From contig NZ_KB893257.1 of NCBI RefSeq assembly GCF_000374065.1, positions 124,001-188,000 of the forward strand: a DNA stretch of 64,000 nt. Reading direction: 5' to 3'. This stretch comes from Spirosoma luteum DSM 19990. GTDB lineage: Bacteria > Bacteroidota > Bacteroidia > Cytophagales > Spirosomataceae. A program made the translations under genes and the position numbers. The notes under the pieces were generated by a model. That model was not told the origin of the DNA, did not search any database, and saw only the letters and a program-made list of their open reading frames with translations. The stretch's first letter is position 1. The number at the start of each line of letters is the position of its first letter. This document shows positions 1 to 64,000 of this stretch, piece by piece.

Positions 1-1
1 T

Positions 2-79
2 GTGGGAGAGGTGATGAAAAAGTCGAAAGGCTCGGCCGACCCCAAACTGGTCAATGAGTTATTAACAAAGACATTATAG
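2..79 (+). CDS. gatB: Aspartyl/glutamyl-tRNA amidotransferase subunit B, C-terminal end (partial)
   Basis: Only the last 25 codons and the stop lie in the window. The reading frame beginning at base 2 ends in VGEVMKKSKGSADPKLVNEL plus a few residues, which matches the C-terminal tail of GatB (the tRNA-binding YqeY-like tail, whose usual pattern is VGxVMKxxKGxAxPxLVN). GatB with GatA and GatC converts Glu-tRNA(Gln) or Asp-tRNA(Asn) to the amide form. The stop is 5 bases before the next start codon, so the two genes are probably co-transcribed. The call rests on a short tail only. Confidence 0.75.
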   Translation: MGEVMKKSKGSADPKLVNELLTKTL

Positions 80-84
80 ACACG

Positions 85-1221
85 ATGAGAAACCTTATTT
101 TTAGTCTGGCCGGTTTGCTGGTCATCAGCTTTACTGCCCGCGCCCAAACCCCGAAAACGTTTACCGTTACCGGGAAAGTAACGAAGGCAACGCCGGGCCG
201 TTATGTGTATCTGGAAACCAACGCCCAGCCAACCCGTAAGCTCGATTCCGCCAAAGTAAACACCGACAATACGTTTACCTTGACCAGTAACGTGGCTGAG
301 GGTGGGGAAGTGTTTATCCTCAATGTGGGTGGCGACCAGAAAATGGCCCTGCTGGCAGAAGGGGGCGAAACGCTGAACGTGCAGGCCGACGGGTACCGGA
401 TGGATGGGAAAACCGGCCAACTGGGGAAATCAATCGTGACCGGCTCCAAAAATATGGAGTACTACGAAAAACTCATGGCTCTGCGGACCGAAATGGAAGC
501 GAAAGTGACCAACTGGAACAAGCAGATTGCGGCTGCCACCGAGAAAAAAGACAACAAGAAAATTGCCCAGATCGAGCAGGAGTACCAGACGGCCGAACAG
601 GAAGTTGTCAATAAAGTAAAGGCTATGCTGCCCGCCATGGGTACATCGCTGGCGTCGTTGTTTGCACTCAATTTCATCAATATCGACACGGACTTTGCCG
701 TTTACGATGAGATGGCGCAACGCTTCGAAAAAGAAAACCCGAACAGTCCCCATGCCAAATCGCTGATTGGCCGGGTGGCCCGTATCAAAGGCGTGTCGGT
801 GGGAGCACCGGCTCCCGAAATTGCCCTGAGTGACACGACCGGAATGCCCGTTCCGCTGTCGTCCCTGCGGGGTAAGTACGTACTGGTCGATTTCTGGGCT
901 TCGTGGTGTGGTCCCTGCCGAAACGAAAATCCCAACGTGGTTCGGATGTATAACAAGTTTAAGGATAAGGGCTTTGCTATTTACAGCGTTTCGCTCGACA
1001 AGGATAAAAATAGCTGGACAAAAGCCATCCGTAACGACAACCTGATCTGGACGCATGTATCGGACCTGAAATTCTGGCAGTCGGCGGCAGCTCAGCAATA
1101 CGGTGTTCAGGCCATTCCCGCTACGTTCCTGCTCGACAGAACCGGTAAAATCATTGCCAAGAATCTGCGGGGAGATGCACTGGAGCAAAAACTGGAAGAA
1201 GTTCTCAAAGGAGGTCAGTGA
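85..1221 (+). CDS. TlpA-family thiol:disulfide oxidoreductase with DUF4369-like N-terminal domain
   Basis: 378 residues. An N-terminal signal peptide (about residues 1-20, ending ARAQ) predicts export to the periplasm. Residues about 25-110 resemble the beta-rich DUF4369 domain that precedes thioredoxin domains in many Bacteroidota proteins; 140-180 is charged and helical. Residues about 235-375 form a TlpA/AhpC-like thioredoxin domain with the active-site motif WCGPC near residue 275 and the cis-proline region AIPATF near 345. Proteins of this type reduce disulfides in cytochrome c maturation or other periplasmic substrates; the actual partner cannot be read from the sequence. It follows gatB by 5 bases and is closed by a hairpin terminator. 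Confidence 0.88.
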   Translation: MRNLIFSLAGLLVISFTARAQTPKTFTVTGKVTKATPGRYVYLETNAQPTRKLDSAKVNTDNTFTLTSNVAEGGEVFILNVGGDQKMALLAEGGETLNVQADGYRMDGKTGQLGKSIVTGSKNMEYYEKLMALRTEMEAKVTNWNKQIAAATEKKDNKKIAQIEQEYQTAEQEVVNKVKAMLPAMGTSLASLFALNFINIDTDFAVYDEMAQRFEKENPNSPHAKSLIGRVARIKGVSVGAPAPEIALSDTTGMPVPLSSLRGKYVLVDFWASWCGPCRNENPNVVRMYNKFKDKGFAIYSVSLDKDKNSWTKAIRNDNLIWTHVSDLKFWQSAAAQQYGVQAIPATFLLDRTGKIIAKNLRGDALEQKLEEVLKGGQ

Positions 1222-1237
1222 GTTGGCCCTAAGTCAT

Positions 1238-1245
1238 TAGTTTTG
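1238..1245 (+). promoter_or_regulatory. Possible -7 promoter element for proC
   Basis: TAGTTTTG fits the Bacteroidota -7 consensus TAnnTTTG. It is 67 bases before the proC start. No clear -33 TTTG is seen at the usual 19-20 base distance, and the terminator hairpin of the upstream gene would lie in the leader, so this call is weak. Confidence 0.3.
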
Positions 1246-1248
1246 CAG

Positions 1249-1276
1249 GGTCGGGCGAAAGCCTGACCTTTTTTGT
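1249..1276 (+). terminator. Rho-independent terminator after the TlpA-like gene
   Basis: An 8-bp stem (GGTCGGGC / GCCTGACC, one G-T pair) with a GAAA tetraloop is followed by a run of T. It lies 28 bases after the TlpA-like stop and 36 bases before proC. Confidence 0.75.
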
Positions 1277-1311
1277 TTTGTCTCTGTCATGGCCGAAGCC
1301 ATGAAACAACT

Positions 1312-2115
1312 ATGAAAATTGCCATTGTAGGGTGCGGGAATATGGGCATGGCCTTTGCCAAATCGTTTTTACAGTACGATCTGGTGAAAAAAGATGACCT
1401 GCTCCTCATTGAGAAAAGCAGTGACCGTTCCGAGTCGTTGAAAGCCGAGAAAGCGGGGGTAGTGGTTGAAACTATCGGGCCGCACGTTGGCGAAGTGGAC
1501 CTGATTATTTTGTCGGTGAAACCGCAGGATTTCAATAGCGTACACGAGTCATTGCGGGCGGTGGTTCAGCCGCATCAGGTAATCCTGTCCATTATGGCGG
1601 GCATTCCCATCGGGCAGATTCAGGCGAAACTAGCTCATCCGCTGGTGGTGCGGGCCATGCCCAACACCCCGGCAATGCTTGGCATGGGTATCACGGGCTT
1701 TACGGCGGCCAAAGAAGTAGACTTAACCAGTCTGCGCCGGGTAGAGAACCTGATCAATGCCACAGGGCGGTCGATATTTCTGGAAGACGAAGCCATGCTC
1801 GATGCCGTTACCGCGCTGAGTGGCAGCGGCCCCGCTTATTTTTACTACGTGGTGAAGGCTATGGTCGAAGCCGGAAAACAAATGGGCTTCAGCGATGCAG
1901 TGGCTTCTCTGCTGGTAAAGCAAACGATGCTTGGCTCGTACCACCTGATCAACAATGCCGATAAATCGCTGGACGAACTGATCAAGGCGGTCGCTTCCAA
2001 AGGGGGCACAACGGAAGCCGCCCTGCGCACCTTTGAAACCGGCGCCTTATCCGATACGCTGGTAGCCGGTATTAAAGCCGCCCAGGTACGGGCTACCGAG
2101 TTGTCGGAAGGGTAG
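1312..2115 (+). CDS. proC: Pyrroline-5-carboxylate reductase
   Basis: Final step of proline synthesis: NAD(P)H-dependent reduction of 1-pyrroline-5-carboxylate to L-proline in the cytoplasm. 267 residues, the normal family length. The protein begins with a Rossmann dinucleotide-binding motif (IAIVGCGNMGMA), has the conserved PNTPA segment around residue 120, and the C-terminal signature SGSGPAY followed by KGGTTEAAL. The start at 1312 (ATG) is preferred over an in-frame TTG at 1273 because it places the Rossmann strand right at the N-terminus as in other ProC proteins. Convergent with the ABC permease gene; a 60-bp palindrome separates their ends. Confidence 0.95.
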   Translation: MKIAIVGCGNMGMAFAKSFLQYDLVKKDDLLLIEKSSDRSESLKAEKAGVVVETIGPHVGEVDLIILSVKPQDFNSVHESLRAVVQPHQVILSIMAGIPIGQIQAKLAHPLVVRAMPNTPAMLGMGITGFTAAKEVDLTSLRRVENLINATGRSIFLEDEAMLDAVTALSGSGPAYFYYVVKAMVEAGKQMGFSDAVASLLVKQTMLGSYHLINNADKSLDELIKAVASKGGTTEAALRTFETGALSDTLVAGIKAAQVRATELSEG

Positions 2116-2121
2116 GGGAAT

Positions 2122-2181
2122 GGCAACAAATTTTCCGTAAGCGGGCGATTTAAATCGCCCGCTTACGGAAAATTTGTTGCC
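2122..2181. repeat. 60-bp perfect palindrome between convergent genes
   Basis: Bases 2122-2151 and 2152-2181 are exact reverse complements with no unpaired centre (axis in TTTAAA). It begins 6 bases after the proC stop and ends 66 bases from the stop of the convergent permease gene. As RNA it would fold to a 30-bp hairpin from either strand, so a bidirectional terminator is the simplest role. The length and perfection are unusual for a terminator. Confidence 0.9.
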
Positions 2182-2247
2182 TAACCGGAAGTAGTGAGCC
2201 ACGAAGTTCGCTGGGTTGTTGTATACCAGCAAGCTGTTCCGAGTTGA

Positions 2248-4779
2248 TTACACCTCGGCCCGCAGCACCTCCAGCGGTGGTTTTACCAGTACATCGCGGC
2301 TGTTGAAAACTCCAATCAGGATGGTTAGTCCCGTTACAACGAGGGTGATAACCAGCAGCGGCAGGGCATCGGGTCGGTAGGGTACCTCGAACACGAAACG
2401 GGCTAACCCCCAGGTCCCGGCTATCGACAGTAAAATACCGGATAGGGCTGCTACAAATCCTAACAGGCTGTATTCCAGAAACGTAATGCCCAAAATCTGG
2501 TTTCGGCTGGCCCCCAGCGTCCGGAGCAGCACACTCTCGCGGAGCCGCTGAAACTTGCTGATGACCACCGAACTGGCCAGCACCAGCAGACCAGTCAGTA
2601 TGCTGAACAGGGCCATGAACTGGATAACGAAGGAAATTTGAGCCAGAATTTCATCAATTGTTTTTAGTATCAGGCCGAGGTCGATGGCGGAGACGTTCGG
2701 GAATTGGCTCACAAGTCCGCGCTGTAATACGGCCGAGGTTTGATTATCGGGCACCCGCGTCATTAGCACGTGAAACTGGGGCGCCTGCTCCAGAATACCG
2801 GAAGGGAAAATAACCAGAAAATTAGTCTGGACCCGGTTCCATTCCACCTCGCGGGTGCCGCCTATAATGGTTTGAACAGGCGCACCCTGCACGTTGAAGT
2901 TCAGGGTATCGCCCAGCTTGAGGTGCATTCGCTCGAAGAATCCTTTTTCGATGGAAATATAACTGGCCCCACCGAACTGATAAGGGACTTTCCCCGACAC
3001 CAGCTTCTCCGACGAAATCAGCGAGTCACGGTAAGTAACCCGGTATTCGCGGGTGAAGGCCCACTTCGGCGGTTTCTGGGTTGTGTCTTTGCGGACCGTT
3101 TCGCCGTTTTTTCCATTGATATCCGTCAGGCGCATGGTCACTACCGGCACCTCCTGCAAAATCGGTAAGTGCTGCGCCTGCACCAGCGATTTGACGCCCG
3201 CCAGTTGCTCATTCTGAATATCGAACAGCACCATGTTGGGTTGCTTCCCGCTGCCCGATAATTCTACCCGGCCCAGCAGCAAACCCTGCGTAAGGTACAG
3301 GGTCGCGATGAGGAAAGCCCCCAGACCAATGGAGGTTATCAGGATAAGGGTCTGGTTGTTGGGTCGGTACAGATTGGCCAGACTTTGCCGCCAGGTATAA
3401 CTCCACGAAGCCGGGAAAAAACGCCGTACCAGTCCGATCAGGCCCAGACCAATCGCCGTCAGCAATCCGAAGGCCACGACCAGGCCACCCGTGAAGCCAA
3501 CGGCTAATCGCAGATTGCTGGTCTGCCAGTACGCGAAACCAACAATAAAACAGACAACGAGTCCGTAAACCAGCCAGCGCAGGGGATCACGACCCTGCAA
3601 ATCATCTTCGTACGAGGTACGCAGCGTACGCAGAGGAGACACGTTGCGAATAGCAAGGAGCGGCAGCAGGGAGAAAAGAACCGAGATTAATAAACCCGTA
3701 CCGATGCCGCCCAGAACGGCGGGGCCGGAAAGAGCCGTATCGACGGTGATGGGCAGGAAATTGCCAAAGATGCGGGGAAGCAGTAACTGCACCACCGATC
3801 CCAATACAGCCCCGACGGTGGCACCAATCAGCCCCATAAGGGTCGTCTGGTACAGGTAAATCAGGAATGCCTGCCGACCACTGGCACCCAGCGTCCGCAG
3901 AATAGCCACCGAGGCTACCTTCTCTTTTACGTATAACTGCACGGCACTCGCCACACCGACACAACCCAGCAACAGTGCCACGAAGGCCACCAGGCTTAGG
4001 TACTTAGTGAGGTCGGCGAAGGAGCGACCGGTCTGTTTTTTGCGTTCGGTAACGGTATCGTAATTGATTCCTTCCTTATCCAGCCGGGCAGCCAGGGGTT
4101 TAATAAACGTATCGGCATCGACCGCACTGGTTGCTTTGTCCGGTGCCAGCTGGTAATAGTACTTATAAGCGATGCGACTACCCCGCTGTAGCAGACCCGT
4201 ACCGGCCAGAAACTGGTTGGGGATAAAAACGGTGGGGGCCACGGTTGCCGCAATGGCCGCCTGCCCCGGCGTTTTTGTCACCCGCCCCACAATGAGGAAC
4301 GACAGGTTGCCCACCCGTACCGAATCGCCGGGCTGGGTGCCCATCTGAATCAGCAACGCATCATCGACCAGGGCTACCCGGCTGGTAGCCTGCCGGAAGG
4401 TCTGAACAGCCGATGCAGGCTGCACTTCCCAAGTGCCGTAGAACGGGAAGTTACCCTGTAACCCTTTTACCTGTGCCAGCCGGACCCCGCCATTTTTGGG
4501 TGTGGAAACCAGCGAAGCAAATGACACTTCGTACGCCCGGTCGCGCCCCAGTGTTTTAAGCAACTGCTGCGTTTTGGCAGAAGGCGCCCGCGTCCAGGAA
4601 AGAGTCAGGTCGGCCCCCAACAGTTCGCGGGCCTGTTCGTCGATGCTGCGGGCCAGGTTATCGCCAAAGGAGTTGATGGCCACCAAAGCGGCAATGCCCA
4701 GCACAATGGCCGACATAAAAAGTAATAACCGTTGTCGGCTTCGGCGACTGTCGCGCCACGCCATTCGGAAGAGCCACAT
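2248..4779 (-). CDS. FtsX-like ABC transporter permease (YbbP/MacB-type)
   Basis: 843 residues with the duplicated layout of YbbP-type permeases: an N-terminal membrane helix (about 18-40), a periplasmic domain, a first block of three or four helices (about 265-375), two helices near 395-455, another at 480-505, a second periplasmic domain (about 510-700), and three C-terminal helices (715-830) ending EVLRAEV. The two FtsX domains carry typical LRTLGAS motifs near residues 298 and 750. It probably works with the ATPase encoded just upstream to move lipids, lipoproteins or hydrophobic compounds out of the inner membrane; the substrate is unknown. The gene pair is interrupted by a repeat-rich spacer of about 160 bases. 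Confidence 0.9.
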   Translation of the reverse strand: MWLFRMAWRDSRRSRQRLLLFMSAIVLGIAALVAINSFGDNLARSIDEQARELLGADLTLSWTRAPSAKTQQLLKTLGRDRAYEVSFASLVSTPKNGGVRLAQVKGLQGNFPFYGTWEVQPASAVQTFRQATSRVALVDDALLIQMGTQPGDSVRVGNLSFLIVGRVTKTPGQAAIAATVAPTVFIPNQFLAGTGLLQRGSRIAYKYYYQLAPDKATSAVDADTFIKPLAARLDKEGINYDTVTERKKQTGRSFADLTKYLSLVAFVALLLGCVGVASAVQLYVKEKVASVAILRTLGASGRQAFLIYLYQTTLMGLIGATVGAVLGSVVQLLLPRIFGNFLPITVDTALSGPAVLGGIGTGLLISVLFSLLPLLAIRNVSPLRTLRTSYEDDLQGRDPLRWLVYGLVVCFIVGFAYWQTSNLRLAVGFTGGLVVAFGLLTAIGLGLIGLVRRFFPASWSYTWRQSLANLYRPNNQTLILITSIGLGAFLIATLYLTQGLLLGRVELSGSGKQPNMVLFDIQNEQLAGVKSLVQAQHLPILQEVPVVTMRLTDINGKNGETVRKDTTQKPPKWAFTREYRVTYRDSLISSEKLVSGKVPYQFGGASYISIEKGFFERMHLKLGDTLNFNVQGAPVQTIIGGTREVEWNRVQTNFLVIFPSGILEQAPQFHVLMTRVPDNQTSAVLQRGLVSQFPNVSAIDLGLILKTIDEILAQISFVIQFMALFSILTGLLVLASSVVISKFQRLRESVLLRTLGASRNQILGITFLEYSLLGFVAALSGILLSIAGTWGLARFVFEVPYRPDALPLLVITLVVTGLTILIGVFNSRDVLVKPPLEVLRAEV

Positions 4780-4784
4780 TTTTT

Positions 4785-4846
4785 AATGAGTGAAAGAGTG
4801 AATGACAGAATAAGAGAATGAGTAAATGAGAGGGTGATAGAGTGAG
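4785..4846. repeat. Degenerate GAGTGAAT/GAATGAG-type short repeats
   Basis: A purine-rich stretch made of loosely repeated units such as GAGTGAA, GAATGAG and GAGTGAG. It lies between the permease start and the dispersed hairpin at 4851. A related sequence on the other side (4944-5000) encodes the C-terminal tail of the ATPase. Confidence 0.6.
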
Positions 4847-4850
4847 TTTT

Positions 4851-4934
4851 TGTCATGCTGAGGCACGAAGCATCTTCGGTAAGAGCAAGAAACGTCCGGC
4901 ATCACCCAAAGATGCTTCGTGCCTCAGCATGACA
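4851..4934. repeat. Dispersed-type inverted repeat (26-bp perfect arms)
   Basis: Arms 4851-4876 and 4909-4934 are exact reverse complements (TGTCATGCTGAGGCACGAAG... on the left); the loop is 32 bases. Palindromic units starting GTCATGCTGAG with GAAGCATC are a familiar dispersed repeat type in Bacteroidota genomes (family knowledge). It lies in the spacer between the ATPase and permease genes and may reduce downstream transcription. Confidence 0.8.
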
Positions 4935-4943
4935 GAAAACCTT

Positions 4944-5663
4944 TCACTCCGCTTCGGCGTTCCGGTTCACTCTTTCGCCGATTCGCTCTTTACTATCAGC
5001 GATGACGGTTCCGCCTTTTACGCGGATGACGCGCTGGGTACGGGCGGCCAGTTCCAGGTCGTGCGTAACCAGGACGAGCGTGGTGCCGGCTTCGCGGTTG
5101 AGTTCAAAAAGTAAGTCTACTACGGTAGCACTGGTGTCGGCATCGAGGTTGCCGGTGGGCTCGTCGGCGAAGAGCAGTTTGGGGCGGTTGATGAAGGCGC
5201 GGGCCAGCGACACCCGTTGCTGCTCTCCCCCCGACAACTGCGCGGGGTAATGATGCTCCCGGTTGCCCAGGCCCACCCGTTCCAGTAGCGCCTGCGCCGT
5301 TTTGGCCACATTTTTCTCACCCCCCCGCAACTCCAGCGGCACCATCACATTTTCGAGGGCCGTGAGGGTGGGCAGCAGCTGAAAATTCTGGAAAATAAAC
5401 CCCACATGCTGATTCCGGATAGCCGCCCGCTGATCTTCCGTCAGGGTATCCAGCCGGATGTCGTTCAGGTAGACGCTTCCCGATGAGGCCCGGTCCAGCC
5501 CGGCGCACAAACCCAGCAGGGTTGTTTTGCCACTACCCGACGGCCCCACAATGGCGAACGTATCGCCCGGTTCCAGCGTGAAATTGACGCCCTGCAAAAC
5601 GGTCAGGGCACGACCGCCACTGGGGTATGTTTTGGTGAGATTTTCGACGTGAAGAATTGACAT
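4944..5663 (-). CDS. ABC transporter ATP-binding protein (YbbA/LolD-type)
   Basis: 239 residues from the ATG at 5663. All nucleotide-binding motifs are visible: Walker A GPSGSGKTT (about residue 38), Q-loop in FIFQNFQLL, signature LSGGEQQR (about 142), Walker B LLFADEP followed by TGNLD, and the switch VTHD. LolD/YbbA/MacB-type ATPases pair with FtsX-type permeases, here the gene downstream. An in-frame TTG at 5669 adds two residues and is less likely. The last 15 or so residues (SKERIGERVNRNAEAE) are encoded by GAGTGAA-like repeat DNA and have no family counterpart, suggesting the stop was captured from repeat sequence. Confidence 0.92.
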   Translation of the reverse strand: MSILHVENLTKTYPSGGRALTVLQGVNFTLEPGDTFAIVGPSGSGKTTLLGLCAGLDRASSGSVYLNDIRLDTLTEDQRAAIRNQHVGFIFQNFQLLPTLTALENVMVPLELRGGEKNVAKTAQALLERVGLGNREHHYPAQLSGGEQQRVSLARAFINRPKLLFADEPTGNLDADTSATVVDLLFELNREAGTTLVLVTHDLELAARTQRVIRVKGGTVIADSKERIGERVNRNAEAE

Positions 5664-5741
5664 AAACAAAAACCGGTTGACTTCTCTTTACTTTTTATAG
5701 CGCTTTTACAGTGCTTACACCTACTAACTAACGTCCTGTTT

Positions 5742-6470
5742 ATGAAGTTCTGTTTCAATCGCCAAACCTCCGGTTCTGTGATAAGCGGCCTGTTGCTCAT
5801 CCTGACGGTCTGGGGCTGTAATACGTCCGATTCAAAAACCAGTACTGACAAGGCAGGCACTACCTCAACCGCAAGCACCCCGAAACCAGCGGATACCACC
5901 CGGAAAAAGATTATCCTGTTTTACGGGAACAGCCTGACGGCTGGCTACGGCGTTGAGCCCTCACAGGCTTTCCCGGCCCTGATTGGTCAGAAGATCGACT
6001 CCGCGGGGTTGAACTACACCGTAGTGAATGCCGGGCTGAGCGGAGAAACGACCGCTGGGGGCAAAAGCCGGATTAGCTGGGTCATGCGTCAGTCCGTTGC
6101 GGTATTTGTGCTCGAGCTGGGGGGGAACGACGGACTGCGGGGGCTACCCGTATCGGCGACCCGGCAAAACCTCCAGGCAATCATCGATACGGTCCGGCAG
6201 AAAAGCCCTCAGGCTACCATCGTGCTGGCGGGTATGCAGATTCCGCCCAACATGGGAACGACCTACACGAAGGCATTTCGGTCGCTGTTCAGAGAACTGG
6301 CGGACAAAAATCAACTGATCCTCATCCCTTTTTTACTGGAAGGCGTGGGCGGGGTGGCTTCATTGAATCAGTCTGATGGCATCCATCCAACACCGGCTGG
6401 GCACAAAATCGTGGCTACTACTGTGTGGGAAATCCTGAAACCGGTGCTTACGAATGAACCGAACGGGTGA
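5742..6470 (+). CDS. SGNH-family arylesterase/lysophospholipase (TesA-like lipoprotein)
   Basis: 242 residues. The N-terminus is a lipoprotein signal (hydrophobic 14-26, lipobox ending WGC at 28), then a Thr/Ser-rich linker, then an SGNH hydrolase domain: block I GNSLTAGYG (nucleophile Ser near 65; the usual GDS is GNS here), block II Gly in SGETTAGG, block III GGND, and block V DGIHPTPAGH with the catalytic Asp and His. Members hydrolyse acyl thioesters, aryl esters or lysophospholipids. It is divergent from the ABC ATPase gene 78 bases away, the same arrangement as tesA with ybbA-ybbP in E. coli, which supports a TesA-type function. Probably anchored in the outer or inner membrane facing the periplasm. 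Confidence 0.88.
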   Translation: MKFCFNRQTSGSVISGLLLILTVWGCNTSDSKTSTDKAGTTSTASTPKPADTTRKKIILFYGNSLTAGYGVEPSQAFPALIGQKIDSAGLNYTVVNAGLSGETTAGGKSRISWVMRQSVAVFVLELGGNDGLRGLPVSATRQNLQAIIDTVRQKSPQATIVLAGMQIPPNMGTTYTKAFRSLFRELADKNQLILIPFLLEGVGGVASLNQSDGIHPTPAGHKIVATTVWEILKPVLTNEPNG

Positions 6471-7309
6471 TTACAGGCACTGATTTTTCGGCGATCAGGC
6501 TGGAGTGATCCGCCATATCTAAAAAAAGACACTAATTGTTTAAGAGCTGTGAGGGAATGGAGATTAAAAAGAGATTAAAAATTTAATGCCTATTTAACCT
6601 TATTGTAACCAACTCTGTAGACTAATCTTGTTAAACAAGTGTCGTTTTATGATTTTTTTAATAAATGATATTTTTCAATAAAGAAAAAAAAGGAAATAGG
6701 GATCTATGTTTATATATCGCATCGTTAATCTCTATGTAACGTAACCAGGTTGAAAAGTAGTAACAAGTTTGAATAGGAAATTTCTCAGTATGTTTGCTAC
6801 TGAAAGCAAGCATAAGCTTGCCTTGCCTCGTACCATATTAATTACACGCACCATGATAATGTCAACGCTTGCTTTTGTAGTATCTGGCTCGCCCTCTTCT
6901 GCCAGACTGGACAAGAATTCCCTTACCCATAAAACCACGGGAAACGTACTAGGTTCATATACGGCGTATTTCCCCTTTCGGATTTAATTCTCGGATATTT
7001 TTTGTTTTTGACAAATAGTAACATTAAGTTTACTGTCAATACATCCAGCTAACCCAATAGAAATACATACTACCCGCTTGTTGTACGACGACATGTACCG
7101 GCTGAACTATGTATTGTCAATCAAATCAACTACCCCCAGAGAATAAACAGTGATTAAACGTTACCTACTTCATGTGCGCACACAACGCATGCTGATCGAT
7201 ACCCACGCTGGTATCAATGAATCTGGTATGGACGCGGAGTCCATGTGTTTTCAGCGTTTTCCTAATCAATTTTTCATATCACAACCTTTAGATTAAACTT
7301 TACTTTTAC
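6471..7309. other. AT-rich intergenic region, 839 bases
   Basis: No convincing gene. The 6530-7020 part is rich in A/T runs. It contains one short possible reading frame (6790-6987, listed separately). Near 7197-7245, before the next gene, there are two small stem-loops (GATACC...GGTATC and ATGGAC...GTCCAT) in what would be the leader of the 7310 gene. No tRNA, riboswitch or clear promoter was recognised. Confidence 0.5.
6790..6987 (+). CDS. Possible small exported protein (doubtful)
   Basis: A 65-codon frame from ATG at 6790. The product begins with charged residues, then a hydrophobic stretch TMIMSTLAFVV followed by SGSPSSA, which would suit a signal peptide, leaving a mature part of about 30 residues ending TAYFPFRI. 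No family was recognised, no ribosome-binding site stands out, and the region is low-complexity and AT-rich, so this may be chance. Confidence 0.2.
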   Translation: MFATESKHKLALPRTILITRTMIMSTLAFVVSGSPSSARLDKNSLTHKTTGNVLGSYTAYFPFRI

Positions 7310-8353
7310 ATGGGACCATTCAAATCAAGTTTCAAAACGCTTTTCTATGGGGTATGCCTGGCGGCTGTCCTGTACAACTGTAAAACAAAGGACGTTGATT
7401 CGCTCACGCCTTTCGCCTACACCTTCAAGGGCTTTGACGATGTCAAGCTGCCCGAGGTAAAGGCAACAGAACCAGCCGCTGTATCGGTGACGCAGGCTAC
7501 AGTATCCCCCTCTGTAGCGACTGCCGCCGTTGCCAGCGGATTGGCTGGTATCAAGGCCTCGGGCCAGATCCCGGCCGCTGTTCAACAGGCTACGGATGAT
7601 ATCGGTAAGGTCGTTTCCGACGTAAAGGCCGATCAGCTGATTGCCGCCTTTACCCCCACGGTGCTTGACAACGTGGCTAAAGGTGGTACGCTCCCTGCGG
7701 CTCTCCAGGCCGAGGTAACGGCTATGGCCACTGACCCGGCACTGAAGGCTTACTTTCCAACCTTTACCCTGCCGGTTGTCGATGGAAAAGCAGTAGGCGG
7801 ACGGGCAGGGGTAATCGTTGAGGCTATTGCCGTTGCGCACGCTGCCCTGGATCAGGATGCCTGCAAAGCAGCCGCCACTACAGGATACAATACCGCTTTG
7901 GCCGCGCTGACTAAAGTGAAGGAAGCGCAGGTGGCCCAGATCAAAAGTATTTATGATCAGCGCAGTGGTGCTACCAAAGCCGATGTAGCCCCCTGTAAAA
8001 GTACAGCGACCTCTAACTATAATAGTCAGGTATCAGCCCTCAATACAGCAAAAGATAAAATGCTGGCCGATCTGGACGATGCTAAATCTGTCCTGAGTGA
8101 TAAACAGTACAAACTGTTAAAAGTATTGATTTTTAGCTCGTACAGCGATACCATGTCTATACTGGATACCGTAAGAAAATCGTCTGATAAGGCATGCGAT
8201 AGCATCAGTGATTCCAAAGATGCGAAAGCTGCCAAAGCGCGGGATCAAGATCTGGACCAGATTAACAAAGAGTACAATAAAGCGGCCGATGCCCTGAAAG
8301 CTGCGCTTGCCAAAGCCGTTGCCAGCTGCCACAACCAGGGTAACGGGGGTTGA
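7310..8353 (+). CDS. Ala/Lys-rich lipoprotein with Cys-led helical repeats, unknown function
   Basis: 347 residues, no family recognised. The N-terminus (about 1-24) is a lipoprotein-like signal ending LYNC, so the product is probably a membrane-anchored lipoprotein. Residues 50-150 are Ala/Val/Thr-rich. From about 180 the protein is helical and shows three related units, each opened by a Cys: ACKAAATTGYN, PCKSTATSNYN and ACDSISDSKD, each followed by about 40 residues with AL..AK-type heptads; a last Cys lies near the C-terminus. The Cys spacing suggests disulfide pinning of coiled-coil hairpins. The gene is 47 bases before a beta-barrel protein gene in the same direction, so the two may work together in the envelope. 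Confidence 0.75.
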   Translation: MGPFKSSFKTLFYGVCLAAVLYNCKTKDVDSLTPFAYTFKGFDDVKLPEVKATEPAAVSVTQATVSPSVATAAVASGLAGIKASGQIPAAVQQATDDIGKVVSDVKADQLIAAFTPTVLDNVAKGGTLPAALQAEVTAMATDPALKAYFPTFTLPVVDGKAVGGRAGVIVEAIAVAHAALDQDACKAAATTGYNTALAALTKVKEAQVAQIKSIYDQRSGATKADVAPCKSTATSNYNSQVSALNTAKDKMLADLDDAKSVLSDKQYKLLKVLIFSSYSDTMSILDTVRKSSDKACDSISDSKDAKAAKARDQDLDQINKEYNKAADALKAALAKAVASCHNQGNGG

Positions 8354-8400
8354 TTTGTAAACCCATCCATTCACTACCTACTATCAAAAAATAGCGAACC

Positions 8401-9117
8401 ATGACTAAAAATTCTATCCTTGTTGCCTTCGTGGCCGTGTTTGGCGGCCTGCTGGCACTGCCCGCTCAGGCGCAGGTCAACCTCAAAAGTATCAGCATCG
8501 GCGCCAGCTACTGGAAGCCATCCCTGGACTATTGGAACACTAAATCCAACCTGGTAGACTTTAATAACGGTGCGGGTGCCACGCTTTCGGGTAAAATCAT
8601 GCCGACAGCCGCGCTGGAAATCGGGCTGGTAAAAGGCCTGTCCCTCGGTGGCCGGGTGGGAATCTGGCAGAGTTCGGCATCCAGCCCGCTGAGTATTGCG
8701 GGTATCAGCCGGACCGAAAAACTGACGGTATCGATAATCCCGGTTTCCCTCGACCTGAAATATACCTTTGAACCGGCGGCCGTAGCGGCCAACACCGAAG
8801 AGAGTCCGAAAAGTGCTTTCCTGACCCCCTACATTGGGGTGAGTGTTGCCCGCTATTTTGTTACCAACAAGTTTGACCGGCAGGTAACCGGTGCTGCCGG
8901 ATCGGTGAACGAAACCCAGACGGGGAACAACTACGGGGTGCAGGTATTTGTGGGAGCGGAGAAGAAACTGGTCAAGATGCTGTACGCAGCACTCGACGTG
9001 CGGTACCACCTCGGCAACTACAATCAGGTGGTGAAAACGGAAACGACCAGCACCATCGAGAAAGTAAGCCTGAACGGGGTAGAAGCCGGGCTCTCTCTCC
9101 GCCTGAAGTTCAACTAG
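8401..9117 (+). CDS. Outer-membrane beta-barrel protein (porin-like)
   Basis: 238 residues with a clear signal peptide (1-25, ...LPAQAQA then QVN). The mature part alternates polar and hydrophobic residues, ends in a terminal strand finishing LRLKFN (aromatic last-but-one residue), and has the pattern of an 8-10-stranded small outer-membrane barrel of the PF13568/OmpW-like kind. No pore or ligand specificity can be read. It follows the Cys-repeat lipoprotein gene and precedes the YjbH-like genes in the same direction. Confidence 0.75.
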   Translation: MTKNSILVAFVAVFGGLLALPAQAQVNLKSISIGASYWKPSLDYWNTKSNLVDFNNGAGATLSGKIMPTAALEIGLVKGLSLGGRVGIWQSSASSPLSIAGISRTEKLTVSIIPVSLDLKYTFEPAAVAANTEESPKSAFLTPYIGVSVARYFVTNKFDRQVTGAAGSVNETQTGNNYGVQVFVGAEKKLVKMLYAALDVRYHLGNYNQVVKTETTSTIEKVSLNGVEAGLSLRLKFN

Positions 9118-9186
9118 GAAAAATGAATTTGATGGGGTACTTACCTTTTGATTCGTACTACCTAATCTGGTAATCAGTCTATTTCT

Positions 9187-10029
9187 GTGGCAAACGTATA
9201 CTTATATCCGTTCACGAAAAGCAACCTGGCGAAGACCGTTCACACGGTTTTTGCTATGGTGCTTTTTCTGATGTGGATAGGGTGTCCGACGGTACTCCAG
9301 GCACAGGTAAATATTTCCGGAAAGGCGGGTTTGTTATATATACCATCCGCAGAGGTAGTAGAAGACGGGACTTTTTCGGCGGGGTATGCCTACAACCCTG
9401 TTAACTACGCGATCAAGTTTAACAAGCGAAATTCAGAAAGTATTTACTTCGTCAATCTGGTGGTACTTCCCCGGCTTGAAGTAAACATCAATCTGCTGCG
9501 GCCCAACGGCTCCATACCCTTTAAAGAAGGGGGAATTGGTGATCGGCAGGTGGATCTGAAATATGTGTTCATGACCGAGAAGGGAAAGCGCCCATCCATG
9601 GCGCTTATTCTGTCTGCTCCCTTTGGAGTTGATAACTCATTGATTACCGAAGCTATAGTAGCAACGAAACACATGCCCGTTACCCGGTCTATTACGGCTG
9701 CTGTTACTATCGGGATGGGTAGTCCTTATTCGATAGGACGACGCACGAATACAAATGATATTCTATCGGATTTTAAAATCTACGATAAACGGGATTTGCC
9801 TTACTATTACCTGTCCGGGCCCTTTGGGGGCGTTAAATTTGATGTCGCTAAAAAAGGGGGCATCATGGCAGAATGGGATTCCCAGCATCTGAACGTAGGT
9901 GCCTATGCGCTATTATTTGGTCACTGGACCATACAGGCCGGTTTGCTGAATGGAGACCAGTTTACGGCTGGTACTTCCTATTCGTGTCCGTTGCTTCGCC
10001 TACCAAAACGATTCAGAAAGCATGAATAA
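9187..10029 (+). CDS. YjbH-like exopolysaccharide outer-membrane protein, N-terminal half
   Basis: 280 residues from a GTG start at 9187; the first 40 residues are a signal sequence ending VLQAQ. The mature start GLLYIPSAEVVEDGTF with later GYAYNP matches the N-terminal domain of the YjbH family (PF06082), outer-membrane barrel proteins of exopolysaccharide loci, including the FxPRLEVNI-type strand and DRQVDLKY segment. YjbH proteins are usually about 700 residues; this one stops at about 280, and the downstream gene, overlapping by 8 bases, resembles the missing C-terminal half. The GTG start is chosen because the next ATG would cut into the signal peptide. Confidence 0.7.
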   Translation: MANVYLYPFTKSNLAKTVHTVFAMVLFLMWIGCPTVLQAQVNISGKAGLLYIPSAEVVEDGTFSAGYAYNPVNYAIKFNKRNSESIYFVNLVVLPRLEVNINLLRPNGSIPFKEGGIGDRQVDLKYVFMTEKGKRPSMALILSAPFGVDNSLITEAIVATKHMPVTRSITAAVTIGMGSPYSIGRRTNTNDILSDFKIYDKRDLPYYYLSGPFGGVKFDVAKKGGIMAEWDSQHLNVGAYALLFGHWTIQAGLLNGDQFTAGTSYSCPLLRLPKRFRKHE

Positions 10030-11230
10030 GCGTGAGGGCATAAAGCAACAGGCAAAAATCCTAACATTGAGTGGTAACAGCACTCAAAGGGGGAAAATAC
10101 GTTTGTTAATGCCGGGGGCCTGGCACCTCTTTACGCTGGGATGTATGGTGTGGCCAATACGCGAAAGCCTGGCACAACGTAAAAATGGATTGTCGGACTA
10201 CGAAAACATGACCGTCGATAGTACACAGCACCGGGTCTATTACGAGCAGCGGCTATATCGGAATCCATTGATAGGCATACTGGGGCTAGCCGAAGCATTG
10301 CCGAAACAGGATATTGATACGTTTGTACCCCTGTTTCAGGGAGTACCCATTGCACAGTATCGGCTGGGAACTACGGTGAGCACCACAACAATAACCAAAC
10401 CGGAACGACAGGAATGGAGAAAAACGCACCCGTTCAACAGCCGGAATTATAAGTTCGACTTTCGGCTACAACCGGAATTTATTGCCCAGTTTGGGTTTCG
10501 GGAGCAGGTGGTAGAGAGCAAAACCAACCTGCTGCTGCAAAGCCAGTTGTACCTGAGCCGGGGCCTGGTATTGAACTGGGGAATTCTGTTCCCGATTGTC
10601 AATCAACTGGACAATCAGGCGCTGAATGTACGGCCTGCCCCTATTTTCCTGAATCAGTTTCTGGCGCTGGACGGGGTGAATTTCGTGAGCCTGTCGGCGG
10701 GTTTGTTCTACAATGATCAATACGGCGTGAATGTGCAGTATCGTCACGTCGATCTGACAAAAAACTGGTCGTTCGGGGTGGAAGCGGGGTATACCGGTTT
10801 TTACTTCTTTCCAAAGAATGGATTTTATTACCAGGCACCCGAAAACCTTATGCTGTTGGCCGACGTGGCCTATCGGATTCCAAAGCAGGATATCACGCTG
10901 AAACTGTCGGGGGGGCAATACATGTACCAGGACCGGGGGGTGCGGTTTGATTTTATCCGGCAGATGGGCAGTGTGGAAGTAGGCTTTTTTACGACAAAAA
11001 CGAGTAACGGAACCACAGGTGGCTTCAATTTTGCTACCCCTATTCCGCCCGGACGAATTGCCCGGACACAGCGGGTACGACTCCGGACAACCGAAGAGTT
11101 TCGTTGGGAATATGCGTACACAAGAGGGTACAACATTGCTTCCCGGTATCGAGTGGGATATCAACTGGACGCATTACTTCGGCAATACCACAGTAGATAC
11201 CTGCAAAATCAATACCGACAGTATCAGTAA
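10022..11230 (+). CDS. YjbH-like outer-membrane protein, C-terminal half
   Basis: 402 residues from ATG 10022, which overlaps the end of the previous gene by 8 bases (ATGAATAA), a sign of translational coupling. A longer frame begins at 9950, but its extra residues lie inside the upstream gene. Signal-like hydrophobic segment about residues 27-48. The second half contains repeated amphipathic strands and a segment LKLSGGQYMYQDRGVRF that resembles the C-terminal YjbH strand pattern GxYLAGDxGxxx. It is likely an outer-membrane barrel that cooperates with its upstream partner in polysaccharide secretion. The family assignment of this half is less certain than that of the first. Confidence 0.6.
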   Translation: MNKREGIKQQAKILTLSGNSTQRGKIRLLMPGAWHLFTLGCMVWPIRESLAQRKNGLSDYENMTVDSTQHRVYYEQRLYRNPLIGILGLAEALPKQDIDTFVPLFQGVPIAQYRLGTTVSTTTITKPERQEWRKTHPFNSRNYKFDFRLQPEFIAQFGFREQVVESKTNLLLQSQLYLSRGLVLNWGILFPIVNQLDNQALNVRPAPIFLNQFLALDGVNFVSLSAGLFYNDQYGVNVQYRHVDLTKNWSFGVEAGYTGFYFFPKNGFYYQAPENLMLLADVAYRIPKQDITLKLSGGQYMYQDRGVRFDFIRQMGSVEVGFFTTKTSNGTTGGFNFATPIPPGRIARTQRVRLRTTEEFRWEYAYTRGYNIASRYRVGYQLDALLRQYHSRYLQNQYRQYQ

Positions 11231-11257
11231 AATCAAGAGTAGTACAACAACAATAGT

Positions 11258-12061
11258 ATGACGTTACGTGAAGTGCAAGCCAAAGCAGGGTATTTAGTTA
11301 TCGGACTGTGCATATACCTGACCGGCTGCGTATCCAGTAAAGAACTGGCCCTGTATCAGGCGGATAGCCCCGGAAAAGATTCCATGTCCCTGGCTCCCCG
11401 GTTTATCCCGACCATCAAGGTTGGAGATGTGTTATCGGTACAGGTAAGCAGTTTAAGCCCGGAGGCAACGACCTTTTTCAATCCGTATGCGCTGATGACC
11501 GCCACATCGGGAACTACAGCTATGCAAAATTCTCCGACTACGCCTATGCCGTATACGCCTGGCTACATGGTAAGCGAAGAAGGACAGATTGAATTACCGC
11601 TGATTGGCGCACAGGCGGTGCAGGGATTGACCAACACGCAGGCAGCTGCCCTGATCCGAACGAAATTGCTCGACTTTTTGAAAGAGCCAACGGTGAACGT
11701 ACGAAACCTGAATTTCCAGATTTCGGTATCGGGTGAGGTAGCCCGGCCGTCCCTGTTTTCGATACCAAACGGTCAGATCTCCTTACCGGCCGCGCTGGGC
11801 CTGGCCGGTGATTTGACCATCTACGGTCGGCGGACCAATGTACTGGTTATCCGGGAGGAAAATGGACAGCGCACCTTTAACCGGATCGACCTGACGAAGC
11901 GGGATGTGTTCAACTCTCCCTATTACTACCTGCATCCGAATGATGTGGTGTATGTAGAACCCGGTAACGCCCGCGTGGCCAGTGCCGATCGAACGTACCA
12001 GATCTTACCTATCATTATCAGTGCCCTTTCCTTTGTTGCCATTATCGTTAGCCGTTTTTAA
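11258..12061 (+). CDS. Polysaccharide export protein, Wza/BexD-type lipoprotein
   Basis: 267 residues. Lipoprotein signal with lipobox LTGC (Cys near 24). Residues about 50-150 form the poly_export domain (IKVGDVLSVQVSSLSPEA, then GYMVSEEGQIELPLIG), followed by a SLBB-like domain (about 155-235: ISVSGEVARPSLFSIPN... VYVEPGN). A C-terminal hydrophobic helix (245-265) is present, where Wza proteins have the helix that crosses the outer membrane. It forms the outer-membrane channel for exopolysaccharide. 11 bases before the Wzc-like gene: one operon. Confidence 0.92.
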   Translation: MTLREVQAKAGYLVIGLCIYLTGCVSSKELALYQADSPGKDSMSLAPRFIPTIKVGDVLSVQVSSLSPEATTFFNPYALMTATSGTTAMQNSPTTPMPYTPGYMVSEEGQIELPLIGAQAVQGLTNTQAAALIRTKLLDFLKEPTVNVRNLNFQISVSGEVARPSLFSIPNGQISLPAALGLAGDLTIYGRRTNVLVIREENGQRTFNRIDLTKRDVFNSPYYYLHPNDVVYVEPGNARVASADRTYQILPIIISALSFVAIIVSRF

Positions 12062-12072
12062 CTCACACGAAC

Positions 12073-14409
12073 ATGAACAATACGAACAATACCTATACGC
12101 CCTACCAGGCTTACGAAGTAGAAACCCAGCCGAACGTGCGGGCTATGCTGATGCGGTACGTGCGCAACTGGCCCTGGTTCCTGCTATCCCTGGTATTGGC
12201 AGGCGTAGTGGGTTACGTGTACCTGCTGTATCAGCCACCGGTCTATAACGTAAAAGCCAGTATGCTCATCAAGGATGAAAAGAAAGGCATCTCCGGCGAA
12301 AGCCTGATGAAGGAGATGGACCTGTTTACCCCCAGCAAAGTGGTGGAGAACGAACAGGAAATCCTTAAATCCTACACGCTCATGGATCGGGTGGTAGATA
12401 AACTGGGCCTGAATGTCCGGTATTATTACCCAACCAGCACGTTCGACAAAGAGATCTACGCGGAATCACCCATCCGGCTGCTGGTAGAAAAGCCAGCGCC
12501 CACCCTATACGGCGAGAAACTGGAAATCGCGTTTCAGGATGAGAAAACCATTCAGTTGAACGGAAAAGCCTACCCCGTCAATCAATCCATCAAGACACCC
12601 TATGGGCAGCTTCGGGTATTTCCCCGGCAGCCCCTGAGCAAAAAACTGGACCCGATGGTGGCGGTAGTATCGGCACAAACCGATGCCGTTGAAGAGTATC
12701 TGAAAGAGTTGAAAGTAGAGCCAACGGCCAAGCAGTCGACGGTGCTGGTCCTGAGCATGAACGAAACCGTACCCGACAAGGGCGAGGCTATTCTGAACCA
12801 GCTCATTGCGGAGTATAACAAAGAGGCCATCGTCGATAAAAACAAGGAAGCCAGCAATACACTGAGTTTTATCGAAAACCGCCTGGCGCTCATATCGGGT
12901 GAGCTATCGACGGTGGAGAAAGAAGTGGAACTGTACAAGTCTACCCAGGGCATTACGGACCTGAGCGCGCAGGCGCAAACCTTTCTGACCAGCGTGAAGG
13001 AAAACGATGCGCAGCTAAACCAGGTCGATATGCGGCTGGGGTCCCTGTCGGATATCGAGCGGTACATCAAGAACCAGTCGGGTAGTCAGGGCATCACCCC
13101 CGCCACACTGGGATTGAGCGACCCCATCCTGACCGGTTTGCTCACAAAACTGGCCGAACTGGAATTGAAGCGGGATGAAACCTCCCGGATCACCTCGCCC
13201 AACAACCCGGTGCTGCAATCGCTCAACAGCCAGCTGAACTCCATGAAGGCCAGCATTAATGAGAATGTGCAGACCATCCGGCAGCAGTTGACCAGTAACC
13301 GCGCCCAGCTCGTAGCCAATAACCGGCGCATGGAAGGCATGATCCGGACCGTGCCCGGCAAAGAGCGGGCGTTGCTGAACATTACCCGGCAGCAGGCTAT
13401 CAAGAATGGCCTGTACACCTACCTGCTCCAGAAGCGGGAAGAAACAGCCCTTTCGGCCGCTTCGACCGTATCCGACAGCCGGACGGTGGATGCAGCCCGC
13501 ACCAGCAGCAAACCGGTAAAGCCGGTTAAGATGACCATTTTTGCCTTATTTGCCGCTTTTGGTCTGTTGATCCCGATTGGGTTTATCTCGGCTAAAGATG
13601 CCCTGAACAACCGGGTACTGCGCCGGTCGGATGTGGAAGAAGCCACGCAGGTGCCGATTCTGGGCGAGATTGTAAAAGGCCGTCAGAACGGGTCGGACGA
13701 TCTGGTATTTAAACCCCGGATGCAATCCGTTATTGGTGAGCAGATCCGGGCGCTGCGGACAAACCTCCAGTTTTTGCGGTCCGACCCCCACAGCAGTCAG
13801 GTCCTGTTGTTTACCTCCAGCATCAGTGGCGAAGGCAAATCCTTTATATCGCTCAACCTGGGTGCCAGCTTAGCCCTGGTGGGTCGCACCACGGTGATCC
13901 TGGAAATGGACATGCGCAAGCCCAAACTTCACAAGAGCCTGCACATGTTTAACAATGCCGGTCTGAGCAATTACCTGATTGGCGATGCCACCATTGACGA
14001 GTTGCTGCAACCCATCATGGGCTACGAAAACTATTTTATCATTACCTCCGGCCCTATACCACCCAATCCGGCCGAGTTGCTGAGCTCTCCCCGCCTGGCG
14101 CAGCTGTTCGATGAACTGAAAGCCCGGTTCGATTACGTGCTGGTGGACTCGCCACCGGTTGGCCTGGTGACCGACTCGCAGCTGATCGCGCCCTTTGCCG
14201 ATGCCACCATGTTCATGGTCCGGCACGACCATACCCCCAAGAATTACCTCCGAATGGTGGATACCCTGTACAAAGAACAGCGTTTCCAGAAACTGAGCAT
14301 TATCCTGAACGGCGTGGGCGAAGGTGAATCGTACTACTACAACTACAGCTACGGTGATTACTACGGTGGCGGCACCGACAAAAAACAACGGTTACCCAAA
14401 GGCGCTTGA
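12073..14409 (+). CDS. Wzc-type polysaccharide co-polymerase with tyrosine autokinase domain
   Basis: 778 residues in the inner membrane. N-terminal Wzz domain with a first helix at about 33-55; a long periplasmic coiled-coil region (about 230-460); second helix about 485-505 after a Pro-rich KPVKPVK motif; then a cytoplasmic BY-kinase: Walker A SGEGKS (about 585), Walker A' ILEMDMRKP (about 612), and Walker B VLVDSPP (about 690). The tail has a Tyr cluster (YYYNYSYGDYY, about 754) as target of autophosphorylation. It controls chain length and export with the Wza-like protein. The PHP phosphatase at 24659-25414 is the likely antagonist. Confidence 0.94.
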   Translation: MNNTNNTYTPYQAYEVETQPNVRAMLMRYVRNWPWFLLSLVLAGVVGYVYLLYQPPVYNVKASMLIKDEKKGISGESLMKEMDLFTPSKVVENEQEILKSYTLMDRVVDKLGLNVRYYYPTSTFDKEIYAESPIRLLVEKPAPTLYGEKLEIAFQDEKTIQLNGKAYPVNQSIKTPYGQLRVFPRQPLSKKLDPMVAVVSAQTDAVEEYLKELKVEPTAKQSTVLVLSMNETVPDKGEAILNQLIAEYNKEAIVDKNKEASNTLSFIENRLALISGELSTVEKEVELYKSTQGITDLSAQAQTFLTSVKENDAQLNQVDMRLGSLSDIERYIKNQSGSQGITPATLGLSDPILTGLLTKLAELELKRDETSRITSPNNPVLQSLNSQLNSMKASINENVQTIRQQLTSNRAQLVANNRRMEGMIRTVPGKERALLNITRQQAIKNGLYTYLLQKREETALSAASTVSDSRTVDAARTSSKPVKPVKMTIFALFAAFGLLIPIGFISAKDALNNRVLRRSDVEEATQVPILGEIVKGRQNGSDDLVFKPRMQSVIGEQIRALRTNLQFLRSDPHSSQVLLFTSSISGEGKSFISLNLGASLALVGRTTVILEMDMRKPKLHKSLHMFNNAGLSNYLIGDATIDELLQPIMGYENYFIITSGPIPPNPAELLSSPRLAQLFDELKARFDYVLVDSPPVGLVTDSQLIAPFADATMFMVRHDHTPKNYLRMVDTLYKEQRFQKLSIILNGVGEGESYYYNYSYGDYYGGGTDKKQRLPKGA

Positions 14410-14478
14410 GCCCCATTTAAGTATGCTATTACTACTATCCAGGTAATATATTAAGAACCCATACTCCCAATTAAAGCC

Positions 14479-15147
14479 ATGTTAAGTCTTGACTCACATT
14501 ACAAGCCTCTGTATGTATACGCGGAGACGCGGTCCCGGTACATAGATGTTCCGTATCAGCAAACCAGCAAACGCGTATTTGATGTCTGCCTGTCCTTATT
14601 TGTCTGCCTGCTCGTTCTGTCCTGGATGATCCCGTTGATTGGGCTGCTGATCAAACTGGGTTCCAAAGGGCCGGTACTATACATACAGAAGCGCACGGGC
14701 TACCGGGGGAGCTGGTTTTACTGCTTCAAGTTCCGGACCATGCGCTGCGGACCGGCAACCGAATTCAGGCAAACCACAAAAAATGATAGCCGTATAACCC
14801 CCATTGGCCGCTTCCTGCGCCGAACTAATCTGGACGAAATGCCACAATTCCTGAATGTACTCAGGGGCGACATGAGCGTTGTAGGGCCCCGGCCCCACGC
14901 CCTGGAGCACAGCGCTCAATTCTGGAACACCATGCCCGAGTATCGCCGACGCTACCGGGTAAGGCCGGGTATAACGGGATTAGCCCAGGTACGGGGTTGC
15001 CGGGGAGAAGTAAATCATCTAATGAAGATGAAGCATCGGGTGCGATACGACCGTCTGTACAACCGAAAGAAATCAGCTGGGTTAGATATGTGGATATGCT
15101 GGATGACCGTAAGTACCATGCTAAAGGGTGACAGAAATGCGTGGTAA
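14479..15147 (+). CDS. Undecaprenyl-phosphate sugar-phosphate transferase (initiating enzyme, WbaP/WcaJ C-terminal type)
   Basis: 222 residues. Family PF02397: N-terminal membrane hairpin (about 35-60), then KRTGYRG, FKFRTMR, the core LRRTNLDEMPQFLNVLRGDM with the catalytic Asp-Glu, and SVVGPRPHA, RPGITGLAQV. It transfers a sugar-1-phosphate from a nucleotide sugar to the lipid carrier, starting repeat-unit synthesis at the inner membrane. It is the short monotopic form, without the N-terminal four-helix part of full-length WcaJ. Separated from wzc by 69 bases. Base composition is still like the core genome; the AT-rich block starts right after it. Confidence 0.93.
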   Translation: MLSLDSHYKPLYVYAETRSRYIDVPYQQTSKRVFDVCLSLFVCLLVLSWMIPLIGLLIKLGSKGPVLYIQKRTGYRGSWFYCFKFRTMRCGPATEFRQTTKNDSRITPIGRFLRRTNLDEMPQFLNVLRGDMSVVGPRPHALEHSAQFWNTMPEYRRRYRVRPGITGLAQVRGCRGEVNHLMKMKHRVRYDRLYNRKKSAGLDMWICWMTVSTMLKGDRNAW

Positions 15148-15275
15148 AAATGGGATGTAGTAGAAGAGTTGGTTTGAAAAAAATACTGTCCTATTACAAT
15201 AGTGCTTTTATCAAACCTACTCCAAAAAATAAAAACTTGATTTTATATTAAAGTTAGGAAATGCCAATGATATGA

Positions 15276-16619
15276 ATGGATATCGTAAAATTTATAAAAA
15301 TGATCCAGTCGTATAAGTTGTCTTTTGGAAAAATAAAAAATAAGATATGTTCCAAATTAAGTAAAGACTTAATTTATGGAATGTTAGTTAAAGGTGTAAT
15401 TATCATTTCACAACTTTTAATTATTCCTATATATATAAGCGAATTGGGACAAGAAGTATACGGAGAATGGATAATGATTACTGTTATACCCAACTATTTA
15501 ATATTGAGTGATTTAGGCTTAACAACTACAGTATCAAATCAAATATCTTATTATAATGTACTGAAAAATTACGGTAAAATGATTGGCTTATTCAAGTCAA
15601 CAAACTTCTTAATAATAATAATAGGATTAACTATTTTACTTTTTTTTGTAATCAGTCTTTACTATATTGATTATCACTCTCTTCTTAATATTTATATAAT
15701 TGATAGGGAAAAAGTGAGTTTGATATTGCTATTTTTTATAATAAATATTGTAGCAACATTACTTTTAAACTTTAATTTGTCTTATTTTAGATCAATTGAT
15801 AAATATTATATGAATCAGAAATATGTATTTGTTAGTTATTGCATTGATTTGATAATAACACTCATTGTACTTAAAACCAGTAAGAATTTAATTTTGATCC
15901 CAGTATTATTTACATTTAGTAAAATATTTTTGTTATTTGTTACTATATTTAAATTAAGTAAATATGAAAATTATGAATATGGATTCAGTAAAAACATACG
16001 AGAAGTTAAAAAAATTCTTCCAAGTTCGTTAAGTTACAGTTTATATAGTATTGGTTTTGGTTTGATTTTACAAGGTAATACATTTATTGTAGGTAAGGTT
16101 TTAGGAACTAATAGCGTGGTTATATTTAATACAGTTAGAACTTTGGTAAATACTATGAGATCTTTTATGAGTATAATATACCTACCTAAAATGCCAAAGT
16201 ACAACATACTTCTTTCAAGTGAAAGAATAAGTGAAGCAAAAGTAGTTTTTAAGAAAAATTTACAGCAAGTTATTATATTGACCTTGCTATCGGGGTTATT
16301 TATTACATTATTTTACAAAACACTGCTGTACTATTGGATCCATAAGGAACTTGTTATTACAAAAACGTTTATTTTTCTTATGATATTTGGTGCTGTACTT
16401 CATACTATCTGGAATGCTGTTAGTATGGTTACCTTGTCTATAAACAAGACATTCCAATTATTACTTTTTCCAGCTATGGGAGTAGTGAGTATATTAATTC
16501 AGTACTTTTATTTAAACACTTTCGGCTTAGAATTAGCTTCATTTTTTCTGCTCATTATTGACCTTATAATGTTAGTAACTGTCTTTGTAAAAACAAATAA
16601 AATTATAAAGCTATACTAA
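15276..16619 (+). CDS. Wzx-type polysaccharide flippase
   Basis: 447 residues, about twelve to fourteen hydrophobic helices across the whole length (first at about 30-55), Lys/Ile-rich between them. Layout and length match the polysaccharide biosynthesis/MOP superfamily (PF01943-like), which flips undecaprenyl-linked repeat units across the inner membrane. Opening segment has the usual 'GMLVKGVIIISQLLIIPIY' pattern of the first helix. First gene of the AT-rich block, 128 bases after the initiating transferase, 4 bases before the next gene. Confidence 0.85.
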   Translation: MDIVKFIKMIQSYKLSFGKIKNKICSKLSKDLIYGMLVKGVIIISQLLIIPIYISELGQEVYGEWIMITVIPNYLILSDLGLTTTVSNQISYYNVLKNYGKMIGLFKSTNFLIIIIGLTILLFFVISLYYIDYHSLLNIYIIDREKVSLILLFFIINIVATLLLNFNLSYFRSIDKYYMNQKYVFVSYCIDLIITLIVLKTSKNLILIPVLFTFSKIFLLFVTIFKLSKYENYEYGFSKNIREVKKILPSSLSYSLYSIGFGLILQGNTFIVGKVLGTNSVVIFNTVRTLVNTMRSFMSIIYLPKMPKYNILLSSERISEAKVVFKKNLQQVIILTLLSGLFITLFYKTLLYYWIHKELVITKTFIFLMIFGAVLHTIWNAVSMVTLSINKTFQLLLFPAMGVVSILIQYFYLNTFGLELASFFLLIIDLIMLVTVFVKTNKIIKLY

Positions 16620-16623
16620 AAAT

Positions 16624-17694
16624 ATGGTAGCGATACTTCAATCGATAGTGCCTGATTATAGAAGCGCTTTTTTTAGCAAAATACAGGAAAAATGCGAAGT
16701 AGAAATATTTTGCTATGAAGATGAGCAATCGTTAAAAAGTAATAATTTTCATGGTTCTATTGTTAAAACAAGTAGTATAAAAAGATTTAAATTTAAAAAT
16801 TTTATCGTTGTCAATCCTTTTACTCTTTGGAATAAGAAGTACGATACTTTGGTATTAATGTTAACTCCATATCACATAATTAGCTGGTTTTTTTTAATAA
16901 CTAAGTTTATCCATAAAAAAAAAATAATACTTTGGGGACACGGTATATCAATTAGTGGTTTTTTAGTTGAAGAACGAAAAGTGAGTTTTTTAAAAAAATG
17001 GCTTATAGTATTGTCTGATGAGGTATGGTTTTACACTAATAATGAATTAGAATTGTGGAAAAAAAGACTTCCAACTATTAATGCTATATCGCTGAATAAC
17101 ACTATTTCGTCAGTTACTGATATAATGAATCGTCCTCCACTTGATAAAGAAAAATTGAAATATAAATATGGAATAAAGGAAAGAATAGCTATAATATATT
17201 GTGCAAGATTTAATGAGGAAGGCAGAAGAGTAGATTTATTAGAAAAACTCATTAGTATGACATGTAACCAAGATATTGCTTATATAATAATAGGTGATGG
17301 GTTATTAAAACCTAACTTCTCAAAATATCCTGCAGTAAGAGATTTTGGTGCCATTTACGACCAAAAAATTAAAAATGAATTATTTCAACTTGCTGATATA
17401 TATTTTCAGCCAGGATGGGTTGGACTATCAATAGTTGAAGCTATGGCATATGGTAAACCAATTTTCACATTAAAAAGATCAAAAAATATTCCTCAATGTG
17501 TTGAGTATAGTTACATTATTAATGGATATAATGGATATCTATTTGATTCTGTTGAGGACGTTTATCAAAAGATAGTATCTATAGATTCTACTTCGATTCA
17601 AAAACTTAGTTGTAACTGTAGAAGGTTCGTTTACAATTTTCTCACGATAGATGGCATGATTACTAGAGCTTTAGACTCTTTAAAGGAAAAATGA
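16624..17694 (+). CDS. Glycosyltransferase, GT4-like (GT-B fold)
   Basis: 356 residues. N-terminal half with LWGHGIS near residue 102; C-terminal Rossmann half begins near 185 (IAIIYCARFNEEGR) and has the donor-binding segment GLSIVEAMAYGKPIF near 270-285, typical of family GT4. Transfers a sugar to the lipid-linked repeat unit; donor and acceptor unknown. The stop overlaps the start of the wzy gene in ATGA. Confidence 0.8.
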   Translation: MVAILQSIVPDYRSAFFSKIQEKCEVEIFCYEDEQSLKSNNFHGSIVKTSSIKRFKFKNFIVVNPFTLWNKKYDTLVLMLTPYHIISWFFLITKFIHKKKIILWGHGISISGFLVEERKVSFLKKWLIVLSDEVWFYTNNELELWKKRLPTINAISLNNTISSVTDIMNRPPLDKEKLKYKYGIKERIAIIYCARFNEEGRRVDLLEKLISMTCNQDIAYIIIGDGLLKPNFSKYPAVRDFGAIYDQKIKNELFQLADIYFQPGWVGLSIVEAMAYGKPIFTLKRSKNIPQCVEYSYIINGYNGYLFDSVEDVYQKIVSIDSTSIQKLSCNCRRFVYNFLTIDGMITRALDSLKEK

Positions 17695-18941
17695 TATACT
17701 TCTTGATAATCTTATCAGCGTTGATTTTTTTCTATTTATATAGAAAAAGTTTCCTGATGCTCCCTTCTGTACATTTTTTTTTATTAAATACTTTTTCTTT
17801 AATAGGATACTCTTATTCGGAAACTGATAATATTTCAAACCCAACGATATATTATTATTCTATATTTAATCTAATTATCCTTTCTTCTTTGTTTTTTTTA
17901 AAGCCAAATAAAGACAGCTTAGCTCTAAACATAAATTTTATTTCTTTTGATAGGATAAAGAAATATCTATCTATTTATGCTATTTGTATAATAATTATGC
18001 TAATGTTTTTTTTGTATGAAGTAGATTTAGATCTGTTGTATGTAAACGGTAGTTATTTGACAATGGTAGATTCCGTGAAGATGGGCATCACATCTTCCAT
18101 AGGAATTATGTTTCATAAAACTATACCTGTAAATGGAATAGTTTGTGCTTTCGCGTTTGGTTTTTTATTCAGCACAAAGAGATTCAAATACTTGCAGCTA
18201 GTATTATTTGTACTATTTTTCATACTTTATATATTCGAGCTTGGGGCTAATTCACGCTCAGCTGCATTAATTATTTTCTCTTTATTGATGTCAATTTTTA
18301 TCTTTTACAGCAGAAATTTTAAAAAGAAAATTATTATTGCTTCATTATTAAGCGCAAGTATATTGTCTTATTTCTTGGTATTAAGTGGTAGAGGGAGCTA
18401 CAAACAAGGTGTATCCCAAATTGCTTATAACTATTCTGGAATGTCAAAAGAAAGATTGTTTTCAACCGAAGAGCTCATTGACAATGTTTTGGGCGGAGTT
18501 TCAACTTTTGCTCAAGCTGTAGATCTAAAAGGAGAATATCCTGAAGAATACAAAATATTGTCTTTTTCTCCTTTACCTTCTTCAATTGATGGCTTTGATG
18601 AGCTTCTGAAGTATCAAAATAGGATTAGTCTTTATGTCCCATTCAATGCATATAGTGAAGTTTATCACTTCGGTTTAAGCTATTTATTCTTGTTTTACTT
18701 TCTTGTTTTTCTCTGCTTGAGAACTGCAAATATTGCAGTATTAGAAAATAGGACTGTAGGTTTATTTCTTTCATTGCCGATGTACTTATTTTTTATTGCT
18801 AATCAGCAATACCCTTTGAGAAATAATTTTAGATTTTTATTGATTGCTGGATTCTTGTGCTTTTTTTACATTAACTTTTGGAAAAGGAGAAAGGTAAAGA
18901 ATACCTATAAAAGTCATAAGTATATTGATGCTATTTATTAA
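17691..18941 (+). CDS. Wzy-type polysaccharide polymerase
   Basis: 416 residues with about ten to twelve hydrophobic helices and a large loop between about 225 and 320. No strong sequence motif, as usual for this family, but ANSRSAALIIF near helix 6-7 matches the oligosaccharide repeat-unit polymerase pattern. Its size, topology and position between glycosyltransferase genes in a Wzx/Wzy locus make it the likely polymerase that joins repeat units on the periplasmic face. Begins 4 bases inside the previous gene (ATGA overlap). Confidence 0.78.
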   Translation: MIYFLIILSALIFFYLYRKSFLMLPSVHFFLLNTFSLIGYSYSETDNISNPTIYYYSIFNLIILSSLFFLKPNKDSLALNINFISFDRIKKYLSIYAICIIIMLMFFLYEVDLDLLYVNGSYLTMVDSVKMGITSSIGIMFHKTIPVNGIVCAFAFGFLFSTKRFKYLQLVLFVLFFILYIFELGANSRSAALIIFSLLMSIFIFYSRNFKKKIIIASLLSASILSYFLVLSGRGSYKQGVSQIAYNYSGMSKERLFSTEELIDNVLGGVSTFAQAVDLKGEYPEEYKILSFSPLPSSIDGFDELLKYQNRISLYVPFNAYSEVYHFGLSYLFLFYFLVFLCLRTANIAVLENRTVGLFLSLPMYLFFIANQQYPLRNNFRFLLIAGFLCFFYINFWKRRKVKNTYKSHKYIDAIY

Positions 18942-18958
18942 AATATGATATCATTAAA

Positions 18959-20110
18959 ATGGAAGTATTAATTGTTTCCGGGTCAAATTCGAGAAATTCT
19001 GGAGGTGTTTTTGTAACCATCGTGGAGACTGGGAAAAACCTTCTAAGTAACCATAATATAGAATTGAAATATTTGATGTATAATGACGAATATACAATTA
19101 AGGATTCAGGTAGTTACCCAAAAAATACTCTATTTTCTTACGAAATTATCGGACCGAAGAAATTTGGTTTTTCGTTAGATATTTTTCTAAAAATATCAAT
19201 GATCAGACCGCAAATTATTCACACGCAATCATTATGGATGTTTTTGTCTTATGCTGCCTTGAGATATAGTAGAATACATAAAATACCGACTATTGTTTCT
19301 CCACATGGTATGCTTGATTTGTATCAGTTGAAAACATCTTTCTGGAAAAAGAGAATTATTTTACAGTTGTACGAAAAAAATAATTTAAATAATGCTTCAT
19401 GTATTCACGCTCTTAATGAGGCAGAGTATAGATCGATTAGATCTCTCGGTATAAAAAAGCCAATTGCAATAATTCCTAATGGTGTAGATATTCCTAACTT
19501 GTGTAATGTGAAGGAAACACCATCATGGAAAAATGTTAATAAAAAGACTCTTCTATTTTTGAGCAGAATAGACCCTAAAAAGAATATTCATTCATTAATT
19601 AGTGCTTGGTTAAAAAGCGATTATCTTAATCATGATTGGGAGTTAGTAATAGCTGGTGATTTAAAAGATGTTTCGTATAGTAAGTTGTTAAAAGACTTAG
19701 CTGGTAATAATGCAACTATAAAATTTATCGGTGGTCAATACGGTAATGATAAAGTGAATTCGTTCATTCATTCAGATGCATTTATACTTCCATCTTTTAG
19801 CGAAGGATTGCCAATGGCAGTTTTAGAGGCTTGGTCGTATAAAAAATATACCCTTATATCTGATGCTTGTAACTTGAATATAGGGTTCGAATTTGACGCA
19901 GCATATAGAATAGAAACGGATGAAATGTCATTAATTTCTTCACTAAATGAACTTTTTATTACACCGCATTCTAAATTAATCGATGTTGGCTTAAGAGCGT
20001 TCGATTTAGTGGCTTCAAAATTTACCTGGAAAAAGGTATCTGACGATATGCTTTTATTATATAAATGGGTTTCGGGTAAATGTTCGAAACCTGATTTTGT
20101 TCGCTTATAG
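18959..20110 (+). CDS. Glycosyltransferase family 4 protein
   Basis: 383 residues. N-terminal SGSNSRNSGGVF loop, then IHTQSLWMF and VSPHGMLDLYQLK typical of GT4 enzymes of the WcaC/AmsK kind; C-terminal half from about 195 (LLFLSRIDPKKNIHSLI) with the donor-site segment PSFSEGLPMAVLEAWSY near 280. Cytoplasmic face of the inner membrane; adds one sugar of the repeat unit. 17 bases after wzy. Confidence 0.88.
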   Translation: MEVLIVSGSNSRNSGGVFVTIVETGKNLLSNHNIELKYLMYNDEYTIKDSGSYPKNTLFSYEIIGPKKFGFSLDIFLKISMIRPQIIHTQSLWMFLSYAALRYSRIHKIPTIVSPHGMLDLYQLKTSFWKKRIILQLYEKNNLNNASCIHALNEAEYRSIRSLGIKKPIAIIPNGVDIPNLCNVKETPSWKNVNKKTLLFLSRIDPKKNIHSLISAWLKSDYLNHDWELVIAGDLKDVSYSKLLKDLAGNNATIKFIGGQYGNDKVNSFIHSDAFILPSFSEGLPMAVLEAWSYKKYTLISDACNLNIGFEFDAAYRIETDEMSLISSLNELFITPHSKLIDVGLRAFDLVASKFTWKKVSDDMLLLYKWVSGKCSKPDFVRL

Positions 20111-20123
20111 CAGACTTGACAAA

Positions 20124-20666
20124 ATGTATAATTCAGATACCTTTAATGGACCTTCGTTTTCCTTAAAAAATAGGTTGTTCAGAATTGTTTGGAATATAAG
20201 TTACTTGTTTTTGTTTAGGTATTCTCCTACACCCTTGCATTTTTGGAGATCTTTTTTATTGCGTTGCTTTGGCGCTAAAGTAGGGAAGAGGGTGCATGTT
20301 TATCCCGGTGTTAACATATGGGCTCCTTGGAACCTTGAATTAGGTGATGGATGTGGCATTGGTAACGATGCTACTTTATATTCGCAAGCTAAAATTATGA
20401 TTGGTAAAAGATCCGTAATATCACAGGGAACCTATTTATGTACAGGAACACATGACTATACAAAGATAGGACATCCGCTCATTGCATTTCCAATACATGT
20501 TGGTGATAATGCTTGGGTAGCAGCAGAAGCGTTTGTACATCCAGGAGTTAGGATCGGAGATGGTTGCGTAATTGGTGCCCGTTCTGTTGTTAACAAAGAC
20601 ATGCCTGCTTGGTCTGTTTGTGCTGGTAATCCATGTACATTTATAAAAGAGTATCTAAAAAAATGA
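20124..20666 (+). CDS. Left-handed beta-helix acetyltransferase, WcaF-like
   Basis: 180 residues from ATG 20124; a TTG at 20097 would lie inside the upstream gene and is less likely. N-terminal helix FSLKNRLFRIVWNISY and a hexapeptide-repeat domain from about 60 (GKRVHVYPGVNI, GDGCGIGNDATLYS, GKRSVISQGTYLCTGTHDYT) ending NPCTFIKEY. The His in GTHDYT is the likely catalytic base. This is the layout of WcaF-type O-acetyltransferases of colanic-acid-like loci, which acetylate a sugar of the polymer using acetyl-CoA. Its stop overlaps the next start by 4 bases. Confidence 0.87.
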   Translation: MYNSDTFNGPSFSLKNRLFRIVWNISYLFLFRYSPTPLHFWRSFLLRCFGAKVGKRVHVYPGVNIWAPWNLELGDGCGIGNDATLYSQAKIMIGKRSVISQGTYLCTGTHDYTKIGHPLIAFPIHVGDNAWVAAEAFVHPGVRIGDGCVIGARSVVNKDMPAWSVCAGNPCTFIKEYLKK

Positions 20667-21316
20667 ATGATTCAAGGACTAAAACAGATCGTGAACAGTC
20701 GTTAGTTGCGAAGGAGTTCATATGGGATACATCTACAAATACTGAAGTACATTTTTATGTGGAGCCAGTTTTGCGAAAATGGCTTAATTCCGAAAAAGCT
20801 AACACATTATTAGATTTGGGGTGTGGTAATGGTGCTCTTACAGCTCGTCTAAATCAATTTGGACTATTATGTACTGGAACCGATTTCTCAGATTCAGGTA
20901 TCCAGATTGCTCAAGCGACTTTTCCCAATGTTAATTTCTTTCAATCGGTAATGCAAGATGATTTAGCCCAAAAATATCAAAGTCAATTTGATGTAGTAAT
21001 ATCTGTAGAAGTGATCGAACATTTACTATTGCCTAGGCAATTATTTGAGAGAGCGAAAGAAGCATTGAAGCCTGGTGGCACATTGATAATTACTACTCCT
21101 TATCATGGTTATTGGAAAAATCTTGCATTAGCTTTAGCTAACAAATATGATAGTCATTGGCATCCTCTTAGAGACTACGGTCATGTGAAATTTTTTTCTA
21201 TTTCTACGCTTGAAAAATTATTTGAAGAGCAAGGGTTTTTGGTTGAATCTATTTGTAGAGTAGGACGTATACCTGCTTTTGCCCGCTCGGTGATGATTAA
21301 AGGCAAATTGCTATAG
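20663..21316 (+). CDS. Class I SAM-dependent methyltransferase
   Basis: 217 residues from ATG 20663 (ATGA overlap with the acetyltransferase stop). SAM-binding motif I LLDLGCGNGALTARL near residue 50, acidic loop TDFSD, and motif IV/V VVISVEVIEHL followed by LKPGGTLIITTPY, as in UbiG-like and glycan methyltransferases. It probably methylates a sugar or a lipid-linked intermediate of this polysaccharide; the target is unknown. Confidence 0.85.
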   Translation: MNDSRTKTDREQSLVAKEFIWDTSTNTEVHFYVEPVLRKWLNSEKANTLLDLGCGNGALTARLNQFGLLCTGTDFSDSGIQIAQATFPNVNFFQSVMQDDLAQKYQSQFDVVISVEVIEHLLLPRQLFERAKEALKPGGTLIITTPYHGYWKNLALALANKYDSHWHPLRDYGHVKFFSISTLEKLFEEQGFLVESICRVGRIPAFARSVMIKGKLL

Positions 21317-21351
21317 TTCTTCTTGTTTGTCAAACAGTGGATAACTTCAAG

Positions 21352-22251
21352 ATGATTGATAAGAACTCATTGTATAACCAGATTTCAGTACTCATTCTTA
21401 CCAAGAACGAACAGCAGGATTTGCCTGACTGTTTGCAGTCAGTTTCCTGGTGTGATGATATCCATGTGTTCGATTCTTACAGTGAAGACGATACAGTCAA
21501 ACTAGCCAAGGAAGCCGGGGCAAAGGTTACACAGCGTCAGTTTGATGGATATGCATCACAACGTAATGTGGCTCTAAGTGCATTGCCCTACTCACATTCA
21601 TGGATACTGATTCTGGATGCGGACGAACGTATTCCTGCGGAGTTAGCAAGGGAAATGTTAGAAAGAGTTCAAAGAGTACAGGTTGGTGTAAATGGCTTGA
21701 GAATAAGGCGTAGGGATTACTTTGGGAAAACATGGCTCAAGCACTCTCAGATGACTCCTTACTATATTCGTTTAGTACGCAAGAGTAAAGCTCGTTATCA
21801 CCGGGAAATTAATGAGGTTCTTGAAGTTGATGGAGTAGTGGAGGACCTGAAAGGTCACTTTGAACATTATCCTTTTTCAAAAGGATTGCATCACTGGCTT
21901 AATAAACACAACACCTATTCGTCTATGGAGGCTAAACGATGGGTAGAAGAGCACCGGGGTAACTTAAGTTTCTCGTTGCAGAAAGCACTGTTTAGCAAAG
22001 ATTTTACTGAGAAGAGATATCACCAGAAAGGAATATTTTATAAAATTCCAGGCCGACCGCTTATTAAATGGTTGTATCTAGCCTTCTGGAAAAGGTCATT
22101 CCTTGATGGCCGGGCTGGCTTGACAAACGCGACACTCCAGGCTATTTATGAGTACTTCATTGTTATCAAAACGAGGGAGCTACTAGACAAAGAGTCTTCA
22201 GCAGAAGAGATTTCTGATAACGTGACGGTCCCTCTTATCATTCATAGCTAA
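21352..22251 (+). CDS. Glycosyltransferase family 2 (WaaE/KdtX-like)
   Basis: 299 residues from ATG 21352; an in-frame GTG at 21337 would add five residues and cannot be excluded. GT-A fold: ISVLILTKNEQQDL at the N-terminus, WCDDIHVFDSYSEDDT, and the metal-binding LILDADERIP; the middle has YYIRLVRKSKARYHREINE as in WaaE-like beta-glucosyltransferases. The composition is intermediate between the AT-rich block and the GC-balanced genes that follow. Confidence 0.87.
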   Translation: MIDKNSLYNQISVLILTKNEQQDLPDCLQSVSWCDDIHVFDSYSEDDTVKLAKEAGAKVTQRQFDGYASQRNVALSALPYSHSWILILDADERIPAELAREMLERVQRVQVGVNGLRIRRRDYFGKTWLKHSQMTPYYIRLVRKSKARYHREINEVLEVDGVVEDLKGHFEHYPFSKGLHHWLNKHNTYSSMEAKRWVEEHRGNLSFSLQKALFSKDFTEKRYHQKGIFYKIPGRPLIKWLYLAFWKRSFLDGRAGLTNATLQAIYEYFIVIKTRELLDKESSAEEISDNVTVPLIIHS

Positions 22252-22263
22252 TGGTGTACGCTT

Positions 22264-22671
22264 ATGAGGGTGTTTTTACTTATAAGTCTGTTGATGGGTG
22301 CTGCCATCGTTTTCTATTTTAGCTGGTTGCCCAGGCCTAATCTGGCTATTTATGGGGTGCTACCCGATTGGTTATCGACCTGGACGGATGCGCAGCAAAA
22401 TCAGAACATTCGTACCGCTGTACCATTATTGATACTTGGTCTGCTCAGTGGCGTGTGGTTATCTATCACTAAGCAGGTGTGGCGAAACTGGGTGTTGTCC
22501 TGGTTGCTGCTGCTGGCGGTAGTCAGTGTAGCCGAAGCCGGACAAGTGTTGATTCCTCTCCGTCATTTTGACTGGGGAGATATTGTGTGTGGGGGAATTG
22601 GGGCAGGTACCGGCCTGAGCGTAGTGGGACTAGTCCGATTGTCCCGCTTGCTCGAAATAAAGGGGGCATAG
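22264..22671 (+). CDS. VanZ-like membrane protein
   Basis: 135 residues, four hydrophobic helices (about 3-20, 55-72, 78-98, 105-125). Contains the VanZ-type pattern with a terminal membrane segment FDWGDIVCGGIGAGTGLSV (compare DxxDxxxNxxGxxxG in the family). Small VanZ-like proteins are common in Bacteroidota exopolysaccharide loci but their role is unknown. 12 bases after the GT2 gene and 25 bases before the WcaI-like gene: same operon. Confidence 0.75.
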   Translation: MRVFLLISLLMGAAIVFYFSWLPRPNLAIYGVLPDWLSTWTDAQQNQNIRTAVPLLILGLLSGVWLSITKQVWRNWVLSWLLLLAVVSVAEAGQVLIPLRHFDWGDIVCGGIGAGTGLSVVGLVRLSRLLEIKGA

Positions 22672-22696
22672 CCTCCTAACTGGAAAGACAACGTTT

Positions 22697-23986
22697 ATGC
22701 GCATACTTATATACGGAATCAACTACGCACCGGAGCTAACCGGCATTGGTAAATACACTGGCGACATGGGCGCGTGGCTGGCTCAGCAGGGAGAAACGGT
22801 GGAGGTAATCACCACCTTGCCCTATTATCCGGAGTGGGCCGTTCATGCGTCGCACCGGGGAAAATGGTGGCATACGGAACAGTTGGCGGGAGTCCGGGTG
22901 CACCGGTGTCCATTTTACGTACCCGGAAACGTCACGTCGCTCAAGCGGATTCTGCACGAATTCTCCTTTGTGTTGAGCAGTCTAGTGTACTGGCTACCCG
23001 TTTTCTTTGGCAAGCGGTACGACGTAGTCATTTGTTTGTCGCCCCCGTTTCATCTGGGGCTGCTGCCCGTTTTTTACAGTAAGCTGCGCCGGGTGCCGCT
23101 TTGGTGCCATATTCAGGATTTGCAGATCGACATGGCGAAGGAGTTGGGGATGCTCAAAAACAAGTGGTTTCTGGATAGTATGTTCCGCGTGGAGCGATTT
23201 ATCCTCAAGCGCTGCACCGTTGTGTCGACCATCAGCGAAGGAATGGTTCGGAAGGTGACGCAGAAGAACGTGATACAGCAGGAATGCGTACTGTTCCCGA
23301 ACTGGGTCGACGGTAATCTGGTCAGACCACTCCCATCGGCGCAATCATTACGGACAGAACTAGGGTTACATTCGACGGATAAGGTAGTACTCTATTCGGG
23401 TAGTCTGGGCGAAAAGCAGGGGCTGGAGATCATCGTTGAAGCTGCCAAATCGTTTGTATCTCAGCCAGAGGTAAAATTTCTCATCTTCGGATCGGGAGGG
23501 GGAAAAAACAAGCTGGAAACACTGGTACGGGACTATGGCCTGACGAATGTTCGGTTTTATCCGCTGCAGCCCGCCGAAAAGTTGTCGGCCCTGTTGGCTA
23601 CGGCGGATATCCACCTGGTGCTTCAAAAGAAATCGGCTTCCGATCTGGTTCTGCCCTCGAAGCTGACCGGTATTCTGGCGGCCGGTGGTTATGCATTGGT
23701 ATCGGCGGTTTCGGGTACTACCTTGCATGAGGTCATGAGTACGCACAATATAGGCCTGGTAATCGAACCGGAATCGGCAGAGAAGCTGGTAACCGCCATT
23801 CGGGAATCGCTTGTTTCGAATCTAACTCCCTACAGGACCAACGCCCGGCGGTATGCGGAACGGTACTTGAACCGGGAAGCGATTTTAGGGGCATTTACCC
23901 TGCAGTTAAACGAAGTGACTAAGAAAGGCCCATCCAGTCAGAAAGAGCAAGTTGCTCGCAAAACACTGGATGAATTAGTGAGTTAG
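22697..23986 (+). CDS. WcaI-like colanic-acid-type glycosyltransferase
   Basis: 429 residues. The N-terminus MRILIYGINYAPELTGIGKY is diagnostic for WcaI-like GT4 enzymes, followed by TTLPYYPEW. C-terminal domain from about 225 (VVLYSGSLGEKQGLEII) with donor-site LPSKLTGILAAGG near 320. WcaI transfers fucose in colanic acid synthesis; the donor here is not known. The base composition is back to the genome norm. Confidence 0.88.
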   Translation: MRILIYGINYAPELTGIGKYTGDMGAWLAQQGETVEVITTLPYYPEWAVHASHRGKWWHTEQLAGVRVHRCPFYVPGNVTSLKRILHEFSFVLSSLVYWLPVFFGKRYDVVICLSPPFHLGLLPVFYSKLRRVPLWCHIQDLQIDMAKELGMLKNKWFLDSMFRVERFILKRCTVVSTISEGMVRKVTQKNVIQQECVLFPNWVDGNLVRPLPSAQSLRTELGLHSTDKVVLYSGSLGEKQGLEIIVEAAKSFVSQPEVKFLIFGSGGGKNKLETLVRDYGLTNVRFYPLQPAEKLSALLATADIHLVLQKKSASDLVLPSKLTGILAAGGYALVSAVSGTTLHEVMSTHNIGLVIEPESAEKLVTAIRESLVSNLTPYRTNARRYAERYLNREAILGAFTLQLNEVTKKGPSSQKEQVARKTLDELVS

Positions 23987-24059
23987 TTTTGTCCGGTTTG
24001 ACGGTGTAGCACCGTGGTCTGTCTGTACGGTCAATTCATTTCTCACGGGTTTATTAACC

Positions 24060-24641
24060 ATGATTTTCCCTTCCCCAAAGTATACTGCGTATTGTATAGT
24101 AATCCTCCTGGCGTGTAGTACTCATTTCATTGGATGTACTGAAACAATGACCCCTCTTTTATCGATTTCGTATCATTTCGACAATGATGCCCAAGGATGG
24201 CAAATCAACGAAGCAGGCAAGGGTGGTTTTCAATCTTTTGGAGGAAACCCAGGTGGGTGTATCTATGCTGAGGATATCAGCACTGATGCCTGGTATTTCA
24301 TTGCATCCAATGAGTTCATTGATATGACTCGAAAGGCATACGGCTTAACGCTTGGTTTTGATCTTATTCAATCAGCTACGGATGCACAGTTTAATGCAGA
24401 CGATGTTATTTTGACGGGTGGAACAACGCAGTTGACATTCAATTCTCCTCACAATCCTGGTACCAGGTGGACTAGTTATTTGGTTAAACTGGACGAGAAA
24501 AGTGGTTGGAAGAACGGGAAAGTGAACGCAACTCAAAAAGAAATGCAACAGGTGTTGCAAAATCTGACCAGCATTCGAATTCGGGGCGAATACCGGAACG
24601 GTCCCGACCGGGGTGGGCTGGATAACGTATCCATCCGGTAG
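24060..24641 (+). CDS. Laminin-B-domain lipoprotein
   Basis: 193 residues. Lipoprotein signal (hydrophobic about 11-24, lipobox FIGC, Cys near 26). The rest matches the laminin B (domain IV) beta-sandwich: FDNDAQGWQI, WYFIASNEFIDMTRKAYGLTL, DDVILTGG, TRWTSYLVKLDEKSGW, and the ending SIRIRGEYRNGPDRGGLDNV. Such domains in bacterial lipoproteins are thought to bind carbohydrate or matrix, but the function is not established. Last gene of the polysaccharide operon or its own unit (73 bases after the WcaI-like gene); convergent with the PHP phosphatase gene. Confidence 0.8.
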   Translation: MIFPSPKYTAYCIVILLACSTHFIGCTETMTPLLSISYHFDNDAQGWQINEAGKGGFQSFGGNPGGCIYAEDISTDAWYFIASNEFIDMTRKAYGLTLGFDLIQSATDAQFNADDVILTGGTTQLTFNSPHNPGTRWTSYLVKLDEKSGWKNGKVNATQKEMQQVLQNLTSIRIRGEYRNGPDRGGLDNVSIR

Positions 24642-24658
24642 TCCAACTCCCGTTTCCG

Positions 24659-25414
24659 TTACAGTAGCGTTTCGTTCAGCAGCGTTTGCTCTTCCAGTAA
24701 TTTCATGTCGCCGGATTTGAACAGGCGGGCCATCATCTCCAGGTCGCCGGGGCGGTGCATGTCGCTGCCAATGAAATCTACCCAGTGCTGTTGCAACAGG
24801 AAACGGGCCTGCTTTTCCACGTGGGAACCGTACCGCCCAGTCAACGACATCCAGTTCAGCTGGAACAGACAGCCAATCTCGCGCAGGTGTTCCAAGGATG
24901 CTTTATCGCTGTGGTAATATTTGTAGCGTTCGGGGTGGGCCAGCACAGGCGTGTAGCCGTGCGTCTGGATGCGAAAGACCATGTCGCCCAAATTCATAGG
25001 GGCCGACGACCAGCCCGTTTCAAACAGCAGGAACCGGCGTTCCCCGAACGAAAGCATATCCCCCTGCTTCAGCATATCCAGAAAGAAATCGTCCAGCATA
25101 TACTCGGCAGCCACATCGATGGTGATGGGTAATTGCTGTTCGGCAATGAGCTGACGGACAGCGGCCAGCCCCTGCTGGATGGCGAGGGTTTCGTTCGGAT
25201 ACCAGTCGCGGCTGATGTGGGGGGTGGTAATCACTTTTTTGATACCCCACTGGGCCAGTTGGGTCAGGCAGGTCAGGGTTTCTTCGGGGGTACTCACGCC
25301 ATCATCCAGGCCGGGCAACAGGTGGGAGTGCAGATCGACCTGCCAGAAACAGCCATCCGGTTCCGCGTCCTCGCCGGGATGAATAAGCCGTTGCCAAAAG
25401 TTTTTTGTTGTCAT
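24659..25414 (-). CDS. PHP-family protein-tyrosine phosphatase (CpsB/YwqE-like)
   Basis: 251 residues from ATG 25414 (an in-frame TTG at 25444 adds ten residues). Metal-binding PHP motifs: DLHSHLLPGLDDG near residue 26, TTPHIS, AHPERY near 160, and GSDMHRP near 215. CpsB/CapC/YwqE enzymes dephosphorylate bacterial tyrosine kinases that control capsule export. Its place at the end of the polysaccharide locus, facing the Wzc-bearing operon, supports that the Tyr tail of Wzc is its substrate (inference). Confidence 0.9.
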   Translation of the reverse strand: MTTKNFWQRLIHPGEDAEPDGCFWQVDLHSHLLPGLDDGVSTPEETLTCLTQLAQWGIKKVITTPHISRDWYPNETLAIQQGLAAVRQLIAEQQLPITIDVAAEYMLDDFFLDMLKQGDMLSFGERRFLLFETGWSSAPMNLGDMVFRIQTHGYTPVLAHPERYKYYHSDKASLEHLREIGCLFQLNWMSLTGRYGSHVEKQARFLLQQHWVDFIGSDMHRPGDLEMMARLFKSGDMKLLEEQTLLNETLL

Positions 25415-25565
25415 GTACTGAAACGGTGGGTATTGAACGGGCAACGGCTGGCCTTATGAGGGCAACTAACCTGCCTGGTTTATCTATACGTTGATTTACT
25501 AGTTAAACGATTGCAATTTAACGTTTATTTGGAAGGGTTTGACAGGGATTACGGTTTGACAGGAT

Positions 25566-25745
25566 GTAGAGACCGCACCGGCGGACCGGCAATACCTTGC
25601 GTCTTCTATGCGTCAGCAAAACCATTTGGATAACAAATGAAAATTACCCGGATAGGAACGCAGAAAAACCATCAACCTAACAAATAAAAACCATCCGGGT
25701 ATGAGACGCAAGGTATTGCGTCTCTACGAGACCGGCGTACCGGTT
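25566..25745. repeat. Mosaic inverted repeat between the PHP phosphatase and tamA genes
   Basis: The right copy at 25704-25726 (AGACGCAAGGTATTGCGTCTCTAC) is itself palindromic. The left copy has GTAGAGAC (25566-25573) and CAATACCTTGCGTCT (25590-25604) split by a 16-base GC-rich insert built on ACCGG units; ACCGG also reappears at 25731-25743. Between them a smaller pair, ACCCGGAT (25646-25653) and ATCCGGGT (25693-25700), nests inside. Palindromes of the GTAGAGACGCAA type are a common dispersed repeat in Bacteroidota (family knowledge). This 345-base gap otherwise holds nothing I can name. Confidence 0.7.
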
Positions 25746-25759
25746 TACAGGGTCATCCA

Positions 25760-28135
25760 TTAAAACGGATACCCTACGGCAATGTTGAAAACCAGATTCT
25801 GTTTGCGCCAGGCGCTGCTGCCGAATGCTATTTTATCGATGACCCACTCGCTGCCTTCGGTCTGGTAGGGTTTGCGCAGGGGCGTAGCCAGGTCAAGGCG
25901 GATCAGGAAATAGGACAAGTCGATGCGGATACCGGCTCCGGCACCCACGGCAATCTGCTCGTAAAATTTATTGGTGAACTGGGCACCCGGCCCAAAGGTG
26001 CCCACGTTGGCATAGGTCCAGACGTTACCGGCATCCACGAACACGGCTCCCTCGATGTACTTGTTGAACTTGGCCCGTATTTCGGTGTTGGCTTCGAGCC
26101 GGATGTCGCCCCCGCCGTCCTGAAAGAGGGGCAGGTTGCGGATGGTGTCGCGGGTGAACAGGCCCGGCCCGATGGCGCGGGGCCGGAACGCCCGGATGCT
26201 GTTGCTGCCGCCCACGAAATACTGCTTGGTAAATGGTAGCTGGAAACCTTTGGAGTTGCCGTAGGGAATACCGATACCCATGAACAGCCGGTTGGCCCAG
26301 GTGATGCTGCTGCTCACTTTGCGGTATAACCGGGAATCGACATCGAACCGGGCGAACTGGGCGTAGGGCACACCGAATAGCCCATTCCGGTCGTCGGCCG
26401 GTAGCTGCTTGCGGAACAGCAGGCTGGCCAGGTTACCAGCCACTTCCACGTTAGCCGTGAGCCGGAACGTGTTGGGCGAAACCGTCCGGGGCGACGAGTT
26501 ATAGTTGAACTGGTAGAGGGAACTCAGAATGAGCTGGTCGGAGTTGAAAACGGTCGTCTGGTATTGCCGCTTCACAATATCGGATACCTCCGGGTCGAAC
26601 AGGATAGTATACACGTCATCGCCCACCTGATTGAGGGGAACGTACACGTAGTTGGCACTGAACGGCTGAAATACGTGCTCGATCTGCTGACTCTGCCGCC
26701 AGGCGTAGCCGAAGGTAGTCTGGAAGGAGTTGATGCGGTAGAGTCCCCCCCGGATGATGGTCTGATACCCCGCCGTCACGTTGGTTTTGGGCAGGGCTTT
26801 CCGGCGGGTGTCGTACCGGAACCGGATGGGCGAAACCAGCCTCGGGAAACTGAGCAGGGCATCGAGTCCGTACCGGTAATTGGTCACGTTCTGATCGCCC
26901 CCGCCAATCTGATACTCGATACCGGCATTGGCATTGATGGTGAGCAGTTCGGCCCGCCGGATGGCGTTGCGGTTGCGCCAGCTCAGGATGATCTGCGTTC
27001 CGTTGAAGTTGTTGGAGCGGGACGTACCGTCCAGTTCCACCCGCGCCGATTTGGTGGGGTAGGGGGTCAGGTAATAGTGAGCGTCCAGAATGGCCGAGTC
27101 GCCCTGCTGAGCCGGTTCAAATCGGTTCCGGACAAATTTGAAGGCACCCACATTGATAAAGCGGGAGAGCGTCAAATCCTGCGCCAGGCTGTTGTATCGG
27201 GCACCCGGCCGCACGGCCACAATGTCCCGGAACAGTTTGGGGTTGAAGCGGTTGGACGAATCGACAATGATGAAATTCGATTTCGACTGGTACGCTAGCT
27301 GCCGGTTGGTATCGACCTGCGCGGTAGAGAGGCTGTAGTTGGGATAGATATAGACGTTCCGAATCGAATACGGCACGGCGGCTGCTTCGGGTATTTCGGG
27401 TTTGATGGCAAAGTACAGGCTGGTTTTGTGCAGGGTCGAATCGTTATCGGCCAGCACCGCTACGTAGTCGGGCAGGAAGTAGTAAAAGCCCTGCTGCTTG
27501 ATGGCCTGACTGATCCGTTCCCGCTCGATCTTGATATTATCGAAGGTGTAGGGGTCACCCTTATGAAAAACCGTTTTCCGGGAGGCTACGCGCAGGGCTT
27601 TCCGAACGGGGGTTGAGTCGACGAGAAAACCCACCGAATCGATGTAATAACGTGGTTTCACCTCCACCTGAAACACGCCCCGTGCCTTGTATCCTTCTTC
27701 TTTCAGTTCGCCGGTTACCTGCGAGTCGAAGTACCCCTGGTTTTGCAGGGTAGCCTCAAAGATGGGTATGTTGGCCGATATGGCTCTGGCACTGGCAAAG
27801 ACGGGTTCCTCCCCGAATTTTTTGCGAAACCACGACCGTAGACCTTTCTTTTTCTTCGGCTCACCCAAAAAATAATACAATCCAACTTTATACGGGTATC
27901 CGAACAGTTTGGCGTTGGGCCGGGGCCGGGCCAGCTCCAGCAACTGGGTGGTCAGCGTTTCCTGCTCATCGGACGATACCGTCGAATCGGCCGTCATGAC
28001 AATGTCGGTACCATCGTACAGCCGCTCTTTGGCGGGCAGGTGTTTGGCAATGTTACAACCCGTGAGCAGGCCCGCCAGCAGCAGGATGTATAGCCCGCCA
28101 GTGCGGTGGGATGTATGTATCAATAAAAATTTCAT
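25760..28135 (-). CDS. tamA: TamA-like outer-membrane assembly protein (BamA superfamily)
   Basis: 791 residues. Lipoprotein-type N-terminus (lipobox LLTGC, Cys near 27), unusual for BamA proteins in general but common in Bacteroidota TamA. POTRA-like domains about 90-330 and a C-terminal Omp85 barrel (about 400-791) with the conserved loop motif near 650 (GGSNSIRAFRPRAIGPG, the VRGF/Y motif equivalent) and final strand NIAVGYPF. It inserts or assembles outer-membrane components together with TamB, whose gene is immediately upstream (6 bases). Confidence 0.9.
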   Translation of the reverse strand: MKFLLIHTSHRTGGLYILLLAGLLTGCNIAKHLPAKERLYDGTDIVMTADSTVSSDEQETLTTQLLELARPRPNAKLFGYPYKVGLYYFLGEPKKKKGLRSWFRKKFGEEPVFASARAISANIPIFEATLQNQGYFDSQVTGELKEEGYKARGVFQVEVKPRYYIDSVGFLVDSTPVRKALRVASRKTVFHKGDPYTFDNIKIERERISQAIKQQGFYYFLPDYVAVLADNDSTLHKTSLYFAIKPEIPEAAAVPYSIRNVYIYPNYSLSTAQVDTNRQLAYQSKSNFIIVDSSNRFNPKLFRDIVAVRPGARYNSLAQDLTLSRFINVGAFKFVRNRFEPAQQGDSAILDAHYYLTPYPTKSARVELDGTSRSNNFNGTQIILSWRNRNAIRRAELLTINANAGIEYQIGGGDQNVTNYRYGLDALLSFPRLVSPIRFRYDTRRKALPKTNVTAGYQTIIRGGLYRINSFQTTFGYAWRQSQQIEHVFQPFSANYVYVPLNQVGDDVYTILFDPEVSDIVKRQYQTTVFNSDQLILSSLYQFNYNSSPRTVSPNTFRLTANVEVAGNLASLLFRKQLPADDRNGLFGVPYAQFARFDVDSRLYRKVSSSITWANRLFMGIGIPYGNSKGFQLPFTKQYFVGGSNSIRAFRPRAIGPGLFTRDTIRNLPLFQDGGGDIRLEANTEIRAKFNKYIEGAVFVDAGNVWTYANVGTFGPGAQFTNKFYEQIAVGAGAGIRIDLSYFLIRLDLATPLRKPYQTEGSEWVIDKIAFGSSAWRKQNLVFNIAVGYPF

Positions 28136-28141
28136 AACGAA

Positions 28142-31100
28142 TTAATTTACCGGGGGCGCACCGGGTGCGGGCGACCGGTGAAATATCTCGGACAGGGTGT
28201 TATAATCCACCGTGATGACGAAACCGATTCCCGTTTCAATGATATACCCATCCAGCACTGCCTGATAATCATTATGGCGATAGGCCCGCAGTACGTAGCG
28301 GCCATCGCGGGTGAGGTTATAGTTCAGCGATACATTGTCGAACACCTCATTAGGGTTCCGGGTGGCACTGTTGGCGGCATTTTCCAGCACGAAATTACGC
28401 CCCACGGCTACCGTCAGACGGCCGGACAGGAAGCTCTTTGACAGACCCACATTCAGGTCGGTACGGGCGCCGTTGGTCGTACCCCCCGTATTGGCGGCCC
28501 CCGTTTGCGACAGCAGGTTGAAATCCACATCGAAGCCTTTCAGTACGTTGGATGCCAGTTTGCCCAGCTGATCGGAAATGAGTTTACTGACGCTGCTGCG
28601 GGCCACACCCTCTGCCTGCGTATTTAACCCGCCGGAACCCGAGCCGGAGAAGAAATCGGAGGTGCTTTCGGGCAGGAACCGCCCCAGTACCAGCAGGGCA
28701 AATACCTGCTTGTTCATCAGCGACTCATCCTGCCTCAGCAACTTTAGTTTGTTCTCGATGGCGGTGCCAAATACACTGGTTGCCGCAGCGTTGCTCTCGT
28801 CTACGTCGGGCTGCCGGATGTCGAAGTCCAGTTTGGGCGCTGCCAGATTATTGCTGATTTTCAGGGCCACGTCGAAGGGGAGTTTCCGGTTCAGCGCTGC
28901 GGTAGGCACCGTGGTGGTTTCGTTCCCAATCAGGTCGACGGGGGAGGTGTCCACCTGGTACACGGCCGTCATGTTGATGTCGGCCCGGAGGGGGTCGCCG
29001 GTGAACTGAATGTAGCCGCCTTTCTGAAGTTTGAACTGCCGTTTCAGGACCTGATAGGTCATGGAGTATTCTCCTTCCGTTACGTCATAACGGCCCAGTA
29101 CGGTCATTTCCCCGGCCGCATTGATGCCCACGTTGAGCCGGGCGTTGCCCCGTGCCCGCAGGTAATCGCCGTTCAGCTCGTCTACCACAATGGTCAGTTC
29201 CGATTTCTCGTCGGCTTCCAGGTCGAGCGAAATATTGGAGTTGCTGAGCTGGTCGAACGACAGCCGGGGCGTTTTGATACTGTCCTTTTCGACCTTGTAC
29301 AGGTATTTGTTCAGGGCCAGGGAATCACTGTGGTTGATGAACGTCACGATATCTTTGGACGCATCGACATTCAGCGACTCATCGGGGAGCACGAGCGATA
29401 TCTTACTGCCGTCTTCCAGCCGGACGGTTCCGTTCACCGATGGACTGGTACCGGTGCCTTTAATGCGCAGATCGGCCGTAACAGCCGCTTGCCCGTAGGC
29501 GTAATCATTGTCTTTCCGGGCGGCATTCAGCACCTGAAAATTATCGGCCCGAACCCGCAGGTTGTAGGCAACGTCGGGAATGTTTTTTAGCACTACGGTG
29601 CCATCCGTCGTCAGTAACTGCCCCTTGTCGTCGCGCAGTTGAAACTTGTCCAGGGTGATCGTCTGCCCCGAAAAAGCCAGTTTTTCCCGGTCAATGTGGT
29701 AGGTAGCGTTCAGTTGTTTGATGTTGAACGCCACGGAGTCGAACGCGACACTCCCATCCAGTTGGGGGTTATCGATGGCACCCGCCACGGTGAAGTCGCC
29801 GGTGAGTTTCCCCCTGGCTTCCCGCAGTTCCCCAAAACTAAACGCTTCGATGGTGCGGGCATCCAGTCGTTTAAGGCTGATGGCCAGGTCGAGGGCTTTT
29901 TTGGCATCGTCGGGGTTGTAATAGCCCGTTACCGTGGCGTCGTTATACGGACCGGCCAGCGTGGTGTTGACGTTGATGCGGCCATCCTCGTTGTTGCGGA
30001 AGCGGGCCGTGAGGTTACCAATGGGCTTGTCCATCACCTGAAGGCTATCCACGTACACCGAGCCAATGAAGGATAGTTTGCTATCCTCGCTCATATAATC
30101 GCGGACGATGACTGTACCGTTCAGTTCCCCGGCGGCCAGGGTTGTATCCTGATTGGCGAGTCGCGTCAGGTTTTCGATGCTGAGGGCGTGGGCCGTTACC
30201 CGGATGGGCGCATTGGGATACTGCTCCGTATTGCTGATTTCCAGGTACTGATCCCCCTGCTCCATGTGGAGCCGATTGATAAGTATGCCCTGATCGCCGT
30301 ACTGGGCAAAGCCGGTGGTGTCGGTCTGCCACCGCTGGTAGTTGGTCAGCAGTCCATTGCGGGCAAAGTGAAAGCGGTAACTGGAATCGACAATGCTGAG
30401 GGTACCCGCCAGCCCGTGCAGATCCTGATCGATGGAGTCCTTATTGACGACGGCAAACGTAAACTGATTGTTGGCCGCCGTGCCGGTCAGATTCGTTTTC
30501 CGGATAGTCATCCCGTCGTAGAGTACGCCATCAACGCTACCGTCAACGCTCAGCTGGTTATTGGCACCCCGCAGGGCTAACCGGCTGCCCTGCACCGTAA
30601 TGGTGTCATACACCACAACGCCGGTACGCACCGTAGCCGACAGGGTAGTATCCCGGCTGGCATCCAGATAAGCACTCAGCCGAACGGTATCCAGCTTGGT
30701 CAGGGCGGGTACAAAAGCGGTCAGCAGGGGGTTCTGATACGCTTTCAGCCCGACCGTGAACGCGTAGGGGGGCGGAATTTTTTTGTAGGTAAGAGCGGGC
30801 AGAGCGATATACTTGCTGATCTCTCCGGCTATAATGTCGTACAGTTGCGTATACTCGAACTGTCCGTTCATGGTCAGTCGGGCACCGGGTAGCTGAGCCA
30901 GCACGTTTTTCGTGTCTCCATTGGCCGCTAGTCGGGCATAGAGTGAATCGACGGGGTAGCTGGTTCCGTTCAGGCTCAGGATCGCGTCGCTGGCCGAAAT
31001 GGTCCCGACGGGTTTGGCCGGGTCGGTGGAGGCCATGTCGAGCAGGATTTTACCCTTGATGGAGAGCGGGTCGCTGTAAAGCTTTAATTTTTGCAGGTTC

Positions 31101-33211
31101 AGCTCGTTGATGACCGTTTGGCCGGTAACACTGGGGAAGTCACCTTTGAGGCCCACTTTCATATCCAGCGTCAGGTTGGCGTTCGGGTCTTTGCTGCCGC
31201 CGGTGATGTCCAGCAGGCCATTGGCCAGTTTACCTTCGGCATTAATGTTTTGATAGACGTATCCATTCAGGTCGGCCGACTGAATGGCCAGGTCGAAATT
31301 GGTGGTGAGGGTATTCACGTCGATGCCCCGCCCGTCTACCGTGGCGCGGCCCGTTATCTTGCCCATCGTACCGGTTTGTTTCAGCCACTTGCCCGCGTCG
31401 AATTCGTTCAGGTTGAGCGTGCCCTTGTAGGTTTCGTTCTTGCCGGTGACGAAGCCAGCCAGCCGCCCGTCGAAAGCGGCTGTGCCCCACTCCGTATTCA
31501 GTTTGGCATCCAGAATGAGGTCGTTCAGCTGGCCATCCAGTTTGCCGGTCAGTTTGAAGGAGGCCGGCAAGTCGATAGACGATGGAATAGACCCTTTGGG
31601 AGCCAGTTTTTCGATGTCGGCTTTGGTTGTGGTGGCTTCCTGCACCGTCATGGCCACGCCCAGTCGTTCGGGGTCGGTTACGTTGGTGAGCTTACCGCTG
31701 GCCAGGATTTTCGTGCCGGACAGCATGGAGAATTCCACGCGGGGCAGGTTCAGCGCAGCCAGCGTTCCCACCGCCTGCATGTTGGCCCGGAAAACTCCTC
31801 CGCTATTGCCCGCAAAGGGGGGCGTATCGGCCAGGAAGGGGGCCAGTTGCAGAACATCGTTCACCGACAGGTAACTGTCTTTGAGCCGGATATTTACGTT
31901 TACCCGCGACGCGAAACGCGGGTCACTCAACTGCCCCAGCGAATCGTACCGGAGCACCATCCGGTCGCGCAGCAGGGTGGTGGGCGTCTGAACATACAGG
32001 TTGGTGAGCGTCGTGGTAGTATCGGTGTACAGCACGTTCGCTTCCATCTTCTGGAGCACCAGCCCACTCGTGGCCCGGAACCGGCCATTGCGCAACTGAC
32101 CGCTGATAAGCTGCCCCTTTTTTCCTAAATCCTTGTACACAAGGAATCGCCCGTCGATACCCAGGTTGCGCAAATCCAGGTGGCCGTAATCGAGCCCCGT
32201 TTTTTGTCGCGGGGCCGTTTCATCGTCGAACTGGATTCGGTTATTGGCAAAATGAACGTTGGTCAGATTGGCCTGCCATCCCGGTGTGATAGCGGTAGCG
32301 GCTGTTGGCGCCGATGCGGTTGCTTTTTTGGTGGGTTTGGTCAGCGTGGCGGCAATGTCGGCGTTGGTCAGGTTGAGGGATTTGATGCCAATTTTTTCCC
32401 CGTCGAGGTAAAAATAGTTGGACTCCATCGTCAGACGTCCGGCACTGCCTTTCGTCTTGAAGTCCGACGGTAACACCTCAATATCCCATTTGGCGTTGTT
32501 GACCTGCCATTTGCCCAGGGCCAGATTGAGCGTGTCACCCGGCTCGGATGGTGCGCCGGGGGGTGTGGGTAGTCCGTCGTACAGGCGCGTACGCAGGTCA
32601 AGCCCGTTCACGGCTACATCGGACAGGTGGTACTTTGACGCATACACATCCGAATCACTGAAATTGGCCCGCAGACTATCGACGTACGTGTTGACTTCGG
32701 CCCCCACTACATCATCTTTATACCGAATGCGGACATCCCGCAGGAATATACCGGATAGGTTGATCATCATCGGCGTCGACACAGTGTCGGCCGGTTCGGG
32801 GGCGGCACCCGTATCGAACGCATCCAGCAGGTACTGGAAATTAAACGTAGTGTCGGGGAGCGTTCGGTTGACGGTCAGGCGTATATGTTCCAGGGCAATC
32901 TGGTTGATGCCTACCTTGTTGTTCAGCAAGCCCATCATGTCCAGGTCGATCCGCATCCGGCCCCCGTTCAGCAGTGTGTCGCCCTGGGGGGTTTTGAAGA
33001 ATACGTCCTCCAGTTCAATCCAGTCGGGTATCGAATAGCGGATGTGACCGATATGGAAGGGTGACTGAAGCTTCTGGGCCAGGTAGGAATTGACCTGCTT
33101 CGTTACCAGGTTCTGGCCCCAGGGTGTGGTGGCAACGAGCACAACAAACCCGACCAGTAGTAACACCAGGGCTAGCAATCCCAATAAAACACGTACAATT
33201 ATTTTCGACAC
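28142..33211 (-). CDS. tamB: TamB-like translocation and assembly module protein (DUF490/AsmA-like)
   Basis: About 1,689 residues from a GTG at 33211, which places the membrane anchor (IIVRVLLGLLALVLLLVG) right at the N-terminus as in other TamB proteins. The frame is open up to an ATG at 33328 (39 more residues), so the start is uncertain. After the anchor come many repeats of beta-rich, groove-forming sequence; the last 400 residues are the conserved TamB domain (DUF490; for example GGYIQFTGDPLRADINMTAVY, then LLVLGRFLP). TamB spans the periplasm as a lipid-carrying or assembly bridge between inner membrane and TamA. Forms an operon with tamA. Confidence 0.9.
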   Translation of the reverse strand: MSKIIVRVLLGLLALVLLLVGFVVLVATTPWGQNLVTKQVNSYLAQKLQSPFHIGHIRYSIPDWIELEDVFFKTPQGDTLLNGGRMRIDLDMMGLLNNKVGINQIALEHIRLTVNRTLPDTTFNFQYLLDAFDTGAAPEPADTVSTPMMINLSGIFLRDVRIRYKDDVVGAEVNTYVDSLRANFSDSDVYASKYHLSDVAVNGLDLRTRLYDGLPTPPGAPSEPGDTLNLALGKWQVNNAKWDIEVLPSDFKTKGSAGRLTMESNYFYLDGEKIGIKSLNLTNADIAATLTKPTKKATASAPTAATAITPGWQANLTNVHFANNRIQFDDETAPRQKTGLDYGHLDLRNLGIDGRFLVYKDLGKKGQLISGQLRNGRFRATSGLVLQKMEANVLYTDTTTTLTNLYVQTPTTLLRDRMVLRYDSLGQLSDPRFASRVNVNIRLKDSYLSVNDVLQLAPFLADTPPFAGNSGGVFRANMQAVGTLAALNLPRVEFSMLSGTKILASGKLTNVTDPERLGVAMTVQEATTTKADIEKLAPKGSIPSSIDLPASFKLTGKLDGQLNDLILDAKLNTEWGTAAFDGRLAGFVTGKNETYKGTLNLNEFDAGKWLKQTGTMGKITGRATVDGRGIDVNTLTTNFDLAIQSADLNGYVYQNINAEGKLANGLLDITGGSKDPNANLTLDMKVGLKGDFPSVTGQTVINELNLQKLKLYSDPLSIKGKILLDMASTDPAKPVGTISASDAILSLNGTSYPVDSLYARLAANGDTKNVLAQLPGARLTMNGQFEYTQLYDIIAGEISKYIALPALTYKKIPPPYAFTVGLKAYQNPLLTAFVPALTKLDTVRLSAYLDASRDTTLSATVRTGVVVYDTITVQGSRLALRGANNQLSVDGSVDGVLYDGMTIRKTNLTGTAANNQFTFAVVNKDSIDQDLHGLAGTLSIVDSSYRFHFARNGLLTNYQRWQTDTTGFAQYGDQGILINRLHMEQGDQYLEISNTEQYPNAPIRVTAHALSIENLTRLANQDTTLAAGELNGTVIVRDYMSEDSKLSFIGSVYVDSLQVMDKPIGNLTARFRNNEDGRINVNTTLAGPYNDATVTGYYNPDDAKKALDLAISLKRLDARTIEAFSFGELREARGKLTGDFTVAGAIDNPQLDGSVAFDSVAFNIKQLNATYHIDREKLAFSGQTITLDKFQLRDDKGQLLTTDGTVVLKNIPDVAYNLRVRADNFQVLNAARKDNDYAYGQAAVTADLRIKGTGTSPSVNGTVRLEDGSKISLVLPDESLNVDASKDIVTFINHSDSLALNKYLYKVEKDSIKTPRLSFDQLSNSNISLDLEADEKSELTIVVDELNGDYLRARGNARLNVGINAAGEMTVLGRYDVTEGEYSMTYQVLKRQFKLQKGGYIQFTGDPLRADINMTAVYQVDTSPVDLIGNETTTVPTAALNRKLPFDVALKISNNLAAPKLDFDIRQPDVDESNAAATSVFGTAIENKLKLLRQDESLMNKQVFALLVLGRFLPESTSDFFSGSGSGGLNTQAEGVARSSVSKLISDQLGKLASNVLKGFDVDFNLLSQTGAANTGGTTNGARTDLNVGLSKSFLSGRLTVAVGRNFVLENAANSATRNPNEVFDNVSLNYNLTRDGRYVLRAYRHNDYQAVLDGYIIETGIGFVITVDYNTLSEIFHRSPAPGAPPVN

Positions 33212-33513
33212 AACAAACTTTTTTGGGGTGTAGGACGAATTCGTTCGGGCACACAGCCGAACAACAATATTTCTGTTTATAACCAGCTTACGCCAAAATA
33301 TGTTGCCTTTTACCCGGAAACATACCATTTATTGGCAACAAAAGCTTGTTTGTTCGTTTGGGTAAAAATTCGTTCGGCCAGTATTCACGCCGGATCCGTC
33401 CTTAAAGTTACCCGATAACCCGTACTTCTCCATACGCCACTGGCTGTCTGTTTGTTGCGGATGATTGTGTAAGTGGGCGATTTATTGGTTTGAAGAAATT
33501 AACTGCCGTTTTA

Positions 33514-33628
33514 CCACCCCAACCCCTCCTTGAAGAAAGGAGGGGCTATCCAGAAGGGTACCTTTTTTTAGCCCCCTCCTAAAACAGGAGGGGGTTGGGG
33601 GCGGTAAACCGAATGGGTTTACCGCCCC
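33514..33628. repeat. Three-hairpin C/G-rich repeat element
   Basis: In the gap between tamB and terC three hairpins follow one another: CCCCTCCT/AGGAGGGG-type at 33523-33546, GCCCCCTCCT/AGGAGGGGG at 33571-33595, and a perfect 13-bp stem at 33598-33610 with 33616-33628. The first and second hairpins are also complementary to each other over CCACCCCAACCCCTCCT, so alternative folding is possible. CCCCAACCCCTCC/GGAGGGGGTTGGGG units are a recurrent intergenic repeat in Bacteroidota (family knowledge). The rest of 33329-33689 shows no gene. Confidence 0.75.
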
Positions 33629-33689
33629 GTTTCCGGCCATCCGGGTGGAGGGCCATTTGTCCGGTTCATCGCTCTTTCTTAGCCTGGGG

Positions 33690-33721
33690 GTTGCAGACTC
33701 GGCCCGAAGGGGGTATTTTTG
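33690..33721 (+). promoter_or_regulatory. Bacteroidota-type promoter for terC
   Basis: GTTG at 33690-33693 (-33 box, consensus TTTG) and TATTTTTG at 33714-33721 (-7 box, consensus TAnnTTTG) with a 20-base spacer. The start of transcription would be near 33727, about 16 bases before the terC ATG. Confidence 0.65.
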
Positions 33722-33742
33722 GCCTTTCACTGCTGTTCTATC

Positions 33743-34558
33743 ATGAGCGACCTCCTTACGGCCGAATCTATCATTAGTTTACTGACCCTGACATTTCTGG
33801 AAATTGTTCTGGGTATCGACAATATCATTTTCATCTCGATTGCGGCCAACAAACTGTCCCGCGCCGACCAGCCCAAAGCCCGCAACATCGGCCTTGTTCT
33901 GGCAATGGCTTTCCGGCTGGTGCTGCTGCTGGGTATCTCGTTCGTTATATCCCTCAGTAAGCCGTTCACACATATTGATGCGGGCTGGTTTAAAGCTGCC
34001 TTTACGGGGCAGAGCCTGATTCTCTTTGCGGGGGGGCTGTTCCTGCTCTACAAGGCCACATCTGAGATTCACCACAAACTGGAGGGCGATGAGCCGGACG
34101 AACTGGAAGGCGGTGCTGCTAAAGGCCGGGCCACTATATCCAACGTAGTGGCGCAGATTGCCATTACCAATATTGTTTTCTCGATTGACTCCATCCTGAC
34201 CGCCATTGGCCTGACGCAGAACGTAGCCATCATGATGATTGCCGTGGTGCTCTCAATCGTGATTATGATGTTCTTTGCCGGACCCGTTGGTTCCTTTGTC
34301 AACGACCACCCAACTATTCAGATGCTGGGCCTGGCCTTCCTGATTATGATTGGCTTTATGCTGGTAGCCGAGGGCGCGCACCTGTCCGAAGTGGTTATTT
34401 TCAATCAGGAAGTGGGTACGGTACCCAAAGGATACCTGTACTTTGCCATTGCTTTCTCGCTGCTGGTTGAGTTCCTGAATATCCGGTTGCGGAAGCAGCA
34501 GAACCCGGTAAGACTCCGTGGCTACGATGGCCAGCCGGAACGTGACGGCATGATTTAA
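33743..34558 (+). CDS. TerC-family integral membrane protein
   Basis: 271 residues from ATG 33743; an in-frame TTG at 33719 overlaps the promoter and is rejected. Seven or more helices. The N-terminus has the TerC signature EIVLGIDNIIFISI with the acidic residue in the first helix, and a second copy near 140 (ITNIVFSIDSILTAIG). A charged loop with Glu/Asp residues lies near 110-120. TerC proteins are linked to metal (Mn) export and tellurite resistance in other bacteria; the substrate here is not known. 12 bases before nuoN. Confidence 0.9.
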   Translation: MSDLLTAESIISLLTLTFLEIVLGIDNIIFISIAANKLSRADQPKARNIGLVLAMAFRLVLLLGISFVISLSKPFTHIDAGWFKAAFTGQSLILFAGGLFLLYKATSEIHHKLEGDEPDELEGGAAKGRATISNVVAQIAITNIVFSIDSILTAIGLTQNVAIMMIAVVLSIVIMMFFAGPVGSFVNDHPTIQMLGLAFLIMIGFMLVAEGAHLSEVVIFNQEVGTVPKGYLYFAIAFSLLVEFLNIRLRKQQNPVRLRGYDGQPERDGMI

Positions 34559-34570
34559 CCACTACCCGAC

Positions 34571-36118
34571 TTGTCTCTTACCGATCAGTTAACCGATATT
34601 ATTGCCAGTCTGGGCGGTTTTGGACCGGAGATATGGCTATCGGCCTGTTTCTGCCTGTTGCTGGTGGCCGAGATCAGTTTGCTCCGGTTTACTACGGCTC
34701 CCAAAATCCGCCGGTATCTCGCGGTGCTGAGCATCGGTATCGTTCTGGCAGCGGGTAGCTGGTCTGTACTGTCGCCGGTACGCGGGTTCCTTTTCCTGCA
34801 CCTGTTATTTGTGGATAGTCAGGCCGTTTTTGTGCAGGTCATCATTGCGCTGAGTGCTGCCTTTGTGTTACTGTACGAATTTTTTACCGACCGGAACCCC
34901 GTGGTTCAGGATGGTGACTCTGCTGGTTTTACCCTGGCTCCGGACGGTAGAACGCGCTTGCCTGTCGAATGGTATTCTCTGCTGATTGCCATGACGCTGG
35001 GGCTGTTTTTGATGACTATTTCGGTCAATATGCTCAGTATCTACCTGAGTATCGAACTGGTATCCATCTGCTCGTACCTGCTCACCGCCCTCACCGCCGA
35101 CCGAAAAGCGTCGGAAGGCGGCATCAAGTACCTGCTGTTTGGGGCTATCAGCTCGGCCATTATGCTCTACGGCATGTCATTGCTCTACGGCATGACCGGT
35201 ACACTCGATCTGACAGCCGATGCCTTCGGGGTGGAGATAGCCCGGCAGGAGGGAGCGGTAGTAGCCGTTGCGATGCTGCTGACGCTGGCGGGGCTGTTAT
35301 TCAAACTGGCGGCTGTTCCGTTTCACGTCTGGACCCCCGATGCCTACGAAGCGGCTCCCGTGCCCGTAGCTGCGTTCTTCTCGATTGGCCCCAAAGCGGC
35401 TGCGGTGCTGGTCATTATTCGGGTGGTAACAGCCCTGCCGGTTTCGGCACCGGATGGCAGTACCGCTTTTGTGTTGCAAACGCCCCTGGCGGTGCTGGCT
35501 CTGGCGGGAATTCTGATCGGGAACCTGTCGGCCCTGCGGCAAACCGATGCCAAGCGGCTGCTGGCTTATTCCACCATTGCCCACGCGGGTTTTTTGCTGG
35601 TGGGCGTGGTGGCTATGAACAAGGCCGGTTTCGACGCGGTACTTTTCTACGTGGGTACGTACCTGTTCATTTCCCTGGCCGCCTTTTTTCTTATCGACCT
35701 GCTGGCCCGCAGTCAGGGGCATGATTTAACGATTCGGACCTTCGCCGGGCTTGGCCCAAAGCAACCCCTGCTGGCTATCGCGCTAACGGTGGTGATGCTG
35801 GCCCTGACGGGGTTACCCCCAACGGTAGGGTTTACGGCCAAACTTTTGTCGTTTTCGGCGCTGTACGATGCCTGGCAGCAGTCGGGCAATGCGTGGTTGC
35901 TGGCTTTGTTTGCCCTGGGTTTGCTGAATGCGCTGATTTCTCTGGTTTACTACCTCAAAATACCCTTTCTGCTGTTTTTTCGACCGCCCGTTGCGGACCT
36001 TTCGCATCCGATGCCATTACCCAAAGTGGCTGTCTGGCTGGCCGTTGGGTTAGTGGTGCCCATTGTCCTGTTGTTTTTAATGCCTGACCTGCTGCTCCAG
36101 TTTATTACGACGCGGTAA
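34571..36118 (+). CDS. nuoN: NADH-quinone oxidoreductase subunit N
   Basis: 515 residues, about fourteen helices. One of the antiporter-like proton-pumping subunits of complex I. Typical features: LSIYLSIELVSICSYLLTAL with the conserved Glu, KYLLFGAISSAIMLYGMS with the conserved Lys, FKLAAVPFHVWTPDAYEAAP near 240-255, and ALTGLPPTVGFTAKL near 415. The start is a TTG (34571); no ATG is available before the first helix. It follows terC by 12 bases and no other nuo gene lies in the window, so this subunit may be encoded away from the rest of the complex. Confidence 0.92.
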   Translation: MSLTDQLTDIIASLGGFGPEIWLSACFCLLLVAEISLLRFTTAPKIRRYLAVLSIGIVLAAGSWSVLSPVRGFLFLHLLFVDSQAVFVQVIIALSAAFVLLYEFFTDRNPVVQDGDSAGFTLAPDGRTRLPVEWYSLLIAMTLGLFLMTISVNMLSIYLSIELVSICSYLLTALTADRKASEGGIKYLLFGAISSAIMLYGMSLLYGMTGTLDLTADAFGVEIARQEGAVVAVAMLLTLAGLLFKLAAVPFHVWTPDAYEAAPVPVAAFFSIGPKAAAVLVIIRVVTALPVSAPDGSTAFVLQTPLAVLALAGILIGNLSALRQTDAKRLLAYSTIAHAGFLLVGVVAMNKAGFDAVLFYVGTYLFISLAAFFLIDLLARSQGHDLTIRTFAGLGPKQPLLAIALTVVMLALTGLPPTVGFTAKLLSFSALYDAWQQSGNAWLLALFALGLLNALISLVYYLKIPFLLFFRPPVADLSHPMPLPKVAVWLAVGLVVPIVLLFLMPDLLLQFITTR

Positions 36119-36179
36119 GTGACCGGTTCGGAAAAGGGGGTTGCGTTTCGTTTCTTTGCAGTCTGAATCAAGCTGATTT

Positions 36180-37196
36180 ATGCTTATGCGTGCCGCTCGC
36201 AACCAGATGGTATTGGATATGTCTATTGACGAACTGTTCGAGCAGTTCGATAAACTCCGGGTGTTGATTGTTGGCGATGTCATGCTCGACTCCTACGTGT
36301 GGGGCCATGTAGAGCGTATTTCGCCCGAAGCCCCCGTCCCTATTGTACGATTCGACCGGCGCGAACTGCGGTTGGGCGGGGCGGGTAACGTACTCCTGAA
36401 TGTGCAGGCACTGGGAGCCGAGGCCATCATTTGCTCCGTTATTGGGGCCGATGCATCGGGCGACCAACTGGAACAGGAACTGGGCAACCGGGGGCTGAAC
36501 TGCGACGGACTTATTCGGAGTGCCGACCGGATCACGACTATCAAGGAGCGCATCATTGCCGGTTCGCAGCAGGTGGTGCGGGTGGATACCGAAACCGATA
36601 AATACATTACCGCCGATGAGCAGGCGAAACTGGTGGCCAAAGCCATCGAACTTATTCCATCCTGCCATGTCGTTATTTTTGAGGATTACGATAAGGGCGT
36701 TCTGAGTAAAGAAGCCATTGCCCGGATTACTGATTTTGCCAATGAGCAGAACATTCCTACGGTGGTTGACCCCAAAAAACGCAATTTCCTGTCGTACCAG
36801 AACACTACCTTATTCAAGCCCAATCTGAAAGAACTGCGGGAGGGACTGAAACTCGACTTCGACGTGGATAATGCCGGGGAATTTCAGGCGGCTGTCGATC
36901 AGTTGATTGAAACCCTGAACCTGAAAGGGGCGCTCATCACCCTGTCGGAGCGCGGGGCGTTTATTGATTACAACAACGAGCGTCTGAAACTACCGGCCCA
37001 CGTCCGTAAAATTGCCGATGTGTCGGGCGCGGGCGATACCGTTATCAGCATTGCGGCCTGCTGCGTAGCGCTCCGCCAACCTCCTTCGGTTATTGCGGGA
37101 TTATCCAACCTCGGCGGGGGCCTGGTTTGTGAATCGGTCGGGGTGGTGCCAATCGATAAAGCCCTGTTGAAAGCCGAAGCCAAGGAGCATTTGTGA
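36180..37196 (+). CDS. D-glycero-beta-D-manno-heptose-7-phosphate kinase (HldE N-terminal domain/RfaE1)
   Basis: 338 residues, PfkB-family sugar kinase. Alignable segments: VLIVGDVMLDSYVWG, RISPEAPVPIV, GGAGNVLLNVQALGA, and the ATP/catalytic motif DVSGAGDTVIS near 278 with the base Asp. It covers only the kinase half of HldE; the cytidylyltransferase half is not fused here. It supplies ADP-heptose for lipopolysaccharide cores or other heptosides. Several in-frame ATGs (36180, 36186, 36207, 36219) leave the exact start open; 36219 fits best by family alignment. Confidence 0.88.
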   Translation: MLMRAARNQMVLDMSIDELFEQFDKLRVLIVGDVMLDSYVWGHVERISPEAPVPIVRFDRRELRLGGAGNVLLNVQALGAEAIICSVIGADASGDQLEQELGNRGLNCDGLIRSADRITTIKERIIAGSQQVVRVDTETDKYITADEQAKLVAKAIELIPSCHVVIFEDYDKGVLSKEAIARITDFANEQNIPTVVDPKKRNFLSYQNTTLFKPNLKELREGLKLDFDVDNAGEFQAAVDQLIETLNLKGALITLSERGAFIDYNNERLKLPAHVRKIADVSGAGDTVISIAACCVALRQPPSVIAGLSNLGGGLVCESVGVVPIDKALLKAEAKEHL

Positions 37197-37415
37197 GCGT
37201 GACGTTGAGCGGGTAGGAAGAGTCTCGTCTTACTATAGTCGACTGCACTGGTGCTCTGGCTCCCGCCCTACAGGGTGCCAGCGGAAGGGCACGTTAACGT
37301 ACCCCAAAATTGACTGGCTCAGAATGAACGGGTGACGCTTGAGCAACGATTTGTATAACACTAATCCTACAATTCGTGTTTCCAGCAAACCGACCTGGTT
37401 TACAAAAAAACGTTC

Positions 37416-38228
37416 ATGGCGCAGCAAGAGAGTGAGAGTATCGAGAAGGAACAGGAGGAGGTGCAGCAGGCTTCGTCTGCCCACGATATTCACAGGGCTA
37501 TATTTCAGGAAGCAGAAACGGAGCTGAATCGACCCGCCGACTCTCTGTTTTGGTCTGGTCTTGCCGCCGGATTATCCATGGGCTTCTCAATGATAGGCCA
37601 TGGATTATTGAAAACCTATCTGCCCAAAGCCGATTGGAGTACACTGGTTGCCAGCTTTGGCTACAGTCTTGGTTTTGTCATTGTCATTCTTGGCAGACAA
37701 CAGCTGTTTACGGAGAATACCCTCACGCCCATGCTGCCCTTACTGGAGCGTAAAGATTTCAGGACATTCCGGCAAGTGATGAGGCTCTGGGGAATTGTGT
37801 TGCTGGCTAACCTGACCGGCGCATTGCTTCTGGCTTTCGTCATTGCCAAAACCACCGTTTTTAGTCCTGCCATGCTTAAGTCCTTTGAAGAAATCGGCTA
37901 TGCCGTAATGGAGCCTGATTTCTCAACAACACTGCTGCGCGGCATATTTGCCGGATGGCTTATTGCGCTGATGGTATGGATTCTGCCAAACGCCCAAAAT
38001 GCCCGGCTCTGGATTATTATTCTGATCACCTACATCATCAGTGTCGCTCATTTTAGCCATGTCATAGCGGGGGCGGTAGAAACCTTCACGCTGGCAGCTA
38101 TGCAAAAAGCTACCTGGGCTGATGTACTGGGAATGTTTATCCTACCCGCTTTGATCGGCAATATCATCGGTGGTGTCATCCTGGTAGCCGTGATCAACCA
38201 CGCCCAGGTACAGGGGAGCAAACAATAA
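37416..38228 (+). CDS. Formate/nitrite transporter family protein (YfdC-like)
   Basis: 270 residues. A charged N-terminal tail (about 1-42, Glu/Gln-rich) precedes six helices of the FNT fold. Family features: ADSLFWSGLAAGLSMGFSM in helix 1, GRQQLFTENTLTP in the helix 2 break, and NLTGALLLAF. It resembles the YfdC subgroup rather than FocA or NirC, so the transported anion is not certain. Stand-alone gene, with about 220 bases of apparently empty DNA before it. Confidence 0.85.
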   Translation: MAQQESESIEKEQEEVQQASSAHDIHRAIFQEAETELNRPADSLFWSGLAAGLSMGFSMIGHGLLKTYLPKADWSTLVASFGYSLGFVIVILGRQQLFTENTLTPMLPLLERKDFRTFRQVMRLWGIVLLANLTGALLLAFVIAKTTVFSPAMLKSFEEIGYAVMEPDFSTTLLRGIFAGWLIALMVWILPNAQNARLWIIILITYIISVAHFSHVIAGAVETFTLAAMQKATWADVLGMFILPALIGNIIGGVILVAVINHAQVQGSKQ

Positions 38229-38381
38229 GCTGACACCAGGGAACAAAACCATCCACTACCGTCGGTTGCATACGCGGGTTACCCATTGGGACCGGGCGAA
38301 TTGGAATGCTTTTATACAGCAAGGGATGGACGCTATTAGTACTGCCCATCCCTTACTACAAAAACGGCCATTTTCAGCCTG

Positions 38382-39443
38382 TTAACTTGTTTTGCTAAAC
38401 TCCTTCACTGCATCCACAAAGCACCGGGCTTTGTCGGGCGTTATGTCGGGATATATGCCATGACCAAGGTTGGCAATGTAGTGCTGATGACCGAAATGGC
38501 TAAGCATCTGCTTCACCTCGGCCCGAATCTGGCCGAAATCCGCGTAGAGGGCACAGGGGTCCATGTTTCCCTGCAACACCCGGTCGGGGATGAGGGCGCG
38601 GGATTCGGCGGGGTCCATGTTCCAGTCCAGCCCCACCACGTCGCAACTTAGCTGCCCAATCTCGTGCCGGGCAAAGAAAGCGCCCTTAGCAAAAATAGTC
38701 AGCGGAACGCTGTGGTCCGGCCGGTCTGCCGATGCGGTTCCGCTTATTGAATCACAGATTTGTTTGATGTACGGCAGCGAAAACGTCCGGTATTGTTCCG
38801 GCGACAGAATGCCTGCCCAGGAGTCGAAAAGCTGCACCAGGTCGGCCCCGGCCCGAATCTGGGCCTGCAGGTACGCAATAGTGCTATCCGTAATTTGCTG
38901 CAACAGGGCATGAGCGAAATCCGGGTCGGTATACAGCAGCTTCTTGGCGACCGAAAACGTTTTGGACCCTTTACCCTCCGTCATATAGCAGAAGATGGTG
39001 AAGGGGGCACCGGCAAAACCAATCAGCGGTACGCGGTTGTTGAGTTCTTTTTTGGTCAGTTTGATGGCATCCAGTACGTAGCCCAGGTCACTTTCGGCGT
39101 CGGCTACCCGCAGGCGGCTCAGGTCGGCCATGTTCCGCACCGTAGTCGGAAAAACGGGGCCCCGGCTTTCAATCATCTCGTAGGGAAGCCCCATTGCTTC
39201 GGGAATCACCAGGATGTCCGAAAATATAATGGCGGCATCCACCTCGAAGGCATCCACCGGTTGAATGGTTACTTCAGCCGCTAGTTCGGGGGTTTTGGCC
39301 AGCGTAATAAAACTGCCAGCCCGCTCCCGGACAGCCCGGTACTGAGGCAGCACCCGCCCCGCCTGTCGCATCATCCAGACCGGCACCCGCTCGGTCAGTT
39401 CGCCCCGTGCCGTGCGGAGCAGCAAATCATTCTGTAAAGTCAT
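38382..39443 (-). CDS. hemE: Uroporphyrinogen decarboxylase
   Basis: 353 residues. Catalyses the removal of four carboxyl groups from uroporphyrinogen III to give coproporphyrinogen III in heme synthesis. The substrate-binding motif RQAGR in [16 protein letters not shown] near residue 25, [14 protein letters not shown] near 75, [16 protein letters not shown] near 140 and the C-terminal [12 protein letters not shown] are all present. The gene stands alone and its likely -7 element almost touches the start codon. Confidence 0.96.
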
Positions 39444-39447
39444 ACCG

Positions 39448-39455
39448 CAAAGATA
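39448..39455 (-). promoter_or_regulatory. -7 promoter element of hemE; near-leaderless
   Basis: On the minus strand TATCTTTG fits TAnnTTTG and its last base is only 4 bases from the hemE ATG (39443), so the transcript would be leaderless or nearly so. No good -33 TTTG is visible. Confidence 0.5.
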
Positions 39456-39486
39456 ATTCCGAACGCGGACACGTTCGGAGGAAATT
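39453..39486. promoter_or_regulatory. Dyad between hemE and the glycosyltransferase gene, possible operator
   Basis: CCGAACG (39459-39465) and CGTTCGG (39472-39478) form an inverted repeat with a 6-base centre, and ATAATT/AATTAT flank it with slightly unequal spacing. It lies just upstream of the hemE -7 element, a position suited to a regulator site. The role is a guess. Confidence 0.3.
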
Positions 39487-39563
39487 ATCGCGCTGCTGGT
39501 TCCTCACATAAATTGCCCGGTATTGCGCAGGATTTCACAATTTTGCTAAAATCACAAACGGCT

Positions 39564-40628
39564 ATGCCCTCTCTCTTCATCGATACCGAACGCCTGCGCG
39601 ACCTGAACAGCGGTTTAGGTCAGGTGTGCCTGCACCTCGGCCATGAACTGGTTCGTCAGCGTCCGGCGGACTGGTCACTCACATTCCTGGTGCCGAACGG
39701 GCAAACCGGCGTATTCGGCGACTCGGTGAACTACATCGAGGCCTCCTGGCAGCGAAAAATCTGGATTCCCGGACTATATGATGTGTGGCACTGCCTGCAT
39801 CAGGACAGTGATTATCTGCCGGGTAAAGCCCCGCTGATACTGACCATTTACGACCTGAACTTTCTGGAACGCGCTGACTACTCAGCCGCGAAAAAGAAAC
39901 GACGGCTGGCCAAACTCCAGCGAAAAATCAATAAAGCTGCCCTCCTCACGGCCGGGTCGGCTTACACGGCATCGGTGGTGCGCGAACACCTGACCATACC
40001 GGCCGAACTCCCCATGGAAGTCGTTTATACCGGCGTGGCCGTTGACCCTGCCAATACACCCGCTGAACTGGAAACGCATTCGCTCATTCGCTCATTCGCC
40101 CATTCGCCATTTTTCCTGTCCATGGGGGTTATCCATCCCAAGAAAAACGTGCATACGCTGTTACCCTTGCTCGAAGCGTTTCCGGATTACCGGTTAATCC
40201 TGGCCGGGCCAGACAGGCATGCCTACGCACAGCATATCCGGGAACAGGCGCAGAAACTGGGTGTGGCCGACCGCCTGCTGATGCCCGGCCCGGTGGATGA
40301 AGCGACGAAACTATGGCTATATGCCCACTGCGAAGCGTTTATGTTTCCGTCCCTGTCGGAAGGATTTGGTCTGCCCGTAGCCGAGGCTATGGCGTTTGGT
40401 AAGCCGGTTTTCAGTTCCAGCCTGACGAGCCTGCCCGAAGTGGGCGGGAAGGAAGTGTACTATTTCGAGAATTTCGAGCCGGAGGATATGGCCAAAGTCG
40501 TTCACGATGGCTTACACGATTTCGGTCAGAACCCACTGCGCCAGGAACGCCTGAAAAAACGAGCCGCCGGGTTTAGCTGGCCGAGTATTGCCTCTGCCTA
40601 CTGGACGCTATATCAGCGGTTAGTGTAA
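39564..40628 (+). CDS. Glycosyltransferase, GT-B fold (GT4-like)
   Basis: 354 residues from ATG 39564, since the frame before it lies in the hemE promoter region. C-terminal domain: FFLSMGVIHPKKNVHTLLPLL near 185, LLMPGPVDEATKLWLY, and the donor-site segment PSLSEGFGLPVAEAMAFGKP near 265-285. The linker before the C-terminal domain (ETHSLIRSFAHSP, about residues 170-183) is encoded by tandem CATTCGCT repeat units at 40076-40108. Probably a lipid A/core or surface-glycan transferase; 37 bases before an MsbA-like exporter gene. Confidence 0.82.
   Translation: MPSLFIDTERLRDLNSGLGQVCLHLGHELVRQRPADWSLTFLVPNGQTGVFGDSVNYIEASWQRKIWIPGLYDVWHCLHQDSDYLPGKAPLILTIYDLNFLERADYSAAKKKRRLAKLQRKINKAALLTAGSAYTASVVREHLTIPAELPMEVVYTGVAVDPANTPAELETHSLIRSFAHSPFFLSMGVIHPKKNVHTLLPLLEAFPDYRLILAGPDRHAYAQHIREQAQKLGVADRLLMPGPVDEATKLWLYAHCEAFMFPSLSEGFGLPVAEAMAFGKPVFSSSLTSLPEVGGKEVYYFENFEPEDMAKVVHDGLHDFGQNPLRQERLKKRAAGFSWPSIASAYWTLYQRLV
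40076..40108 (+). repeat. Tandem CATTCGCT-type repeat inside a coding sequence
   Basis: Four CATTCGC units, with spacings of 8, 8 and 9 bases, run through the glycosyltransferase gene in frame. The complement (GCGAATGAGCGAATG) is like the intergenic GAATGAG runs near 4785-4846 and 4944-5000. Confidence 0.6.
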
Positions 40629-40647
40629 AATCGGTGATGAATCCCGG

Positions 40648-40655
40648 TTACCTTT
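40648..40655 (+). promoter_or_regulatory. -7 promoter element before the MsbA-like gene
   Basis: TACCTTTG fits TAnnTTTG exactly and ends 10 bases before the ATG at 40666, predicting a very short leader. The -33 box is not clear. Confidence 0.45.
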
Positions 40656-40665
40656 GTGGGTAGGA

Positions 40666-42498
40666 ATGAAAACATACCTTCGCTTATTATCCTTTGCCAA
40701 ACCGCTGGGCCGATTTCTGACCCCATTCGTGCTGACATCCCTCGTTGCCAGTGTGTTTGGCGTGCTCAACTTTACGCTGCTGATTCCCCTGCTGAGTATT
40801 CTGTTCGATAAAGTTGACACGCAGCAGATGAACGCGCTGATGAGCCAGCCCGCACCATCCATCACCTCGTCGCCCACCGACGCCTTTAGTTATTACTTCG
40901 CCCGGATTTTCCAGCAGTACGGCAAACTGGGTGCGCTCCAGTTTGTCTGTATCATTATTGTGGTATCGGTTGCGCTGAGTAACCTATTCAAATACCTCTC
41001 TGTCCGGCAGCTGGAAGCGTTCAAGGCGCGGATGGTTGCCCGGTTGCGCGAGGCCGTTTTCAGCCGGACGCTGGACCTGCACCTCGGTTTCTTCTCGAAC
41101 GAACGCAAGGGTAACCTCATGTCGCGCATTACCTCCGACGTGCAGGAGGTCGAAAATTCCATTGCCAATACCCTGTCGGCGGCATCGAAAGAGGTATTTT
41201 TACTAATTGGATACGTCGTTGCGCTACTCAGTATTTCGGTTAAACTGACGCTCTTTGCCATCGTGGTCATTCCCATTTCGGGCGGTTTTATTGCTACCCT
41301 CGTCCGGCGGATGAAGCGCGACGCGCAGGATGGCCAGCAGCGGCTGAGCAGTTTAATCAGCCTGCTGGATGAAACCTTCGGCGGGATGCGGGTGGTGAAA
41401 GGATTCGTGGCCGAAGGGTTTATTCTGGACAAATTCCGCCGGGAGAATGAAGGCTACCGGGATGCCATCAAGTCGCTGGCCAACCGGCGCGAACTGGCTT
41501 CTCCTTTTTCGGAGGTAATGGGCGTGGCCGTGGTAGCGGGTATTTTGCTGTACGGCGGTTCGCTGGTACTGAGCGGGCAGTCAGATTTGACGGCGGCTCA
41601 GTTCATTGCCTACATCGCCATTTTCTCGCAGGTGACGCGTCCGGCCAAAGATATTTCCAACGCGTTCAGCGGGTCGCAGCGGGGGCTAGCCTCGGGCGAA
41701 CGGGTTATCGAATTGATTGATACCGAGTCTGCCATTCAGGATAAACCCGGTGCCACCGTACTGACGGGGTTTACCGACCGAATTTCCGTGCAGCACGTAT
41801 CCTTCGCCTATAATGCCGATACGCCGGTTTTGCGCGACATTCATTTTGACCTGGAGAAAGGGAAAACCATTGCGCTGGTTGGTTCGTCGGGCGGGGGTAA
41901 ATCGACCATTGCCGACCTTATTCCGCGTTTTTACGACCCCACTGCCGGACGGATACTGATTGACGGAGTAGATCTGCGCGAGTGCACCATGGCTTCTCTC
42001 CGGACGCAGATGGGCATTGTTACCCAGGAAAGTATTCTGTTCAACGACACGATTTTCAACAACATTGCTTTCGGGAGTCCGGCCACCGAAGCGGATATTA
42101 TGGAAGCGGCCCGGATTGCCAACGCCCACGAATTTATCATGGCCCAGCCCGACGGGTATCAAACCATCATCGGCGATAGAGGGGGGAAGCTCTCCGGCGG
42201 CCAGCGGCAGCGCATCAGCATTGCCCGCGCCATCCTGAAAAACCCCCCGATTCTGATTCTGGACGAAGCCACGTCGGCCCTCGATACCGAATCCGAAAAG
42301 CTGGTGCAGGAAGCCCTCACGCGCCTGATGGCGAACCGCACTACCCTCGTGATTGCACACCGGCTCAGCACCATCCAGCATGCCGATGAGATTCTGGTCG
42401 TGAACCAGGGCCGTATTGTCGAACGCGGCCGGCACGACGAACTCCTGAGTCTGGATGAGGGATTCTACCGCAGGCTGAGTACCATGCAGAATGTATAG
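40666..42498 (+). CDS. MsbA-like ABC exporter (fused permease and ATPase)
   Basis: 610 residues from ATG 40666 preceded by TAGGA; an in-frame TTG at 40654 is rejected. Six helices in residues about 20-330 (ABC_membrane domain), then the ATPase: Walker A GSSGGGKST near 408, Q-loop GIVTQES, signature LSGGQRQR near 510, Walker B ILILDEATSALD, and the switch IAHRLST. Homodimeric exporter, probably for lipid A-type lipids or a drug; the neighbouring glycosyltransferase fits a lipid role. Confidence 0.92.
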   Translation: MKTYLRLLSFAKPLGRFLTPFVLTSLVASVFGVLNFTLLIPLLSILFDKVDTQQMNALMSQPAPSITSSPTDAFSYYFARIFQQYGKLGALQFVCIIIVVSVALSNLFKYLSVRQLEAFKARMVARLREAVFSRTLDLHLGFFSNERKGNLMSRITSDVQEVENSIANTLSAASKEVFLLIGYVVALLSISVKLTLFAIVVIPISGGFIATLVRRMKRDAQDGQQRLSSLISLLDETFGGMRVVKGFVAEGFILDKFRRENEGYRDAIKSLANRRELASPFSEVMGVAVVAGILLYGGSLVLSGQSDLTAAQFIAYIAIFSQVTRPAKDISNAFSGSQRGLASGERVIELIDTESAIQDKPGATVLTGFTDRISVQHVSFAYNADTPVLRDIHFDLEKGKTIALVGSSGGGKSTIADLIPRFYDPTAGRILIDGVDLRECTMASLRTQMGIVTQESILFNDTIFNNIAFGSPATEADIMEAARIANAHEFIMAQPDGYQTIIGDRGGKLSGGQRQRISIARAILKNPPILILDEATSALDTESEKLVQEALTRLMANRTTLVIAHRLSTIQHADEILVVNQGRIVERGRHDELLSLDEGFYRRLSTMQNV

Positions 42499-42528
42499 TG
42501 GTTATACCCCACAGGGGCCAGCCGCACG

Positions 42529-43335
42529 CTACGTCGATAAAGATACCGCTTTACTGTTCGACCAGGTTACGTAACTGACCAGCCCAATGCTAATCTGACT
42601 GACCAGGTCGGTTAGCGTGTAGGCAAGGTGGAACCAGTTAAAATCGATGGGTGAAACCGTCAGACCATAACCCAGCAAATAAATTCCCCAGCTACCAGCG
42701 AATAGCAGAGTCATGGTGCGGAAACTCTGGTGATCGTGACCTTTGTCCTTCCAGAGCCGATACAGGTTGATCAAAATATAGCCGTAGCACAAGGCCGATG
42801 CACCGCCCCAGCCCAGTTTCGGGCCAGCCTGAATCTCATTATCGAAAGATAGTTGCTGGTGGCCGATATAGCCTGTAAAAACCATTAATATCGATACGAC
42901 AAGTAAACGTATCAATAACCGTTTATTGGATTCCCAGGGGAGTTTGAGGGGAGCCACAACCAGCATCAGCAGGAGTGGTGCCGTTATAAACCACGCCACG
43001 TACCGGTACTGTCCTATGGCATTGTATGATTCCCGAATGAGCGTCTGGCGGTCTGTGGCATCGCTGATGGCGGGCAATTCGGCCAGTACATCATGGTAAT
43101 ATAACTGAATCAGATAATAGACCAGTCCGCTACTGGCAGAAACAACCGCCAGTAATGCTAGCGCCAGCCGCTGGGGGGGGGCGTTCAAATCGGAGGACTG
43201 GTTTCTGTTTTGGGTTACGGCCGTTATAAAAATGCCCAGAAAGATAAACGAAGCCACGACCATAAAAAAGTACGTGACCATTGGTAAAAGGCCAACCGCA
43301 CCAGCCGTTGGAATTAATGAATCTGCTAGTTCCAT
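42529..43335 (-). CDS. Microbial-rhodopsin-fold protein lacking the retinal lysine
   Basis: 268 residues with seven helices (about 18-40, 55-80, 105-130, 138-158, 175-195, 207-227, 235-258). It aligns by eye with proteorhodopsin/xanthorhodopsin over all of helices B to G: helix C YRYVAWFITAPLL (family YRYIDWLLTVPLL), helix D LLVVSILMVFTGYIG, helix F SWGIYLLGYG, helix G LAYTLTDLVSQISIGL (family LIYNLADFVNKILFGL). Functional residues: Arg111 and Thr118 are kept, Asp243 (counter-ion) is kept, but the acceptor Asp is Ala114, the donor Glu is Leu125, and the retinal-binding Lys is Gln247. It therefore should not form a Schiff base. Read from codon CAG at 42595-42597. Its ATG directly follows a hairpin plus T-run. 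Confidence 0.85.
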   Translation of the reverse strand: MELADSLIPTAGAVGLLPMVTYFFMVVASFIFLGIFITAVTQNRNQSSDLNAPPQRLALALLAVVSASSGLVYYLIQLYYHDVLAELPAISDATDRQTLIRESYNAIGQYRYVAWFITAPLLLMLVVAPLKLPWESNKRLLIRLLVVSILMVFTGYIGHQQLSFDNEIQAGPKLGWGGASALCYGYILINLYRLWKDKGHDHQSFRTMTLLFAGSWGIYLLGYGLTVSPIDFNWFHLAYTLTDLVSQISIGLVSYVTWSNSKAVSLST

Positions 43336-43369
43336 AAAAAAATGGCAGGTATTGTCAGATACCTGCCAT
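43336..43369 (-). terminator. Hairpin with U-tract between the DUF4142 and rhodopsin-like genes
   Basis: Perfect 11-bp arms ATGGCAGGTAT/ATACCTGCCAT (43342-43352 and 43359-43369) with a 6-base loop. On the minus strand seven T follow, and the rhodopsin ATG (43335) comes right after them. It is 25 bases downstream of the DUF4142 stop, so it should terminate that gene, leaving the rhodopsin-like gene to readthrough or attenuation control. Confidence 0.75.
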
Positions 43370-43393
43370 CGTCAAAATTAATCATTAATACGG

Positions 43394-44065
43394 TTACTTG
43401 ACAGTTGTCTTAACCATTGACTTAAGCGTATTAATCTGCTTTTTGGATTGATCCACTAACTGTTGAGCATACGACCGCAACGTATCATTTTTGCCGTATT
43501 GCAAATACGTGGTAGCCATGTCAATAGCATCCTGCCGCTGGTCCATCAACAGCGTGGCAAAGGTGGCATCATAGTCTTTACTCGAGGCATCATTACTATC
43601 GGTTTTCTGCAATTTCAGGTTCATGGCCTCAATGTTCTGACTCTGCTGCTGCGTGAACATCTGATTAGGACGCGTAGGCTTCAGTTGCCGCATGGTCGCA
43701 TCAATAGTGGCTATGTCGGCGGTTGTCGTTTCCAGTAGTTGTTTGGCCATCTGCTGAAGCGCGCTGTCCGTACCATTCGCAATTTCCTGTTTCAGGAAGT
43801 CCTGCAACCCCTGAGCCTGTAGTTTGGCCTGAAACGAATAGTCGAAGTCAGGGTCACCGGTAGCCGAAAGTTTCTTTAATTTAGTCACCGTCTGTTGCAA
43901 CGGCATCACGAGCTTTACTTTCGATGAGTCGACCGTAATAGAGGTAGCGGTACGCGCTGAACTGAATTGTACTGATCGCTTGGCCTGCGCGCAGGCTGCC
44001 AGTGAACTGCTGGTGGTAAGCAGGGCCAATGCCCAGATAGATACGTTGAATTGGAGTGTTTTCAT
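43394..44065 (-). CDS. DUF4142 family exported protein
   Basis: 223 residues. Signal peptide about 1-26 (ALLTTSSSLAACAQA; the Cys near 24 could also be a lipoprotein site). Residues 60-215 are mostly helical with the DUF4142 pattern: GDPDFDYSFQAKLQAQGLQ, then DATFATLLMDQRQDAIDMATTY and AQQLVDQSKKQINTLKSM. DUF4142 proteins are predicted four-helix ferritin-like bundles of unknown role, often with stress-related neighbours. Upstream of the rhodopsin-like gene, same strand. Confidence 0.85.
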   Translation of the reverse strand: MKTLQFNVSIWALALLTTSSSLAACAQAKRSVQFSSARTATSITVDSSKVKLVMPLQQTVTKLKKLSATGDPDFDYSFQAKLQAQGLQDFLKQEIANGTDSALQQMAKQLLETTTADIATIDATMRQLKPTRPNQMFTQQQSQNIEAMNLKLQKTDSNDASSKDYDATFATLLMDQRQDAIDMATTYLQYGKNDTLRSYAQQLVDQSKKQINTLKSMVKTTVK

Positions 44066-44221
44066 GGTCGTATAACTGAATTGATAGAATCGTTTTCCGT
44101 CCTTAACCTGACGGGTTACGTAACTAAGACAAGAAACAGCCCGGAAGGTTTAGCGGATTACGTAAACAGCCTGATCTGACCAGTACATTATACGTATTAG
44201 AAGCTCAAACGGCAGGTCAAC

Positions 44222-45529
44222 CTACAGCCGCACAATTTCGGCTCCGATAGCGTTCAGGCGCGTGTCGATGTGCTGGTAGCCCCGGTCAATCTGCTCGATG
44301 TTGTCGATAATGCTGGTGCCTTTGGCCGACATGGCAGCAATCAGTAAGGCTACCCCGGCCCGAATATCCGGTGATGACATCCGAATCCCTTTCAGTGGAA
44401 TTTGCCGGTTCAGGCCCACCACCGTAGCCCGGTGCGGGTCGCAAAGGATAATCTGTGCGCCCATGTCGATTAATTTATCGACGAAGAACAGGCGACTCTC
44501 AAACATTTTCTGGTGTATCAGCAGTGTTCCCTGCGCCTGTACGGCTGTTACGAGAACGATACTGAGCAGGTCGGGCGTGAAGCCGGGCCAGGGAGAATCG
44601 GCTACGGTCATCATGCCACCATCCAGAAAACTGTCGATCTGGTAATGCTCCTGGGCAGGGATAAAAATGTCGTCGCTCCGAAATTCCATCTGGATACCAA
44701 GCCGCCTGAACTGATCGGGAATGATACCCAACTCCGGAATTCGGCAGTTTTTAATCGTGATTTCAGACTGCGTCATGGCGGCCAGACCAATGAATGACCC
44801 AATCTCGATCATGTCGGGCAACATAGTATGCTCCGTCCCCATCAACTCCGACACGCCGTCAATCGTGAGCAGGTTGGACCCTACGCCGGAAATCTTCGCG
44901 CCCATCGAGTTGAGCATCTTGCAAAGTTGCTGCAGATACGGTTCACAGGCCGCGTTGTAAATAGTAGTCGTTCCCTCGGCCATCACTGCCGCCATCAGGA
45001 CATTGGCCGTACCGGTTACGGATGCCTCATCGAGCAGCATGTACGCACCGCGCAGATTGCCGGCATCGACCTGGTAGTACCCACCATCGTTGGGGTCGTA
45101 GTTAAACTGGGCACCCAGCTTTTCGAAGCCTAAAAAGTGGGTATCCAGCCGCCGACGGCCAATCTTATCGCCACCCGGACGGGGAATGCGCCCCTTTTTG
45201 AAGCGGGCCAGCATGGGTCCCAGCAGCATGACCGATCCCCGAAGGGCAGCCGCTTTCCGTTTGTAGGTGTCTGTCTCCAGATAGTCCAGATCAACATCGC
45301 TGGCCTGGAAACGGTACGAACTGGTCCCGATTTTGGTGACCCACACGCCCAGATCGCCCAATAGGTCGATGAGCTGGTTCACATCGCGAATACCCGGAAT
45401 ATTATGGATAACAACCGGTTCTTTGGTAAGCAGCACAGCGCAAAGAATCTGAAGCGCTTCGTTTTTAGCGCCTTGCGGCAAAATATCGCCTTTCAGCTTG
45501 CGTCCGCCAGTAATTTGAAAAGAGGCCAT
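44222..45529 (-). CDS. murA: UDP-N-acetylglucosamine 1-carboxyvinyltransferase
   Basis: 435 residues. First committed step of peptidoglycan synthesis: transfer of enolpyruvate from PEP to UDP-GlcNAc. The substrate residues Lys22-Asn23 (GAKNEAL) and Arg/Asp positions are present. The catalytic loop reads RPGGDKIGRRRLDTH, so the usual Cys (E. coli Cys115) is Asp121 (codon at 45167-45169). Asp versions remain active and are insensitive to fosfomycin in other bacteria (known for Mycobacterium and Chlamydia MurA). Single gene with no clear operon partner. Confidence 0.95.
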   Translation of the reverse strand: MASFQITGGRKLKGDILPQGAKNEALQILCAVLLTKEPVVIHNIPGIRDVNQLIDLLGDLGVWVTKIGTSSYRFQASDVDLDYLETDTYKRKAAALRGSVMLLGPMLARFKKGRIPRPGGDKIGRRRLDTHFLGFEKLGAQFNYDPNDGGYYQVDAGNLRGAYMLLDEASVTGTANVLMAAVMAEGTTTIYNAACEPYLQQLCKMLNSMGAKISGVGSNLLTIDGVSELMGTEHTMLPDMIEIGSFIGLAAMTQSEITIKNCRIPELGIIPDQFRRLGIQMEFRSDDIFIPAQEHYQIDSFLDGGMMTVADSPWPGFTPDLLSIVLVTAVQAQGTLLIHQKMFESRLFFVDKLIDMGAQIILCDPHRATVVGLNRQIPLKGIRMSSPDIRAGVALLIAAMSAKGTSIIDNIEQIDRGYQHIDTRLNAIGAEIVRL

Positions 45530-45619
45530 TCTAAAGGGTTATGAGTAAAAACCGGGTCGCCGGTGCGATGATAAATAATAAATGAGATATCGCTCTGACG
45601 ACCCATTCATAATTCATTT

Positions 45620-46399
45620 TTACCGTCTCCGGCGGTCATTGTTTCGATTGGGGCCACCTGGGCTGCCACCGGGTCTGTTTCCTGTATTAGTACGCCCACC
45701 ATCGCGGCCCGGTCGCCCGCCCTGTGCGCCAGAATCGCGGTCGTTCCGGTTCCGGTTGTTGGTGAAATTACGCTGGTTATTATCCCGGTTCGGTCGTCCT
45801 CCCTGCGTGTTTGCGTTATCGTTTCGGCTCCGGTTGTTGTTGCCGATGCGTTGCGGCTGGTCGCCCGTTCGCTCGCGTGGGGTAGCGTCAACAAGGCCTT
45901 CCTCCCGGATGAGTTTAATATCATCGGACAGCTTGCCGTCGGAGAGTTCAATCAGGCTTTGATAAATGGTTTCGTCTTCCACCGATTCTTTATTCCAGGC
46001 CTGATAAAACGTCTTCATCAGGCGCGTCAGGTACGAAACGAAGGTCCGGCGTTCTTCGGGGTCTTCCAGCGCAACGGCTTTGGCTACCAGCAGATCTACA
46101 TTACGACCAAAGTGTTTGAACTTCAGGCGGTGTGTGTTGTAAGGAACGCGCTGGGGCTTTTTGCCTAGGGCTTCTTCCGACGGGGGCGGGTAGGGGCTGT
46201 CCACATCCAGCGTGAAATTCGACATGATGTACAGGTCATCCCACAGCTTGTTATAGTAATCCTGCCCGTCTTTCATGTTGGGATGAATCTGACGCATCAA
46301 TTCAATCAGAATGTGTGCGTAACGGGTACGGGTTGACCGGTCTTCGATATTGACCATGTTGTCAACCAACTTCTGGATACTACTGCCGTATTCTTTCAA
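45620..46399 (-). CDS. DUF4290 domain-containing protein
   Basis: 259 residues. The core (about residues 1-175) matches DUF4290: MKEYGSSIQKLVDNMV, IEDRSTRTRYAHILIELMRQ, NKLWDDLYIMSNF, LDVDSPYPPP. The tail (from about 180) is low-complexity, rich in Gly, Asn, Arg, Asp (GGRPGRDGGRTN and similar) and resembles RNA-binding RGG-type tails. Start: no ATG fits; TTG at 46399 gives the family N-terminus and lies about 30 bases after a strong promoter at 46429-46459, while the longer frame to 46573 would start upstream of that promoter and run into the MATE gene. Function unknown; a Bacteroidota family. Confidence 0.82.
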   Translation of the reverse strand: MKEYGSSIQKLVDNMVNIEDRSTRTRYAHILIELMRQIHPNMKDGQDYYNKLWDDLYIMSNFTLDVDSPYPPPSEEALGKKPQRVPYNTHRLKFKHFGRNVDLLVAKAVALEDPEERRTFVSYLTRLMKTFYQAWNKESVEDETIYQSLIELSDGKLSDDIKLIREEGLVDATPRERTGDQPQRIGNNNRSRNDNANTQGGRPNRDNNQRNFTNNRNRNDRDSGAQGGRPGRDGGRTNTGNRPGGSPGGPNRNNDRRRR

Positions 46400-46428
46400 A
46401 GTCCCTGTCGGATTTGTTATATAGAAAG

Positions 46429-46459
46429 CAAAAGTACGAAGAAAGGAGCGAGGGGCAAA
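46429..46459 (-). promoter_or_regulatory. Promoter of the DUF4290 gene
   Basis: Minus strand: TTTG (46459-46456) and TACTTTTG (46436-46429) separated by 19 bases, an exact match to the Bacteroidota TTTG-N19/20-TAnnTTTG promoter. Transcription would start near 46423, 24 bases before the TTG start. Confidence 0.7.
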
Positions 46460-46512
46460 GTACACAGGCGGGGGATGTAAGGCAAAGGCGAAAAGCCCTG
46501 ATAATAATGTAG

Positions 46513-46520
46513 TATTTTTG
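46513..46520 (+). promoter_or_regulatory. -7 promoter element of the MATE gene
   Basis: TATTTTTG fits TAnnTTTG, 21 bases before the ATG at 46542. No clear -33 box. It lies back to back with the DUF4290 promoter. Confidence 0.45.
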
Positions 46521-46541
46521 CCCCCGATTCGTATTGAGCTT

Positions 46542-47948
46542 ATGACCACGTCGCTGCGTTCTCTGGTTATCAATTACCGTCCCGAACTGAGGGACACGGT
46601 TCGGTTGAGTGTGCCCATTATTGTTGCGCAGTTGGGGGTGGTACTGATGGGTGTTACGGACAACCTGTTTGTGGGGCGGTTGCTGGGACCCGTTCCACTG
46701 GGAGCTGCCGGACTGGCCAACTCCCTTTCCTTTCTGATGTCGAGTATCGGGGTCGGGGGGCTAACGGTGGTAGCCGCACTGGTATCCAAGGCGCATAATC
46801 AGCACGACCCGGCTGGTATTAACCGGTTGTTCCGGGCGGGGCTTCGGGTTAGTATATTGATGAGCTTCGGGCTGGGCGGTCTCTCAGCTCTCCTGGCTTT
46901 CAACTTCGACCTGTTTGGTCAAACGCCGGAAGTGGCGCGGCTGGCCCGCGATTTTATGCTGGTTCTGAGCGGATCTTTGTTGCCGCTGCTGATTTTTGTG
47001 GCCGCCCGTCAGCTTTGCGATGGATTGCGTTTCCCCCGGGTAGCGATGGCCATTACGCTGTCGGCGCTGTTTATCAATGCCGGATTCAATTACGTGCTAA
47101 TTACCGGTGCCGGTCCATTTCCGGCGTTGGGTCTACTGGGCTCGGCCCTGTCTACGCTGCTATCCCGCGTCTTTATGGCGGGGGCAATGCTGCTGTACAT
47201 CTACCGCTCCGGGCGGTTTAAGCCGTACCTGACCAGTACCTTTCGTTCATTACCAACACGGCAGGAAGCCTGGGAAATTCTGCGGCTCGGTATTCCCGGT
47301 GGCCTGACGTTTTTCTTTGAAGTCGCTACCTTCTCACTGGCAGTCGTTATCGTTGGGTGGCTGGGCGAAGACCGGCTGGCGGCTCACCAGATTGCCATCA
47401 ACATGGCTTCCGTTACGTACATGATGGCAACGGGTATTTCATCGGCGGCTGCTATCCGGGTTAGTGCTGCCATTGGGCAAAGAAGCCGGGAAGGGGCATG
47501 GCGAGCCGGCATGGCTGCTTTTTTGCTGTCGGTTAGTTTTATGGGTGTCATGGCTGTTCTATTCCTGACGGCCAATGAGTGGCTGGTAACCCTGTATATC
47601 CGGGACGACCCGGCCGTTATTACGATTGCGGCTTCTCTGCTTATCGTTGCGGGTTTCTTCCAGCTTTCCGATGGTATTCAGGTGGTGGCCCTGGGTGGCC
47701 TGCGGGGTGTATCCGATGTGAACGTTCCCACCCTGATTACCCTGTTTTCGTACTGGATAGTAGCCTTGCCGTTGAGTTACGTACTGGCATTCCCGTTGAA
47801 AATGGATGCTATCGGCGTGTGGATTGGTTTACTGAGCGGACTAACCATTGCCGCCGTTTTACTAACGTGGCGATTTTTCCGGTTGATTAGCCGAGTGAAA
47901 CTACCTGCCGAAAATGAGGCCGTAAATTTGATTGTCCCACAGGGATAA
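46542..47948 (+). CDS. MATE family multidrug/toxic compound efflux transporter
   Basis: 468 residues, twelve helices in two halves, from ATG 46542. Opening helix TVRLSVPIIVAQLGVVLMG and FVGRLLGPVPLGAAGLANS are typical of MatE domains; the second half starts near 245 with LGIPGGLTFFFEVATFSL. Uses a H+ or Na+ gradient to export cationic compounds. Its stop is one base from the end of the convergent small gene at 47950. Confidence 0.93.
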   Translation: MTTSLRSLVINYRPELRDTVRLSVPIIVAQLGVVLMGVTDNLFVGRLLGPVPLGAAGLANSLSFLMSSIGVGGLTVVAALVSKAHNQHDPAGINRLFRAGLRVSILMSFGLGGLSALLAFNFDLFGQTPEVARLARDFMLVLSGSLLPLLIFVAARQLCDGLRFPRVAMAITLSALFINAGFNYVLITGAGPFPALGLLGSALSTLLSRVFMAGAMLLYIYRSGRFKPYLTSTFRSLPTRQEAWEILRLGIPGGLTFFFEVATFSLAVVIVGWLGEDRLAAHQIAINMASVTYMMATGISSAAAIRVSAAIGQRSREGAWRAGMAAFLLSVSFMGVMAVLFLTANEWLVTLYIRDDPAVITIAASLLIVAGFFQLSDGIQVVALGGLRGVSDVNVPTLITLFSYWIVALPLSYVLAFPLKMDAIGVWIGLLSGLTIAAVLLTWRFFRLISRVKLPAENEAVNLIVPQG

Positions 47949-47949
47949 G

Positions 47950-48189
47950 CTAACTCATTTCGGCCAGTAATTCAGCGCGGGTAGGTCGGGTGGAAACCAG
48001 CGAATAAACGATACCCTCCCGGTCGAGGTAATCCACGAAAGCCTGATAGGTTTCTTTTTCGACGGAAAAGACGTACCAGTTTTCATAGGGTTCGCTAAAT
48101 GGTTCTATTTCGACAACCGATGCCTTCTTTTGCAACGCCTGAAACTGGCTGTTTGCGAGCGTTCGCTGCTTAATCAGGAAATACCACAT
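47950..48189 (-). CDS. Small conserved-looking protein of unknown function
   Basis: 79 residues from ATG 48189; an upstream part of the frame (to 48240) covers a terminator hairpin and is rejected. Sequence MWYFLIKQRTLANSQF..., acidic and aromatic in the middle, then VEKETYQAFVDYLDREGIVY. It resembles a small alpha/beta protein; no family recognised. Lies tail to tail with the MATE gene (1-base gap) and behind the terminator of the protease gene. Confidence 0.6.
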   Translation of the reverse strand: MWYFLIKQRTLANSQFQALQKKASVVEIEPFSEPYENWYVFSVEKETYQAFVDYLDREGIVYSLVSTRPTRAELLAEMS

Positions 48190-48217
48190 GGCTAACGTTA
48201 GTCTGTATGATACGTAA

Positions 48218-48248
48218 AACCCCGCGTAACGGACTGTCACGCGGGGTT
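48218..48248 (-). terminator. Terminator after the C-terminal processing protease gene
   Basis: Perfect 10-bp stem AACCCCGCGT/ACGCGGGGTT (48218-48227 and 48239-48248), 11-base loop, followed on the minus strand by TTTTAC. It is 36 bases after the protease stop. Confidence 0.7.
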
Positions 48249-48284
48249 CTTCAATGGGTCAATCGAAAATTAAACAACTGCTGG

Positions 48285-50408
48285 TCATTTGACCGCCAGA
48301 ATGTAGTCGGCCAGTACAAGCCCTGCTTCATTCAGATACAGGTCTTTCTTTTTCTTGGGTTTGGCCGGTGTAGTTGTTGCGGGCGTTGGTTCTCCCGTTT
48401 CGTCATCCGGGTCCGCTGTCTGGGATACCTTGTTGGCCGCAGCCCGTTTCCGTTCGGCTTCTTCACGCTCTTTCCGGCGTTTTGATTCCTGTAACGACAC
48501 CACCGTATTAGACTTGGCTTTCTTGAAGTCGATCAAATCTTGCGCCAGCTGTTTCAGTTCGGGGTCCGACTTGAGCCGCTGGTCGAAACGGTCGCGCAGA
48601 CGAGTCACTATTTTGTCGTTCAGGTCGCGTGACTGATCGTATCGGGCCGAATTGATTTGATCCCAGGGGAGCGCACTTGGCTGCGAGCTTTCCCCATATT
48701 CTTCGGCCGAAAAAGCCGATGGGAACTGCACATCGGGCGTCACGCCTTTATGCTGGGTGCTGCTGCCATTGATGCGGTAGAACTTCTGGATGGTCATTTT
48801 CAGCTCACCAACTTTCTCGTTGTCTTTGTTGCTCTTCTCCGCATCCCTGGCCAGCCACTTGTTCAGATCAATCAGGGTTTGCACGGTCCCCTTTCCAAAG
48901 GTTTGACCACCGACAATCACACCCCGTTTGTAATCCTGGATGGCAGCCGCAAAAATTTCCGAAGCCGATGCGCTGAACCGGTTTACCAGAATCGCCATTG
49001 GACCATTGTACACAACAGTTGGATCAGAGTCGGCGTAGACCTCGGTTTCGCCGGTCGATTCTTTCACCTGCACTACTGGTCCTTTGGGAATGAATAACCC
49101 CGTCAGGTCGATAGCTTCGGTGAGTGAGCCACCCCCGTTGTCGCGCAGGTCGATAACGATACCGTCTACCTTCTCTAGTTTCAGCGAGTCGATGAATTTC
49201 CTGACATCGCTGGTGGTACTGCTGAACTCTTTTTCTTGTTTGCGGGCCCCTTCAAAGTCGCGGTAGAACATAGGGATATTGATAACGCCAATTTTAAACC
49301 GCCTGCCGTTGTCCGTTACCTCAATCACTTCTTTTTTCGCCCGCTGATCTTCCAGTTTTATTTTCTCGCGCACCATCCGGATTTCTTTGGGAGGAGCACT
49401 GGCCAGCGCATCCGGCGAAACGACCTGTAACCGAACGATGGTTCCTTTGGGGCCTTTGATGAGTTTTACCACTTCGTCTACCTGCCAGTTCATGGTGTTG
49501 ACCATGGCACCGTTATCGCCCTGAGCGACCCCGGCAATCTTGTCGTTCTCTTTCAGCGCATTGCTCTTGAACGCCGGGCCACCGGGTAGCACTTTCGTGA
49601 TTTTGATGTACTCACCATCCTCCTGCAACATGGCTCCAATACCTTCCAGCGACTGGCTCATTTCCTGGTTGAAACGATCCGCATTGGTCGGTGAAAAGTA
49701 ATTGGTATGCGGATCAAGGGCTTCGGCAAACGAGTTCATATAAATCTGGAACACATCGGCGCTTTTTACCCGGCCGTATGCCTTATCCAGATTGGTGTAC
49801 CGCTGGTTCATGGTAGCCAGCACAACGCTGTCTTTCCGGTTACCCAGCTTCAACTCCAGTTCCTGATTCTTCAGGATTTTGCGCCACAGGTCGTTTTGCT
49901 CTTCGACCGTTTTAGGCCACGCTGCCTTCTTCCGATCCGTGTTGAACGTTTCATCTTCCGTGAATGTGAACGGCGTCTTTATCTGTTCTTTAATAAAATC
50001 ACTGCGCTCCTTGTACCGCTTTCGAAATACATTATAAAGATCATAGGCTGCCGTCAGATCACCGTTTATCAGTGCGTCGTCGATCTGAGTCCGGTACTTC
50101 TCGAAAGACGCTACATCCGATGCCAGCAGGTAGGTTTTGTTTCCGTCGATATCATTCAGGTAGTTATCCCAAATCACAGACGACAATGAATCATTGAGCC
50201 GCACTTTGCGGTAATGATAGGTGGTCAGCAGTTTAGCCACTAGCTGCTCGACGCGCTCCTGAGATATTGTTGGCTTGAGATCGTCCGCAGCGTACGTTGC
50301 AGACTTTGCTGGAGCGGACGGAACGCCCCCCTGCACTCCATTCGGGGAGGAGTCCGGCTGAAAGCTGAGTAACAGCACGGGTAAGAGTGTCACTAAGTAT
50401 TTTTTCAT
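48285..50408 (-). CDS. Carboxy-terminal processing protease (Prc/Tsp type)
   Basis: 707 residues with a signal peptide (1-18). Layout as in E. coli Prc: N-terminal helical domain about 40-240, PDZ about 240-340 (GIGAMLQEDGEYIKI, LKENDKIAGV), S41 peptidase about 360-560 with catalytic Ser in NRFSASASEIFAAA and Lys in TFGKGTVQ, and a C-terminal DUF3340-like domain about 570-680. It degrades or trims periplasmic and outer-membrane proteins with exposed C-termini. Probable co-expression with the FKBP isomerase gene upstream (same strand, 90 bases apart). Confidence 0.93.
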   Translation of the reverse strand: MKKYLVTLLPVLLLSFQPDSSPNGVQGGVPSAPAKSATYAADDLKPTISQERVEQLVAKLLTTYHYRKVRLNDSLSSVIWDNYLNDIDGNKTYLLASDVASFEKYRTQIDDALINGDLTAAYDLYNVFRKRYKERSDFIKEQIKTPFTFTEDETFNTDRKKAAWPKTVEEQNDLWRKILKNQELELKLGNRKDSVVLATMNQRYTNLDKAYGRVKSADVFQIYMNSFAEALDPHTNYFSPTNADRFNQEMSQSLEGIGAMLQEDGEYIKITKVLPGGPAFKSNALKENDKIAGVAQGDNGAMVNTMNWQVDEVVKLIKGPKGTIVRLQVVSPDALASAPPKEIRMVREKIKLEDQRAKKEVIEVTDNGRRFKIGVINIPMFYRDFEGARKQEKEFSSTTSDVRKFIDSLKLEKVDGIVIDLRDNGGGSLTEAIDLTGLFIPKGPVVQVKESTGETEVYADSDPTVVYNGPMAILVNRFSASASEIFAAAIQDYKRGVIVGGQTFGKGTVQTLIDLNKWLARDAEKSNKDNEKVGELKMTIQKFYRINGSSTQHKGVTPDVQFPSAFSAEEYGESSQPSALPWDQINSARYDQSRDLNDKIVTRLRDRFDQRLKSDPELKQLAQDLIDFKKAKSNTVVSLQESKRRKEREEAERKRAAANKVSQTADPDDETGEPTPATTTPAKPKKKKDLYLNEAGLVLADYILAVK

Positions 50409-50498
50409 CGTAAACTGCGATTAACGGACGTAATTGACAGGTTGATTAACTAACTGAAAGTGCCTGCATCCCTGCAATTACCTGGACACTTTCACTGA

Positions 50499-51350
50499 CT
50501 ACTCATTTTTCTTCTCGCCGGGAGAGTTCGATTTAACCGGTTGCGGTCCTGCCTTATCAGCTTCTGGTTCTGCCTGTGCTGACTTGACAAGGTCGAGTAG
50601 CTCAACATCGAAAACCAGGGTAGAACCGGGCTTAATGTCGGCCCCGGCACCCCGGTCGCCGTAAGCAAGTTCGGATGGGATATACAATTTCCATTTTGAG
50701 CCAACGGGCATCAACTGGAGGGCTTCTGTCCATCCTTTAATAACCTCGTTAACGCCGAACTCAGCGGGTTGGCCTCGTTCTACCGAACTATCAAACACTT
50801 TCCCATCCAGCAGGCGACCCGTATAATGCACCCGTACGCGGTCTGTAGCGGTTGGTTTGGGGCCGGTGCCTTCCTTCTCAACGGTATACTGCAAGCCACT
50901 AGTAGTAGTAACTACACCAGTTTTAGCTTTGTTTTCGGCCAGAAACGCACTACCTGCTTTTTTATTCTCAGCCGAGGCTTTCATCCCTTCTGCATTACGG
51001 ACGGCCATCTGCTTCTGCATGAAGCTGTTCATGACCTGGCCACACTGGTCCTGTGATAGTAATAGGGTTTTATCCTTCAGTGCATCTTCCAGACCGCGCA
51101 TCAATAGGGCGTCATTCAGGTCAGTAATACCCTGTTGCTTCAAATTCTGCGCCATAAACACGCCAATACTATAACTAACCGAATCCTGCGTAGAGGATAA
51201 TTTTGCTACCGAAGTGGCCGGTTTGGCAGTCGTTGCCGGTTTAGGCGAAACGGGTTTTTTAGCGGGTGCTTTTTTTACCTGAGCAGTCGCCGAACCTGCG
51301 ATAAACATTGCTGACACCATACCGGTCAGCATCCATTGGTTAAACTTCAT
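50499..51350 (-). CDS. FKBP-type peptidyl-prolyl cis-trans isomerase (Mip/FkpA-like)
   Basis: 283 residues from ATG 51350; the longer frame to 51380 has no plausible N-terminus. Signal peptide about 1-23, then a Lys/Pro/Ala-rich linker, an N-terminal dimerisation domain about 55-145 (DSVSYSIGVFMAQNL), and a C-terminal FKBP domain about 150-260 (VRVHYTGRLLDGKVFDSS, GWTEALQLMPVGSKW, IPSELAYGDRGAG). Acts as a periplasmic folding chaperone. The terminal tail is polar (PGEKKNE). Confidence 0.92.
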   Translation of the reverse strand: MKFNQWMLTGMVSAMFIAGSATAQVKKAPAKKPVSPKPATTAKPATSVAKLSSTQDSVSYSIGVFMAQNLKQQGITDLNDALLMRGLEDALKDKTLLLSQDQCGQVMNSFMQKQMAVRNAEGMKASAENKKAGSAFLAENKAKTGVVTTTSGLQYTVEKEGTGPKPTATDRVRVHYTGRLLDGKVFDSSVERGQPAEFGVNEVIKGWTEALQLMPVGSKWKLYIPSELAYGDRGAGADIKPGSTLVFDVELLDLVKSAQAEPEADKAGPQPVKSNSPGEKKNE

Positions 51351-51724
51351 GCGTAAAATGAAACGGGTGTAAGTAAACAACGCTTTATTCCCTATGAAAC
51401 GCGAATGACCAGGGTAAAAGTTTAAGCATTGACTTATTCGTAGAAAAATAGTTAGCGAACCTAGTTTGGCCTAAAGCCGAATTTTGTTTATGGTCAGGAA
51501 AATAAATGTAGCGGAAAGATTGGCGTATGTCAATTCTGACGAATCAAAATACCGGCTAATTCGTACAAACGGTTTGAGCAGCCTGTTTAGTGGCCTGGAT
51601 GATCAGCAACGGATATTGGAAAAGTCTATTATTCAGCCACTAATTCTGAGTTTTGTCGCACTTTTGTTAAGTTTTCATCGTACCTTTGCGCCCGAAAAAT
51701 CAACATTAAAATTTCATTATACAT
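51351..51724. other. Divergent intergenic region between the FKBP gene and atpA
   Basis: 374 bases without a supported gene. The atpA promoter element is at its right end. A short + strand frame (51484-51798) runs into atpA out of frame and looks like chance. Confidence 0.5.
51681..51688 (+). promoter_or_regulatory. -7 promoter element of atpA
   Basis: TACCTTTG fits TAnnTTTG; a TTTG at 51663-51666 is only 14 bases upstream, shorter than usual. The leader would be about 30 bases to the ATG at 51725. Confidence 0.5.
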
Positions 51725-53299
51725 ATGGAATCCGTAAGACCCGACGAGATATCAGCTATCCTCCGCCAGCAACTGGCGGGAACACAAACCGAAGCTGAAC
51801 TCGAAGAAGTCGGTACGGTGCTGCAAATCGGCGATGGCGTAGCGCGTATCTACGGCCTCTCGAAGGTGCAGGCCGGCGAATTGCTGTCATTCGACAATGG
51901 GCTTCAGGCTATGGCACTGAACCTTGAAGAAGATAACGTTGGAGCAGTATTGCTTGGCGATTACTCGGAAATCAAAGAGGGCGACATCGTAAAACGCACC
52001 GATCAGATTGCCTACGTCAACGTGGGGGATGGTATTCTGGGTCGGGTGGTTAACACCCTCGGCCTGCCGATTGATGGCATGGGCCCCATTCAGGGAGAAT
52101 TGTTCCGGATGCCCCTGGAGCGGAAAGCCCCCGGCGTAATCTATCGCCAGCCGGTAACGGAACCGCTACAAACAGGTATCAAAGCAATTGACGCGATGAT
52201 TCCCATCGGGCGTGGTCAGCGTGAATTGATTATCGGTGACCGGCAGACGGGTAAAACCGCCGTGGCTATCGATACTATCATCAACCAGAAAGAGTTTTTC
52301 GATAAAGGCGAACCCGTATTCTGTATTTATGTGGCCTGTGGTCAGAAAGCATCGACCGTAAAGCAGGTGGAGCAAACCCTGCGCAAAGCCGGTGCTATGG
52401 ACTACACGGTTGTTGTGGCAGCCAGTGCCTCAGATCCCTCGCCGATGCAGTTCTTTGCCCCATTTACGGGTGCGGCTATCGGGGAGTATTTCCGCGACAC
52501 AGGTCGTCCGGCACTGGTTATTTACGATGATTTGTCGAAACAGGCCGTAGCGTACCGGGAAGTTTCCCTGTTGCTGCGTCGCCCGCCAGGCCGTGAGGCT
52601 TACCCTGGTGATGTGTTCTATCTGCACAGCCGTTTGCTGGAGCGGGCGGCCAAAATCAGCCAGAACGACGAAATTGCCCGGAATATGAACGACCTGCCTC
52701 CCTCGCTGGTAGGTAAGGTGAAGGGTGGTGGTTCACTGACGGCGCTGCCCATCATTGAAACTCAGGCTGGCGACGTATCAGCTTATATTCCAACCAATGT
52801 AATTTCGATTACGGACGGCCAGATATTCCTGGAGTCGAACCTGTTCAACGCCGGTATCCGTCCCGCCATCAACGTGGGTATTTCGGTATCGCGGGTGGGT
52901 GGTAACGCCCAGATCAAGTCCATGAAGAAGGTGGCTGGTACCCTCAAACTGGACCAGGCTCAATTCCGCGAGCTGGAGGCTTTTTCTAAATTTGGCTCTG
53001 ACCTCGATGCATCGACCAAACTGACTATTGAACGGGGTCGGCGGAATCAGGAGATGTTGAAGCAGCCTCAGTATTCGCCGGTTCCGGTTGAGCAGCAGGT
53101 AGCTATCATCTACGCGTCTACAAACGGGTTACTGGATAAGGTGCCGGTTAGTCAGGTGAAAGAGTTTGAAACGGAGTTTTCGATGATGCTGAGTGCGCAG
53201 CACCCCCAGGTGCTGGCCGAGTTGCGCGCCGGTAAACTAACCGATGACGGCACTGCTACCCTGAAGAAAGTAGCCGCTGATCTCTCCGCAAAGTATTAA
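51725..53299 (+). CDS. atpA: F1F0 ATP synthase subunit alpha
   Basis: 524 residues. Alpha subunit of the F1 catalytic head. N-terminal [18 protein letters not shown]-loop GDRQTGKTA near 170; the conserved [17 protein letters not shown] near 378. It is preceded by its own promoter and not by atpH, atpF, atpE or atpB, so the remaining genes of the synthase lie elsewhere. Separated from atpG by 95 bases that contain a large hairpin. Confidence 0.98.
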
Positions 53300-53306
53300 A
53301 CCTGTT

Positions 53307-53380
53307 TTCAGTTTATGGTATTCGGTTGGTCAACGCGAAAGCAATTGGATGCGTTAGCCAACCGAACACCGTAAACTGAA
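53307..53380. repeat. Large imperfect hairpin between atpA and atpG
   Basis: Arms 53307-53336 and 53351-53380 pair over 30 bases with four mismatches (one a TC/CT pair), loop of 14 bases. It occupies most of the 95-base gap inside a two-gene operon. There is no T-run behind it, so it may adjust the atpA:atpG ratio rather than end transcription. Confidence 0.75.
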
Positions 53381-53394
53381 TACCTTCATAAAAA

Positions 53395-54285
53395 ATGGCC
53401 TCATTAAAAGAAGTACGCGCCCGGATTGCCTCCATCAACTCGACTCAGCAGATTACCAAAGCCATGAAAATGGTGGCGGCTGCCAAGTTGCGCCGGGCGC
53501 AGGATAACATTACCCAGTTACGGCCTTATGCACAAAAGCTGCGGCAGATGCTTGGAACCGTTTCTGCCGGGGCAGAAGTAGCTTCCGAGAGCCTGTTCAA
53601 ACAGGAACGCCCGGTACAGCGTGCTTTGCTCATCGTAGTCACCTCCGATAGGGGGCTCTGTGGTGCTTTCAATACGAACGCGGTAAAAGGTGCGCTGGCG
53701 TTGATCGAAGAGAAGTATGCATCGCAGGCGCGTTCGGGCAATGTAGAAATAATGGCCATTGGCAAGAAAGGAGGAGAAGCCTTTAACCGCCGTGGCTTCA
53801 AAGTCAACACCGCGCACGTGGACATTTTTGGTTCATTAAATTTTGCAGCCGTGCGGGAAGCGGCTCAGGAGGCAATGGACGGGTTTGTCATGGGTCGTTA
53901 TGATGTAGTTGAGGTGATTTACAATGAATTTCGAAATGCAGCGGTACAGATTGTCCGGACCGAGCAGATGTTGCCTATTGTGGCCACCAAAGCCCCTGCG
54001 GGCAGTGTTCCGGCGGCAGCAACCAACTACATCTTTGAGCCATCGGAAGAGGAGATCGTGACGGAGCTAATTCCGAAAACGATTAAGATTCAGTTGTACA
54101 AAGCGGTGCTGGATTCCAATGCATCGGAGCACGGTGCCCGGATGACCGCTATGGACAAAGCAACCGAAAATGCGGGTGAATTGCTGAAAGAACTTCGACT
54201 GGTTTACAACCGAACCCGTCAGGCTGCCATTACAACCGAAATTCTCGAAATTGTGGGTGGTGCTGAGGCACTGGCCAGTGCTTAG
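53395..54285 (+). CDS. atpG: F1F0 ATP synthase subunit gamma
   Basis: 296 residues. Central stalk of F1. N-terminal helix MASLKEVRARIASINSTQQI with the KAMKMVAAAKLRRAQ motif, a middle alpha/beta domain (LIVVTSDRGLCGAFNTN), and C-terminal helix RMTAMDKATENAGELL then YNRTRQAAITTEILEIVGG. Normal family length. Followed by a strong bidirectional terminator. Confidence 0.97.
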   Translation: MASLKEVRARIASINSTQQITKAMKMVAAAKLRRAQDNITQLRPYAQKLRQMLGTVSAGAEVASESLFKQERPVQRALLIVVTSDRGLCGAFNTNAVKGALALIEEKYASQARSGNVEIMAIGKKGGEAFNRRGFKVNTAHVDIFGSLNFAAVREAAQEAMDGFVMGRYDVVEVIYNEFRNAAVQIVRTEQMLPIVATKAPAGSVPAAATNYIFEPSEEEIVTELIPKTIKIQLYKAVLDSNASEHGARMTAMDKATENAGELLKELRLVYNRTRQAAITTEILEIVGGAEALASA

Positions 54286-54303
54286 CTTAAACAGGTATCC
54301 TGT

Positions 54304-54345
54304 AAAAACGAAGCCACTGCTCAACTGAGCAGTGGCTTCGTTTTT
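54304..54345. terminator. Strong terminator after atpG
   Basis: Perfect 19-bp stem (AAAAACGAAGCCACTGCTC and complement) with a 4-base loop, A-run in front and T-run behind, so it can work on both strands. It is 19 bases after the atpG stop. Confidence 0.9.
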
Positions 54346-54559
54346 ATCTCCCTCCCGTACGAGAACATAGTTCTGTTAAAAAACCTTAATGGCGCACTTG
54401 GCTATTGATAGTCAGTAGGTTGTATAGCACTGTGCGTTACTTGCTTATACAGCGTTCAGGAACGAATAGGGGGTGTTTTTAGTTATTAAAGTACGATATA
54501 CGAATGGTCCTTTTCCATCGTTTATTAATCAATTCGAAAACGTTAATGACTCAAAATAC

Positions 54560-55129
54560 ATGAAAATCAACCACATAATCACCAGTTTATTCGTTGCCGG
54601 TACGCTGGCATCCTGTGCTCCGGCCATTACGGTCAAGTACGACTATGATCCGAAAGTAAACGTACGGCAGTTTTCGACTTATCGCATCGAAGCTGACCGG
54701 CAACGCAACGCCGACCCTATCGTGGGTAGCAACTTAAATCAGCGTCGGATTGCGGATGCACTCGACCTGTCGCTCAAAGGGCGTGGCTACAAGCCCGTAA
54801 CACAAGGGGAAGCAGACCTGGTCGTTCGGTTCTTTATGGACTCGAAAGACAAGCAGCAAATCCAGTCAAATAACATGTACTCGCCTTATTCGTGGTGGTA
54901 CGGTGGTATGAACAATGGCGTCTACTCACGGCAGTATGAAGAAAATCGCGTTGTTATCAATGTGATTGACGCCCGTACCAATGATATCGTCTGGCAGGGC
55001 TGGGCAACTGGTCAGATCAATAATAAGAACAAAGAACGGGATCGGGATCAGGCTTTCCGCGAAACAGTGGCGGCTATTATGAAGCAGTTTCCTGAAAGTG
55101 CCGGTCAGGATTATGGTGCGGCCCGGTAA
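54560..55129 (+). CDS. DUF4136 domain lipoprotein
   Basis: 189 residues from ATG 54560; the longer frame to 54473 adds residues without a signal peptide and is rejected. Lipoprotein signal with lipobox LASC (Cys near 20). The DUF4136 domain runs from about 28 to 175: YDYDPKVNVRQFSTYRI, ADLVVRFFMDSKDK, RVVINVIDARTNDIVWQGW, then IMKQFP. Outer-membrane-anchored lipoprotein, function unknown. A strong terminator follows. Confidence 0.88.
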   Translation: MKINHIITSLFVAGTLASCAPAITVKYDYDPKVNVRQFSTYRIEADRQRNADPIVGSNLNQRRIADALDLSLKGRGYKPVTQGEADLVVRFFMDSKDKQQIQSNNMYSPYSWWYGGMNNGVYSRQYEENRVVINVIDARTNDIVWQGWATGQINNKNKERDRDQAFRETVAAIMKQFPESAGQDYGAAR

Positions 55130-55148
55130 GGAACTGGCCCTGTAAAAT

Positions 55149-55183
55149 AAAAAACCTGCTCTCCTGTGAGAGCAGGTTTTTTT
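55149..55183. terminator. Terminator after the DUF4136 gene
   Basis: Perfect 15-bp stem (AAAAAACCTGCTCTC and complement), CTGT loop, then T-run; 19 bases after the stop codon. Confidence 0.88.
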
Positions 55184-55225
55184 ATGGGCTTACCTTTTTG
55201 TTACTTTGCTATAGTAATCTAACCC

Positions 55226-55531
55226 ATGTCAACTTTAAGTCGAGGTATTGTTTATACGCTCATAGCAGCCGTATTCGTACTGCTATTGGGTATAACTGCA
55301 CTGCTGAGTGTGGCTCACAACCGCCATCGGCGGCTGGAGGATGTGACGACGGACCTACAACGAAACTTGGCGCAGCAGGAACACAAGATTGTGGAACTGG
55401 AAGAGAAGCTGGAAGACTGCGATACGCTTCAGGCCGTTGCTCCGGCCGATCACTCCTGGGATGCTCAACCGTCGTCTGCTCAATCAGCCAAGAAGCCTGT
55501 CCAGGCGGCTTCCCCCACCGATAACTGGTGA
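55226..55531 (+). CDS. Small membrane protein with coiled coil, unknown function
   Basis: 101 residues. One N-terminal helix (about 8-29, YTLIAAVFVLLLGITALLS) followed by a charged heptad region (about 35-65, RRLEDVTTDLQRNLAQQEHK) and a polar Pro/Ala/Ser tail. Layout resembles FtsL/FtsB-like or other small bitopic proteins, but there is no specific similarity. Ends 24 bases from the convergent M23 peptidase gene. Confidence 0.6.
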   Translation: MSTLSRGIVYTLIAAVFVLLLGITALLSVAHNRHRRLEDVTTDLQRNLAQQEHKIVELEEKLEDCDTLQAVAPADHSWDAQPSSAQSAKKPVQAASPTDNW

Positions 55532-55555
55532 ATGCCCTATCATAGAATTGGCAGG

Positions 55556-56935
55556 CTACTTTGATGAACCCGTCTTTTGTGCTTTGTCTGCTGTGTCGTT
55601 TACCGACGACAACCAGCCCGTTTGCCCCCCGTTACTGCGTACCAGTTGAAAAGAGCCCGTAGTGGCCAGTAAGGCTACCTTTGTTCCTGCCGGTAATGTT
55701 TTAATTGTGGCAGCCCCACCGGTAGCAGCATCCAATAGCGTACCCATATCGGCAAGGGTCAAATCCCTGAGCGGGCGTTTCACCGGCTCCACAGTCTGAC
55801 TGGCTACATAACCTGTCAAACCATCGGGCAGCTCGACCCGGAGCCAGGTTTCCGTTCCGCCCAGCGTAGTCAGCGCCGTCGTTTTGGATAAGTTTCGTAA
55901 TACAGGACTCTTACTATCGGGTGACAGCCGGACAGCCGTGGTTGCCGTAGCTACCCGTATTGAGTCGCCCAGGCGAGATGCAGGTAACAGAGGTTGCCGG
56001 GCTGGTCCGCGACCCAGCCGGATAAACGGCAGCGGATTGACAGCACCACCACCAAAATCGTAAAGGCCGTAATGGAGGTGCGGCCCCGTAGTGCGGGCGT
56101 TGCCGGTGTTCCCGATAAAGCCAACCGTATCGCCCACGGATACCCGCTGGCCATTCGTCACGTTCCAGTGGTCGAGGTGGGCGTAATAGATACGGATATT
56201 GCGCGCATCATCTGTTATGAACGCCACATTGCCACCCAACCTGTTCGTGCCAACGCCCGAAATTGTACCCGATGCCGATGCGATAGCCGGGGTGCCTCTG
56301 GTCGCAAAGATATCCACCCCTTCGTGCTTTCGGCGACCACCATCGCGCGCAACGCCAAAGTAGCTGTCGATTTGTTTGCTGGTCTTGCCCTGTACCGGAA
56401 AAGCCAGCGCGGGTTCGCGGGTAATGTCGAGGGTAAAGCTGCCACTTCGTAATAATTCGGGCTGGATACGAATGAGGTACGTCTGGTTTTTGCGGGGTTC
56501 CCAGGTCAGTACATTCGTATCGGCTTTGGCAGTGGCAACCAGACTGATGCGATTGCGGCCTTCCAGGGCAAAAACGTCAATGAAAACCTGGGTGGCCTTC
56601 TGGCCCTGTGTTTCTACTTTTACCAGCAAACGGTCGCCCCGCTGGGCTTCCAGCCGATAGCCAGCGGCAAATGCCTTACCAGCCGAAAAATAACCGCTTT
56701 CCCGATAGGGGACCGAAAGGGTTAAGGAATCGCGGGTAGCCCGTTCAGCAGCCGCCAGCCAGTCGGAGCCGAGGGCTGTCTGGTCGAGTTTTGCAGTCTT
56801 TAACGACTGACTATACTGTTCGTGCGGGGAGGTGGGCCGGAACAGGTTAGCCGTTGGGCCAAAACCCGTACAGCCACTAAACCATCCAGCAACTAAGCCA
56901 GTAAAAAGAAAACGGAGGGAATAACGAAAAATCAT
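55556..56935 (-). CDS. M23 family peptidase with SH3-like domain (lipoprotein)
   Basis: 459 residues. Lipoprotein signal (lipobox FSGC near 21). Residues about 60-165 resemble a beta-sandwich (PPC-like) domain; the M23 peptidase domain is about 180-310: KHEGVDIFATRGTPAIA with the first His and Asp of the zinc site, and GPHLHYGLYDFGG with HxH. SH3b-like segments follow (about 330-390 and 400-455). Such enzymes cleave peptidoglycan cross-links or peptide stems and take part in envelope remodelling. Confidence 0.88.
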   Translation of the reverse strand: MIFRYSLRFLFTGLVAGWFSGCTGFGPTANLFRPTSPHEQYSQSLKTAKLDQTALGSDWLAAAERATRDSLTLSVPYRESGYFSAGKAFAAGYRLEAQRGDRLLVKVETQGQKATQVFIDVFALEGRNRISLVATAKADTNVLTWEPRKNQTYLIRIQPELLRSGSFTLDITREPALAFPVQGKTSKQIDSYFGVARDGGRRKHEGVDIFATRGTPAIASASGTISGVGTNRLGGNVAFITDDARNIRIYYAHLDHWNVTNGQRVSVGDTVGFIGNTGNARTTGPHLHYGLYDFGGGAVNPLPFIRLGRGPARQPLLPASRLGDSIRVATATTAVRLSPDSKSPVLRNLSKTTALTTLGGTETWLRVELPDGLTGYVASQTVEPVKRPLRDLTLADMGTLLDAATGGAATIKTLPAGTKVALLATTGSFQLVRSNGGQTGWLSSVNDTADKAQKTGSSK

Positions 56936-56949
56936 AATAATACACTGAA

Positions 56950-57576
56950 CTAAACGACTTTATCCCGGTGAAATTTTAGACGGGACAAGTGAAAAACCAT
57001 AACCAAACCAATCAAAATGCCCAGGAATGGCACAAAAAAACTCAGAAAAGCGGCCAGCGCGTAAACGGCGGTGCTGATAACAAGATTAGTCCGAACCGAG
57101 TCGACAAGGACATCAGCCGCCGGACGTTTGAGTAGCCGGTAATTGTCGGTGGAATACGCCCACATACGAAGTAACACCCAGGATATAGCCGAAAACAAAG
57201 CCATGTACAGGATGGACGAAATACGATGGGCCGGGGTATTTATATAGTCGGCCATGAGGGACGTAGTGAAGGGGACAATACTAACCAGCAACAGCAGCAA
57301 CCCGTTATAAAACATGAAGGGGACATCGCTTCGCTGGATAACATTATACATCCGATGGTGATTCAGCCAAATGATAAAAATGGTGGTAAAACTAACAAAG
57401 TAGGCGATATAGCTGGGCCATTGGTGTAGTAGGGCCATGGCTAGTTTGTAGCTGGAAGCCGCGTCGCCCGGGCTGGGCGATTTTAACTGGAAGGTGAGCA
57501 GGGTAATATCAATCGCAAAAACGCCATCGCTGAACGTTTCCATCCGCACAGTGCCGTTTTCCTGAGAATCTGTCAT
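56950..57576 (-). CDS. TMEM175-like (DUF1211) potassium channel family protein
   Basis: 208 residues, six helices. The N-terminal signature RMETFSDGVFAIDITLLTF (about 11-29) matches the RxxxFSDGVFAI pattern of bacterial TMEM175 proteins, which form K+ leak channels as tetramers. Divergent from the beta-propeller-like gene; 14 bases downstream of its stop is the start side of the M23 gene on the same strand. Confidence 0.87.
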   Translation of the reverse strand: MTDSQENGTVRMETFSDGVFAIDITLLTFQLKSPSPGDAASSYKLAMALLHQWPSYIAYFVSFTTIFIIWLNHHRMYNVIQRSDVPFMFYNGLLLLLVSIVPFTTSLMADYINTPAHRISSILYMALFSAISWVLLRMWAYSTDNYRLLKRPAADVLVDSVRTNLVISTAVYALAAFLSFFVPFLGILIGLVMVFHLSRLKFHRDKVV

Positions 57577-57860
57577 TCATATACGAGAGTACCTGCTTAA
57601 AAAACGGCCCCACCGTCAAATAGTTATAATACCTTACAGAACGGCCTGTATTATAGCGTGTCTGGCTATTGATCAATTCAGCTGGTAGAGTAGCTTTTCA
57701 TACTATGCCTCGTTAAAAATTTCTTATTACATAACGGCCTGGTAACGTAGTGGTAATACACCCGTAACATGTAACTTCGTTCTTTATGGCTTAAAAAAGT
57801 TTTTTGAGTAATACAGCTTACTTGCTGATTATCAATAAATTATTTAATTTTCTAACGGGT

Positions 57861-58730
57861 ATGGGAATACTGCTCCACATTATAGCTTTTTTGGCTAGTC
57901 TCTGTCAATTGCCCACTTTTGATGGTGGACTCTCGTTCCAGAAAACACTCACGGTCGACTCACTCGGCGCCTGTCAGGGTGCTAGTTTCCTGGATGGCAG
58001 GGTATGTCTCTACGGTGACCGGGAGGTGGGTATGATTCGTACCTATACCATTCAGCAGGATTCACTAGCGTACACCGGGCAGGAAATTCGACTGACCGAA
58101 GGTGGTAAAGACATTATTAACCACCCTACCGGCATTGCCTATAATCCTGACGGCCCCACCTTTATCGGCAATAGCATTCGCCTGAATCCCGAAGGAACAA
58201 AATGGCGGGCCGTAATTTACATGGTCGACTGGAAAGGGCTGCTTCGCACCGGAACGCTGGACGGGAATCTGCTCAATACCATCGCCGATGATGCCTGCAT
58301 TCAGGGAACCCGCCCCGAATACGTACAATACGGGAATAAAGCGTACGTGGCTACGGCAGATTACGGCGATAAGGCCAACGAAGTACGATTATATGATCCG
58401 GCTCTGCTGGCCAAAGCCAAAAAGACCAGCGAACCGGGCGTACTGGTCAAAAAGTTCACCTGCTCGTCCTGGGTGCAAAATCTGCACTGGATTCCATCAA
58501 AGGGAGTGCTTGTTTTGATTCAAAATCAGATCGAAGGCCGCCGGTGGCGTTTCACCTTCCTGGATCTGAACAAATCCATTGAATCGGGAAAGGAGCAGGT
58601 TATCAAAACAATTAACGTAGACAAGGCCGATGAGTTAGAAGGCTTTACGCTTCTGAACGAGCCAGGGATGGGTATCGCCGTTACGTCATCGCGTCATAAC
58701 AATGTGCATTTTGTTCATCTCGACTGGTAG
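57861..58730 (+). CDS. Exported beta-propeller-like protein, unknown function
   Basis: 289 residues from ATG 57861, which opens with a signal peptide (MGILLHIIAFLASLC). A TTG at 57804 would add 19 residues with another hydrophobic patch and is less likely. The rest shows repeated short beta-blade motifs (AYTGQEIRLTEGG, TGIAYNPDGPTFIG, KAYVATADYG, LHWIPSKGVLVLIQNQ, LEGFTLLNEPG) like six- or seven-bladed propeller or DUF6454-type proteins. No active site recognised. Stands alone between the TMEM175-like gene and a long empty region. Confidence 0.65.
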   Translation: MGILLHIIAFLASLCQLPTFDGGLSFQKTLTVDSLGACQGASFLDGRVCLYGDREVGMIRTYTIQQDSLAYTGQEIRLTEGGKDIINHPTGIAYNPDGPTFIGNSIRLNPEGTKWRAVIYMVDWKGLLRTGTLDGNLLNTIADDACIQGTRPEYVQYGNKAYVATADYGDKANEVRLYDPALLAKAKKTSEPGVLVKKFTCSSWVQNLHWIPSKGVLVLIQNQIEGRRWRFTFLDLNKSIESGKEQVIKTINVDKADELEGFTLLNEPGMGIAVTSSRHNNVHFVHLDW

Positions 58731-59546
58731 AACTGTCTGGTAGGGCAATCAACCTGGTTAAATGTACTCCTCTGGGCAGTAGACGATCCAGGGACCAACT
58801 ACCTTCGATGGGTAGATAAGCTCCGTTTTTACCAATCCTGGGACGGAAAGTAGTTAGGCCGATACAGGATAGGCAGGCTACGAATCTCCACTTTGTTTAC
58901 TCATATAGGGTATATATTTCCCCATATTTTTGTTTAGTATAGTTACTATGTGGACAAGATATTTTTATTTCATTGATTTGTAGTTAGTTACAGAACCGGG
59001 GATAAATTAGGTACGATTTTTTACGAGTGAATGGCATATCAGTCGCTTTTCTGATTTACTCAACCTCACAAATCCTGGACAAACCATTTATGAAAACCAA
59101 CCTAACTCAGGCTCCACCCTGATGAAAAGCAACCTTTGAATGGGCAGTGTCGGCAAATACATCGTCAGCCATTTGCCGACACTTTTCTTCATCGGTTGGC
59201 CAATTTGCTAGTATACTCAATCTGTTCAACTCATTTAATGGCTTGATTAATAACGGTAAAAATAAGGTGGATCAAGTGAACAGTCGACACCTAGGTAAAT
59301 ACCTAAAAAAAGGTAGCTTCTAATACCAGTAAAGTCAGTAGTGAAGCTGTAAACAGACTATCAATTTTACCGGGGTGACGACAGGTAACAGAAAAATAAT
59401 AGTAAACACACAGAACAAATAGAGTTAAACTGACTTTATAGTATATTGACCATTTAAAATAGAACAGGCATGGCGCACCTGAATTAGTAACCCGAGGGGA
59501 TTAGCCCTTATGGACAACCTCAGTGTTCACTCAAACTACACAAGCA
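58731..59546. other. Long AT-rich intergenic region, 816 bases
   Basis: No gene is supported. It holds one strong hairpin terminator (59146-59190) that does not follow any recognised gene, which may mark the end of a small RNA or of an unrecognised short gene (a 10-codon frame starts at 59090). The rest is A/T-rich; a promoter for the DUF2382 gene should lie near its right end but no clear TAnnTTTG was found. Confidence 0.5.
59146..59190 (+). terminator. Orphan intrinsic terminator
   Basis: Perfect 13-bp stem (AGTGTCGGCAAAT and complement at 59171-59183), 12-base loop, then TTTTCTTC on the + strand. It is more than 400 bases after the nearest upstream stop codon. Confidence 0.75.
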
Positions 59547-59942
59547 ATGAATAACGAATTGCATCCCATTGTTATTCCGGTTATTGAAGAGCAACTCCAC
59601 ATCGATACTCAGTTGATAGAAACTGGCGTTGTTCGCATTACCAAACGAGTAACGGAGGACACGCAATCGGTCGATTTGCCAACCACAAGGGAAGAAGTCG
59701 TTGTTGATCGGGTGGCTATCTATCAGTACGTAGATACGCCCCCGGCCGTACGCTATGAGGGTGATACAACCATTATCCCTGTACTGCGCGAAGTACTGGT
59801 CACCGAAAAAAAGATGTTGCTTGTGGAAGAAGTGCGTATTACGAAGCACCGAATCATTGAGCAGAACGAACAAGAATTTACGCTTCGAAAAGAGGAGATA
59901 ACCGTGGAGCGGAGCGTACCAGAACAGGAACGTCCGGCCTGA
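59547..59942 (+). CDS. DUF2382 (YsnF/AvaK-like) stress protein
   Basis: 131 residues from ATG 59547; GTG at 59523 would add eight residues. Two related halves of about 50 residues: IPVIEEQLHIDTQLIETG with VVDRVAI, and IIPVLREVLVTEKKMLLVEE with ITVERSV, the DUF2382 repeat. Such proteins are linked to general stress and desiccation. The next gene carries the same domain fused to another stress domain, and the two form an operon (63 bases apart). Confidence 0.85.
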   Translation: MNNELHPIVIPVIEEQLHIDTQLIETGVVRITKRVTEDTQSVDLPTTREEVVVDRVAIYQYVDTPPAVRYEGDTTIIPVLREVLVTEKKMLLVEEVRITKHRIIEQNEQEFTLRKEEITVERSVPEQERPA

Positions 59943-60004
59943 AAATGGCCTTCGTTATATACCCAGTTTACCTAATTATTCAACGTTTAAACCCTGTAGC
60001 TATC

Positions 60005-60952
60005 ATGGCACAACAAACCGTAGTGGGCATTTTTGATAATGCCTCAGAAGCACAAAAAGCAATAGATGAATTAGTTGATGCCGGCTTCATGCGAAGCAAC
60101 ATCGACCTGTCTGCTCAGACCGACACTAATTCCGACGATTCGTATTCAAGCAATACCTATAACACCGGAACAACAGGCTCAATGGACACCACGGGTTCTG
60201 CCGTGCCGGATCGCCACCAGAATACAAGCGGTACTTACACGGAGGAGATAGCAGACGACACTAAAGACGTTGGCGACAGCATAGGTGATTTTTTCAGTAA
60301 TCTCTTTGGGGGAGATGATGACGATAACCACAGGAAGTATGCAGATGTAGCCCGGCGCGGGTCAGTCGTAACGGTCCATGCCCAATCTGAAGATGAGGCT
60401 GAACGGGCTGCCGATATTCTGGACGATAACGGAGCCGTTGATGTTGATGAACGTGCCACTCAATACGGCCACGGCGCTATGGGTGGTGTAGGCGTTGACG
60501 ACATCAGCAGAACTGATGCTGACCAGACCATCAAGGTGATCGAAGAAAACATCGAAATAGGAAAGCGGGAAGTAGAGACGGGTGGCGTTCGCTTGCGGAG
60601 CCGCATTGTTGAGCGGCCCGTAGAAGAAAGCATCCGGCTGCGCGAGGAGCGTGTTACCGTTCAGCGGAACCCCGTCAACCGTCCTGCTACCGATGCCGAC
60701 CTGAACGCCTTTAAAGAAGGTACCATTGAAATGACTGAGCACGCCGAAGTACCGGTCGTATCCAAAACCGCTAACGTGGTAGAAGAAATCTCGGTTGGCA
60801 AAGAGGTAAATGAGCGCACGGAAACCGTTAGGGATACAGTACGTAAAACCGACGTAGATGTCGAAAATATCGGCAATACAGATCCGTCCTTGACGAACAC
60901 CCGTACGGATTATGACGATACCACAGACGGCCCTCTTACAACTGGTCGTTAA
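60005..60952 (+). CDS. General stress protein 17M-like domain fused to DUF2382
   Basis: 315 residues from ATG 60005; the longer frame to 59945 is rejected because the GSP17M motif begins right at this Met (TVVGIFDNASEAQKAIDELV). N-terminal GSP17M-type ferredoxin-like half (1-35 and about 115-145, SVVTVHAQSEDEAERAADIL) is split by a Thr/Ser/Asp-rich low-complexity stretch. C-terminal DUF2382 domain about 175-290 (IKVIEENIEIGKREVETGG, REERVTVQR). Likely a soluble stress protein. Confidence 0.85.
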   Translation: MAQQTVVGIFDNASEAQKAIDELVDAGFMRSNIDLSAQTDTNSDDSYSSNTYNTGTTGSMDTTGSAVPDRHQNTSGTYTEEIADDTKDVGDSIGDFFSNLFGGDDDDNHRKYADVARRGSVVTVHAQSEDEAERAADILDDNGAVDVDERATQYGHGAMGGVGVDDISRTDADQTIKVIEENIEIGKREVETGGVRLRSRIVERPVEESIRLREERVTVQRNPVNRPATDADLNAFKEGTIEMTEHAEVPVVSKTANVVEEISVGKEVNERTETVRDTVRKTDVDVENIGNTDPSLTNTRTDYDDTTDGPLTTGR

Positions 60953-60972
60953 CAGGTGAAAATAAAGTAAGC

Positions 60973-61012
60973 AAAGCCCTCCTGGCGTCATACATGGCGC
61001 TAAGAGGGCTTT
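60973..61012 (+). terminator. Terminator after the GSP17M/DUF2382 gene
   Basis: AAAGCCCTC (60973-60981) and GAGGGCTTT (61004-61012) form a 9-bp stem with a 22-base loop, followed by TTTG; 20 bases after the stop codon. Confidence 0.65.
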
Positions 61013-61059
61013 TGTTTGATAATATTTGGAGGCAGCTGCCAGGCTGATGAACAGGACAA

Positions 61060-61407
61060 AAACGAGCTGGTTTTGACAATGTTTGTTTTGGCAAGGGAGT
61101 ACGTAATGATACTGCCAAACAACACCGACAGGCGCCCGCGTTTATCGCCCAGAACGCCCTACAGAATACCGCCGAGGAGTAAGCCAGCCATTTGCCAGTT
61201 TAAAATTCGACCGCCTGCCGTTGAGATCTGGTTGGTGGTTAGCCCCATTTCCTGCAAGCTGGAGACCCGGACAATGCCGAACAGCAGTAGGTCATAAATA
61301 TCGACGAAATACCCCAATGCAGACACAATAACGGGTAGGCTGAACAGGCTAATTGCGGGGAGCGAATTACCGGATGGCTTGGGTGAGGTGTCAGGAACGA
61401 CCTTGAC
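61060..61407 (-). pseudogene. Decayed MFS transporter, N-terminal fragment with nonsense codon
   Basis: Reading the minus strand from about 61400 gives SLPAISLFSLPVIVSALGYF, VDIYDLLLFGIVRV, NQISTAGGRILNWQMAGLLL, GGIL, stop, GVLGDKRGRLSVLFGS, IITYSLAK. This is the N-terminal part (first three helices and the RRGR-type A motif) of an MFS permease of the Bacteroidota 'DIYDLLLFG' kind. A TAG at 61161-61159 replaces the expected Trp codon, no ATG or GTG start lies in the frame, and similarity stops after TYSLA, where about 300 residues of an intact permease are missing. It follows the porin and GH130 genes on the same strand. Confidence 0.8.
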
Positions 61408-61525
61408 GAAGAAGAAAGTGCGCAGGATAATTCGTCAATAATACGAAATAGACCACGAATAGCCCGCCCCAGCTTTTCCAGAGTCTTATTGTTTCTACAG
61501 TAGCTACTAAGGGAGGTGTCGACGG

Positions 61526-62923
61526 CTACTGAACATAAATCTGGTATTGCAGTACTAATGATCCCTTGCTCCCGGTACGAGTGGCTAAACCTGTGGTAGC
61601 ATCGGCCAGTCCGAAGATGGGGCGATTTTGATAATTCAGCGAGAACTTACTGCCGTGCCCGTTAACGAGCCAGTTCAGGCCCAAGTCATAACTAACCATC
61701 GTGCTGGCCAGCCGGTCGTAGTTTGCCATCATCAGGGAAGCGTAGGGTTGTAACTGACAGCCCGTTGGTTTGCTTTTGGGTAACAAATACCCTGCCTGCC
61801 CGAAGAAGATACCCCCCGTACCAATCATGGGGAACGCATTACCGGCACCGTTAAAAGAACCTTGACCCACTATAACGCCGTTGGCCGGGTTGTTGACGCC
61901 CAGATTACGGATGTAGCCCGGTCCGAAGTCATACTGGGAATAGCTGCCGTACAGCGTAACGGCCGAACTTTTTTCCCGGTTGATGGGAGCATCGTAAAAA
62001 ACATCGACCGCAAAAAGATTCATGGCCGTGTTGACTACCTGCCCCTGTGCGTTGAGGTAGGCCATAGCACCGGGTTGCGAAATAAAACCGGCACCAACGT
62101 TGAAAACCCGTTTCTGACCCAGATACGAGCCCGTGTTGTACGGCGTCAGGTTTGATTCCTGATCGAGAAACTGGTACGAAAAGTAGCCCTGTATTTGTTT
62201 TGTAGGGGCATCCAACGAGAAATCCGAATTGTTGGTCACCGCCGTTGGGGCCAGCGTAGAAGTTTGAATGGGCAGGGGGTTGGTCAGGGCAATCCGATAA
62301 TCCAGTTTACCCAGCTTGCCCTTGGCATAAACGCTTAGTTTTCGCAGAAACTGGTCGGTTGCATCATTGGTCGCCTGCTGGTACAGCGGAGCATCCATCC
62401 CCAAAATAGTGCCCGCACTAGGCGAGGCATAGCGCGAAAGGCCGCTCCAGGCCGTTAGCCCACCCCCCAGCGATAAATGGCCGGGTACAACGGCATATTC
62501 CCCCGTTACATCATGAAAAAATGTGCCGGACTTACGCGCCGACAAGTAGTTGAGGTTGTTCTGGCCAAATTGAGCGTAGAAGAAAACCCGGTCGGTCAGC
62601 TGGCCGAATAGCTGAATTCGGGTCCGGCGAAGACTCACATCGAACGTTGACGGTTTATCTGTTCCCTGCACGCTGGTGCCGGGGTTGCTATCATTATACC
62701 GCAGCCATAATTGGTTAAGAAACGTTACCTGAATAAACTGCTTCCCATCGTCGGACAGGTTCAGGCGAAGAACCGGCTTAGCGGCCGGTTTGGTAACCGC
62801 TGCTGTTACCGGGGCATTGGTGGAGTCCCGATTCAATGGTATCTGAGCGAAGCTGGTCAGGTACGTACATGGCAGCAGGAGCAGAAGCAAAAACAGCCGC
62901 TGTAAGGAATAAGCCTGGATCAT
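61526..62923 (-). CDS. Outer-membrane porin-like protein
   Basis: 465 residues with a signal peptide (about 1-26, ...LTSFAQ). After a Thr/Pro/Ala-rich linker the sequence turns into a beta-barrel of long alternating strands (LRLNLSDDGKQFIQVTFLNQ, FDVSLRRTRIQLFGQLTDRV, FFYAQFGQNNLNY) ending LVLQYQIYVQ. Strand pattern LRRTRIQLFG is that of porins related to the phosphate-selective O/P group. Substrate unknown. Located between the GH130 gene and the broken MFS gene, so it may have served in carbohydrate uptake. Confidence 0.8.
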   Translation of the reverse strand: MIQAYSLQRLFLLLLLLPCTYLTSFAQIPLNRDSTNAPVTAAVTKPAAKPVLRLNLSDDGKQFIQVTFLNQLWLRYNDSNPGTSVQGTDKPSTFDVSLRRTRIQLFGQLTDRVFFYAQFGQNNLNYLSARKSGTFFHDVTGEYAVVPGHLSLGGGLTAWSGLSRYASPSAGTILGMDAPLYQQATNDATDQFLRKLSVYAKGKLGKLDYRIALTNPLPIQTSTLAPTAVTNNSDFSLDAPTKQIQGYFSYQFLDQESNLTPYNTGSYLGQKRVFNVGAGFISQPGAMAYLNAQGQVVNTAMNLFAVDVFYDAPINREKSSAVTLYGSYSQYDFGPGYIRNLGVNNPANGVIVGQGSFNGAGNAFPMIGTGGIFFGQAGYLLPKSKPTGCQLQPYASLMMANYDRLASTMVSYDLGLNWLVNGHGSKFSLNYQNRPIFGLADATTGLATRTGSKGSLVLQYQIYVQ

Positions 62924-63099
62924 GGTAGTCGATTCGGTATTGATTTATCTTAAAAGAAAGCGGGCAATCCCTATCTAATAGCCATAGCGATTGCCTGGTT
63001 TACCGTATCACCCGGTAGAATGGATGCGCCGGGCCGATACTTCTGCCGCACCGGCTAAATTGCCCTTTTGAAGGCAGGATTAGACACGCTTAAAATAGC

Positions 63100-63152
63100 A
63101 GACTTCGGGATGGGATGATTTTGCCTAACAAAGTCACCCCATCCCGAAGTCT
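63100..63152 (-). terminator. Hairpin after the GH130 gene
   Basis: Perfect 15-bp stem AGACTTCGGGATGGG/CCCATCCCGAAGTCT (63100-63114, 63138-63152), loop 23 bases, 20 bases after the GH130 stop on the minus strand. The T-run is weak, so termination may be partial. Confidence 0.65.
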
Positions 63153-63172
63153 CGTTTAGTATACGCTTTGGG

Positions 63173-64000
63173 TCAAACGGCTGCCGTTTCGGCCATTTCC
63201 GGTTTAGGCTGACCGGTTAGTTCCGCCAACAAATCCGGTACATTTACGGTGGCAAAGCTACTGGCGTAATCGGCCATGGCATAGGGGATAATCAGTTCGT
63301 TGTTGTTGATGAGTCCACCACAACTGTACACTACGTTGGGTACGTAGCCTTCCCGTTCGTTTTCGTCGGGGCTCAGGAGGGGCTCTTTCGTACGGCCAAG
63401 GACTTTGCCGGGGTCATTGAGGTCGAGCAGGAAGGCGCCGATGGCATACTTCCGCATGGGGCCTACGCCATGACTCAGCACCAGCCAGCCCGCTTCCGTT
63501 TCAATGGGCGAACCGCAGTTGCCCAGTTGTACATACTCCCAGTGATAGGTTGGTTTCAGCAATAACTCTTTGGTTTGCCAGAAGTACAGATCGTCGGAGT
63601 ACATCAGGTAAATATTCTCACCGTCCTGCCGGGAAATCATGGCGTATTTTCCATTGATCTTACGCGGAAACAGCGCCATTCCTTTATTGGACACTTCGGC
63701 TCCGTTAAGCGTACTCACGCTAAAATGGGTGAAATCTTTGGTGGCCACTAATTGTGGAAACGTTACTTTTCCATTGTAAGCGGTGTAAGTGGCATAGTAG
63801 GTCACTTCGCCGTCATCCTCAGTAAACTGCACAAAGCGGGCATCTTCAATGCCGTTGGTTTCGTTAGGAGAGGTGGGGAAAATACAACGTTCGTCGAGGC
63901 TCTGGTCGTCTTCGAAGTGAATTTCGTAGTTCGATTTTGCCAACGCTGTCAACCCGCTGGCAATGGTTTCGTACTCGGCATTGTAGCGAAACTGGGCCAG
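63173..64000 (-). CDS. Glycoside hydrolase family 130 protein (mannoside phosphorylase/hydrolase), partial
   Basis: 276 codons up to the window edge; the 5' end is missing (an in-frame TTG at 63952 is internal). The visible part has GH130 features: NETNGIEDARFVQF with the catalytic-loop Asp, TYYATYTAYNG, SNKGMALFPRKINGKYAMI, WEYVQLGNCGSPIETEAGWL, GVGPMRKYAIGA. GH130 enzymes phosphorolyse or hydrolyse beta-mannosides. Which activity applies depends on residues outside the visible part and cannot be stated. Followed by a porin gene and an MFS remnant. Confidence 0.85.
   Translation of the reverse strand: MAQFRYNAEYETIASGLTALAKSNYEIHFEDDQSLDERCIFPTSPNETNGIEDARFVQFTEDDGEVTYYATYTAYNGKVTFPQLVATKDFTHFSVSTLNGAEVSNKGMALFPRKINGKYAMISRQDGENIYLMYSDDLYFWQTKELLLKPTYHWEYVQLGNCGSPIETEAGWLVLSHGVGPMRKYAIGAFLLDLNDPGKVLGRTKEPLLSPDENEREGYVPNVVYSCGGLINNNELIIPYAMADYASSFATVNVPDLLAELTGQPKPEMAETAAV

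Follow-up and report, generated by a model that had tools for sequence, protein, structure and literature searches.

Lysine-less opsins of an ESR-like subfamily, encoded next to a DUF305 gene in Spirosoma

Background

Opsins without the Schiff-base lysine are already a known class. Haloarchaeal and fungal ORPs arose through at least nine losses (PMC4915679, in part), and lysine-less genes make up about 600 of 5,558 rhodopsin genes (PMC7714340, in part, citing Yamauchi 2019). As the original prediction for the gene reported here had noted, their function is largely open in the literature seen. The available text of PMC7714340 connects yeast and fungal lysine-less opsins with regulation of the plasma-membrane H+-ATPase and pH homeostasis, and suggests that they are chaperones. 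For Rh-noK, participation in mixed oligomers is a speculation cited in PMC10308929; for FArhodopsin it is a proposal, according to the accessible part of that paper. Both crtY and brp are missing, too, from each of the eight ORP species that have no canonical opsin (Becker et al. 2016, PMC4915679, in part). Among working rhodopsins, the one that matters most here is ESR (Exiguobacterium sibiricum rhodopsin), a Lys-donor proton pump (PMC8387761, in part).

In this report, we analyzed an opsin gene in a window of 64,000 nucleotides from Spirosoma luteum DSM 19990 (contig NZ_KB893257.1), together with its relatives in the genus, the family and the order. Our main finding is that the Spirosoma group is a new variant within the known lysine-less opsins, with Lys-bearing orthologues for comparison; the literature covered, which takes in a minority of the subscription papers, gave no earlier report of the group or of the DUF305-opsin pair. 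Because the set pairs orthologues with and without the lysine at one locus and points to a candidate surface and partner, the question of function becomes testable by ordinary genetics. The set also suggests, from two lineages, an order in which a light-driven pump may be dismantled.

Results and discussion

An opsin without Schiff-base lysine, counterion and pocket proline

The reading frame has 268 open codons starting at ATG, with the extent and intactness originally described:

42529..43335 (-): 268-aa opsin without the lysine (Rh-noK), seven helices predicted (ORF, Pfam, phmmer, AlphaFold model, Foldseek)

Homology to the type-1 rhodopsin superfamily is evident from Pfam, where residues 21-253 match Bac_rhodopsin PF01036 (E 1.2e-15, 58 bits for a cut-off of 24.6), and from a phmmer comparison with PDB sequences, whose top three matches are 6nwd (Gll0198, 7e-14), psXR and 4hyj (ESR). 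PHROGs gave no match with the protein, and NCBIfam no score near any cut-off. Close matches are in Spirosoma spitsbergense (76%) and S. arboris (54%). An AlphaFold2 model built from a 3-row alignment has the seven helices of the opsin fold at modest confidence (pLDDT 67, pTM 0.65); a second model, with the S. arboris protein as lead, was worse (pLDDT 58). The best Foldseek match of the first model in the PDB is ESR (4hyj_B, E 1e-5, TM 0.50/0.59, rmsd 14.5), and the best 50 matches listed are all microbial rhodopsins, in agreement with the fold originally proposed. Since their TMq ranges from 0.36 to 0.60 and their rmsd from 7.8 to 20.8, details of the pocket are unreadable from the model.

Residue equivalences were taken from a MAFFT alignment with Lys-bearing family members. 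They are given in what we take to be bacteriorhodopsin numbering, placed through the canonical members of the family: R111=R82, A114=D85, W115=W86, T118=T89, L125=D96, D243=D212 and Q247=K216. The positions that matter most are:

42595..42597 (-): Gln247 codon (CAG), K216 position (codon read and alignment)
42607..42609 (-): Asp243, equivalent to D212; kept in 12/12 lysine-less and 22/22 Lys-bearing subfamily members (alignment)
42676..42678 (-): Leu220 at the P186 position, pocket proline lost (alignment)
42961..42963 (-): Leu125 at the proton-donor (D96) position (alignment)
42994..42996 (-): Ala114 at the D85 counterion/acceptor position (alignment)

The helix G lysine of a working rhodopsin is thus Gln247 here, which the phmmer alignments with PDB rhodopsins also place on the retinal lysine, and the primary counterion and acceptor of a light-driven pump is Ala114. 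Both replacements had been predicted, as had the retention of Arg111, Trp115, Thr118 and Asp243, and the codon and alignments confirm them. The original list of three losses was correct as far as it went and has to be extended by the pocket proline; the survival it claimed for the counter-ion region holds for R82 and D212 and fails for D85. In all, R82, Y83, W86, T89, L93, Y185 and D212 are kept. Relocation of the lysine to another helix is ruled out for this protein, whose lysines (131, 138, 173, 196, 198 and 262) all lie outside the membrane core. As an opsin homologue with an intact frame and no such lysine, it belongs to the Rh-noK class.

Lysine-less genes in twelve Spirosoma genomes

We surveyed 222 genomes of the family, 36 of them from the same genus, and found PF01036 matches in 94 and 35 of these, respectively. 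Thirty loci and 40 regions, with the window, L001, L032 and L033, gave 74 opsin ORF matches, of which 68 aligned rows remained once duplicates (L001, L032, L033, L070) and two pieces of L060 had been removed; L068 gave no opsin ORF by this method. The remaining PF01036 matches outside the genus and, within it, G207:C949 and three partial matches of G205 fall outside the survey.

A distinct subfamily comprises 34 intact rows, 22 with the lysine and 12 without, the latter found one per genome in 12 of the 36 genus genomes. A lone mutant or a sequencing error is thereby ruled out, and the case that this copy alone was mutated, which would have spoken against the original prediction, did not occur. 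Gln247 itself is not conserved: the site holds I in four rows, L in three, Q in two, V in two and C in one. D85 is absent from all 12 (A 7, G 4, S 1), as is P186 (L 7, F 4, Q 1); Lys-bearing rows have D or E at 85 in 22 of 22 cases and P186 in 21 of 22. The donor site is Q, H or L in lysine-less members and Lys (9), Gln (7), Thr (3), Asn (2) or His (1) in the 22 Lys-bearing ones, so that the nearest pump type is the ESR-like DTK, not proteorhodopsin (DTE). The original prediction was therefore right in placing Leu125 at the donor site, and wrong in deriving it from a Glu and the protein from proteorhodopsin-type pumps. Sixteen further genus genomes have a Lys-bearing copy next to the upstream gene that adjoins the window opsin (see below), which places the loss of the lysine within the genus.

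The lysine-less protein might act as a regulatory subunit in mixed oligomers with a co-resident working rhodopsin, and two of the 12 genomes (G196 and G211) do carry a Lys-bearing opsin as well. The other ten have no second PF01036 protein; in the window genome the opsin is the sole match, and the assembly is listed as 100 for completeness. Unless such an assembly misses a gene, this contradicts the role here, and we consider it very improbable.

A thirteenth lysine-less copy, L060 in G213 (Gly at 85, Leu at the lysine site), carries an in-frame stop, its DUF305-type neighbour being still open. Five Lys-bearing DTQ members (L046, L051, L053, L054 and L055, from G207, G191, G208, G198 and G188) keep the lysine and D85 and have A, L or G for W182; some Lys-bearing members may therefore not be ordinary pumps. 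A very divergent Lys-bearing DTS opsin, L005 (G192), has Pro at the D212 position and is, to our mind, presumably reminiscent of xenorhodopsins. No heliorhodopsin was matched in the 36 genus genomes, nor in any control genome.

For wider sampling, a 12-row subfamily profile was run against 390 genomes of the order and matched in 129. Among the matches listed, 24 score at least 328 bits and the next listed scores 90 bits. Six of the 24 belong to genus group g47 of another family (f12); each of these carries a Lys donor and the retinal lysine together with D85 and T89. Among the members read, which are those above the 90-bit level, lysine-less ones are therefore seen only in the window genus.

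Probable repeated loss of the lysine

Trees of 44, 43 and 46 rows were calculated with columns D85, D96 and K216 left out; relative to the 43-row tree, the 46-row tree adds the six g47 rows, drops three NDQ rows and also leaves out column P186. The window opsin groups in all three with Lys-bearing DTK and DTQ opsins, as a member of an ESR-like subfamily should; ESR itself is not a row in the trees, and the link to it comes from phmmer, Foldseek and the motif.

The lysine-less rows fall in two places, L061 and the other 11. L061 groups with the Lys-bearing DTQ gene L048 (support 99-100/96-97), and its gene order (c10, c2, c9, c1, opsin, c11) matches the L048 group and differs from the other lysine-less loci; the tree program flags L061, the basis of an independent second loss, as an unsure long branch. 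The other 11 form a set of 12 with the Lys-bearing L062 among them, the position of L062 inside L052 having support of 91/89 and 91/87 and not being starred. At least three changes between lysine and no lysine are needed, and P186 changes twice, on the 46-row tree. A single origin of all 12 lysine-less genes is rejected (p-AU 0.00314 with 43 rows, 9.8e-5 with 46 rows), with the long branch of L061 to be kept in mind; one clade of 11, without L061, is not rejected with 43 rows (p-AU 0.155) and falls to 0.0235 with 46 rows. Taken together, the trees suggest that the lysine was lost two or three times in Spirosoma, loss being the likely direction because the rooting groups are Lys-bearing.

L062, with D85 and the lysine in place, no longer has P186, and Gln occupies the donor site in Lys-bearing relatives of both lysine-less lineages. 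These residues suggest an order of dismantling, seen in two lineages only, in which the donor would go first, P186 next, and D85 with K216 last. Joint loss of the lysine and D85 is represented by only two supported independent pairs, which gives no power for statistics.

Selection after the loss

Codon models were fitted in IQ-TREE, with 11 genes as the lysine-less set (L061 left out). Omega was 0.208 for these, 0.145 for 22 Lys-bearing genes and 0.239 for the five Lys-bearing DTQ genes; for the lysine-less set, lnL was -7165, and fixing omega at 1 and kappa at 2.4 lowered it to -7482. The window gene and its S. spitsbergense orthologue (L058), both with Gln, gave a pairwise omega of 0.303 (2dlnL 40). 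Other lysine-less pairs gave 0.137 (L059-L057), 0.261 (L063-L066), 0.113 (L056-L059) and 0.176 (L064-L063), and five Lys-bearing pairs 0.044 to 0.413. By these estimates purifying selection continued after the lysine was lost, and the gene is not a pseudogene, in line with the retained opsin originally proposed, which lost Schiff-base lysine and counterion together.

The same data bear on the idea of a decaying gene, in which photochemistry became useless once the retinal supply ended and the sequence drifts toward loss. The broken copy in G213 and an omega somewhat above that of the 22 Lys-bearing members (0.208 vs 0.145) would fit such a course; 12 intact frames, an omega far below 1 and near-invariant periplasmic motifs (see below) do not, and as the five DTQ genes reach 0.239 with their lysine in place, lysine-less genes are no more relaxed than DTQ genes. 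We therefore hold decay to be improbable.

A DUF305 gene upstream and a hairpin at the start codon

The gene directly upstream, on the same strand, is linked to the opsin well beyond the window genome.

43394..44065 (-): DUF305 (PF03713) protein, its N-terminus bearing a lipobox-like motif (LAAC); 58 bases separate the gene from the opsin downstream (ORF, Pfam, motif pattern)
43341..43370 (-): 12-pair hairpin, then a T-run ending at the opsin ATG (folding)

The window copy, which is the one scanned with Pfam, matches PF03713 with 44 bits (cut-off 27), DUF4142 staying under its cut-off. A DUF305-type gene directly precedes the opsin in 29 of 36 loci laid out; the seven others are L034, L037, L038, L041, L042, L043 and L068. 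A loose lipobox-like pattern is found in all 29 proteins, with ACAQ in every row printed, from which we infer that they are exported as lipoproteins. Lys-bearing loci share their wider gene order with lysine-less ones (L051 with L059, for example), so that these are orthologous places. At the six g47 loci, where about 1.5 kb was covered to either side of the opsin, a profile of the DUF305 gene had no match.

Within a single genus, simple shared descent can account for such linkage. Mirror-tree comparisons gave a correlation of opsin and lipoprotein distances of 0.685 across 16 loci, as against 0.688 and 0.711 with two other neighbours, and of 0.80 as against 0.57 across another 19 loci.

A hairpin abutting the start codon is present at 27 of 28 linked loci, lysine-less or not, the exception being L052. 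It was scored by folding the 70 bases that precede the opsin ATG, requiring a z of at most -3 against 100 single-base shuffles and a 3' arm that ends no more than 12 bases from the ATG. Controls gave 0 of 10 outgroup opsins, 1 of 6 unlinked opsins and, for nine neighbour families, 3 of 140 starts (each guessed as the first ATG; 60 shuffles). Stem sequences are very diverse; some stems are terminator-like, with a T-run, as in the window, and others are without one (for example, L051). An Rfam search with the hairpin gave no match at the gathering score.

Conserved loops assigned to the periplasm

Membrane sides were assigned through homology to bacteriorhodopsin. Three regions stand out in the alignment as conserved, and all three lie on the side thus assigned to the periplasm:

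43003..43083 (-): residues 85-111, the BC loop with the beginning of helix C, including DRQTLIRESYNAIGQYR; conserved among opsins linked to the lipoprotein gene
42805..42870 (-): residues 156-177, region of the DE loop (YIGHQQLSFDNEI..PKLGWG)
42628..42669 (-): residues 223-236, region of the FG loop (..PIDFNWFH)

These motifs are near-invariant across the 12 lysine-less genomes. Mean pairwise identity of periplasmic and cytoplasmic loops is 0.73 and 0.29 in lysine-less rows, 0.58 and 0.29 in the Lys-bearing subfamily, 0.66 and 0.70 in the six g47 rows from another family, and 0.38 and 0.54 in six canonical DTE opsins. Lys-bearing members show the polarity too, so loss of the lysine did not create it. 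For pairs matched at a core identity of 0.46-0.55, periplasmic loops are 0.72 identical among lysine-less opsins, 0.65 among linked Lys-bearing ones and 0.66 between both, and 0.46 when one member is unlinked (12 opsins without a lipoprotein gene seen adjoining, six of them g47); cytoplasmic loops stay at 0.21-0.27 in all four sets. In these alignments, periplasmic-loop conservation tracks the presence of the lipoprotein gene more closely than that of the lysine. Since linked and unlinked opsins also belong to different paralogue groups, common descent could explain part of the pattern.

Loop polarity weighs on two other readings. Haloarchaeal ORPs encoded beside chemotaxis transducers (PMC4915679, in part) provide a precedent for a cytoplasmic signal transducer or sensory opsin. 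Here the cytoplasmic loops are among the least conserved parts, and none of the eight window neighbours is a sensory transducer by Pfam (DUF305, ABC transporter, EPSP-synthase-family enzyme, glycosyltransferase, DUF4290, MatE, URO-D and formate/nitrite transporter), so that a transducer seems a distinctly improbable role. A dark conductance or carrier for ions or protons could use the remaining R82-D212-T89 network, of which R82 and D212 are kept in 12 of 12 lysine-less members and T89 in 11. The cytoplasmic half drifts (mean identity 0.38, against 0.68 for the periplasmic half) and the donor site is Q, H or L, and we give conductance little credence.

Retinal and carotenoid genes

Neither PF15461 (BCD/Blh) nor PF03055 (RPE65-type) was matched in the window genome. 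The check proposed with the original prediction thus finds neither a canonical rhodopsin nor either of these two retinal-forming families there; other enzymes or uptake are possible sources. Across the 36 genus genomes the two families occur in 10 and 6, respectively, and among the 12 lysine-less genomes each occurs in G211 only. Both are absent from 11 of 12 lysine-less and 9 of 17 Lys-bearing-subfamily genomes (G196 counts in both; uncorrected for kinship), a trend and not a rule. The nine Lys-bearing genomes with neither family (G183, G185, G186, G194, G196, G198, G210, G212 and G216) may have another retinal source or use the opsin without retinal; in one bacterium, retinal is made even though the known genes for it are absent (PMC7734400, in part). 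In G193:C7 and G204:C1, no more than about 300 bases separate an RPE65-type dioxygenase gene from an opsin with the NDQ (sodium-pump) motif; an NDQ rhodopsin of Spirosoma oryzae has been measured (PMC7979833, in part).

Genes that could supply other polyenes are nearly universal in the genus, the window genome included: PF00494 (squalene/phytoene-synthase family) is matched in 35 of 36 genomes and PF05834 (lycopene-cyclase-type) in 36 of 36. The PF00494 gene of the window genome (G000:C13:120715-121440) is on the opsin's contig, about 2.6 kb outside the window start. Such genes would suit a receptor whose pocket holds, non-covalently, a carotenoid, retinol or comparable neutral polyene, or else some other hydrophobic ligand. 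The lysine-less pocket is indeed largely kept (W86 and W182 in 11 of 12; Y185, Tyr at W189, L93 and D212 in 12 of 12), whereas haloarchaeal ORPs have lost several of the pocket aromatics (PMC4915679, in part). P186, however, is lost in all 12, and the pocket residues are also kept in most Lys-bearing relatives and may only hold the fold. PF05834 is moreover broad and matched E. coli too, and PF00494 presumably covers squalene synthases as well. A non-covalent ligand role, which the original prediction had put forward as well, seems to us rather unlikely.

A possible light-independent partner at the periplasmic face

Homology, residue losses, more than one origin, continued selection, loop polarity, the upstream DUF305 gene and the start hairpin are what comparison of the sequences establishes. 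An intact frame, repeated loss of the lysine, and outward loops and a neighbour gene that are both kept argue that the job of the protein probably needs no light, and a light-independent role, as originally suggested, is the best reading of an opsin retained without lysine and counterion.

The reading that we favor, tentatively and as something short of probable, is that a former ESR-like pump is now a retinal-independent seven-helix membrane protein and a periplasm-facing partner, possibly of the co-encoded DUF305 lipoprotein. The ancestor would have been an ESR-like (DTK) opsin, probably a proton pump, from which D85, P186 and the Schiff-base lysine would have been lost two or three times in Spirosoma. 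The opsin would then have been kept as a retinal-independent seven-helix membrane protein, with its periplasmic side as the presumed selected surface, where it might serve in the dark for binding or docking of a partner, the lipoprotein being the likeliest one. Our guess is that the start hairpin probably sets the level of the opsin relative to the lipoprotein. A bolder version, which we think unlikely to hold in full, is a light-blind outer-face binding partner of a periplasmic lipoprotein, derived from a pump more than once, GPCR-like or chaperone-like in kind, with its dose set by the start-codon hairpin and with Lys-bearing intermediates surviving.

Comparison with known systems

Like the window opsin, Rh-noK and ORPs are, in the available parts of their descriptions, type-1 opsin homologues with an intact frame, a replaced lysine and a largely open function. 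The haloarchaeal ORPs differ in forming their own clade, in lying in many cases beside HAMP/MCP transducers and in having lost several pocket aromatics (PMC4915679, in part), whereas the Spirosoma opsins are of an ESR-like lineage, have a DUF305 neighbour, mostly keep the pocket aromatics and have Lys-bearing orthologues at the same locus in the genus. Yeast and fungal lysine-less opsins resemble them in the opsin fold without the lysine and, if the reading above holds, in its use in the dark (PMC7714340, in part); being eukaryotic, they are compared at the superfamily level only. FArhodopsins are bacterial, mostly lysine-less in freshwater members (Q, T, L or R at the site), and have a conserved gene neighbour; as far as the accessible text of PMC10308929 goes, they belong to the proteorhodopsin family, adjoin a flotillin gene and are accompanied by a working proteorhodopsin elsewhere in genomes that could be checked. 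By contrast, the Spirosoma lysine-less opsins usually come without a second opsin, and no flotillin gene is among the eight window neighbours by Pfam. ESR is the nearest pump, being the best Foldseek and the third phmmer match, and many Lys-bearing relatives share its D-T-K motif. The window opsin differs from it in having neither D85, Lys donor, P186 nor retinal lysine, and should therefore not work as a retinal pump.
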